Origin: Caulobacteraceae bacterium
Lineage (GTDB): Bacteria; Pseudomonadota; Alphaproteobacteria; Caulobacterales; Caulobacteraceae
Assembly (NCBI GenBank): GCA_947476555.1
Contig: CANJRI010000020.1
Coordinates: 1 to 36,004 of the forward strand
Direction: 5' to 3'
DNA length: 36,004 nucleotides
The notes under the pieces were generated by a model, which was not told the DNA's origin, did not search any database, and was given only the letters and a program-made list of their open reading frames with translations. Shown one piece after another: positions 1-36,004 of this stretch; within the stretch, counting starts at the first letter, position 1; each line of letters opens with the position of its first letter. The position numbers were made by a program, and so were the translations under genes.

Positions 1-299
1 CGGAGCTTGATTTCCTTGAGCTCCACCACCTTCTGCTTCTTGCGCGCCTCGTTCTTTTTCTTCTGCTCCTGGAACTTGAACTTGCCATAGTCCAGGATCT
101 TGCAGACGGGCGGATCCGCGTTGGGGACGATCTCCACCAGGTCCAGGCCGGCTTCCTCGGCCGCCTCGATGGCGGCGGAGGTCGGCATCACTCCCTGCTT
201 CTCACCATGCTGGTCGATGAGCAGGACGCGGGGGACGCGGATATCTTCGTTCATTCGCGGCCCATCTTTCACGGGCGGCGTTTGCATCGGGCGGCGAAT
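1..299 (-). CDS. infC: Translation initiation factor IF-3, partial (C-terminal part lies outside the window)
   Basis: IF-3 binds the 30S subunit, prevents premature 50S joining and checks the start codon and initiator tRNA. About 99 codons are visible: the N-terminal domain with [13 protein letters not shown], then [30 protein letters not shown] and the basic linker into the C-terminal domain. I place the start at an ATT codon (299-297), giving [15 protein letters not shown]. This matches, from memory, the MRRP...PPVKDGPR opening of alphaproteobacterial IF-3, and a clean AGGAG (308-312) lies 8 nt upstream. The in-frame ATG at 287 would sit 20 nt from that Shine-Dalgarno sequence. AUU starts on infC are known to permit autoregulation in enterobacteria; here that is inferred from codon and spacing. 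Family assignment is certain; the start is likely. Confidence 0.95.
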
Positions 300-312
300 A
301 GGCAGTGCTCCT
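297..312 (-). promoter_or_regulatory. infC ribosome binding site with AUU start codon
   Basis: On the minus strand AGGAG (312-308) is followed by 8 nt and then ATT (299-297), in frame with infC. The strong, well-spaced Shine-Dalgarno sequence upstream of a non-canonical start decides the start choice for infC and is the usual arrangement for IF-3 autoregulation. Confidence 0.7.
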
Positions 313-410
313 AAGTCTGTTGAAACGGGGTCTGTTGATACGCGTGGACGCCGGAACGCGTCAGGCGCTCCGGTGCAGCCAGCAGTATATGACGAAGGGT
401 TAGCGGGCGA

Positions 411-1385
411 TCAAGGCGCGGCCGCGAGGGAAGCGGCCGATTGCGCCACTTGCGCCACAGGCAGGGCGGCCAGCTTCTCCGCCTGCAGGATGGCGACGCG
501 GCCGCGCGGGGCCGACAACGCCGGGTCGGAAGCCTTTGAAAACAGCACGATGGTGGGGGCGCCGGCGGCGGCGGCGAGGTGCAGCGGGCCGGTGTCGTTG
601 CCCACCGCCAGGGCCGCCTTGGCGCCCAGTATGGCGATGCGCTCGAAATCGGTCCGGCCGGTGAGGTCGCGGGCCCGGGGGGTCTGGCGCTGGATGGCGT
701 GCGCCAGCGGCGTCTCCTGCGGCCCGCCGATCACCACGATGTCGAGGCCGCGGGAATAGAGGATGCGCGCCAGTTCGGCGTAGTGCTCCACCGGCCAGCG
801 CTTCTCGGGCCGGTGCGCCGCGCCGCCGGGCACCAGCATGGCGTAGGGGCGGGGCCTCACGCCGCCGGGCACCGGGCGGTCCCCCGGCGCGGACTTGAGG
901 ATCCACGACAGGTCGGGCCGCGGCGCCGTCCCCGGCGCCGTGGGGGCGTCGGCCCAGATGCCGGCGTACATCAGCTGGTCGGCCTGGCGCTCCAGGGTGT
1001 GCATGGAATTGCGGAGCGGGTTCTTGTGCGGCAGGGCGCAGCCGAAGGCGATCCCCGACCAGGCCGGGGGGTTCGGCCTCAGCACCTGGAAGATCCGCCC
1101 CGACTGGGCCGAGGTCTGCAAGTCGTAGACCCGGTCGTAGGCGGCGGCCTTGATCCGTTTGCGCAAGGCCACCCAGGCGTTGAACCCCTCCGGCCGCCCG
1201 CCGATGTCCACCGCATTGAAGTACGGGCAGGACTTGGCCAGGGCTTCGAACGGCGGCGTAGTCAGAAGGGTGATGTGGGCCTTTGGGTGGGCCTCCCGGA
1301 TCCGCTTGGCCGCCGCCAGCGCCAGGACGAAGTCGCCCAGGGCGGACAGCTTGATGACCAGGATTTTCTCCATCCGGCGGGCCAT
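411..1385 (-). CDS. Glycosyltransferase family 9 (ADP-heptose:LPS heptosyltransferase-like)
   Basis: A 324-residue GT-B fold enzyme that would transfer a sugar, typically heptose from ADP-heptose, onto the LPS core at the cytoplasmic face of the inner membrane. The N terminus has MEKILVIKLSALGDFVLALAA, the GT9 signature with its Gly-Asp (LSALGDF). The C-terminal nucleotide-sugar site shows GNDTGPLHLAAAAGAPTIVLF followed by a ProRx segment. The start ATG (1385-1383) overlaps the TGA of the upstream glycosyltransferase (1387-1385) as ATGA, so the two are probably translationally coupled. The open frame continues further upstream, but only inside the neighbouring gene. The acceptor and exact sugar cannot be read from sequence; other GT9 sugars are possible. 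Confidence 0.88.
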   Translation of the reverse strand: MARRMEKILVIKLSALGDFVLALAAAKRIREAHPKAHITLLTTPPFEALAKSCPYFNAVDIGGRPEGFNAWVALRKRIKAAAYDRVYDLQTSAQSGRIFQVLRPNPPAWSGIAFGCALPHKNPLRNSMHTLERQADQLMYAGIWADAPTAPGTAPRPDLSWILKSAPGDRPVPGGVRPRPYAMLVPGGAAHRPEKRWPVEHYAELARILYSRGLDIVVIGGPQETPLAHAIQRQTPRARDLTGRTDFERIAILGAKAALAVGNDTGPLHLAAAAGAPTIVLFSKASDPALSAPRGRVAILQAEKLAALPVAQVAQSAASLAAAP

Positions 1386-2578
1386 CAGGCGCGGGCCTCC
1401 AGCACGCGCCCATAGGCCGCCAGGGTGGCGTCGCACATGGCCTCGGCGGAATAGAGCTGGCGGGCGCGCTTCTGGCCGGCGTGGCCCACCTCGGCCCGCT
1501 TGCCGGGACCAAGGTCGATGGCCCGGCCGATGGCCGCGGCCCAGGCGCCGGCGTCCCCAGGCGGGACCAGCCATCCGGTGACCCCGTCGACGACCGTCTC
1601 GGTCACCCCGCCGTGGTCGGCGGCGATCACCGGTCTGCCCATGACCTGCGGCTCCACAGCGGCCCTGCCGAAGGATTCTGGCACCGTGGTCGGCAGGATG
1701 GCGAGGTCGCAGAGCAGGTAGGCGGCGGGCATGTCGTCACAATGCCCGACGATCCGCACCCGATCGTTAAGCCCCGCCGCGTTTATGGCGGCCTCGACCT
1801 CCGCCGCGTACCCCACCCGCCCCTGGTCGTCGCCGGCGAACAGGATCTGGAAGTCGTCCCGGCCCTCGGCCGCCAGCCGGGCCGCCGCCTCGACAATGGT
1901 GAGGTGTCCCTTGATCCGGGTCAGCCGGCCGGGAAGCAGGAGGCGCACCCGCCCATCGGCCGTGAGCCCCCAGGCCAGCCGCAGCGCCTCGACCCGGCTC
2001 GGCGGCACATAGGCGGGATCGAACCGGCTGAGGTCCACGCCGCGCGGGATGGTGACCACCTTCGCCGCGTCGATCCCATGCTCGGCGAGCAGGTGGTCTC
2101 GGGTGTAGTCGGAATTGGCGATCACCAGGTCGCCCCGGGTCATCACCGCATTGTACCAGCGCTTCAGCCCGCTCCGGGCCTGGTAGATCCCGTGGTAGGT
2201 GGCCACGAACGGCGTGCGGGTGATGTGGGCGGCCCAGAGCGCCGCGAACGCCGGGGCCCGGCTGCGGGCGTGGATCAGGCTTACCTTCTCCTGGCGGATC
2301 AGGGTCACGAGCCGCGCGGCGTTGCCCAGCATCACCAGCGGGTTCTTGGTCTGCACCGGCATCTGCGCCAGGCGCCCGCCGTCGGCCTGCAGCCGCGCGG
2401 TCATCCGGCCGCCTCGGGTGGCGACCAGGGCTTGGCCGCCGGCGCGGACCACGGCCTGGGCCACGTCGATGGTGGATTGCTCGGCGCCCCCGGTGTCCAG
2501 TTCGGGGACGACCTGCAATAGCGTGAAATCTGGCGGTAGGGGCACGCGCCTGCATAGCCCGAAACGCCGCGCCGGCAT
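1385..2578 (-). CDS. Glycosyltransferase family 4 (GT-B, LPS/exopolysaccharide type)
   Basis: Up to 397 residues. The N-terminal GT-B domain begins FTLLQVVPELDTGGAEQ, with the glycine-rich acceptor loop typical of GT4. The C-terminal GT1/GT4 domain contains LLPGRLTRIKGHL, then ILPTTVPESFGRAAVEPQ (the E-x7-E retaining signature) and VIAADHGGVTETV. It probably adds a sugar from a nucleotide donor to a lipid-linked or LPS acceptor. It is the first gene of a two-gene leftward operon with the GT9 gene. The start is uncertain: the ATG at 2578 lies only 11 bp from a divergent gene and lacks a Shine-Dalgarno sequence. A GTG at 2545, immediately before the conserved PLPPDFTLLQ, is a good alternative. 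Confidence 0.88.
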   Translation of the reverse strand: MPARRFGLCRRVPLPPDFTLLQVVPELDTGGAEQSTIDVAQAVVRAGGQALVATRGGRMTARLQADGGRLAQMPVQTKNPLVMLGNAARLVTLIRQEKVSLIHARSRAPAFAALWAAHITRTPFVATYHGIYQARSGLKRWYNAVMTRGDLVIANSDYTRDHLLAEHGIDAAKVVTIPRGVDLSRFDPAYVPPSRVEALRLAWGLTADGRVRLLLPGRLTRIKGHLTIVEAAARLAAEGRDDFQILFAGDDQGRVGYAAEVEAAINAAGLNDRVRIVGHCDDMPAAYLLCDLAILPTTVPESFGRAAVEPQVMGRPVIAADHGGVTETVVDGVTGWLVPPGDAGAWAAAIGRAIDLGPGKRAEVGHAGQKRARQLYSAEAMCDATLAAYGRVLEARA

Positions 2579-2589
2579 AAGAGGCGGTC

Positions 2590-3336
2590 ATGAGCGAAAC
2601 CAGCGGGTTCCTGGAGCGGCCGGATGGCGAGCGGCTGGCCTGGCGCGCGGTGGCCGGCCGAGGCCCCACCGTGGTGTGGCTGGGCGGCTTCTTCTCGGAC
2701 ATGGCCGGGACCAAGGCCCAGGCCCTGGCCGACTGGGCCTTGGCTAGCGGCCGCGCCTTCGTGCGTTTCGACTATCTGGCGCACGGGCAGTCCACCGGCG
2801 AGCGCGAGGCCGGGACCATCACCCGCTGGCGGGCGGATTCCCTCGCCGTCCTCGACGCGCTGGTGGAGGGCCCGGCCGTGCTGGTCGGCTCGTCCATGGG
2901 CGGCTGGCTCGCCTGCCTGGTGGCCCTGGCGCGGCCCGAGCGGGTGAGCGGAATGGTGCTGATCGCGCCCGCCCCGGACTTCACCGAAGCGCTGATCCGG
3001 CCGTCACTCACCGAGCAGGCCCTGGCCGACCTCGCCGAACACGGCGTCTGGCGCGAACCCTCGGACTATGGCGATCCCCTGCCGATCACCCGCGCCCTGC
3101 TGGAGGACGGCGCCCGCTGGACCATCCTCGGCGGCGAGCCGATCCCGATCGAGGTTCCCGTCCGCATCCTCCAGGGCGGCCAGGACCCGGACGTGCCCTG
3201 GCGTCACGCCTTGGAGCTGGCCCAGGCGCTGAAGGGCGAGGACGTGGTCTTCTCGCTGATCAAGGACGGCGACCACCGCCTCTCGCGGCCGCAAGACCTG
3301 GCCCGCCTGATCGCGGCCATTGAGGCGCTGGCCTAG
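2590..3336 (+). CDS. Alpha/beta hydrolase
   Basis: A 248-residue single-domain cytoplasmic hydrolase with no signal peptide. The nucleophile elbow GSSMGG puts the catalytic Ser at residue 102. FDYLAHGQS (60-68) is the usual strand-4 motif. LQGGQDPDVP near 195-203 supplies the acid and DGDHRLS near 226-232 the histidine. The layout resembles ABHD10-like and other small acyl-thioesterase/esterase families; the substrate is unknown. It is divergent from the GT4 gene with almost no intergenic space. Its TAG stop shares a CTAG palindrome (3333-3336) with the stop of the convergent epimerase gene. Confidence 0.85.
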   Translation: MSETSGFLERPDGERLAWRAVAGRGPTVVWLGGFFSDMAGTKAQALADWALASGRAFVRFDYLAHGQSTGEREAGTITRWRADSLAVLDALVEGPAVLVGSSMGGWLACLVALARPERVSGMVLIAPAPDFTEALIRPSLTEQALADLAEHGVWREPSDYGDPLPITRALLEDGARWTILGGEPIPIEVPVRILQGGQDPDVPWRHALELAQALKGEDVVFSLIKDGDHRLSRPQDLARLIAAIEALA

Positions 3337-4220
3337 CCGCCCTTCGCCAGGATCGCCGCCAGCCCCTCGCGATAGGTGGGATAGGCGGGCCGCCAGCCGA
3401 GCTCGGCCTTGGCGCGGGCGTTCGAGACCCGCTTGCTCTCGGCGTAGAAGCGCAGGGCGGCCGTCGACAACCCGGCTTCGGCGAGCGGTATCTCGGGCGG
3501 CGGCTCCATGCCCAGCAGGCCGGCGGCATGGGCGATGACCTCGGTGTTGGGCGCCGGCTCGTCGTCGCAGAGATTGTAGGCCGCGCCCGCCCGCGGCTGG
3601 GCGATGGAGGCGGCGAGCCCCGACGCCAAATCCTCCACGTGGATGCGGGAGAACACCTGGCCGGGCGCTGCGATGCGTCTAGCCTTCCCCTCGCGAAGCC
3701 GGTCGAGGGCGGACCGGCCGGGGCCATAGATGCCGGGCAGGCGGAAGACCGCCACCGTCAGCCCCATGCCCGCGCCCGCCTGCAGCCAGTCCCGCTCCGC
3801 CCCCACCCGGCGCGCGCCCTCGACGGACTGGGCCGCGAGGGGGCTGGCCTCCGTGACCCAGCGTCCGCGCCGGTCGCCATACACGCCGGTGGTCGAGAGG
3901 TAGCCGGTCCAATCGGGAAAGGCGCGAGCCTCGGCCAGGGCCGGGACCAGGGCCGAGAGACCCGGGCAGCCTTGCGGGCCCGGCGGCGCGGTGATGAGCA
4001 CCGCCGTGGCGTTGGCCAAGGCCGCCGCCAGACCCCTGCGATCGTCGGCCGCCACCGCCCGCCCGCCGTCCGCGGCGATCCGCTGAGCGTCGCCCGGCGT
4101 CCGATAGCTCGCCGCGAACTCCCAGCCATCGTGGAGAAGGCGCCTGGCGAGCGCCTGGCCGGTGAAGCCGTAACCGAAGACGAAGACCTTCAACCTGGGA
4201 TCAAGGCATGCCGGGGACAA
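3333..4220 (-). CDS. NAD(P)-dependent epimerase/dehydratase-like protein (YeeZ/atypical extended SDR)
   Basis: A 295-residue Rossmann protein. VFVFGYGFTGQALARRL near residues 12-28 is the dinucleotide-binding G-x-G-x-x-G loop. LSTTGVYGD is the Ser/Thr-rich strand before an atypical active site, followed by FRLPGIYGPGRS and a C-terminal RVSNARAKAELGW segment typical of YeeZ-like proteins. The classical YxxxK pair is not obvious, so this may be a regulatory or atypical SDR; function is unassigned. The ATG at 4220 overlaps the end of the upstream gene by 20 bp. A TTG at 4190, directly before KVFVFGYG, is an alternative start. The stop overlaps that of the convergent hydrolase. Confidence 0.82.
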   Translation of the reverse strand: MSPACLDPRLKVFVFGYGFTGQALARRLLHDGWEFAASYRTPGDAQRIAADGGRAVAADDRRGLAAALANATAVLITAPPGPQGCPGLSALVPALAEARAFPDWTGYLSTTGVYGDRRGRWVTEASPLAAQSVEGARRVGAERDWLQAGAGMGLTVAVFRLPGIYGPGRSALDRLREGKARRIAAPGQVFSRIHVEDLASGLAASIAQPRAGAAYNLCDDEPAPNTEVIAHAAGLLGMEPPPEIPLAEAGLSTAALRFYAESKRVSNARAKAELGWRPAYPTYREGLAAILAKGG

Positions 4221-4797
4221 CTTTCAACCCTACGCGCGTGGCGGTTGAAAGCACGAGTTGCCAACGGCCGTCGATCCTATGCCAAATCTTGGTCAGCCGC
4301 GTGCGATAGGGGTTGGGCGCGTAGGTTTCGCCGGGGCCCGGCCCCCGCTGGTTTTGCGCCGCCCTCGCTAAGGCCGCCGGGTCGTTGGTCATCGTGCCCG
4401 CTGCTCGTGCGACGTCTTGCGGATTGGGCACCTCGTAGTAGGTCGTCGTCATCGTACTCTCGACAACGAGATCCTTACTAAACGCCACAAAATCGGGGCC
4501 CGTTCGCTCGGCCTTTATCACCTTAAGCCCCCGGCTCGCTCCGAGATTCTGGCTCAACGCATGGCTTTCCGCCTTGTTGTAGAGCCAGCCGCTTCCGTGG
4601 ATGTCCATGAACTTGTCCGATTCGATGGCGTCTCGACGGGTGCGCGAAGCAGCCAGATCCGCCTCGATCTGCTTAACTTGCGCCACCGCTGCAGCGAGTT
4701 CCTGGTTGCTGTCCTGGGCGCTTGCAGAACCAGCAAACACTGAGCCACTCAAGAGTGCCGCCAACAGCATGCTACGCTTCGCGTGAGTAATGTTCAT
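4201..4797 (-). CDS. Exported protein with NTF2/SnoaL-like (DUF4440-type) C-terminal region
   Basis: A 198-residue protein. I chose ATG 4797 because GGAGG lies just upstream and because it begins a clear signal peptide (MNITHAKRSMLLAALLSG...SASA-QD). The next ~45 residues are Gln/Ala/Glu-rich and likely helical (ELAAAVAQVKQIEADL). The C-terminal part ends in TKIWHRIDGRWQLVLSTATRV, which looks like the last strands of an NTF2-like fold, where a written-out W-R-x-x-G-x-W-Q pattern is common. Role unknown: such proteins serve as small-molecule binders or accessory domains. Base composition is lower in G+C than its neighbours (for example the stretch at 4450-4520), so it may be a later arrival. 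It overlaps the downstream epimerase gene by 20 bp. Confidence 0.6.
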   Translation of the reverse strand: MNITHAKRSMLLAALLSGSVFAGSASAQDSNQELAAAVAQVKQIEADLAASRTRRDAIESDKFMDIHGSGWLYNKAESHALSQNLGASRGLKVIKAERTGPDFVAFSKDLVVESTMTTTYYEVPNPQDVARAAGTMTNDPAALARAAQNQRGPGPGETYAPNPYRTRLTKIWHRIDGRWQLVLSTATRVGLKVVPGMP

Positions 4798-5011
4798 GAC
4801 GCTCCTCCGCCCTTTGAGGTCATCCGCGATCTTCCGCGAATTCGCGATGTCGGCGCCGACAATGCTCGCCGTCAAATAGAAAGCCTAGTTGTCGACTGGG
4901 TATGCGGCTGACATGCGCCGCGCCACACCGGCTCGCGAGCGTATGCTGTCTATTACGACGCCGCCGCTTTTGACCTTGTCCTTGACCCCTCGTCGTGGGT
5001 CGTGAGGAAGA

Positions 5012-5881
5012 TCAGAGGAGGCTCTTGATCGCCGCCCGCGCCGCGTCGGCGAGCTCCGGACGGGCAAGGGCGAAGGCGACGTTGGCCCGCAGGAGACCGA
5101 TCTTGTCGCCGCAGTCGTAGGTGATCCCCTCGTACTCAAGGGCGTGGAAGTCCTGCCGCTTCATCAGGGCCGCCATGCCGTCGGTGAGCTGGATCTCGCC
5201 GCCCGCGCCCCGCTCCTGGGTCTCCAGGATCTCGAAGATCTCGGGCTGCAGGATGTAGCGCCCCGAGATGAACAGGTTGGAGGGCTCGGTCCCCGGCGCC
5301 GGCTTCTCGACCATGCCGGTCATCCGGTTCAGGCGGCCATCGCCCTTCTCCAGGGCCACGATGCCGTACTTGTGGGCCTCGCCCTCGGGGGCTGGCTCCA
5401 CCACCACGATGTTGCCGCCAGTCTTCTCATAGGCCTCTACCGCCTGAGCTAAGGCGGGCCGCTGGGCGGCCATCAGCATGTCCGGCAGCATCACCGCGAA
5501 GGGCTCGTCGCCGATCACGTGCCGGGCGCACCACACCGCGTGTCCGAGGCCCAGCGGCGCCATCTGCCGGATGAAGCTCATCTGGCCCGGCTCGCCCACC
5601 TCACGGCGCATCTCCGCCAGGATGTCGGTCTTGCCCTTGGCCTCCAGGGCCTGCTCGATCTCCGGGTTGGCGTCGAAATAGTCCTCGATCGCCCCCTGGC
5701 CGCGGCCGACGATGAACACGAAATGCTCGATGCCCGCGGCCCGCGCCTCCTCGACGATGTAGGACAGGATCGGCCTGTCGACGACATTCAGGAGGTTCTT
5801 GGGCGTGGTCTTGGCGCCGGGCAGCACCCGCGTTCCCAGCCCCGCCACCGGCAGGACGGCCTTCTTCACCGCCTTGGTCAT
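5012..5881 (-). CDS. galU: UTP--glucose-1-phosphate uridylyltransferase
   Basis: A 289-residue enzyme making UDP-glucose from glucose-1-phosphate and UTP, feeding LPS, exopolysaccharide and, through the ugd product also encoded here, UDP-glucuronate. The N terminus KAVLPVAGLGTRVLPGAKTT is the nucleotidyltransferase G-x-G-T-R loop. VVDRPILSYIVEEA follows, with FVIVGRGQGAIEDYFD later, and LGLGHAVWCA and the FAVMLPDM metal-binding region in the middle. VEKPAPGTEPSNLFISGRYIL is the sugar-site block. Length matches the bacterial GalU family. The KNLLN sequence after the loop differs a little from the common PKEML, which is not unusual outside enterobacteria. It stands alone on the minus strand. 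Confidence 0.95.
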   Translation of the reverse strand: MTKAVKKAVLPVAGLGTRVLPGAKTTPKNLLNVVDRPILSYIVEEARAAGIEHFVFIVGRGQGAIEDYFDANPEIEQALEAKGKTDILAEMRREVGEPGQMSFIRQMAPLGLGHAVWCARHVIGDEPFAVMLPDMLMAAQRPALAQAVEAYEKTGGNIVVVEPAPEGEAHKYGIVALEKGDGRLNRMTGMVEKPAPGTEPSNLFISGRYILQPEIFEILETQERGAGGEIQLTDGMAALMKRQDFHALEYEGITYDCGDKIGLLRANVAFALARPELADAARAAIKSLL

Positions 5882-6098
5882 TTCGCTTCTGGCCCCTTCA
5901 CCGACGCTAGCTTCACCTGGCGGCTGACGGAACGCCGAACCGGCCTCCGTCGATCCCTCTGGCTAGAGGACGGGGCTCCGGAAATCCACTGACGTCGGCG
6001 TCAAAAACCCCGTAGTTCAGTCGATCACGATTTTGCGATCACACGAATTTGTGTAAGGTTTGAGTCCGAGGGATTCACCCTCAGGGGAGCGAAACAAA

Positions 6099-6299
6099 AT
6101 GATGCTGCGCATTCTCACGGTCGGCGCGATGGCTCTGGGCCTCGCCGCCTGCCAACAAAAGGTCGAAGAAGAAGCCCCCGCCGCCGCCCCGGTCGTGGAA
6201 GCCCCTGCGGCCGACGCCATGGCTCCGGCCGCTGACGCGATGGCTCCCGCCGCTGACGCTGCGGCCCCCGCCCCGGCCGAAGCGCCCCCCGCTCAATAA
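6099..6299 (+). CDS. Small Ala/Pro-rich lipoprotein
   Basis: A 66-residue protein. A lipoprotein signal peptide (MMLRILTVGAMALGLAAC) has a lipobox GLAAC with the lipidated Cys at residue 18. The mature part is acidic (QQKVEEEAP), then almost pure Ala/Pro/Asp/Met with three 7-residue units. AGGGGAGC at 6083-6090 is the ribosome site, which supports ATG 6099 over the in-frame ATG at 6060. No function is recognised; it may be an envelope spacer or a low-complexity surface lipoprotein. Two GANTC sites lie upstream, and a strong hairpin follows the stop. Confidence 0.72.
   Translation: MMLRILTVGAMALGLAACQQKVEEEAPAAAPVVEAPAADAMAPAADAMAPAADAAAPAPAEAPPAQ
6201..6263 (+). repeat. Three 21-bp in-frame repeats in the lipoprotein gene
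   Basis: Residues 35-55 of the lipoprotein consist of APAADAM, APAADAM and APAADAA, encoded by three adjacent 21-bp units that differ at few positions. Such units can expand or contract by slippage. Confidence 0.65.
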
Positions 6300-6321
6300 G
6301 CGGACAGGTTTCGGAATTGCG

Positions 6322-6350
6322 CGGCCGCCCCTCGGGGCGGCCGTTTGCGT
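6322..6350. terminator. Bidirectional hairpin between the lipoprotein and glmS
   Basis: CGGCCGCCC (6322-6330) pairs with GGGCGGCCG (6335-6343) across a CTCG loop, followed on the plus strand by TTTGCGTTT. It lies between two convergent stops (6299 and 6358), as expected for a shared intrinsic terminator. The T-tract is interrupted. Confidence 0.65.
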
Positions 6351-6357
6351 TTGGGCC

Positions 6358-8178
<1,821 letters not shown>

Positions 8179-8297
8179 GGCCCCGTCTTCCCTCATGTTG
8201 AGCGGTCACTTCCGCTCGCGCCTCTAACGCAGCCGCAATATCATCGGCTAAGCTCGCGTCGACTAAATCTGAGTTTCGCATCGTTTCGAGAGCAAAC

Positions 8298-9650
8298 ATG
8301 AGCAAGCGCGCTTATTTCGGCACCGACGGCATCCGGGGCGAGGCCAATCGCCATCCCATGACCGCCGAGGTCGCCCTGCGGGTCGGCATGGCCGCGGGCA
8401 AGCTGTTCATGTCCAGGGACGAGCGACGCCACCTGGTGGTGATCGGGAAGGACACCCGGCTTTCCGGCTACATGATCGAGCCTGCCCTGGTGGCGGGCTT
8501 CGCCAGCGTGGGAATGGACGTGCGCCTGCTGGGCCCGTTGCCGACGCCTGGCGTGGCGATGATGACCCGTTCGATGCGCGCCGACCTGGGCGTGATGATC
8601 TCGGCCTCCCACAACCACTTCGCGGACAATGGGATCAAGCTGTTCGGGCCCGACGGCTACAAGCTCTCCGACGAGAAGGAACTGGAGATCGAGGCCCTGA
8701 TGGACGAGGGCCTGCAGCAGGGCCTCGCCAAGCCCCAGGGTCTCGGCCGCGTCCAGCGGATCGACGATTCCCAGGCCCGCTACGTGGAGATCGCCAAGGC
8801 CACCTTCCCCAAGCGGCTGAGCTTGGCGGGCATGCGCATCGTCATCGATTGCGCCAACGGCGCCTCCTACAAGGTGGCCCCCGAGGCGCTCTACGAATTG
8901 GGCGCCGAGGTCATCAAGGTCGGGGTCGAGCCCAACGGCTTCAACATCAACCAGGACTGCGGCTCCACCAGCCCGGCCGCCATGCAGAAGGTCGTGAAGG
9001 AGTACCGCGCCGACATCGGCATCGCCCTGGACGGCGACGCCGACCGGCTGCTGATCTGCGACGAGAAGGCCAACATGGTCGACGGCGACCAGCTGATGGC
9101 CCTGATCGGGTCGGCCTGGGGCGCCGACGGGCGGCTGACCGGCGGCGGGGTGGTGGCCACGGTGATGTCCAACCTCGGCCTGGAGCGGTTCCTGCGTGGG
9201 CGTGGCCTGTCGCTGGAACGCACCCAGGTGGGCGACCGCTACGTCATGGCGCGGATGCGCGAGGGGGGATTCAACGTCGGTGGCGAGCAGTCCGGCCACC
9301 TGATCCTCTCCGATTTCTCCACCACCGGCGATGGCCTGCTGGCCGCCCTGCAGGTGCTGGCGGTGCTCAAGCAGTCCGACAAACCGATGAGCTCCCTGGC
9401 CCGCCAGTTCGAGCCGGTGCCTCAGAAGCTGGAGAACATCCGCTTCGCCGCCGGCAAGCCGTTGGAGGACGCCGGTGTCATGGCCGTGCTGGCCGACGCC
9501 GAGCAGCGCCTGAACGGCTCCGGCCGCATCGTGGTGCGGGCGTCTGGGACCGAGCCCCTCATCCGGGTGATGGCCGAGGGCGACGACGAGAAGCTGGTCA
9601 ATCAGGTGGTCAAGGAGATCGCCCAGGCCGTGAAGAAGGCCGCAGCTTAG
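8298..9650 (+). CDS. glmM: Phosphoglucosamine mutase
   Basis: A 450-residue enzyme converting glucosamine-6-phosphate to glucosamine-1-phosphate. It starts [17 protein letters not shown], the GlmM signature. The phosphoserine motif [15 protein letters not shown] places the catalytic Ser at residue 104. The metal loop is LDGDADRLL, the sugar loop GGEQSGH and the phosphate loop [14 protein letters not shown]. Length is typical. It is divergent from glmS, and its stop overlaps the stop of the convergent ugd gene (9647-9650). Confidence 0.97.
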
Positions 9651-10951
9651 GCCCTACCGACGCTGAAATAGGTGAAGCCGCGGGCGCGCATGTCATCCGG
9701 CTTGTAGATGTTCCGCAGGTCGACCAGCACCGGCCGGTTCATGATCAGCTTGATGCGGTCCAGGTCCAAGGCCCGGAACTGGTCCCACTCGGTCACGATC
9801 ACCAGGACGTCGGCGCCCTCCGCCACGGCGTAGGGGCTGTCCTTGAAGTCCACGCCCGCGAGCAGATGGCGCGCCTCTTCCATACCCTCCGGATCGAAGG
9901 CCTGGATTCGCGCGCCCCGGTCCTGCAGCGCCGGCACGATGGCTAGCGACGGGGCCTCGCGCATGTCGTCGGTGTTGGGCTTGAAGGTCAGGCCCAGGAT
10001 GCCGACGGTCTTGCCCTTCGCATTGCCGTCCAGGGCCTTCAGCACCTTGCGGGCCATGGCCCGTTTGCGCTCGTCGTTGACCTTGACCGTGGTCTCGATC
10101 AGCTCCACCGGCGCGCCGGCGTCTCTCGCCGTGCGCACCAGGGCGACGGTGTCTTTCGGGAAGCACGAGCCGCCGTAGCCCGGGCCGGCGTGCAGGAACT
10201 TCCCACCGATCCGGTTGTCGAGCCCGATGCCGCGCGCCACCTGCTGCACGTCCGCGCCGACCGCTTCGCAGAGGTCCGCCATCTCGTTGATGAAGGTGAT
10301 CTTCATCGCCAGGAAGCCGTTGGCCGCGTACTTGATCAGCTCGCTGGTGCGCCGATTGGTGAACTGGATCGGCGTCTCGTTCAGATAGAGCGGCCGGTAG
10401 AGTTCGCGCATCACCGCCTGGGCGCGCGGGTCCTCGGTCCCGACCACCACCCGGTCCGGACGCTTGAAATCCTCGATGGCCGCGCCTTCCCGCAGGAACT
10501 CCGGATTGGAGACCACGGCCACGTCGGCCGCCGGATTGATGCGCCGGACGATGGCCTCGATCTCGTCGCCCGTCCCCACCGGCACGGTGGACTTGGTGAC
10601 GATGAGGGTGAAGCCCTCCACCATTCCCGCGACCTCTTCGGCCGCGGCGTGGACGTAAGAGAGGTCCGCATAGCCGTCACCGCGACGCGACGGTGTGCCC
10701 ACCGCGATGAACACCGCGTCGGCTTCGCGCACGGCGTCCCTGCTGTCGGTAGCGAAGGACAGGCGGCCCGCCTTGACGTTCTGGGCGACCAGCAGTTCCA
10801 GCCCCGGCTCATAGATCGGAATGCCGCCGGCCTTCAGCTGCTCGATCTTGCCGGCGTCCTTATCGATGCAGGTGACGGTGTGGCCGAAGTCGGCGAAGCA
10901 GGCCCCGCTGACGAGGCCCACATAGCCCGTCCCGATCATCGCGACCTTCAT
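9647..10951 (-). CDS. ugd: UDP-glucose 6-dehydrogenase
   Basis: A 434-residue NAD-dependent enzyme oxidising UDP-glucose twice to UDP-glucuronate, a precursor of acidic exopolysaccharides and of modified sugars. The N-terminal Rossmann fold starts [19 protein letters not shown]. The catalytic cysteine is Cys263 in [13 protein letters not shown]. Family motifs [24 protein letters not shown] and [15 protein letters not shown] are intact. It is the last gene of a leftward unit with pgm/manB, kpsF and a small membrane protein, 62 bp after the mutase gene. Its substrate would come from the galU product encoded 4 kb away. Confidence 0.96.
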
Positions 10952-11013
10952 GCAGCCAATCCCCTGCCGACAGCTCGGGCGCGCTTTCGCACGCCGGCGC
11001 CCGCCGCGCTACC

Positions 11014-12516
11014 TCAGATCTCTTGGTTGTAGGCGCCCACTTGCGGGCGCGTGGCCAGGCGCGGCTTCACCTCCTCGTGGAACAGCCGGCGCATGTCGTC
11101 CTCGGACTGCATGCTCTCGACCACCACCACCAGCTCGGGCTTGTTGGACGAGGCGCGGACCAGGACCCAGGAGCCGTCCTCCAGGGCGACGCGCACGCCG
11201 TTGACGGTGACCAGGTCGACGATCTTCCGGCCCAGGATTGTGCCGCCGGTGTGGGCCAGCAGCTGGTATTCCCGCACCACGTCATCGACGACGGCGTACT
11301 TCTCCTCGTCGGCGCAGTGCGGGCTCATCGTCAGGGAGGTGAAGGCCGGGGGGAGGGCCTTCCTCAGGTCCGAGAGCTTCTTGCCCGGATTGCGGTCCAG
11401 CATCGCCAGGATCGCCGCCGCCGCCACCAGCCCGTCGTCGTAGCCACGGCCGAGGGGGGCGTTGAAGAAGAAGTGGCCCGACTTCTCGAAGCCGGCGAGC
11501 GCGTTCAGCTCCGCGGTCTTGCGCTTGATGTAGGAGTGGCCGGTCTTCCAGTAGACCGTCTTGGCGCCATTGGCCTTCAGGATCGGGTCGGTGGCGTAGA
11601 GGCCCGTGGACTTCACGTCGGCGATGAAGATGGCGTCCTTGTGCAGGGCCGACAGGTCGCGGGCGAGCATCAGGCCGATCTTGTCGGCGAAGATCTCCTC
11701 GCCCTCGTCGTCCACCACCCCGCAGCGGTCGCCGTCGCCATCGAAGCCGAGGGCCAAGTCCGCGCCCATCTCGCGCACGGTCTTGGCCATGGCGTGCAGC
11801 ATGACGCTGTCTTCGGGATTGGGATTGTACTTGGGGAAGGAATAGTCGAGCTCGCAGTCCATCTCGACGACCACGGCGACGCCCATGCGGCGCAGGGCCT
11901 CGGGAGCGAAGGCGCCGGCCGTGCCGTTCCCGCAAGCGGCCACGACCTTCAGGGGACGGGTCAGGCTGACCCGGGACGCCAGGTCCGCGATGTATTTCTC
12001 GATCACCCCGGGGACGTGGGTGAGCGACCCACCCGCCCGAGCCTTCCAGGTCCCGGTCAGCACGATCTCCTTCAGCCGGCCAATCTCGTCGGGGCCGAAG
12101 GTCAGCGGCTTCTGGGCGCCCATCTTCACGCCGGTCCAGCCGTTCTCGTTATGGCTCGCGGTGACCATGGCCACGCAGGGCGCGTCCAGTTCGAACTGGG
12201 CGAAATAGGCCATCGGCGAGACCGCCAGGCCGATATCCAGCACCTCGCAGCCGGCGGCCACCAAGCCCAAGGTGAGGGCCTGTTTGATCGAGAGGGAATA
12301 ATGCCGGTAATCGTGGCCGACCACGATCCGCTTCTGGCCGAGTTCCTGGATGTAGGTTCCAAGGCCCAGCCCGAGCGCCTCGATCCCCAGCAGGTTGATG
12401 TCCGGCCCGAACAGCCAGCGCGCGTCGTACTCGCGAAAGCCCGTCGCTTTCACCAGCGGGATCATCTCGTAGTCGAGGGTGTTGGGAACGAGGTCGGCTC
12501 TGGGCGAGGGCAGCAT
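11014..12516 (-). CDS. Phosphomannomutase/phosphoglucomutase
   Basis: A 500-residue alpha-D-phosphohexomutase interconverting hexose-6- and hexose-1-phosphates, which could feed galU (glucose-1-P) or GDP-mannose synthesis. ATG 12516 is chosen because GGAG lies 5 nt upstream and because MLPSPRADLVPNTLDYEM leads straight into the family fold; the longer frame upstream is not convincing. The phosphoserine loop is VTASHNENGWTGVK, the metal loop GFDGDGDRCGVVDDEG, the sugar-specificity loop GFEKSGHFFFN and the C-terminal phosphate loop RASSNKPELVVVVE. The length and loops fit the bacterial PMM/PGM (AlgC/ManB-like) group; which sugar predominates cannot be read. Confidence 0.93.
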   Translation of the reverse strand: MLPSPRADLVPNTLDYEMIPLVKATGFREYDARWLFGPDINLLGIEALGLGLGTYIQELGQKRIVVGHDYRHYSLSIKQALTLGLVAAGCEVLDIGLAVSPMAYFAQFELDAPCVAMVTASHNENGWTGVKMGAQKPLTFGPDEIGRLKEIVLTGTWKARAGGSLTHVPGVIEKYIADLASRVSLTRPLKVVAACGNGTAGAFAPEALRRMGVAVVVEMDCELDYSFPKYNPNPEDSVMLHAMAKTVREMGADLALGFDGDGDRCGVVDDEGEEIFADKIGLMLARDLSALHKDAIFIADVKSTGLYATDPILKANGAKTVYWKTGHSYIKRKTAELNALAGFEKSGHFFFNAPLGRGYDDGLVAAAAILAMLDRNPGKKLSDLRKALPPAFTSLTMSPHCADEEKYAVVDDVVREYQLLAHTGGTILGRKIVDLVTVNGVRVALEDGSWVLVRASSNKPELVVVVESMQSEDDMRRLFHEEVKPRLATRPQVGAYNQEI

Positions 12517-12604
12517 GGAGACTCCGGCGAAGCGGTAGCGGCTTTCTAGTGATCGAGAAGGCCCTGGGCCATCCCCGAACGCGCATGGCGCAGCTTGGTT
12601 CGTC

Positions 12605-13570
12605 CTACATGACCCCGGCGCGCAGCAGGTCGTGCACATGCAGGATGCCCACCGGCCGGTCGCCCTCCACCACGAACAGCACGGTGACGGCAGGGGGCGG
12701 GTCGCTCATCAGGGCCAGGGCCTCAGAGGCCATCATGTCCGGCGGTACGGTCTTCTTGGGTCCCGGCGTCATCACCTGGCCGGCGGTATGGTCCAGCAAG
12801 CCGTCGATGTGGCGGCGCAGGTCGCCATCGCTGATCACGCCGCTCAGCCGACCGGCCGGGTCGGTGACGCCGACGATCCCCCAGCGTTTCTCGCTCATCA
12901 CCAGCAGCGCCTGGCGCATCGGCGCCTCGGCGGCCACCAGCGGTAGCTCGGCCGGGCCGTGCATCAGGTCGGCCACTGTCCGGAGCATGGCGCCCAGCTT
13001 GCCGCCCGGGTGGAAGACGTGGAAATCGCCGGCCTTGAAGCCGCGGCGCTCCAGCAGCGCCACGGCCAGGGCGTCGCCTAGCGCGATCTGCAGGGTGGTG
13101 GAGGTGGTCGGCGCGCTGACCTCGGCGGTCGCCTCGGGCGCGTCGGTCAGCGGCAGCACCACGTTGGCGGCTCGGCCCAGCGCGCTTTCCGGCTGGGCGG
13201 TCACCGCGATCAGCGGGATCTTGAAGCGGCCGGCGTAGGCCAGCACGTCGGCCAGCTCCGTGGCCTCGCCGGACTTCGACAGCGCCAGGATGACATCGTC
13301 CTGGCCGATCATCCCCAGGTCGCCGTGACTGGCCTCGGCGGGGTGGACGAACAAGGCCGGGGCGCCTGTGGAGGCGAAGGTGGCGGCGATCTTGCGGGCC
13401 ACGTGGCCGGATTTGCCCATGCCCGTGCAGACGATCCGTCCCTTGGCGGCGGCCAGCAGCTCCACGGCGCGGGCGAAGCCGCCCGCCAGCTCGGCGGCCT
13501 GAGTGGCCAGGGCTTGGGACGCGGCAGTCAGCACACGCCGGCCCACCTCGATCGTATCCCTATCGCTCAT
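12605..13570 (-). CDS. kpsF: Arabinose-5-phosphate isomerase (SIS plus two CBS domains)
   Basis: A 321-residue enzyme isomerising ribulose-5-phosphate to arabinose-5-phosphate, the first committed step to Kdo of LPS. The SIS domain occupies about 30-180 with VCTGMGKSGHVARKIAATFASTG, HPAEASHGDLG and LALSKSGEATEL. Two CBS domains fill the C terminus (about 205-320), with GIVGVTDPAGRLSGVISDGDLRR and VEGDRPVGILHVHDLLRAGV. Length and order match the KdsD/KpsF/GutQ family. Its ATG (13570) overlaps the TGA of the preceding small membrane protein gene as ATGA. Symbol choice between kdsD and kpsF is conventional. Confidence 0.94.
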   Translation of the reverse strand: MSDRDTIEVGRRVLTAASQALATQAAELAGGFARAVELLAAAKGRIVCTGMGKSGHVARKIAATFASTGAPALFVHPAEASHGDLGMIGQDDVILALSKSGEATELADVLAYAGRFKIPLIAVTAQPESALGRAANVVLPLTDAPEATAEVSAPTTSTTLQIALGDALAVALLERRGFKAGDFHVFHPGGKLGAMLRTVADLMHGPAELPLVAAEAPMRQALLVMSEKRWGIVGVTDPAGRLSGVISDGDLRRHIDGLLDHTAGQVMTPGPKKTVPPDMMASEALALMSDPPPAVTVLFVVEGDRPVGILHVHDLLRAGVM

Positions 13571-13836
13571 TGCGCGGGCGGCGGGCTGGACGGGGGCGGG
13601 GAGGGCGAGCGCTCGGACTGCATCTGCCGCACGGCCTCGCGGGCCTCGTCGACGCGCCGCTGGGCCGCCGCTCCGGCGCGCTGAAGGGCCGCCTGCATGC
13701 CGGGGTCGCGCATCTTCGGCTCGTGGCCGAAAGGCGGGGGCGAGCGGTCGCCCAGGCCCTGCGGCCAGACGCTGGCCAGGGCGATGACGGCCAGGGCCGC
13801 CAAGGCCAGGAACGGCATGTAGAAGCGGTCGAGCAT
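13567..13836 (-). CDS. Small single-pass membrane protein with Pro/Ala-rich tail
   Basis: An 89-residue protein of unknown function. I chose ATG 13836 because AGGAG lies 4-5 nt upstream; the longer frame would need a TTG start without a ribosome site. The N terminus (MLDRFYMPFLALAALAVIALASVWPQ) is a signal anchor. The periplasmic part has a charged helix (QRAGAAAQRRVDEAREAVRQ) and ends in a Ser/Pro run. It is translationally coupled to kpsF by an ATGA overlap, so it may act in the same Kdo/LPS supply context, but no known family is recognised. Confidence 0.7.
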   Translation of the reverse strand: MLDRFYMPFLALAALAVIALASVWPQGLGDRSPPPFGHEPKMRDPGMQAALQRAGAAAQRRVDEAREAVRQMQSERSPSPPPSSPPPAQ

Positions 13837-13925
13837 GGGGCTCCTATAGCGCGCCAAACGCCGCGCGTCTTGACGCGCGAGGGCCCTGGCCCTAGCCCCA
13901 CGCCACCCAACCCGGAGCGACCCCT

Positions 13926-14639
13926 TTGCCGACCTTGATCCTGCTGCGTCACGGCCAGAGCCAATGGAACCTGGAGAACCGCTTCACCGGCTGGGTGGAC
14001 GTGGACCTGACGCCCCAGGGCGAGGCCGAGGCCCGCAAGGGCGGCGAGCTGATCAAGGCGGCCGGCATCGCCATCGACCGCTGCTATTCCTCGGTCCAGA
14101 CCCGGGCGATCCGCACCTCCTGGATCGCGCTGCACGCGGCCGGCCAGGCCTATGTGCCCGAGACAAAGGACTGGCGGCTCAACGAACGCCACTATGGCGG
14201 ACTCACCGGCCTCAACAAGGCCGAGATGGCCGAGAAGCACGGCGCCGAGCAGGTGCTGGTCTGGCGCCGGTCCTACGACACCCCGCCGCCGCCCCTGGCC
14301 GCCGATTCGGAGTTCGACGTCTCGAAGGACCGCCGCTACGCCGGGGTGACGACGCCGGCCACCGAGAGCCTGAAGATCACCCTGGATCGCGTCGGGCCCT
14401 ACTGGGCGGCGGAGATCGCGCCGCGCCTGCAGTCGGGTGAAACCGTGCTGATCGCCGCCCATGGCAACTCCCTGCGGGCGATCATGAAAATCATCTTCAG
14501 CGTCGCCGACGACGCCATTGCTCAGGTGGAGATGCCCACCGGCAATCCGCTGGTCATAGAGCTGGACGCGAGCCTGAAGCCGACCGCCGCCCGCTACCTG
14601 GACGCCGACCGCGCGACGACACTTCCGGCGTTCCCCTGA
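13926..14639 (+). CDS. gpmA: 2,3-bisphosphoglycerate-dependent phosphoglycerate mutase
   Basis: A 237-residue glycolytic/gluconeogenic mutase interconverting 3- and 2-phosphoglycerate. The N terminus LILLRHGQSQWN carries the phosphorylated His9 within RHG. RFTGWVDVDLTPQG, LNERHYGGLTGLNKAE (acid Glu87) and AAHGNSLRA (His179) are the remaining family motifs. The start is TTG at 13926, supported by GGAG (13914-13917) 8 nt upstream and by the normal N terminus it yields. It is divergent from the small membrane protein/kpsF operon. Confidence 0.95.
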   Translation: MPTLILLRHGQSQWNLENRFTGWVDVDLTPQGEAEARKGGELIKAAGIAIDRCYSSVQTRAIRTSWIALHAAGQAYVPETKDWRLNERHYGGLTGLNKAEMAEKHGAEQVLVWRRSYDTPPPPLAADSEFDVSKDRRYAGVTTPATESLKITLDRVGPYWAAEIAPRLQSGETVLIAAHGNSLRAIMKIIFSVADDAIAQVEMPTGNPLVIELDASLKPTAARYLDADRATTLPAFP

Positions 14640-14822
14640 ACATCGCGAGCAGACCACGGGCTTTCGGATAGTTGCCCGGCAGGCACACTCGACATCCGCA
14701 GTAACGGATCAGGGTCCGTTCTGCTTGCGTCGGTTCCGGGGCCATGGGACGCGGGCCCCGCGCAGAGATAGGGCGACTCTTGACCTATCGATAAGTCTCT
14801 AAAAACACGGGGAATCAACGAC

Positions 14823-17690
14823 GTGAACACCTCTAGATTCGGTTTGTCCTTGCTGGGCGCCGCCTCGACCTTCGCAATGACGCTGGCGCTCGCAGGCGCC
14901 GCCCACGCCCAGGATGACGGGGCGGTCGAGGAAGTGGTCGTCACCGGCACCCGTCTGCCCGCCGGGCTCACCGCGCCGACGCCGGTGTCGACGGTCTCGG
15001 CGGCGAGCATCGCCCAGAAGGCGCCGGCCCAGATCATCGAAGCCCTCCATGACATCCCGGCCTTCAAGCAGGACCAGGGCGTCAGCCAGAGCCAGCGCAA
15101 CGGCTCGCCGCTCGCGACAGTGAACCTGCGCGGCCTCGGCAATGTCCGCACCCTGGTGCTCGTCAACGGCATGCGCCAGGTCGGCACCGAGACCCAGATC
15201 TTCGACACCAACCGGATCCCCTCGAACCTCGTCGAGCGGGTTGAGGTCGTGACCGGCGGCGCCTCCGCGGCCTACGGCTCGGACGCGGTCGCGGGCGCGG
15301 TGAACTTCCTGATCAACGACAGCCTGGAAGGCGGGCGCATGGACGCCCAGGTCGGCGCCACGCAAGTCGGCGACAACGAAAACTACACCCTCGGCTTCGC
15401 CTACGGCCGAAGCTTCGCGGACGGTCGTGGCCACTTCATCTTCGGCACTGAGTACTCGCGGGCGCAGGGGACGGGCACCATCTACTCCCGCGACTGGGGC
15501 CGGCTCGAGCCGGGCATCCTCGCGCCCTCGGCTGCTCAGCGCACGGCGATGGGGCTGCCGGCCAACCTCTACGCCAACGGCGTGGAGTTCCTGGCCACCG
15601 GCCTGAACCAAGGCATCATCACCTCGACCTCCCTGGCCGGCACCGCCTTCAACCCGGATGGCAGCTCCTACCAGGTCCCGGTCGGCCTGCAGATCGGCGC
15701 CCCGGCCGGCGGCAACGCCCTGTCCAACCTGATGATCGGCACCGGCAACTACGGCCTGACCGCGCTTGGCACCTTCTACCTCGCCATGCCGCTGAAGCGT
15801 TCGGCCACCATGGCGCGCGCGACCTTTGACATCACCGACAGCGTCTCCGCCTTCGCCGATTTCAGCTACACCTATAACTACGGCAAGGGGATCACCGGCC
15901 ACTCGCAGATCCCGAACGGCATCATGTCGAGCTTCGTGGTCCTGGCCTCGAACCCCTACATCCCGGCCGATGTCCGCGCCCGGATGACCGCCGCCGGCAT
16001 CACCCAGTTCAACCTCGGCCTGCTCCCGGTCGCCGTCGCCGGCAACAGCCAGGGCAACACGGGCTTCGAACAGGACAACGCCGCCTGGACCCAGCAGACC
16101 AACGTCGGCCTGCGCGGCGAGATCGGCGAAACCTGGAAGTGGGACGCCTCCTGGTCCCACGGCTGGTACCACAACGCCCGCCGCTACCATCAGCTGCTCA
16201 ACTCCGCGAACCTGGCCGCGGCCACCTATGCGATCGCCGGCCCGAACGGCCAGCCGATCTGCGGCCCCGTGGCCACCAACCCCAACGTGAACGCCACCAA
16301 CCGTGCGCTCATTCTGGACGGTTGCTCGCCGATGAACCCGTTCGTGATGTCCCAGTCGCCGGAAGCGATCCGCTACATCAGCACGCCCACCCGCGGAACC
16401 ACCAAGAACCGGCAGGACAGCTTCGCCGTCAACATCTCCGGCTCGCTGTTCGACCTGTGGGCCGGCCCCGTCGTCGTGGCGGCGGGCGGCGAATACCGCA
16501 AGGACAAGCTCAGCAACGTTGGCGAAGGCATGGACGCCCGGTCGTTCGCCACCGGCGGCACCACCACCTACTCCGGCGCCCGTGACGTGAAGGAAGGCTA
16601 TCTGGAAATCGGCGTGCCGCTGCTGCGCGACGCGCCCTTCGCCCAGGCTCTGGACTTCAACGCCGCCGCCCGCCGCACCAGCTATGAACTCAGCGGCGCC
16701 GTCACGACCTACAAGGTGGGCGCCACCTGGGACGTGATGGACGGCCTCCGCTTCCGCGCGACCCAGTCGCGCGACATCCGGGCGCCGAACCTCAACGAGC
16801 TGTTCCTCGTCGGCAACCCGGGCACCAACCAGGGCATCCGCAACCCCTTCAACGGGCAGGTCGGCCCGCTGCAGGTCCGCAACAGCGGCAATCGCGATCT
16901 GACGCCTGAAATCGCCCAGACCTTCACCGGCGGGGTGGTGCTGCGTCCGACCTTGCCCGTGCTGGAGCGGTTCACCGTCACCGCCGACTACTACTGGATC
17001 AAGATCAAGGACGTGATCGCCTCGGTGAGCGGCGCGGAGACCCTGAACCGCTGTTTCGCCGGCGTTCAGAGCTACTGCAGCGCCATCACCTTCGACAACT
17101 CCGGCTACGGCATCTCGATCGTCGAAACCCGCGTCTACAACCAGAATCAGCTGCGGGCGAAGGGCGTCGACCTCGACATCGGCTTCGACGTCCCCACCGA
17201 AGAGATCGGCGTGCCGGGCAGCCTGCAGATCCACGCCCTGGGCGGCTACCAGCCGACGCTCACCACGGTCGATGGTGCGGGCATCTCGCTCAACACAGCC
17301 GGCTCGTCGCTGGGCGTGCCGGAATGGCACTGGGTGTTCAACTTCGACTACTCGATCGGGAACCTGAAGACGCAGCTGCAGGCCAACTACTTCAACGAGG
17401 TCCTGTCGAACCCGTCCTTCATCGGGCCTGATGATCCGCGCTACGAGGCCATCAAGACCACGGCTTCCAACACCGTGAACAAGAACCTGTTCCCGTCGAT
17501 GGTTTACTGGAACCTGACGGCTCAGTACCAGATCAACGACAACTTCCAGGTCTTTGGGGTGGTCAACAACCTGCTCGACAAGCAGCCGCCGGATCTTGCC
17601 ATGATCGGCATGACTGGGGTCGATGGGCGGTTCAACCCCTATGATCCGCTCGGGCGCGCCTTCCGGATCGGCGTGCGCGGCAACTTCTAA
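14823..17690 (+). CDS. TonB-dependent outer-membrane receptor
   Basis: A 955-residue outer-membrane transporter importing a bulky substrate with energy from TonB-ExbB-ExbD. It starts at GTG 14823 with a signal peptide ending AGAAHA-QD. The TonB box EEVVVTGTR lies at residues 36-44, then the plug domain with LRGLGNVRTLVLVNGMR and the RVEVVTGGASAAYGSDAVAG block. The long barrel follows, finishing with NNLLDKQPP and the C-terminal aromatic NF needed for outer-membrane insertion. The size and NG.R plug motif resemble the large Caulobacterales/sphingomonad receptors for sugars or aromatics; the ligand is not readable. A hairpin follows, so it may be transcribed apart from the downstream redox genes, but it could deliver their substrate. 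Confidence 0.93.
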   Translation: MNTSRFGLSLLGAASTFAMTLALAGAAHAQDDGAVEEVVVTGTRLPAGLTAPTPVSTVSAASIAQKAPAQIIEALHDIPAFKQDQGVSQSQRNGSPLATVNLRGLGNVRTLVLVNGMRQVGTETQIFDTNRIPSNLVERVEVVTGGASAAYGSDAVAGAVNFLINDSLEGGRMDAQVGATQVGDNENYTLGFAYGRSFADGRGHFIFGTEYSRAQGTGTIYSRDWGRLEPGILAPSAAQRTAMGLPANLYANGVEFLATGLNQGIITSTSLAGTAFNPDGSSYQVPVGLQIGAPAGGNALSNLMIGTGNYGLTALGTFYLAMPLKRSATMARATFDITDSVSAFADFSYTYNYGKGITGHSQIPNGIMSSFVVLASNPYIPADVRARMTAAGITQFNLGLLPVAVAGNSQGNTGFEQDNAAWTQQTNVGLRGEIGETWKWDASWSHGWYHNARRYHQLLNSANLAAATYAIAGPNGQPICGPVATNPNVNATNRALILDGCSPMNPFVMSQSPEAIRYISTPTRGTTKNRQDSFAVNISGSLFDLWAGPVVVAAGGEYRKDKLSNVGEGMDARSFATGGTTTYSGARDVKEGYLEIGVPLLRDAPFAQALDFNAAARRTSYELSGAVTTYKVGATWDVMDGLRFRATQSRDIRAPNLNELFLVGNPGTNQGIRNPFNGQVGPLQVRNSGNRDLTPEIAQTFTGGVVLRPTLPVLERFTVTADYYWIKIKDVIASVSGAETLNRCFAGVQSYCSAITFDNSGYGISIVETRVYNQNQLRAKGVDLDIGFDVPTEEIGVPGSLQIHALGGYQPTLTTVDGAGISLNTAGSSLGVPEWHWVFNFDYSIGNLKTQLQANYFNEVLSNPSFIGPDDPRYEAIKTTASNTVNKNLFPSMVYWNLTAQYQINDNFQVFGVVNNLLDKQPPDLAMIGMTGVDGRFNPYDPLGRAFRIGVRGNF

Positions 17691-17699
17691 GACGAGGGG

Positions 17700-17762
17700 G
17701 CGGCCAAGACCCAACGCGCCCGCGGATGCGGGCGCCGCGGGCTTGGCCGCTCGCCGTTCTTC
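17700..17762 (+). terminator. Large hairpin after the TonB receptor gene
   Basis: GCGGCCAAG (17700-17708) pairs with CTTGGCCGC (17742-17750), with inner CCC/GGG and a further CGCCCGC/GCGGGCG stem. A T/C-rich run (17751-17762) follows. It begins 10 bp after the stop, consistent with an imperfect intrinsic terminator. Confidence 0.55.
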
Positions 17763-17918
17763 CTTGCGCCGGCGCTACGGCGCCCCGCCGCTTCCACCGA
17801 CCGCGCCCGGCTGACAACCTGTGGGGTCCGCCCCGGGAAATCGCCTTGTCAGTCCCATCGGTTGGCTGCACTCATCAAGTGTCGGGAACCGGCCTGTCGA
17901 AGGTCAGTCGGGAGTAGC

Positions 17919-19118
17919 ATGGCGGATCGGCGCGCATTTCTTCAGTATCTGGCGGCCAGTCCCCTACTGGCGGGCCTTCCCACGGCCGACCTGTTTGCGC
18001 AGGAAGGGGCCAGGCTCGCCAAGGCCTCGGACGCGCTCGATGTTTTCGACTTCGAGGCCATGGCCAGGCAGGTGACGCCGCCGGCCCACTGGGGATATCT
18101 GAGTTCGGGCGTCGAGGGCGACGCGACCCTCAGAACCAACAGCGAAGCCTTCAATCGCTTCCATCTGCGTACGCGGCGTTTCGTCGATGTCAGCCACATG
18201 GACATGAGCGTCGATCTGCTGGGTCAGAAATTCAGCTCGCCGATCATATTGTGCCCGGTCAGCAGCCTGGGGGCGTTCCACCCGGACGGCGAGGTTGGCG
18301 CCGCGCTCGCCGCGAAGAACCGTGGCCAGTTGCAGGTGCTGTCGACGCAAGCGACCCGCAGCGTCGAGGACGTCATCAAGGGACGTGGCGCGCCGGTATG
18401 GTTCCAGCTCTACACGACCGATAGTTTCGCCGTCACGACGAAGCTGTTGCAGCGCGCCGAGCGGGCGGGATGTACGGCGGTGGCGATCACGGCGGACCTG
18501 CCCGCCGGACGCAATCCCATCACGCAGACCCGCTTCCAGCGCCAGGACACCCGCAATTGCGTGTCCTGCCATGGACCGGCTGGGCCGGGCGGCAACGGCA
18601 ACGTGGTGTCCTCGAAACCGATGTTTGCGGGCATCGACGCCACAGGCGTTCGCCTGCAGTCCGCGGCGCTGACCTGGGATTTCATCGGCAAGGTCCGGGC
18701 CGTGACGAAGATGAAAGTCCTCATCAAGGGCATCGACGATCCCGATGACGCGAAGCTGGCGATCGCCAACGGCGTCGATGGCATCTTCCTGTCGAACCAC
18801 GGCGGCCGGGCGACGGAAACCGGCCGTTCCACGCTCGAGGCCCTGCCGGAGGTGGTCGCGGCGGTGAGAGGGCGGGTTCCGGTGATCGTCGATGGCGGTT
18901 TCCGCCGGGGGACCGATGTCTTCAAGGCGCTGGCCTTGGGCGCCACCGCCGTGGGCATTGGCCGTCCTTACGTGTGGGGGCTGGCCTCCTTCGGCGAACA
19001 GGGCGTGGATCGCGTGCTCGAGATGCTGAACAACGAGCTGCGCCTGGCGATGGTTGGCGCTGGGGCGCGTACGCTCAAGGAGATTTCCCGCGCTTCGCTG
19101 ATCGCTGCGCGGGGATAG
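17919..19118 (+). CDS. Tat-exported FMN-dependent alpha-hydroxyacid dehydrogenase with an embedded CxxCH motif
   Basis: A 399-residue member of the lactate/glycolate/mandelate dehydrogenase family, oxidising a 2-hydroxyacid to a 2-ketoacid. ATG 17919 follows GGAG (17911-17914) and opens a twin-arginine signal (RRAFLQ, residues 4-9, then a hydrophobic stretch ending near FAQ). By alignment from memory to glycolate oxidase, the active site is complete: Tyr60, Tyr165, Asp193, Lys270, His294, Arg297 (SNHGGRATE). Unusually, the loop after Asp193 holds CVSCHGPAGPGG (Cys214, Cys217, His218), the pattern of a c-type heme site, though no separate cytochrome domain is present. Heme attachment is inference; a structural or metal site is possible. 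It is followed after 8 bp by the ThDP enzyme gene, then a cytochrome c gene, which suggests electron export to cytochrome c. Confidence 0.9.
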   Translation: MADRRAFLQYLAASPLLAGLPTADLFAQEGARLAKASDALDVFDFEAMARQVTPPAHWGYLSSGVEGDATLRTNSEAFNRFHLRTRRFVDVSHMDMSVDLLGQKFSSPIILCPVSSLGAFHPDGEVGAALAAKNRGQLQVLSTQATRSVEDVIKGRGAPVWFQLYTTDSFAVTTKLLQRAERAGCTAVAITADLPAGRNPITQTRFQRQDTRNCVSCHGPAGPGGNGNVVSSKPMFAGIDATGVRLQSAALTWDFIGKVRAVTKMKVLIKGIDDPDDAKLAIANGVDGIFLSNHGGRATETGRSTLEALPEVVAAVRGRVPVIVDGGFRRGTDVFKALALGATAVGIGRPYVWGLASFGEQGVDRVLEMLNNELRLAMVGAGARTLKEISRASLIAARG

Positions 19119-19126
19119 GATCAGGC

Positions 19127-21058
19127 ATGTCGGATTCTGACGGATTTTCTTCCGAGCGGCGGAAGTTCTTCAAGGTCGCCGCCGCGACCGGCGCCCTGGC
19201 GGCGGCGCAGGCCGCGACCCCGGCGGCGGCGCAAACAGCCGCGCAGCCGGCCGGCGCGCAAACCGCCGGCGGCCCGTCGGCGCAGGTGAAGACCGAAGGC
19301 CGCTGTGGCTCCGACTACATGGTCGATGTCCTGAAGACGCTGGGCTTCGAATACGTCTGCGCCAATCCGGGATCGAGTTTTCGCGGCCTGCACGAATCTC
19401 TCATCAACTACGGCGGCAATTCGAAGCCCGAGCTGATCACCTGCCTGCACGAGGAATCGTCGGTGGCGATGGGGCACGGCTACTTCAAGGCCGAGCTCAA
19501 GCCGATGGCCGTGATGGCGCACGGCACCGTCGGCGTTCAGCACGCCTCCATGGCCCTCTACAACGCCTGGTGCGACCGCGTGCCGGTGTACCTGATCCTG
19601 GGCAACACCTTTGACGCCACGATGCGCGCGCCGGGCGTTGAATGGGTCCACAGCGTGCAGGACGCGGCGATGCCCGTCCGCGACTACACCAAGTGGGACG
19701 ACATGCCGATGTCGTTGCAGCACTTCGGCGAGTCCGCGGTGCGCGCGTACAAGACCGCCATGACGCCGCCGACGGCGCCCACGGTGATCGTCGCCGACAG
19801 CGAGCTGCAAGAGCGGCCGATCCACACCGATCGGCCGTTGACGATCCCCAAGCTCAGCCTGACAGCGCCGCCGCAAGCCGACTCGGGCGGCATCGCCGAG
19901 CTCGCGAAGATGCTGGTGGCGGCGGAACAGCCCTTGTTCGTGGCTGACCGGCTGGCGCGCACGCCGGCGGGGATGACCTCCCTCGTCACCCTGGCCGAAC
20001 TGCTGCAGGCGGGCGTGATCAGCTCATTGCCCAACACCCTTCCGCCGATCGCGGCGGGGCGCATGAACTTCCCCACACGTCACCCCCTCAACCAGACATT
20101 CCGGTCCGTTGCGGCGCTCGGCGCCGCCGATGTCGTTGTCGGGCTGGAGATCGCCAACTTCTACGGCGCTGTGAACAACTTCATCGACCAGGAAGAGCGG
20201 ACAGAACGGCGTATCGTCAGGGCGAACGCCAAGCTTGCGACGATCAGCGCCACGGAGCTGATGCAGAAGGCGAACTATCAGGACTTCCAGCGATACACGC
20301 CGGTGGATCTGGCGCTCGCGGGTGACGCCGAGGCGTCCCTGCCCCTGCTGATCGAAGCGGTCCGCCGCGAACTGAACGTCAACCGCCGAGAGGCGATCGA
20401 GGTGCGCGGCAAAGCGCTGGCTGGAGCCAGCGGCACGGCGCGCGAGCGCTTCCGGCAGGACGCCCTGTACGCGTGGGACGCCTCGCCCATCAGCACGGCC
20501 CGACTCGCGGCGGAAATCTGGGAAGCGGTGCGCACCGAGGACTGGGCGCTGGTCAACGGCAATCTGAGCGGCTGGCCGTTGCGCCTGTGGGATTTCACCA
20601 AGCATTACCAGTATCTTGGCGTCTCCGGCGGCTCAGGCATCGGGTACGGCTTGCCGGCCGCCATCGGCGCCGCGCTGGCCAACCGCAAACACGGCCGCCT
20701 TTCCGTGAACATTCAGAACGACGGCGACATGATGTACGCGCCCGGGGTGCTCTGGACGGCGGCGCACCACAAGATCCCGGTGCTGACCGTGCTCCACAAC
20801 AACCGATCGTACCACGAGGAAGTCATGCACATTCAGCGCATGGGCAATCGCCGCAATCGTGGAGTGGACCGCGCCAAGATCGGCAACGAGATCGATAATC
20901 CGGCGATCGACTACGCCATGCTTGCGAAAAGCATGGGCTGGTACGCCGAAGGCCCGATCAAGCGTCCCGGCGATCTCGCCGGCGCACTGAAGCGTGCGAT
21001 CGCGGTGGTGAAGCGGGGCGAACCCGCCCTGGTCGATGTCTGGACGCAGCCGCGATGA
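19127..21058 (+). CDS. Tat-exported thiamine-diphosphate enzyme (benzoylformate decarboxylase/acetolactate synthase family)
   Basis: A 643-residue protein. ATG 19127 follows AGGA and starts a twin-arginine signal (ERRKFFK, residues 10-16, then an Ala-rich stretch to about residue 36). The N-terminal pyrimidine domain shows ANPGSS (79-84), the cofactor-activating Glu109 in LHEES, and His132 in AHG, matching Ser26, Glu47 and His70 of benzoylformate decarboxylase by my alignment. The C-terminal PP domain has NDGD (531-534) and Asn558-Asn559, the ThDP/Mg motif with the usual first Gly replaced by Asn. It would decarboxylate or ligate a 2-ketoacid, probably the product of the FMN enzyme upstream. 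A ThDP enzyme outside the cytoplasm is unusual: the cofactor must be bound before Tat export. Substrate unknown. Confidence 0.9.
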   Translation: MSDSDGFSSERRKFFKVAAATGALAAAQAATPAAAQTAAQPAGAQTAGGPSAQVKTEGRCGSDYMVDVLKTLGFEYVCANPGSSFRGLHESLINYGGNSKPELITCLHEESSVAMGHGYFKAELKPMAVMAHGTVGVQHASMALYNAWCDRVPVYLILGNTFDATMRAPGVEWVHSVQDAAMPVRDYTKWDDMPMSLQHFGESAVRAYKTAMTPPTAPTVIVADSELQERPIHTDRPLTIPKLSLTAPPQADSGGIAELAKMLVAAEQPLFVADRLARTPAGMTSLVTLAELLQAGVISSLPNTLPPIAAGRMNFPTRHPLNQTFRSVAALGAADVVVGLEIANFYGAVNNFIDQEERTERRIVRANAKLATISATELMQKANYQDFQRYTPVDLALAGDAEASLPLLIEAVRRELNVNRREAIEVRGKALAGASGTARERFRQDALYAWDASPISTARLAAEIWEAVRTEDWALVNGNLSGWPLRLWDFTKHYQYLGVSGGSGIGYGLPAAIGAALANRKHGRLSVNIQNDGDMMYAPGVLWTAAHHKIPVLTVLHNNRSYHEEVMHIQRMGNRRNRGVDRAKIGNEIDNPAIDYAMLAKSMGWYAEGPIKRPGDLAGALKRAIAVVKRGEPALVDVWTQPR

Positions 21059-21402
21059 AGCGGGTTTGCAGCCTCGTCATGGCCGGCCTGCTGGTGGGGT
21101 CGGCGGGCCTCGCGGCCGAACCCACGCCGGCGGCGGGCGACGCCAAGGTCGGCCGCGAGACTTTTCTGAAATCCGGTTGCGATCAATGCCATGGCCGCGA
21201 GGGCCAGGGTTCGCCGACCAGCGGCCCGAAGCTGGGGCCATCGCCGCCGCCCCTTGCAGCGTTCACGGCCTTCGTCCGCAGGCCACCGCAACAGATGCCG
21301 CCCTACGGCCCCTTGATCCTGAGCGACGGCGAACTCGCGGATATCCATGCCTACCTAAGCAGCCGGCCCCCGCCGCCGGCGAACGCCAAGCTGCCGCCGT
21401 GA
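21055..21402 (+). CDS. Periplasmic monoheme cytochrome c
   Basis: A 115-residue protein with a Sec signal peptide (MKRVCSLVMAGLLVGSAGLA-A). The heme site is CDQCH (Cys42, Cys45, His46), followed by GREGQGSP. A distal Met81 in QQMPPYGP is the likely sixth ligand, and LSDGELADIHAYLSS is the class I C-terminal helix. The tail is Pro-rich. Its ATG overlaps the TGA of the ThDP enzyme gene (21055-21058), so the two are translationally coupled. It is probably the electron acceptor for the FMN dehydrogenase two genes upstream, passing electrons to the terminal oxidase; that link is inferred from context. Confidence 0.92.
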   Translation: MKRVCSLVMAGLLVGSAGLAAEPTPAAGDAKVGRETFLKSGCDQCHGREGQGSPTSGPKLGPSPPPLAAFTAFVRRPPQQMPPYGPLILSDGELADIHAYLSSRPPPPANAKLPP

Positions 21403-21410
21403 GGTCAGGA

Positions 21411-22238
21411 ATGAATGCGTCTTTCGCGATCAGGCTTGGACTGTCGGTGATCGCATTGTGTGGCGCGCTGCTGGGGAGCGCCCAGGCCGCTACGCCGGCG
21501 CCGCGGGAAGCCGTCCGCGCGCTGGCGCCCTCAGGAACGCTTCGGGCCGCCATCAATCTGGGCAACGCGGTGTTGGCGCAGACGACAGCGAGCGGTGAAC
21601 TGCGCGGCGTCACCGTGGATCTGGCGCGCGAACTCGGCGCTCGCCTGGGTGTGCCCGTCGTCCTCGTGCCGTTCCAGGCGGCCGGGGAGGTGTTCGCCGC
21701 GCTGAAGGAGGATCGCTGGGATGTCGCCTTCATGGCGGTCGAGCCGGCGCGCGCCACCGACGTCGACTTCTCCTCGCCCTACGCGCTGATCGAGGCGACC
21801 TACATGGTCCGCAAGGATTCGCCGCTCCGCGAGGTTGCGGAGGTCGATCGTCCGGGAGTCCGCATCGCGGTCGGTCGCGGATCGGCCTATGACCTCTACC
21901 TCACCCGCACCATCAAGAACGCGACCCTGGTGCGCGCGGCGACCGGAGGCGGGACGGCGATGATCGATCTGTTCATGGCCGACAAGCTCGAAGCGGTGGC
22001 CGGCGTTCGCCAGCAGCTTGCCGCGTTCGCCGCCACCAACCCGGACATGCGGATCATGCAGGGTCGGTTCCAGGACGTCCCCCAGGCCGTCGGCATCCCC
22101 AAGGGACGCGACGCCGGGGCCGCCTACGTCAGCGCGTTCGTCGAAGAGGCGAAGGCGTCCGGCTTCGTCCGCAAGTCGCTCGCCGCCAGCGGACAGGGCG
22201 ACGTCGTGGTCGCGCCTCCCGCGGGCAGATCGAAATAG
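21411..22238 (+). CDS. Periplasmic substrate-binding protein, family 3 (amino-acid-binding/MxaJ-XoxJ fold)
   Basis: A 275-residue protein with a Sec signal peptide ending GSAQA-AT. The mature part follows the SBP_bac_3 pattern: LRAAINLGNAVLA, GVTVDLARELGARLGVPVVLV, WDVAFMAVEPARATDVDFSSPY and IAVGRGSAYDLYLTRTI, ending with QAVGIPKGRDAGAAYV. No ABC permease or ATPase accompanies it. Instead it lies 8 bp after the cytochrome c gene. In lanthanide/PQQ methanol dehydrogenase operons a protein of this fold (MxaJ/XoxJ) accompanies the cytochrome without acting in transport, so a chaperone or activator role for the exported redox enzymes is possible. Ordinary ligand sensing or uptake through a distant permease is the alternative. 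Confidence 0.85.
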   Translation: MNASFAIRLGLSVIALCGALLGSAQAATPAPREAVRALAPSGTLRAAINLGNAVLAQTTASGELRGVTVDLARELGARLGVPVVLVPFQAAGEVFAALKEDRWDVAFMAVEPARATDVDFSSPYALIEATYMVRKDSPLREVAEVDRPGVRIAVGRGSAYDLYLTRTIKNATLVRAATGGGTAMIDLFMADKLEAVAGVRQQLAAFAATNPDMRIMQGRFQDVPQAVGIPKGRDAGAAYVSAFVEEAKASGFVRKSLAASGQGDVVVAPPAGRSK

Positions 22239-22354
22239 CCGATCGGGCTTTTGCCCGGCGCCGGAGCGCGCGGCTCGCCAGCTTTGGCCGCCCGCTGATT
22301 TTGCCGCTAAGGTGCGCGACAGCCGCCCAAGAGCGGCGCCAATGGAAACGGCCC

Positions 22355-22942
22355 ATGCATCGACGCACTCTCCTCACCCTCGGACTCTGCGCTTCGGCGG
22401 GCCTGGTCTCCGCCGCGCTGGCGCAGCCCACTGGCGGGGAGGCCCTTTTCGACGGCCGGGATCTGGACGCTTGGACGGCGCTGGGGGACGCGAACTGGCG
22501 GATCGTGGACGGCGTGGCGCAGGCCGATACCGGCGTCGGCCATCTGGTCTCGAAGGAGACTTTCGCGAACTTCCATCTGCGGGCCGAGGTGTGGATCGAT
22601 CCTCAGGCGAACAGCGGCGTTTTCATCAGGGCCGCCAATCCCGGCGAGGTGAACGCGCAGAACGCCTACGAGGTAAACCTCTTCGACGAGCGGCCCGATC
22701 CCACCTACGGCACCGGCGCCATCGTGGACCTCGCCAAGGTTGATCCAATGCCCAGGGCGGCTGGCAAATGGAACGTGCTGGAGATCCGCGCTCAGGGCGA
22801 CCGGTTCGACGTCTGGCTCAACGGCGTGCAGACGGTGAACGGCGCACGGGACGCCAAGCGCGCCAGCGGGCGCATCAGCCTGCAGCGTGGGGCGGGAATG
22901 GGCGTGGTGAAGTTCCGGAAGGTGGACGTTCGCCCGTTGTAA
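22355..22942 (+). CDS. Exported DUF1080 (3-keto-disaccharide hydrolase domain) protein
   Basis: A 195-residue protein with a signal peptide bearing RR (MHRRTLLTLGLCASAG...SAALAQ). The mature part is one concanavalin-like beta sandwich: LFDGRDLDAWTALGDANWRIVDG, then LVSKETFANFHLRAEVWIDP, NSGVFIRAANPG, YEVNLFDERP, KWNVLEIRAQGDRFDVWLNG and the closing GRISLQRG...VKFRKVDVRPL. This is the DUF1080 pattern, some members of which cleave 3-keto-glycosides. It sits 117 bp after the binding-protein gene and 36 bp before an exported hydrolase. ATG 22355 is chosen because it starts the signal peptide. Substrate unknown. Confidence 0.88.
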   Translation: MHRRTLLTLGLCASAGLVSAALAQPTGGEALFDGRDLDAWTALGDANWRIVDGVAQADTGVGHLVSKETFANFHLRAEVWIDPQANSGVFIRAANPGEVNAQNAYEVNLFDERPDPTYGTGAIVDLAKVDPMPRAAGKWNVLEIRAQGDRFDVWLNGVQTVNGARDAKRASGRISLQRGAGMGVVKFRKVDVRPL

Positions 22943-22977
22943 CGGCGAAGGCCCGAAGGCGGATGGAGCGAGGACGA

Positions 22978-24042
22978 ATGAAGCTGCTCACCGTAGGCGC
23001 GCTGCTTGGCGCGATGCTTCTTTCGCTGATCTCCCATTCGGCGCTCGCAGCTGATTACGCCGCCAAGGAGGGCGACTGGATCGCGCGGGACTTTCGATTT
23101 CACACGGGCCAAGTGACCCCGGAATTGCGGGTGCACTACACCACGCTCGGCAATCCTGCTGGAGAGCCTGTCCTGCTGCTGCACGGGACCGGGGGCGCGG
23201 GCCCCAACTTCCTGGACGACCGCTTCGCCGGCGAGATGTTCGGACCTGGCCAGCCCTTGGACGCCTCCAAGCACTTCATCATCCTTCCCGACGCTATCGG
23301 CCACGGGAAATCCGCCAAGCCCTCGGACGGGCTTCGGATGACGTTCCCCGACTACAATTACGCCGACATGGTGCAAGCGCAGCACCGGCTGCTGACCGAG
23401 GGACTGGGTATCCGACATGTGCGGCTGGTCATGGGCAATTCCATGGGCGGGATGGAGGCGTGGGTGTGGGGCGTGACCCATCCCGACTTCATGGACGCCC
23501 TGGTTCCCATGGCGTCCACGCCCGCGGCGATGTCGGGGCGAAACTGGGTCCTTCGTCGGATGCTGATGGAGGCGATCCGCCGCGATCCCGCCTGGAAGGG
23601 CGGCGATTACACCGCGCAGCCGGCTACCGTGCAGTTGGCCAACGTCTTCTTTGGCTTCGCCTCCAACGGCGGCGCCATTGCGATGCAGGAGAGCCTGCCC
23701 ACCAGCGCCGCTGGCGATGCGCTGGTGGAGAGCAGCTTGGCCGCTCCGTTCACCAGTGACGCGAACGACGTCCTCTACCAGTTCGCCGCCGCACGCGACT
23801 ATGACCCCAGCGAGGGGCTGGAGCGTATCGTTGCGCCGGTGCTGGCCATCAACTCCGCCGATGACGAGCGCAATCCGGTGGAGACGGGCGTGATGGAACG
23901 CCAGCTCAAGCGCCTCCCCAAGGCCCGGCTGTTCCTGATCCCTGCGAGTGCGCAGACCCTTGGCCACGGCACCACCCGGATAGCTCGCCTCTACGCGCAC
24001 GAAGTGGCCGCGTTCCTCGCGCGCGCGCCTCATCGGCCATGA
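22978..24042 (+). CDS. Exported alpha/beta hydrolase, homoserine O-acetyltransferase-like
   Basis: A 354-residue protein with a Sec signal peptide (MKLLTVGALLGAMLLSLIS...SALA-AD). The fold matches the MetX-like hydrolases: VHYTTLGNPAGEPVLLLHGTGG, IILPDAIGHGKSAKPSDG, the nucleophile elbow MGNSMGGMEAW, INSADDERNP for the acid, and GHGTTR near the C terminus for the histidine. Cytoplasmic MetX has no signal peptide, so this is more likely an exported esterase or acyl hydrolase than a methionine-biosynthesis enzyme. AGGA precedes ATG 22978; an in-frame ATG at 22963 is possible. Its stop overlaps the start of the deaminase gene (ATGA, 24039-24042). Confidence 0.87.
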   Translation: MKLLTVGALLGAMLLSLISHSALAADYAAKEGDWIARDFRFHTGQVTPELRVHYTTLGNPAGEPVLLLHGTGGAGPNFLDDRFAGEMFGPGQPLDASKHFIILPDAIGHGKSAKPSDGLRMTFPDYNYADMVQAQHRLLTEGLGIRHVRLVMGNSMGGMEAWVWGVTHPDFMDALVPMASTPAAMSGRNWVLRRMLMEAIRRDPAWKGGDYTAQPATVQLANVFFGFASNGGAIAMQESLPTSAAGDALVESSLAAPFTSDANDVLYQFAAARDYDPSEGLERIVAPVLAINSADDERNPVETGVMERQLKRLPKARLFLIPASAQTLGHGTTRIARLYAHEVAAFLARAPHRP

Positions 24043-24488
24043 CCGACGAAGACTTCATGCGCCGGGCCATCGGGCTCGCCCGTTCCCGCCTCGGCCGGAC
24101 CGGCGAGAACCCGGCGGTCGGATGCGTGATCGTGCGCGAGGGCCGGATCGTCGGCCAGGGCGTCACCGGCGAAGGCGGCCGGCCCCATGCCGAGGAGGTC
24201 GCGCTCTCCCAAGCCGGCCACCAGGCCCGCGGATCCACCGCCTATGTCACCCTTGAACCCTGCGCCGAGCGGTCGGCCGGCGGCCCGTCCTGCAGCGAAC
24301 TCCTGGTGAGCGCCGGGATCGCCAGGGTTGTGGTGGCGTGCGCCGATCCCTCCGCCTTCGCGGGTGGGCGGGGCGCGGACCGCCTGCGCGCGGCCGGTAT
24401 CGGGTTCACGCAGGGGTTGTCGCCCGACGACGCGGCGGCCCTCTATATCGGCTACTCGCCAGCTAAATCCCTGGAAACACGCCGTTAA
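24039..24488 (+). CDS. Stand-alone RibD-type deaminase domain protein
   Basis: A 149-residue zinc deaminase of the cytidine-deaminase fold. His50-Ala-Glu52 is the catalytic HAE, and Cys75 (EPCAE) and Cys85 complete the zinc site. ENPAVGCVIVREGRIVGQG and AYVTLEPC are typical of the diaminohydroxyphosphoribosylaminopyrimidine deaminase half of RibD. The reductase half is absent and the gene ends cleanly after YIGYSPAKS. Riboflavin deamination is the closest family reaction, but single-domain relatives may act on other pyrimidines. It overlaps the exported hydrolase gene by 4 bp although it has no signal peptide itself. Confidence 0.85.
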   Translation: MTDEDFMRRAIGLARSRLGRTGENPAVGCVIVREGRIVGQGVTGEGGRPHAEEVALSQAGHQARGSTAYVTLEPCAERSAGGPSCSELLVSAGIARVVVACADPSAFAGGRGADRLRAAGIGFTQGLSPDDAAALYIGYSPAKSLETRR

Positions 24489-24539
24489 TCCCGCTCCGAT
24501 AACCTTGTCGTCTGATCGATCGGACAATGTTTCGGCAGC

Positions 24540-25808
24540 ATGCGCGGCGCCCCGGCCAACAGCCTCGTTTCGGTCCGCCTGACCCAGGCGGAGGCGGACG
24601 CGATCTGCGCCCGGCATGATCGACTCTGGAGTTCCAAGCCCGGCGGCGCCCGCGCGATGTTCGCGTGGAAGGACCTGACCGGACTGGACTTCGCCGGCCG
24701 CAATCTCTGCGACGCCGACTTCACCGGCGCGGTGCTGGTCGGCTGCCGCTTCATGGGCGCGCGGCTCGACAACGCCTCGTTCTTCGGCGCGGACCTGCAG
24801 GACGCCAACCTCACCGAGGCTTCCATGCGCCGCTCGGACCTGCGCGGCGCTTCGCTGCGCAACGCCGATCTGACCGGCGCCGACCTCTTCGAGGCCGACT
24901 TGCGGGAAGGCAGTCTGGCGACCGCGGACCGCAAGTTCGGTTTCCGACGCCTGGAAATGGGATCGCCGGCCCAGCCGGGCGAACTGCGCGGCGCGATCCT
25001 GGCGGGCGCGAACCTCGCCCGTTCGCGCCTGTCCGGAGTGATCGCCGTACGCGCCGACTTCACCGACGCGGTGCTGTGCGACGCACGCTTGGTTCGGGCC
25101 AATCTCAAACAGGCGTCCATGAAGGGCGCAAACCTCTCCGGCGCCGACCTGTCGGGCGCGGACCTGGCCGGCGCGGACCTGCGCGACGCGGTGCTGGTGG
25201 GCGCCAAGACCGTCGCCTGGAACGTGATGGACGCCAACATGATGGGGGCGCTGACCGATGAGCCGGCCGGCAAGCCCGCGACCCAGGACCTTCCCTACGA
25301 CACCATGATCCGCGAACACGCCCGGTGGTGCGAAACCGGCGGCGGCGAGGGCGCGCCCTCGGTGTTCGACTACGCCGACCTTCGCGGGCTGAAGAGCGTG
25401 CGCGGGTTCAACCTCACCGCCCTCTCGGCCAAGGGCGCGGTGTTCTACGCACTCGACATGGAAGGCGTGCAGCTCCAGGGCGCGCACTTGGAGGGGGCCG
25501 ACCTGCGGGGCTGCAACCTGCGTCGGGCCGATCTGCGTGGCGCACGGCTGGTCGGCGCCAAGCTCTCCGGGGCCGACCTCCGCGAGGCGCAGATGGGACC
25601 GCTGCTGTTGGGCGGCGATCGCGTCCTGCCCTGCGACCTGACGGGCGCACAGCTGAAGAACACCGACCTCAGCGGCGCGGATCTGCGTCAGGCGTTGCTG
25701 ACCGACGCCGACGTCAGCCGGGCCAATTTCGCGGGCGCATGCTTGCGCCAGATCAACCTCACCGGCGTGACGCGGCACGGCGCCCGCGGCCTCGACGACG
25801 TGATCTAG
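24540..25808 (+). CDS. Pentapeptide-repeat protein with two similar modules
   Basis: A 422-residue protein dominated by A(D/N)LxG-type pentapeptides, which fold into a right-handed beta helix. Repeats run about 44-130, 148-240, 290-350 and 364-410. Before each of two repeat blocks there is a similar non-repeat head: His26...Trp30...GGARA...DLTGLDFAGRNL, and His260..Trp263...GGGEGAP...DLRGLKSVRGFNL, suggesting an internal duplication. No signal peptide or membrane segment is visible. Function unknown: some relatives mimic DNA and bind gyrase, others are scaffolds. The ribosome site before ATG 24540 is weak, so the exact start is tentative. Confidence 0.85.
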   Translation: MRGAPANSLVSVRLTQAEADAICARHDRLWSSKPGGARAMFAWKDLTGLDFAGRNLCDADFTGAVLVGCRFMGARLDNASFFGADLQDANLTEASMRRSDLRGASLRNADLTGADLFEADLREGSLATADRKFGFRRLEMGSPAQPGELRGAILAGANLARSRLSGVIAVRADFTDAVLCDARLVRANLKQASMKGANLSGADLSGADLAGADLRDAVLVGAKTVAWNVMDANMMGALTDEPAGKPATQDLPYDTMIREHARWCETGGGEGAPSVFDYADLRGLKSVRGFNLTALSAKGAVFYALDMEGVQLQGAHLEGADLRGCNLRRADLRGARLVGAKLSGADLREAQMGPLLLGGDRVLPCDLTGAQLKNTDLSGADLRQALLTDADVSRANFAGACLRQINLTGVTRHGARGLDDVI

Positions 25809-25818
25809 CGCCTCGATG

Positions 25819-25846
25819 AAAAGGCGGCGCCCTCGCGGACGCCGCC
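25819..25846 (-). terminator. Intrinsic terminator after hsp20
   Basis: On the minus strand GGCGGCG (25846-25840) pairs with CGCCGCC (25829-25823), followed by TTTT (25822-25819). It lies about 20 bp past the hsp20 stop and also between two convergent genes. Confidence 0.6.
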
Positions 25847-25864
25847 AACTTCTGAGCGGTCGCC

Positions 25865-26311
25865 TTAGGCGGCCTTCTCGCCTTCGATCAGGGCGCCCGT
25901 GCCGATATCGATCCGGCGCGGCTTCAGCGACTCGGGAAGCTCGCGCTTCAGGGCGATCTGCAGCAGGCCGTCGGCCAGGTTGGCGTCCACCACAACGACG
26001 TAGTCGGCGAGCTGGAACTTCCGTTCGAAGTCGCGCTCCGCCAGGCCGCGATGCAGGTACTGCCGCACGTCCTCGTTGGCGGTCTTGCGGCCCTGGACGG
26101 TGAGCAGGTTCTCCTTCACCTCGATGTCCAGCTCCTCCAAACGGAAGCCGGCCACCGCGATGTCGATGCGGTAGGCGCTCTCGTCGGTCCGCTCGATGTT
26201 GTAGGGCGGATAGCCGGTGGCGGCGTCGGCGGCCGCGGTCTCGAGCAGCGAGGCCAGGCGGTCGAAGCCCACGACGGAGCGATAGAGGGGGGAAAGGTCG
26301 ATCGTACGCAT
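25865..26311 (-). CDS. Small heat-shock protein, Hsp20/IbpA family
   Basis: A 148-residue holdase chaperone that binds unfolding proteins during heat stress. MRTIDLSPLYRSVVGFDRL is the class A N terminus of proteobacterial IbpA-like proteins. The alpha-crystallin domain runs from YPPYNIERTDESAYRIDIAVAGF through VQGRKT and QYLHRGLAERDFERKFQLADYVVV to GLLQIALKRELPE, and the C-terminal tail carries the basic PRRIDIG. ATG 26311 is chosen because the family begins there and AAGGA lies 10 nt upstream; the longer open frame is leader RNA. The leader carries a sigma-32-like promoter and a ROSE-like hairpin, both consistent with heat induction. Confidence 0.95.
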   Translation of the reverse strand: MRTIDLSPLYRSVVGFDRLASLLETAAADAATGYPPYNIERTDESAYRIDIAVAGFRLEELDIEVKENLLTVQGRKTANEDVRQYLHRGLAERDFERKFQLADYVVVVDANLADGLLQIALKRELPESLKPRRIDIGTGALIEGEKAA

Positions 26312-26416
26312 TGCGGTCACATCCTTCTCTTCAAGCAAGGTTGCATCATGTTGAGCCCGGGCGAGCCTTAAGGCCTCGCTGCGGCCCGGAAGGCCCGGAA
26401 ACCAGCGCCTTCCGCC
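26312..26416 (-). promoter_or_regulatory. ROSE-like RNA thermometer in the hsp20 5' leader
   Basis: The leader of about 105 nt can fold into stems. The last (26340-26323) pairs CCUU-(G)-CUU with GAG-AAGG over a GAA loop. It hides the AAGGA Shine-Dalgarno sequence and leaves one bulged G inside a UUGCU motif, the hallmark of ROSE elements controlling alphaproteobacterial small heat-shock genes. A second self-complementary stem lies near 26361-26379. Assignment rests on the motif and pairing done by eye. Confidence 0.65.
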
Positions 26417-26422
26417 CGATGA

Positions 26423-26452
26423 GTTAGGGGCGTCGTTTCGAGGTTCAAGGGG
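26423..26452 (-). promoter_or_regulatory. Sigma-32 (RpoH)-type promoter for hsp20
   Basis: Minus strand: CCCCTTGAA (-35 core CTTGAA at 26449-26444), 13 nt spacer, then CCCCTAAC (26430-26423) as -10. This matches the RpoH consensus (CTTGAA, 13-17 nt, CCCCAT-T) closely and lies 110 bp upstream of hsp20. Confidence 0.7.
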
Positions 26453-26519
26453 CCACTGAGCTATTGCGAACTTCCCATGGCGCCTTAGGGTCGGGCGCGT
26501 TCTGGGAGGGACCAAAAAA

Positions 26520-27371
26520 ATGTTGCGCGCCTTGCTGATAGCCGCCGCCGTCGCCACCGTGTCGGGGACCGTGGCCTACGCCGCCGACGCCAGGCTCGAA
26601 GCGGCGGTGAAGGGCCCAGCACGGGCCTCCGCGCACGTCGTTCGCGATATCCATCGCCACCCCGTCGAGAGCCTCACGTTCTGGGGCCTGAAGCCCGGCC
26701 TCACGGTGATCGAGGCGCAGCCGGGCACGGGCTACTGGACCGAGATTCTGGCGCCCTACGCTAAGGCCACCGGTGGCCGGTATGTGGCGACGGCCCCCGA
26801 CGTGGACGCTCCCAGCGCCAACGAGGCCACCCGCACCGGCCGCAAGGCCTTCGAGGCGCGCTATGCCGACGAGGCGAAGTTCGGAAAGGTGGCGTTCGCC
26901 GGCTTCGGCCCGGAGTCGAGACCGCTGGGCGCGCCGGCGTCCGCCGACCTGGTGCTGACCGCCCGGAACATCCACAACTGGGTGTGGTCTGGGATGATCG
27001 ACAAGGCCATGGCCGACTTCTACGCGGTGCTGAAGCCGGGCGGCGTGCTGGCCATCGAGGAGCACCGCGCAGATCCCAGGCCCCAGGCCACGGAGGGGCG
27101 CGACGGTTATCTCTCCATCGCCACCGTGGTGGCGCTCGCCGAGAAGGCCGGCTTCAGGCTCGTGGCGCAGTCCGACATCAACGCCAACCCCAAGGACACC
27201 AAGGACCATGTCTTCGGCGTATGGACCTTGCCGCCCTACCGCGCGAAGGCGTTCCCGACGTTCACGAAGGACTGGCCCGGACGCCCGGCCAATGTCGCCT
27301 ACGACGCCGCCAAGTACGAGGCGATCGGCGAAAGCGACCGGATGACCTTGAGGTTCGTCAAGCCGGGTTGA
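26520..27371 (+). CDS. Exported class I SAM-methyltransferase-like protein (first of two paralogues)
   Basis: A 283-residue protein with a Sec signal peptide (MLRALLIAAAVATVSGTVAYA-AD). The core has HPVESLTFWGLKPG, motif I VIEAQPGTGYW (63-73), VLTARNIHNW in the position of motif post-II, and VLKPGGVLAIEEHR, a typical methyltransferase motif III. It ends with DINANPKDTKDHVFGVWTLPP and a GESDRMTLRFVKPG close. The family is annotated as predicted methyltransferase, but export places it where SAM is not known to occur and motif I departs from the usual acidic D/E-x-G-x-G-x-G. GGGAGGG upstream supports ATG 26520. Function unknown; 5 bp separate it from its paralogue. Confidence 0.8.
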   Translation: MLRALLIAAAVATVSGTVAYAADARLEAAVKGPARASAHVVRDIHRHPVESLTFWGLKPGLTVIEAQPGTGYWTEILAPYAKATGGRYVATAPDVDAPSANEATRTGRKAFEARYADEAKFGKVAFAGFGPESRPLGAPASADLVLTARNIHNWVWSGMIDKAMADFYAVLKPGGVLAIEEHRADPRPQATEGRDGYLSIATVVALAEKAGFRLVAQSDINANPKDTKDHVFGVWTLPPYRAKAFPTFTKDWPGRPANVAYDAAKYEAIGESDRMTLRFVKPG

Positions 27372-27376
27372 CGCCG

Positions 27377-28237
27377 ATGACCTGGATTTCCAGACGCGCG
27401 ATCCTGGCCGCCGGTCTTGTGACCGCCTGCCGTCCCGGGTCCGTTGAAAAGGCGCCGGCCTCCGGTCCGCCCAGCACGATCGCCGCCGCCGTGGCGGGCG
27501 ACTGGCGGCTCCCGGCGGACAAGGCCCGCGACCCGTGGCGACATCCGATCGAGACCCTGGAATTCTGGGGGTTGAAGCCCGGCCATACGGTGATCGAATT
27601 CTGGCCGGGCGCCGGCTGGTACACCGATATCCTGGCGCCGTTCCTGGCCCAGACGAACGGGGCGCTCTACGCGGCGCATCTACAGGTCGCCGATCCGCCG
27701 GATCCGGCCGCGCGCGACGTCGTGGAGGCCTATCGTCGACGATTGTCCGAGCGCCCCAGACTCTATGGCGACGTGCAGATCACCGCCTTTGGGCCGACGT
27801 CCGGAGCGGTGGCGCCGGCCGGGTCGGCGGACCTCGCGCTGTTCCTGCGCAACCTGCACAACTGGATGGCCGCTGGCCTGACGGAGAAGGCGTTCCAGGA
27901 CGCCTTCCTGGCGCTGAAGCCCGGCGGGGTGCTGGGGGTCGAGGAGCATCGCGCCAGGCCCGGCGAGGTGCCCGACGTGCTCGCCGACGATGGCTATGTG
28001 GACCAGGCCCTGGCCATCAAGCTCGGTCAGGAGGCCGGTTTCCAGTTCGCCGGCTCCAGCGAGATCAACGCCAATCCCAAGGACACCAAGGATCATCCGT
28101 TCGGGGTCTGGACTCTGCCGCCAGTGCGGAGGTCGTCGCCGCGTGGCGAGCCCGACGATCCCACTTTCGATCATGCTCCCTACGACGCCATCGGAGAGAG
28201 CGATCGGATGACGCTCAAATTCGTCAAACCCGCCTGA
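27377..28237 (+). CDS. Exported lipoprotein-like methyltransferase paralogue (second of two)
   Basis: A 286-residue paralogue of the preceding gene, sharing HPIETLEFWGLKPG, motif I VIEFWPGAGWY (72-82), LRNLHNWM, LKPGGVLGVEEHRA, INANPKDTKDHPFGVWTLPP and GESDRMTLKFVKPA. Unlike the first copy, its N terminus SRRAILAAGLVTAC combines twin arginines with a lipobox (Cys18), suggesting a Tat-exported lipoprotein. The first glycines of motif I are replaced by bulky residues (FW), so SAM binding is doubtful. ATG 27377 lies 5 bp after the upstream stop; the longer open frame inside the neighbour is rejected. The pair looks like a tandem duplication that then diverged in membrane anchoring. Confidence 0.8.
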   Translation: MTWISRRAILAAGLVTACRPGSVEKAPASGPPSTIAAAVAGDWRLPADKARDPWRHPIETLEFWGLKPGHTVIEFWPGAGWYTDILAPFLAQTNGALYAAHLQVADPPDPAARDVVEAYRRRLSERPRLYGDVQITAFGPTSGAVAPAGSADLALFLRNLHNWMAAGLTEKAFQDAFLALKPGGVLGVEEHRARPGEVPDVLADDGYVDQALAIKLGQEAGFQFAGSSEINANPKDTKDHPFGVWTLPPVRRSSPRGEPDDPTFDHAPYDAIGESDRMTLKFVKPA

Positions 28238-28310
28238 GACGTTGCGGACGGTTTACACGACTCTCCCCCAAGGCGAAGCTCGGCGCTGATTCTGCGGAGC
28301 CCCATGGGCC

Positions 28311-28619
28311 ATGGCCACGCTTGAGGACCTGACGGACCGCATCCGCCGCGCGGCGGCCTCCGGCGTTGCTCTCGACAAGTCGGTGAAGCTCGACCTGAAG
28401 GGGGAAGGCGTGATCCACCTCGACGGGGCCGACGTCAGCAACGCCGACAAACCGGCCGATCTCACCGTCACGATCAGCCGCGCCGATCTCACCGCGCTCG
28501 GCAAGGGCGAACTGGATGCCATGCGCGCGGTGATGACGGGTCGGATGAGATTATCCGACATGGAACTGGCCATGAGTTTGCAGCCGCAGATTCAGGCCTT
28601 GTTCGCCAAAGCCGTGTAG
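28311..28619 (+). CDS. SCP2 sterol-carrier-domain protein
   Basis: A 102-residue single-domain protein with the SCP2 pattern: VKLDLKGEGVIHLDG, ADLTVTISRADLTALGKGELDAMRAVMTGRMRLSGD-like close (here RMRLSDMELAMSLQPQIQALF). SCP2 domains form a hydrophobic tunnel binding acyl chains or sterol-like lipids. It has no signal peptide. Nine bp separate it from a lipase-like gene, so a role in presenting or storing lipids for that hydrolase is plausible but inferred. Confidence 0.88.
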   Translation: MATLEDLTDRIRRAAASGVALDKSVKLDLKGEGVIHLDGADVSNADKPADLTVTISRADLTALGKGELDAMRAVMTGRMRLSDMELAMSLQPQIQALFAKAV

Positions 28620-28628
28620 CTCCAGCCC

Positions 28629-30047
28629 ATGAGCGATTCGGCGCCCCTTCTCGACATCCCCCAAGCGCCCGCCCCGGCAGGCGCCCAGGCGGAGTGGTTC
28701 GAGGGCGCCGGCGGGGCAAAACTGCGCGCCGCGCTGTTCAGGCCGGCGGGACAGGTTCGCGGCTCGGTGGTGCTGTCCGGCGGTCGCACCGAGCCCATCG
28801 AAAAATACTACGAGGTGATCTCGGATTTCATGGATCGCGGCTTCGTGGTGCTGGCGCATGACTGGCGTGGCCAGGGCCTGTCGTCGCGCGAACTGCCGGA
28901 CCGTCGCAAGGGTCACGCGAAGGGCTACCGAAGTTTCCTCGAGGACTTCCGCCGCCTGCTCGACAGCTACGAGGACCGGTTGCCGAAGCCCTGGATCGCG
29001 GTCGGCCATTCGATGGGCGGATGCCTGACCCTGCTCGCCATGGCGCATGGCGAGCGCCGCTTCGCCGGCGCCGCGCTGTCGGCTCCCATGCTGGGGATCA
29101 AGGTCGGCAGGAGCCTGTCGGCCGTACGGGTGTTAACCCGCATGAACCTGCTGCTGGGCCGGGCGCATCGCTTCACGCCGGGCGGCGGCCTGCGCGACGA
29201 GGACACCTTCGAAGGCAACCCACTCACCCACGATCGACGCCGGTTCGAGCGCCACCGCGCTCAGATCGCGGCGAACCCCGACCTGGCGTTGGGCGCCCCC
29301 ACCTGGGGATGGCTCGACTTCGCGCTCAGCGCCACCGCCTTCCTCGCCAAGCCCGAACGGCTCCGCGGCGTCACTGCGCCCGTGGAGATTGTCTCGGCCG
29401 GTGAGGATGCCCTGGTGGACAATGCCGCCCAAGCGGCGGCGGCCCGAAACCTGCCGCAAGGACGCCTGGTGAGCGTCCCCGGCGCCTTCCACGAAATTCT
29501 TATGGAGAGAGACGACATGCGAAACATCTTCACGAAGGTCTTTGACGCGCTGGCCGGCAAGACAGCGCCCAAGCCCGCTCCTCGCCCGGCGATGGCCGCC
29601 GCGCCGGCGCCTGTGGCAAAGCCCGCACCGACGCCGGCTCCGGCTCCGGCCAAGGTGGCCGCCGCGCCGAAGCCGGCCGCCGCCAAGAAGCCTGCGGCGA
29701 AGAAGCCGGCGGCAAAGAAGCCTGCCGCGAAGAAGGCCGCGGCAAAGCCGGCCGCCGCCAAGAAGTCCGCTACGGCCAAGAAGGCGGTCGCGAAGAAGCC
29801 TGCCGCCAAGAAGCCGGCGGCCAAGAAGCCCGCCGCCAAAAAAGCCACGGCGAAGCCCGCCACGGTGAAGAAGGCTCCGGTCGCGAAGAAGCCGGTCGCC
29901 AAGAAGCCCGCGGCCAAGAAGCCGGCGGCCAAAAAGCCCGCCGCCAAGAAAGCCACGGCCAAGCCAGCCGCGGTGAAGAAGGCTCCGGTCGCGAAGAAGC
30001 CTGCCGCCAAGAAGGCGCCCGCTAGGAAGTCCGCGCCCAAGAAGTGA
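28629..30047 (+). CDS. Lysophospholipase-like alpha/beta hydrolase fused to a histone-H1-like Lys/Ala/Pro tail
   Basis: A 472-residue two-part protein. Residues 20-305 form a monoacylglycerol-lipase/lysophospholipase-type hydrolase: LAHDWRGQGLSSR, nucleophile Ser128 in VGHSMGG, acid Asp260 in SAGEDALVD, and His288 in GAFHEIL. Residues 311-472 are a low-complexity basic tail, first Pro/Ala-rich and then ten PAAKK units with KKAPVAKK spacers, like histone H1 and the DNA-binding PAKKA tails of PhaM-type proteins. The tail encodes two nearly identical 33-residue blocks. I infer nucleoid or polyanion binding by the tail. No signal peptide is visible, so it is cytoplasmic. It probably forms an operon with the SCP2 gene. 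Confidence 0.9.
   Translation: MSDSAPLLDIPQAPAPAGAQAEWFEGAGGAKLRAALFRPAGQVRGSVVLSGGRTEPIEKYYEVISDFMDRGFVVLAHDWRGQGLSSRELPDRRKGHAKGYRSFLEDFRRLLDSYEDRLPKPWIAVGHSMGGCLTLLAMAHGERRFAGAALSAPMLGIKVGRSLSAVRVLTRMNLLLGRAHRFTPGGGLRDEDTFEGNPLTHDRRRFERHRAQIAANPDLALGAPTWGWLDFALSATAFLAKPERLRGVTAPVEIVSAGEDALVDNAAQAAAARNLPQGRLVSVPGAFHEILMERDDMRNIFTKVFDALAGKTAPKPAPRPAMAAAPAPVAKPAPTPAPAPAKVAAAPKPAAAKKPAAKKPAAKKPAAKKAAAKPAAAKKSATAKKAVAKKPAAKKPAAKKPAAKKATAKPATVKKAPVAKKPVAKKPAAKKPAAKKPAAKKATAKPAAVKKAPVAKKPAAKKAPARKSAPKK
29793..29999 (+). repeat. Two 99-bp direct repeats in the Lys/Ala/Pro tail
   Basis: 29793-29891 and 29901-29999 encode nearly the same 33 residues (KKPAAKK three times, then ATAKPA(T/A)VKKAPVAKK), separated by 9 bp. 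The copies differ mainly at third codon positions, so the repeat is old enough to have drifted, or was kept by selection on the protein. Confidence 0.8.
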
Positions 30048-30056
30048 TGTGATGGC

Positions 30057-30079
30057 CGCCCTCCCATCCCGGGAGGGCG
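30057..30079. terminator. Hairpin between the convergent hydrolase-tail gene and hisN
   Basis: CGCCCTCCC (30057-30065) pairs with GGGAGGGCG (30071-30079) over a 5-nt loop. It lies between the stops at 30047 and 30085 and could end both transcripts. No clear T-tract follows on either strand, so its strength is uncertain. Confidence 0.5.
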
Positions 30080-30084
30080 TCGTC

Positions 30085-30897
30085 TCACGCCGCCGAGCGC
30101 CGCAAGGCGACCAGCGCCTCCTCAAGGCAGGCGCGGTCGCCGGCGATCGCCACCTGACCGCCGTTCGGACCCACCGGCCGGCCCCGCCAGTCCGTGACCA
30201 CCCCGCCGGCGCCCTCGATTACGGGGATCGCCGCGTCGATGTCCCAAGCCTTCAGCCCTGCCTCCACGACAAGGTCCATCGTCCCGGCGGCGACCATGGC
30301 GTAGGCGTAGGCGTCGCAGCCTAGCCGGGCCAGGCGGGCCGCGGCGCGCACCTGGGTCCACGCGCCCGCTTCGGCGGCGGTGAAGCAGCCTTCAGGGTCG
30401 GTGGTGGCGATCACAGCCTCGGTCAGCAACGGGCAAGGACGGACCTTGAGCGGGCTGGTTTCGCCCCGCGCGATCCGTCGCGATCCGCCGGCGTGGCCCA
30501 GATAGACCTCATCCAGGAAAGGCTGGGCGATGGAGCCCAGCACCGGACGGCCCTGATGCCTCAGCCCGATCAGCACGCACCATAGCGGCAGGCCGGCCAC
30601 GAAAGCCCGCGTGCCATCGACGGGGTCGAGGACCCACACGAATTCGGCGTCCGGCCGGTCTTCGCCATACTCCTCGCCGATGACGCCATGCTCCGGATAG
30701 CGCTCGGCGATCAGTCGCCGGATCGCCCGCTCCGCGCCCTTGTCGGCTTCCGTGACGGGATCGAAGCCCGCCGCGCCAAGCTTGTTGTCCAGCCCATGAT
30801 CCCCACGGAACAGGGGCAGAATGGCCGCCGCCGCGGCGCGGTTGAGTTCGAGGATGAAGGCGTCCAGCGCCTCCAGCCGTTTCGCATCGAGGGACAT
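30085..30897 (-). CDS. hisN: Histidinol-phosphatase, inositol-monophosphatase family
   Basis: A 270-residue Mg-dependent phosphatase that would remove phosphate from histidinol phosphate in histidine synthesis. The metal site is clear: Glu75 in GEEYGED, Asp91 and Asp94 in LDPVDGTRAF, and the second motif WDIDAAIPVIEGAGG. FDPVTEADKGAE near 45-56 is the third-metal loop. Length and the short GLPLWCVLIGLRHQG segment fit alphaproteobacterial HisN better than SuhB or CysQ, but the three are close, so the substrate assignment is likely rather than proven. Confidence 0.85.
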   Translation of the reverse strand: MSLDAKRLEALDAFILELNRAAAAAILPLFRGDHGLDNKLGAAGFDPVTEADKGAERAIRRLIAERYPEHGVIGEEYGEDRPDAEFVWVLDPVDGTRAFVAGLPLWCVLIGLRHQGRPVLGSIAQPFLDEVYLGHAGGSRRIARGETSPLKVRPCPLLTEAVIATTDPEGCFTAAEAGAWTQVRAAARLARLGCDAYAYAMVAAGTMDLVVEAGLKAWDIDAAIPVIEGAGGVVTDWRGRPVGPNGGQVAIAGDRACLEEALVALRRSAA

Positions 30898-30928
30898 GGC
30901 TCCGGTGTAGCCTGCCGCGCGGCCGGGT

Positions 30929-31294
30929 TTAAGCCTCGGCGTGACCGTTCATCGCCTTGGCCAGGTCGAGCAGCCGGCGGCGGGGCTGTTCGCCGAGGGC
31001 GTAGTAGGCCCGCACCAGGTCCTCGGTCTCCTTCTGGGCGAACACGTCGAGGCCTTCGCGCGCCTGGAGCTGGGCTTCGGAGAGGCCGTCGTAGAAATAG
31101 CTCACGGGAGCTTCCAATGCGCCGGCCAACCGCCACAGACGGGCGGCGGACATTCGGTTCGCGCCGCACTCGTACTTCTGGATCTGCTGAAACCGCACGC
31201 CGCAGGCGACGGCCAATTCCTGCTGGGTGAGGCCAAGCAAGCGCCGCCGCCGCCGCAGCCGCCGGCCAAGATGCATGTCGATCTCGTCGCTCAT
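30929..31294 (-). CDS. XRE-family helix-turn-helix regulator
   Basis: A 121-residue DNA-binding protein. The HTH spans about 10-65: GRRLRRRRRLLGLTQQELA, then CGVRFQQIQKYECGANRMSAARLWRLAGALEAPVSYFYDG. The C-terminal half (QLQAREGLDVFAQKETEDLV..) is short and helical with no recognised ligand domain. This arrangement is common in Caulobacterales and Rhizobiales regulators of unknown target. It lies upstream of hisN on the same strand (31 bp gap) and divergent from an acyltransferase gene, either of which it could control. Confidence 0.88.
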   Translation of the reverse strand: MSDEIDMHLGRRLRRRRRLLGLTQQELAVACGVRFQQIQKYECGANRMSAARLWRLAGALEAPVSYFYDGLSEAQLQAREGLDVFAQKETEDLVRAYYALGEQPRRRLLDLAKAMNGHAEA

Positions 31295-31390
31295 GGTTTA
31301 CGCCCGACCCCACACCGTCCCCTTCTGGGACGCGTTGGTCTTTTCACGGCAAGTCCTGCGCCAGCCCGTTCACTTTGCTAGGAAGGGCTG

Positions 31391-32305
31391 ATGGCAGCGA
31401 AGACGCCCACCTTTCCCCAAGAGCTCGCCTGGCGCGTCGAGGCGCTGGCCTATGGGCTCTTCGCGGGCCTGGCGCGGCTATTCCCAGTGGAGGCGGTATC
31501 CGACTTCGGCGCGTGGCTGTTCCGATGGCTTGGTCCGCTGACCGGCGCCCGGAAGGTCGCCGAATGCAACATGCGCATCGCCTTCCCGGACGCAACGGAC
31601 GCCGAGATCGCGAACCTGATGGACGCTCAGTGGGGCGAACTGGGTCGCTGGATGGCCGAGTTCCCGATCCTCGACCGGATCATGGCCGACCCGTCCCGCG
31701 TCGAGGTGGAGGGCGCCGAGCGCTTGGCCGCGATCGCCGCGGGCGAGGGGCCGGTGGTGTTCATCTCCGGACATTTCTCCAGTTTCGAGGTGATGTCCGC
31801 GGCGATCGTGCGCGCCGGCGTCACCTGCCAGATCACCTACCGGGCGATGAACAATCCACACGTCGACCGACGCGTCCGCGAGAGCCGGTATCGATACGGC
31901 GTGCGCCTGTTCGCGCCAAAGGGCCTGGACGGCGCCCGCGAACTGATGCGCGCCCTCGAGCGGGGCGAATCCGTGGCCTTGATGAACGACCAGAAGTTCA
32001 ACGGCGGCGTCGCCGCGCCGCTGTTCGGCGTCATGGCCCACACCGCGCCGGGGCCCTCGACCCTGGCGCTTAGGTTTGGCGCGCCGCTGCAGCCGATGAG
32101 CGTGCAGCGGGTGGGCAGGGTGCGCTTCAAGGTCATCGTCCACGAACCGATCCGGCTGCAGGACACCGGCCGCAAGGAGGCCGACGTGGCGGCCGGGGTG
32201 GCCCAGGTGAACGCCTTCATCGAGGATCGCATCCGCGCCCGACCCAGCGAATGGTTCTGGGTGCACCGGCGCTGGCCGAACGAGGTCTACAAGCCAGCGG
32301 CCTAG
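31391..32305 (+). CDS. LpxL/HtrB-type lysophospholipid or lipid A acyltransferase
   Basis: A 304-residue inner-membrane acyltransferase with an N-terminal hydrophobic segment (ALAYGLFAGLARLF). The catalytic HxxxxE is His128 to Glu133 in SGHFSSFEVM. Further family blocks are NMRIAFPDATDAEIANLMDAQWGELGRWMAEFP, ALMNDQKFNGGVAAPLFG and PSEWFWVHRRWPNE, the usual lauroyl/myristoyltransferase ending. It would add a secondary acyl chain to lipid A, or in some relatives acylate an ornithine or glycolipid. AGGAAGGG precedes ATG 31391. Its stop overlaps that of the convergent DUF2093 gene. Confidence 0.92.
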   Translation: MAAKTPTFPQELAWRVEALAYGLFAGLARLFPVEAVSDFGAWLFRWLGPLTGARKVAECNMRIAFPDATDAEIANLMDAQWGELGRWMAEFPILDRIMADPSRVEVEGAERLAAIAAGEGPVVFISGHFSSFEVMSAAIVRAGVTCQITYRAMNNPHVDRRVRESRYRYGVRLFAPKGLDGARELMRALERGESVALMNDQKFNGGVAAPLFGVMAHTAPGPSTLALRFGAPLQPMSVQRVGRVRFKVIVHEPIRLQDTGRKEADVAAGVAQVNAFIEDRIRARPSEWFWVHRRWPNEVYKPAA

Positions 32306-32520
32306 CGGTGGGTTTCCTGCCAGCGCTGGAGGGATTCAGCGGGGCCGGCGTAGGCCTCCTGCAACTCAGGGCTCCAGTAGCGCAGATGCTCCAAGGCGAT
32401 CTTCTGGCCGGTGACGGCGCACAGCACATAGCGCCCGGGTTTCAGGATGGCGAAGTCGGCGTCGCCGTAGTGGAGCCTGGCCAGGTCGCTGGCTGTGAAG
32501 TCGCGGTCGTGGGCGTTCAT
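32302..32520 (-). CDS. DUF2093 protein
   Basis: A 72-residue protein of an uncharacterised alphaproteobacterial family, recognisable by HYGDADFAILKPGRYVLCAVTG and IALEHLRYWSPELQEAYAGP. No signal peptide or catalytic motif is visible. It lies 27 bp downstream of xseA on the same strand (leftward) and ends at a CTAG shared with the convergent acyltransferase. The frequent pairing with xseA in related genomes, as I recall it, would suggest co-transcription but not a function. Confidence 0.85.
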   Translation of the reverse strand: MNAHDRDFTASDLARLHYGDADFAILKPGRYVLCAVTGQKIALEHLRYWSPELQEAYAGPAESLQRWQETHR

Positions 32521-32547
32521 GGCGTCTATTTAGCGCCTCGCGAGCGC

Positions 32548-33981
32548 TCAGAACAGGTCGCCCTGGCTGGAGGCCGGCGACCGCGCTTTCGGGCGGAGGG
32601 GTCTGGCCGGCGCGGAGGCGTCGATCACCGCCTGGCGGGTCACCTGGTCGCCGAACTTGATGTCCACGGCCTCGCCGCTTTCCAGGGACGCGCCGGCGCG
32701 GACGAGGCTGCCGTCGGCGCGGGTCACTCGGGCGAAGCCAAGCTCAAGCGGCCGCTCGGGGTTCACCGAAGCATGCAGCTTCGATAGGGCGGCGAGCCGT
32801 TCGGAAAGTCGTTCCACACGCCGCTCCACGCAGGGCCTTAGACGGGCCGTGAGACTGTCCAGGCGCTGCCGTTGCACGGCCTGGGGCCGCTGAAGCAGAA
32901 GCGGCGTCAGGCGTGAGGCGGTCCGCACCAGGTCACGCTCATGGGCGGCGGCGTTGCGCTCGAGGCCCGCGCCCAGCCGGCCGGAGACGATGCCGAAGCG
33001 CTGGGCGGCCATCTCGATCAGGTCCGGCACGCGCCGCAGGGCGCTGTCGGCGTGCCGCACCCGGCCCCGGCGCTCCTCGACCATGCGGCCGGCGCAGCGA
33101 TGCATCCGTGCGCCGAGGTCGGACACGTAGCCGGACAGTTCGGCCAGCACCGGCGTCGCCATCTCGGCCGCCGCGGTGGGCGTCGGCGCGCGGCGGTCCG
33201 AAACGAAGTCGATCAAGGTGGTGTCGGTCTCGTGCCCGACGGCGCTGATCAGCGGGATCGCGCAGGCCGCGACCGCCCGGGCCAGCGCCTCGTCGTTGAA
33301 CGGCCAGAGGTCCTCCACCGAGCCGCCGCCGCGGGCGACGATGAGGACATCGGGACGGGGCAGGGCGCCAGCCCCGTCCAGGCCGTCGAAGCCGCGGATG
33401 GCCGCCGCCACCTGGGCCGCCGCCGCATCTCCCTGCACCACCACCGGCCAGACCAGCACCCGGCAGGGCCAGCGGTCGCGGATCCGGTGGAGGATGTCGC
33501 GGATCACCGCGCCCGTCGGGCTGGTGATGACGCCCACCACCGCGGGCATCCCAGGCAGCGGCTTCTTCAGCGCGGCCTCGAACAGCCCTTCGGCCGCCAG
33601 CCGCGCCTTCAGCCGTTCGAGCTGGGCCAGGAGCGCGCCGACCCCGGCCGCCTCCATGGTTTCGATGACGATCTGATAGCGGGAGCCTTGCGGATAGGCG
33701 GTGATCTTGCCGGTGACGATCACCTCCAGCCCCTGCTCGGGCCGGACCGAAAGTCCGCGCACTTGGCCCTTCCACACGACCCCGTCGATGGCCGCGCGCT
33801 CGTCCTTCAGCGTCAGGTAGACGTGGCCGTTGGAGTGGTGGGTGACTTTGGAGAGTTCGCCGCGCAGGCGGACGAAGCCGTAGGCGTCCTCCAGGGTGCG
33901 CTTCAGCGCGAACGCCAGCTCCGAGACCGAGTAGGGCTTGGCGTTGTCAGCCGTATCGAGTGCGGGAGCCGTGTCGCTCAT
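32548..33981 (-). CDS. xseA: Exodeoxyribonuclease VII large subunit
   Basis: A 477-residue subunit of the single-strand exonuclease ExoVII, acting with XseB (not in this window) in repair. The N-terminal OB fold shows [28 protein letters not shown] and [20 protein letters not shown]. The catalytic region contains [48 protein letters not shown] and [30 protein letters not shown] long helical C-terminal part follows. I use ATG 33981 rather than the GTG three codons upstream. The last ~25 residues are basic and Pro-rich. Confidence 0.96.
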
Positions 33982-34067
33982 CGCGCGCACACTATCCGAT
34001 CGGGCTCAGAAAGGTAGCGAACCAGCCAGACGCGCCGGCCGGAACGCTACCCCATCCCCAACGGATC

Positions 34068-34565
34068 TCAGATGTAGCGCCGCAGGCTGCGAGCCAATTC
34101 GGCGGCGCCGGATTTCTTCTTGGCCTGGGCCGGCTGGTAGGCGACGTGCGCGTGCTCCAGGCAGTAGGGGCCCGGATCGCAGCCGCGGCCGCAGAAGGTG
34201 AAATTGTCGAGGGCCGGATCGCCGATCGGCCACTTGCACATGTGGGCGCCCAGCGTCAGCACGGTGGCCAGGCCCGGAGCCTCGTCCACCAGGCGAAGCG
34301 GGGTCGGTTGCTGCGGGCTGCTGACCGCCTCGGCGATCCGCCGCGGGGCCGAGGGCGCGGCGGCCGGCCGCGCGGGCCTGGGCGCCTTGAACACCGTACG
34401 CTGGGGCTTGGAAGGCGTGGCGCGGCCAGAGAGGCCCAGCCGATGCACCTTGCCGATGACCGCGTTGCGGGTGACGCCGCCCAGCTGTTTCGCGATCTGG
34501 CTGGCGGAGAGTCCGTCCTGCCAGAGCTTCTTGAGAAGTTCGACCCGTTCGTCCGTCCAACCCAT
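34068..34565 (-). CDS. gcrA: Cell-cycle regulator GcrA
   Basis: A 165-residue sigma-70 cofactor of Caulobacterales and relatives that activates promoters carrying CcrM-methylated GANTC sites. The N-terminal HTH-like domain is MGWTDERVELLKKLWQDGLSASQIAKQLGG-type, with VTRNAVIGKVHRLGLSGR. A Pro/Ala-rich linker follows, then the C-terminal sigma-binding domain with four cysteines (HMCKWPIGDP, CGRGCDPGPYCLEH). ATG 34565 is supported by GGAGG 5 nt upstream. The start region contains a GATTC site and a DnaA-box-like sequence. It is divergent from an ABC-2 permease gene. Confidence 0.95.
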   Translation of the reverse strand: MGWTDERVELLKKLWQDGLSASQIAKQLGGVTRNAVIGKVHRLGLSGRATPSKPQRTVFKAPRPARPAAAPSAPRRIAEAVSSPQQPTPLRLVDEAPGLATVLTLGAHMCKWPIGDPALDNFTFCGRGCDPGPYCLEHAHVAYQPAQAKKKSGAAELARSLRRYI

Positions 34566-34609
34566 GCCCGCCTCCAGCCGAAGGTCCCGATTGCGTCCCA
34601 CAACGCCGG

Positions 34610-34713
34610 GATTCAACATCTTGTGGCGCCCGGCCGTCCTGCCGCTCACCAACCACCATCAGTAGTAAACAACTCCCTAAGAGCCACAATAGGCGCCCTT
34701 CGCTTCATCCACA
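34610..34713. promoter_or_regulatory. Candidate cell-cycle control sites upstream of gcrA
   Basis: GATTC (34610-34614) is a CcrM-type GANTC site 45 bp upstream of gcrA. TCATCCACA (34705-34713) differs by one base from the DnaA box TTATCCACA. In Caulobacter gcrA is DnaA-activated, so both are plausible inputs; neither is proven functional here. Confidence 0.4.
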
Positions 34714-34777
34714 GGAACTAGATGTTGCGTCGGGTCGCCGCCCCCTTGCGCACGGCGCCTAGGGCGCGCACATCAGC

Positions 34778-35599
34778 GTGATGCGAGACAGTCCCGTCGT
34801 TTCGGCCGTCGTCCCTCCGCCCCCACGCGCCTATCGGGGGGTCAATTGGGAGGGGCTGAAGACCCTTTACCTCCGGGAGGTCCGCCGGTTCATCAAGGTG
34901 GGCATGCAGACCCTGGCCGCCCCGGTGGTCACCGCGCTGCTCTACATGCTGGTGTTCGTGGTGGCGGTGGGGGGCGGACGACCTGTCCACGGGGTGGCCT
35001 ACGGGGCCTTCGTGGCCCCCGGCCTGATCATGATGCAGATCATGAACAACGCCTTCGCCAACTCCTCCTCCTCGCTCATCCAGGCCAAGTTCAATGGCCT
35101 GATGGGGGACTTCCTGACCCCGCCCCTGACCCCGGCCGAGCATGCGGCCGCCTTCGGCCTGGGCGCCGCCACCCGGGGGATCGTCGTCGGCCTGGTGACC
35201 TGGCTGGCCGTGCTGCCCTTCGCCGACCTGCCCATCGCCCATCCCTGGGCCATCGCCTTCTTCGGCCTCGGCTCGGCGGTGATCCTGGGCTTCGTGGGCG
35301 TGATGGGCGGGCTGTGGGCCGATAAGTTCGATCACATGGCCGCGGTGACCAACTTCGTGATCATGCCGATGACCTTCCTGTCGGGCACCTTCTATCTTGT
35401 GGAGCGGCTGCCCGAGCCGTTCCGCACGGCGAGCCACTTCAACCCGTTCTTCTACCTGATCGACGGCTTCCGCTACGGGTACATCGACCACGCCGAGAGC
35501 GACCTGCGGATCGGCGTCGCCTTGACGCTGGGCCTGATCGTGGCGACCGGCTGGGTGTGCCTGTGGATGTTCCGCACGGGCTATAAGATCAAGACATGA
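34778..35599 (+). CDS. ABC-2-type transporter permease
   Basis: A 273-residue polytopic inner-membrane protein. It has about six hydrophobic segments, the first near LAAPVVTALLYMLVFVVAV and the last near GVALTLGLIVATGWVCLWMF. GLIMMQIMNNAFANSSSSLIQAKFNG and LTPPLTPAEHAAAFGLG are the ABC-2 core (YadH/NodJ-like), and FLSGTFYLVERLP...HFNPFFYLIDGFRYG is the C-terminal signature. The cognate ATPase is not next to it in this window. The start is GTG 34778 or the adjacent ATG 34781. Its stop overlaps the start of the next small membrane protein gene by 4 bp (35596-35599). Confidence 0.92.
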   Translation: MMRDSPVVSAVVPPPPRAYRGVNWEGLKTLYLREVRRFIKVGMQTLAAPVVTALLYMLVFVVAVGGGRPVHGVAYGAFVAPGLIMMQIMNNAFANSSSSLIQAKFNGLMGDFLTPPLTPAEHAAAFGLGAATRGIVVGLVTWLAVLPFADLPIAHPWAIAFFGLGSAVILGFVGVMGGLWADKFDHMAAVTNFVIMPMTFLSGTFYLVERLPEPFRTASHFNPFFYLIDGFRYGYIDHAESDLRIGVALTLGLIVATGWVCLWMFRTGYKIKT

Positions 35600-35928
35600 G
35601 TCCGATCCGTATCCTCAAGGCGGGCCTCCTCGCGGGCTTGGTGGACTTCGCCTACGCCAGCATTCTTGGCGTCGTGGTCCTGCATCGGCCGTTCTCCAGC
35701 GTCTGGCAGGGCGTGGCCTCCGGCTGGCTGGGCCCGGCCGCCGGCAAGCTGGGCGCGCCTGCCGTCGCGCTGGGGATCGTCACCCACTTCGCTATCGCCA
35801 CGACGATGGCCGCCGTCTTCGCGCTGGCCGCCCTCAAGGTCCGGTTCCTGACCCGGCAGCCCCTGCTGTCCGGCGCGGCATACGTGTACGTCGTCAGATG
35901 TTTTGAGACAGGTGGGGTCCGGATTTAG
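35596..35928 (+). pseudogene. Small membrane protein, apparently truncated by an inserted element
   Basis: An open frame of 110 codons with three hydrophobic segments (KAGLLAGLVDFAYASILGVVV, AVALGIVTHFAIATTMAAVFALAAL and the start of LLSGAAYVYVV). It overlaps the ABC permease gene as ATGA. From about codon 102 (35899) composition and codon use change abruptly: the last residues CFETGGVRI look like read-through into foreign DNA, and the third helix is cut short. I infer an integral membrane protein whose 3' part was displaced by an insertion; the remainder would lie outside the window. A genuine short protein is the alternative. Confidence 0.5.
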
Positions 35929-36004
35929 CGGAGAGATGGCCTCATCTGGGGTTGATATTTAGGCGGCGATTTTGCGGTGTTGCAAGCGCCGATGTTGGAT
36001 GGTC
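35899..36004. mobile_element. Possible end of an insertion sequence (partial)
   Basis: From 35899 (TGTTTTGAGACAGG) to the window edge the DNA is visibly lower in G+C, carries stops in the coding direction of the interrupted gene, and has a minus-strand frame open from the edge that ends TIQHRRLQHRKIAA at a TAA. These are features of the terminus of an IS with the transposase gene entering from the right. No inverted-repeat partner or transposase domain is visible, so family is not assigned. Confidence 0.4.

What the first reader, a model, noticed from the sequence alone, without database searches (positions are those of the whole stretch)
17919..22238. Candidate periplasmic hydroxyacid oxidation/ketoacid decarboxylation system
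Four tightly packed genes encode a Tat-exported FMN alpha-hydroxyacid dehydrogenase, a Tat-exported ThDP enzyme of the benzoylformate-decarboxylase family, a monoheme cytochrome c and a family-3 binding protein (gaps 8 bp, -4 bp, 8 bp). The first two are the enzyme pair of the mandelate pathway (MdlB and MdlC: hydroxyacid to ketoacid to aldehyde plus CO2), but that pathway is cytoplasmic or inner-membrane in pseudomonads. Moving both outside and adding a dedicated cytochrome suggests a respiratory system that oxidises and decarboxylates hydroxyacids in the periplasm. Signals, motifs and spacing are seen; pathway and substrate are inference.
Basis: partly seen in the sequence, partly recalled or inferred. 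Interest (0 to 1): 0.82.

Follow-up and report, generated by a model that had tools for sequence, protein, structure and literature searches.

The report
Exported acid-oxidising enzymes with heme partners
This stretch of DNA encodes two exported enzymes that probably oxidise small organic acids outside the inner membrane, one carrying its own predicted heme-attachment site and the other inherited together with a small heme protein, an arrangement that we did not find described.

Summary
Two things change the picture. First, the FMN hydroxyacid dehydrogenase carries a CxxCH heme c motif (aa 214-218) in loop 4; it is present in 29 of 29 members of one clade with twin-arginine signals and in 0 of 11 other FMN rows examined. 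Second, the separate cytochrome c belongs with the ThDP enzyme: a cytochrome gene directly follows ThDP in 11 of 11 loci of the exported ThDP clade and in 0 of 46 loci of its cytoplasmic-looking relatives. FMN-ThDP adjacency was seen only in this window; elsewhere the genes sit apart, yet 5 of 13 other FMN-heme genomes tested hold both (about two lineages), against 2 of about 1,050 background genomes. Best reading: a periplasmic respiratory route in which an FMN enzyme with a built-in heme makes the ketoacid, and a ThDP enzyme passes electrons from the ketoacid to its own cytochrome c. Export, heme binding, electron route, oxidative chemistry and substrates are inferred, not shown. The mandelate-pathway label is not supported by the membership tests made.

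The parts
17919..19118 (+). FMN-dependent 2-hydroxyacid dehydrogenase, twin-arginine N-terminus (RR at aa 4-5), built-in CxxCH
   Evidence: PF01070 362 bits; catalytic columns Y165, D193, K270, H294, R297 kept; AF2 model (mean pLDDT 74) matches glycolate oxidases, best E 2.1e-32
18558..18572 (+). CVSCH, predicted covalent heme c site in loop 4 (aa 214-218)
   Evidence: C214, C217, H218 kept 29 of 29 in the clade, CxxCH absent in 11 of 11 other FMN rows
18621..18623 (+). Met235 of KPMF, candidate sixth heme ligand
   Evidence: Met in 26 of 29 clade members, so not strictly required
19127..21058 (+). ThDP-dependent 2-oxoacid enzyme, twin-arginine N-terminus (RR at aa 11-12)
   Evidence: TPP_enzyme N and C domains; S83 and E109 align with BFD S26 and E47 (BFD numbers recalled); D532-G533 and N558-N559 kept
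21055..21402 (+). small class I cytochrome c with a Sec-type signal (by eye); CDQCH at 21178-21192; partner of the ThDP enzyme
   Evidence: Cytochrome_CBB3 39 bits; homologue directly after ThDP in 11 of 11 clade loci
21411..22238 (+). family-3 solute-binding protein without transporter genes beside it; possible activator or substrate carrier
   Evidence: SBP_bac_3 62.5 bits; third gene of the same trio in two other genomes, L089 and L101

Best explanation
A periplasmic (extracytoplasmic) respiratory operon with two electron-donating steps. Step 1: the exported FMN dehydrogenase oxidises an L-2-hydroxyacid to the 2-oxoacid; electrons pass from FMN to a heme c covalently held by CxxCH in loop 4 of the same chain, which does the job of the b5 domain of flavocytochrome b2, and from there to the c-type cytochrome pool. 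Step 2: the exported ThDP enzyme decarboxylates the 2-oxoacid, and its dedicated cytochrome c takes the electrons of the ThDP-bound intermediate, directly or through a cofactor not visible in the sequence, so that the product is the acid one carbon shorter plus CO2 rather than the aldehyde. The binding protein assists the ThDP-cytochrome pair, as XoxJ is suggested to assist XoxF. Shown: gene order, motifs, conservation and co-inheritance. Inferred: export, heme attachment, which partner takes the electrons, oxidative chemistry, that the two steps share a pathway, substrate.
For: FMN clade: CxxCH 29 of 29, one clade 100/99, next to a twin-arginine sister (L117) without it; between aa 206 and 252 only C214, C217 and H218 are kept in 29 of 29. 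Own genome has the heme lyase gene CcmF/NrfE, 581 bits over a 569 cut-off. ThDP: cytochrome gene -23 to +11 bp after the stop in 11 of 11 clade loci (for L004 the start is the alternative one, same locus as L031), with CxxCH 113-152 nt after the stop; no such gene in 24 sister-group rows nor in 22 more rows fetched as a check. Clade supported 98/96 and 96 in the larger tree; it is spread over chromosomes and plasmids with unlike neighbours. In L089 and L101 the ThDP-cytochrome-SBP trio is followed by a cytochrome b561 gene. FMN-heme genomes hold the ThDP-cytochrome pair in 5 of 13, background 2 of about 1,050.
Against: Pfam shows only ThDP domains in the ThDP enzyme; whether it binds FAD was not tested, and we found no paper on a ThDP enzyme that reduces cytochrome c directly. 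A cytoplasmic-looking relative (Acidovorax, L145) is followed, with a 4-bp overlap, by an aldehyde dehydrogenase gene, which suggests that the ancestor was a plain, aldehyde-forming decarboxylase. 8 of 13 FMN-heme genomes lack the ThDP-cytochrome pair, and both genomes in which the pair was found without looking through FMN, G087 and G802, lack FMN-heme, as do the two plasmid records (chromosomes not searched). The 11 ThDP loci are one clade, so export plus cytochrome is one origin, kept; the five co-occurring genomes are about two lineages (2 of 10 against 2 of about 1,050, p 0.0005). Three distant ThDP rows with twin arginines have no cytochrome. Heme c is normally attached to unfolded chains, whereas Tat exports folded ones (recalled). 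Met235 is missing in 3 of 29.
Confidence: 0.42

Rival explanations
1. One reading: but relocated: the FMN enzyme passes electrons to the separate cytochrome c and the ThDP enzyme decarboxylates without oxidation, giving an aldehyde.
For: Nearest solved relatives of the ThDP enzyme by sequence are benzoylformate decarboxylases, and S83/E109 fit them; a cytoplasmic-looking relative on an Acidovorax plasmid sits before an aldehyde dehydrogenase gene.
Against: The cytochrome follows the ThDP gene in 10 loci that have no FMN relative beside them, and the FMN enzyme has its own CxxCH. A non-redox decarboxylase has no evident need of a cytochrome kept across that divergence.
Confidence: 0.28
2. The ThDP-cytochrome-SBP trio is one unit and the FMN enzyme another; their adjacency in the window is an accident of rearrangement and they share no pathway.
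For: Adjacency seen only here; in G1025, G1027, G1028, G1030 and G1032 the two lie apart; 8 of 13 FMN-heme genomes have no such ThDP gene, and G087 and G802 have the pair without FMN-heme.
Against: 8-bp spacing and common strand in the window; enrichment of co-occurrence in about two lineages besides the window; hydroxyacid to ketoacid chemistry fits.
Confidence: 0.22
3. The CxxCH of loop 4 holds a disulfide or a metal instead of heme, and the FMN enzyme reduces a soluble cytochrome or a quinone.
For: The loop is short for a heme domain; Met235 not universal; Tat exports folded chains (recalled).
Against: C-x-x-C-H kept 29 of 29 with the x residues free; the clade looks exported, and heme c is made outside; own genome has CcmF.
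Confidence: 0.2
4. The ThDP enzyme is a periplasmic carboligase or lyase and the cytochrome serves another enzyme.
For: Of the 25 NCBIfam families listed many are acetolactate synthases, glyoxylate carboligase and lyases, all below cut-off.
Against: 11 of 11 cytochrome pairing; I saw no other redox gene common to the loci.
Confidence: 0.1

Closest known systems
Flavocytochrome b2 (L-lactate:cytochrome c oxidoreductase, EC 1.1.2.3)
   Same: FMN_dh barrel with an attached heme, cytochrome c as acceptor (PMC8491902, passages)
   Different: No cytochrome b5 domain here; a c-type motif in a loop-4 stretch of about 40 residues; twin-arginine N-terminus
(S)-Mandelate dehydrogenase MdlB / benzoylformate decarboxylase MdlC (mandelate pathway)
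   Same: Pair of FMN hydroxyacid dehydrogenase and ThDP ketoacid enzyme; an extended loop 4 is also the mark of MdlB (PMC8491902, passages)
   Different: Exported by the look of the N-termini; loop 4 carries CxxCH; ThDP enzyme scores 154 against a 493 cut-off for BFD and comes with a cytochrome c
xoxF-xoxG-xoxJ modules
   Same: Order enzyme, dedicated cytochrome c, periplasmic binding protein (PMC7391723, passages)
   Different: The enzyme is a ThDP-domain protein, not a PQQ enzyme; no quinoprotein-associated SBP model (name recalled) is among the six families listed for the SBP
Pyruvate oxidase PoxB (ThDP + FAD, quinone; recalled)
   Same: ThDP enzyme that feeds the respiratory chain
   Different: PoxB is cytoplasmic and uses FAD (recalled); here exported, with a cytochrome c; FAD binding not tested
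[quoted passage not shown]
   Same: Periplasmic 2-hydroxyacid oxidation with cytochrome c as acceptor (title, start of abstract, passages)
   Different: Zn/FAD enzyme of the D-2-hydroxyglutarate dehydrogenase type; my search of its main text found no 'FMN' or 'heme'

Membership tests
FMN-dependent 2-hydroxyacid oxidase/dehydrogenase (PF01070) | Profile match and fold | tested here: met
   362 bits vs 24.9; AF2 model to 1gox E 3.5e-32, 40% id, TM 0.71/0.81
FMN-dependent 2-hydroxyacid oxidase/dehydrogenase (PF01070) | Catalytic Tyr, Asp, Lys, His, Arg (GOX Y129, D157, K230, H254, R257; numbers recalled) | tested here: met
   Y165, D193, K270 in 29 of 29; H294, R297 in 28 of 28 readable clade rows; alignment to 1al7
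Flavocytochrome b2 | N-terminal cytochrome b5 domain | tested here: not met
   No cytochrome b5 family among the five Pfam matches of P0001
(S)-Mandelate dehydrogenase | Membrane-binding (hydrophobic) loop 4 | tested here: not met
   Loop 4 here is a polar stretch with CxxCH, judged by eye
c-type cytochrome (for the FMN enzyme) | CxxCH in a chain with an export signal, host with heme lyase | tested here: met
   Motif 29 of 29, RR pair 28 of 28 readable, CcmF in own genome
c-type cytochrome (for the FMN enzyme) | Covalently bound heme | not testable with these tools
   Needs protein
Benzoylformate decarboxylase (MdlC) | NCBIfam equivalog score | tested here: not met
   NF005485 154.2 vs 493
Benzoylformate decarboxylase (MdlC) | Active-site Ser26, Glu47, His70, His281 (numbers recalled) | tested here: inconclusive
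   Ser and Glu align and are invariant in 11 of 11; a His of the window aligns with His70 but its column is not among the invariant ones of the clade; the His281 place could not be settled from the alignments printed
XoxF-G-J-type module | Enzyme + cytochrome c + binding protein in one row | tested here: met
   Window, L089, L101; 8 other clade loci have no relative of the SBP beside the pair
XoxF-G-J-type module | PQQ dehydrogenase | tested here: not met
   The enzyme has ThDP domains only
Cyclohexadienyl dehydratase (for the SBP) | Catalytic residues of the SBP-derived dehydratase | tested here: inconclusive
   Best solved relatives are reconstructed ancestral CDT proteins, 52 bits; catalytic residues were not mapped

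The most novel reading that the evidence does not exclude
Two new kinds of redox partner in one operon: an FMN hydroxyacid dehydrogenase that has turned its loop 4 into a heme c site (a one-chain flavocytochrome c of the glycolate oxidase family, found here in Pseudomonadota, Acidobacteriota and one Marinimicrobia MAG), and a periplasmic ThDP enzyme that oxidises its ThDP-bound carbanion directly with a cytochrome c, with no FAD, Fe-S cluster or lipoate (absence of FAD not tested): a 2-oxoacid:cytochrome c oxidoreductase (decarboxylating).
Probability: 0.3. Interest if true: 0.88.

Novelty: new variant of a known kind. Interest (0 to 1): 0.72.

Why it matters
Oxidation and decarboxylation of organic acids are mostly described as cytoplasmic chemistry. 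An exported FMN enzyme with its own heme, and an exported ThDP enzyme tied to a cytochrome, would let bacteria draw electrons from lactate- or glycolate-like acids without importing them. A ThDP enzyme that reduces a heme directly would be new enzymology, and a heme c held by a single loop of a TIM barrel would be a very small natural electron outlet, of use for biosensors.

Tried and rejected
Mandelate pathway proper: membership not met. Binding protein as cyclohexadienyl dehydratase (prephenate to phenylpyruvate would have supplied a ketoacid): only a 52-bit match to reconstructed ancestral proteins; not pursued. Binding protein as part of an ABC importer: I saw no permease or ATPase among the neighbouring frames of the window. 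Sulfonate chemistry: genes that look like a sulfate-type ABC transporter run divergently beside ThDP-cytochrome in L090, L091, L092 (by eye); not pursued. Exported aldolase link: an HpcH/HpaI protein follows FMN-heme in L029 (32.6 bits, cut-off 25); the similar-looking gene upstream of ThDP in L071 gave no Pfam hit in the frame sent, so the link is not claimed. An earlier count said that L032 and L071 lack the cytochrome; two searches showed that my gene caller had missed it and both have one. The loose RR pattern also rang in several sister-group rows (L072, L074, L059, L061, L066, L104 and two of L073); in the alignment the two Arg columns are gaps in 20 of 24 sister rows. Rows left out of the 11 and the 24: ten, namely L001 (cut copy of the window), a partial second row of L053, and eight distant ones (L006, L007, L008, L010, L012, L014, L079, L080); none of the ten shows a downstream CxxCH, though L001 ends at the gene. 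L079, L008 and L010 have twin-arginine N-termini and no cytochrome: export alone does not bring one. Of the 43 plasmid records with a ThDP match only H1, H2, H3, H6 and H7 were opened. ThDP structure was not predicted: only the window's own ThDP sequence was eligible, and a single-sequence fold would not be trustworthy. Promoter-like sites: 0 found; terminator-like 4, shuffles 3.4. The label '2/9' printed is a slip; the table used was 2 of 10.

Paper searches: nothing listed reports CxxCH in a glycolate-oxidase-family protein or a ThDP enzyme paired with cytochrome c. Lists were capped (for example 15 of 3,544, 15 of 231, 12 of 81, 15 of 31), and the library holds open-licence PMC papers only, so this is weak evidence of absence. 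PMC8491902, PMC12294151 and PMC7391723 were seen as passages; all others as search listings with the start of their abstracts.

Full report
What is there. The window holds four same-strand genes, FMN dehydrogenase 17919-19118, ThDP enzyme 19127-21058, cytochrome c 21055-21402 and family-3 binding protein 21411-22238, with gaps of 8, -4 and 8 bp. Each matches its family over the curated cut-off. A TonB-dependent receptor (14823-17690) ends 228 bp upstream and a DUF1080-type protein (22355-22942, PF06439) starts 116 bp downstream. A receptor relative (30% identical) lies 3.6 kb downstream of the FMN gene in L027 and a weaker one (24%) in L032; no relative of the DUF1080 protein rang in the loci compared.

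The FMN enzyme has a heme motif of its own. Residues 214-218 read CVSCH, in the stretch after the fourth strand of the barrel (loop 4). Forty distinct FMN rows were compared, from the window, a genome scan (8 loci), the window's phylum (8 of 398 genomes at E 1e-70, two of them without CxxCH), the class of G1027 (1 of 229 at E 1e-85, itself), the phylum of the acidobacterial locus L029 (14 of 247 genomes, 17 loci, 16 with CxxCH), a plasmid and lower-scoring paralogues. Copies of one locus were counted once (L121 is L029; L069 and L042 are one locus, Methylobacterium bullatum). Twenty-nine carry CxxCH in loop 4 and form one clade, support 100/99 (the tree included the motif's own columns). In this clade C214, C217 and H218 are kept in 29 of 29 while the residues between them vary; the twin-arginine pair is kept in the 28 rows that reach the N-terminus. 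The sister row L117 has the twin arginine but a short loop without CxxCH, and the ten other rows, which include the window genome's own paralogue L002, lack CxxCH. So export seems to have come first and the heme motif second. The catalytic residues are intact. AlphaFold2 with nine sequences gives the expected barrel (mean pLDDT 74.1); residues 1-4, 33-64 and 194-227, the last holding the motif, are below 50, so the model says nothing about where a heme would sit. Foldseek's best matches are glycolate oxidases. The genome has the CcmF/NrfE heme lyase. A methionine (M235, in KPMF) could be the sixth ligand but is missing in 3 of 29. A separate CxxCH frame lies within 400 nt of the gene in 3 of 29 clade loci (L069 and L112 on the same strand, L039 on the other) and in 1 of 11 other rows (L002), so the FMN clade does not track a separate cytochrome.

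The cytochrome belongs to the ThDP enzyme. I examined 45 ThDP rows. Eleven loci (window, L101, L089, L071, L004/L031, L067, L032, L068, L090, L091, L092; two of them from one genome, G087) form one clade, support 98/96, all with a twin-arginine N-terminus (columns 11-12 invariant). In 11 of 11 a CxxCH frame starts 113-152 nt after the ThDP stop; the proteins are homologous, GCxxCHG...MPxY, and the genes are -23 to +11 bp apart (for L004, which has no ATG upstream of the motif, an alternative start gives -4). Neighbours differ: aromatic dioxygenase genes near L067, ABC and other genes elsewhere. In two close relatives, L089 and L101, the same trio ThDP-cytochrome-SBP is followed by a cytochrome b561 gene, which again points to electron transfer. 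S83 of the ThDP enzyme, which aligns with benzoylformate decarboxylase Ser26, is invariant in the exported clade but Ala in 22 of 24 sister rows. Against an oxidative role: on an Acidovorax plasmid a cytoplasmic-looking relative is followed, with a 4-bp overlap, by an aldehyde dehydrogenase gene. In the exported clade the cytochrome takes that place, which fits either a switch to oxidative decarboxylation or something else done with the aldehyde.

The FMN-ThDP pair is not a conserved operon. No other FMN locus held (L023-L030, L039, L042-L047, L069, L107-L123) has a ThDP relative in its flanks of 1.5 to 8 kb. In the nearest genome (G1025) the FMN gene, 70% identical, and the ThDP gene, 76% identical, lie on different contigs with their own neighbours. 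Yet co-occurrence is above background: of 13 FMN-heme genomes tested other than the window's, G1025, G1027, G1028, G1030 and G1032 hold the exported ThDP-cytochrome pair, against 2 of about 1,050 genomes (G087 of 298, G802 of 384, none of 368; a few genomes were in two draws). Fisher p is 2e-9 as counted and 5e-4 when the five are collapsed to two lineages. In the other direction G087 and G802, found through ThDP, have no FMN-heme gene, and the 13 further acidobacterial FMN-heme genomes were not tested for ThDP. The eight without include the five genomes of the window's own class (G325, G438, G445 of one genus, apparently Methylobacterium; G391; G579), so the FMN enzyme also works without this partner.

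How it most likely works. From the anatomy: a hydroxyacid reaches the periplasm, the FMN enzyme oxidises it, and its own heme c empties the flavin one electron at a time, as the b5 domain does in flavocytochrome b2. The ketoacid is taken by the ThDP enzyme. A decarboxylase of the benzoylformate type would release an aldehyde and need no redox partner; the strict pairing with a cytochrome therefore argues for oxidative decarboxylation, with the cytochrome oxidising the ThDP-bound carbanion in two steps, directly or through a cofactor such as FAD, which was not tested. That last step is inference by gene pairing and by analogy with enzyme-cytochrome-binding protein modules such as xoxF-xoxG-xoxJ (PMC7391723, passages: loss of xoxG or xoxJ mirrors loss of XoxF; XoxJ may activate XoxF). 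Substrates cannot be told from sequence.

What is new. Nine searches of open-licence papers (capped lists) showed neither arrangement. PMC8491902 (passages) surveys FMN_dh proteins and mentions b5-heme and long-loop-4 variants; the passages seen do not mention CxxCH. I rate it a new variant of known enzyme families, with a bolder reading (direct ThDP to heme c transfer) that the evidence does not exclude.

Noticed in passing
L117 1480-2631 (G1572): Twin-arginine FMN protein, sister to all CxxCH members, with short loop 4 and no CxxCH: a possible pre-heme stage.
   Followed up: partly
L089 11797-12507; L101 7840-8526: Cytochrome b561 gene directly after the ThDP-cytochrome-SBP trio in both close relatives.
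   Followed up: partly
L067 9749-10369 (Caballeronia plasmid p3): The cytochrome paired with ThDP has two CxxCH and two Cytochrome_CBB3 domains there.
   Followed up: no
L145 1926-5233 (Acidovorax plasmid): A relative of the ThDP enzyme without twin arginine overlaps an aldehyde dehydrogenase gene by 4 bp.
   Followed up: no
L090, L091, L092: Genes that look like a sulfate-type ABC transporter run divergently from the ThDP-cytochrome pair in three MAGs (by eye).
   Followed up: no
L032 3845-7825: Genes that look like a three-subunit molybdenum hydroxylase lie downstream of the second ThDP-cytochrome locus of G087 (by eye).
   Followed up: no
L008, L010, L079: A second, distant group of ThDP enzymes with twin-arginine N-termini and no cytochrome within 700 nt.
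   Followed up: partly
L029 6173-7222: HpcH/HpaI-family protein with an apparent signal peptide next to an acidobacterial FMN-heme gene.
   Followed up: no
L027 12840-15992: A relative (30%) of the window's TonB-dependent receptor lies 3.6 kb downstream of the FMN-heme gene.
   Followed up: no
window 14823-17690: TonB-dependent receptor on the same strand upstream of the four genes; possible substrate uptake route.
   Followed up: no
window 28629-30047: Alpha/beta hydrolase with a C-terminal tail matching histone H1-like HC2 (55 bits, cut-off 40).
   Followed up: no
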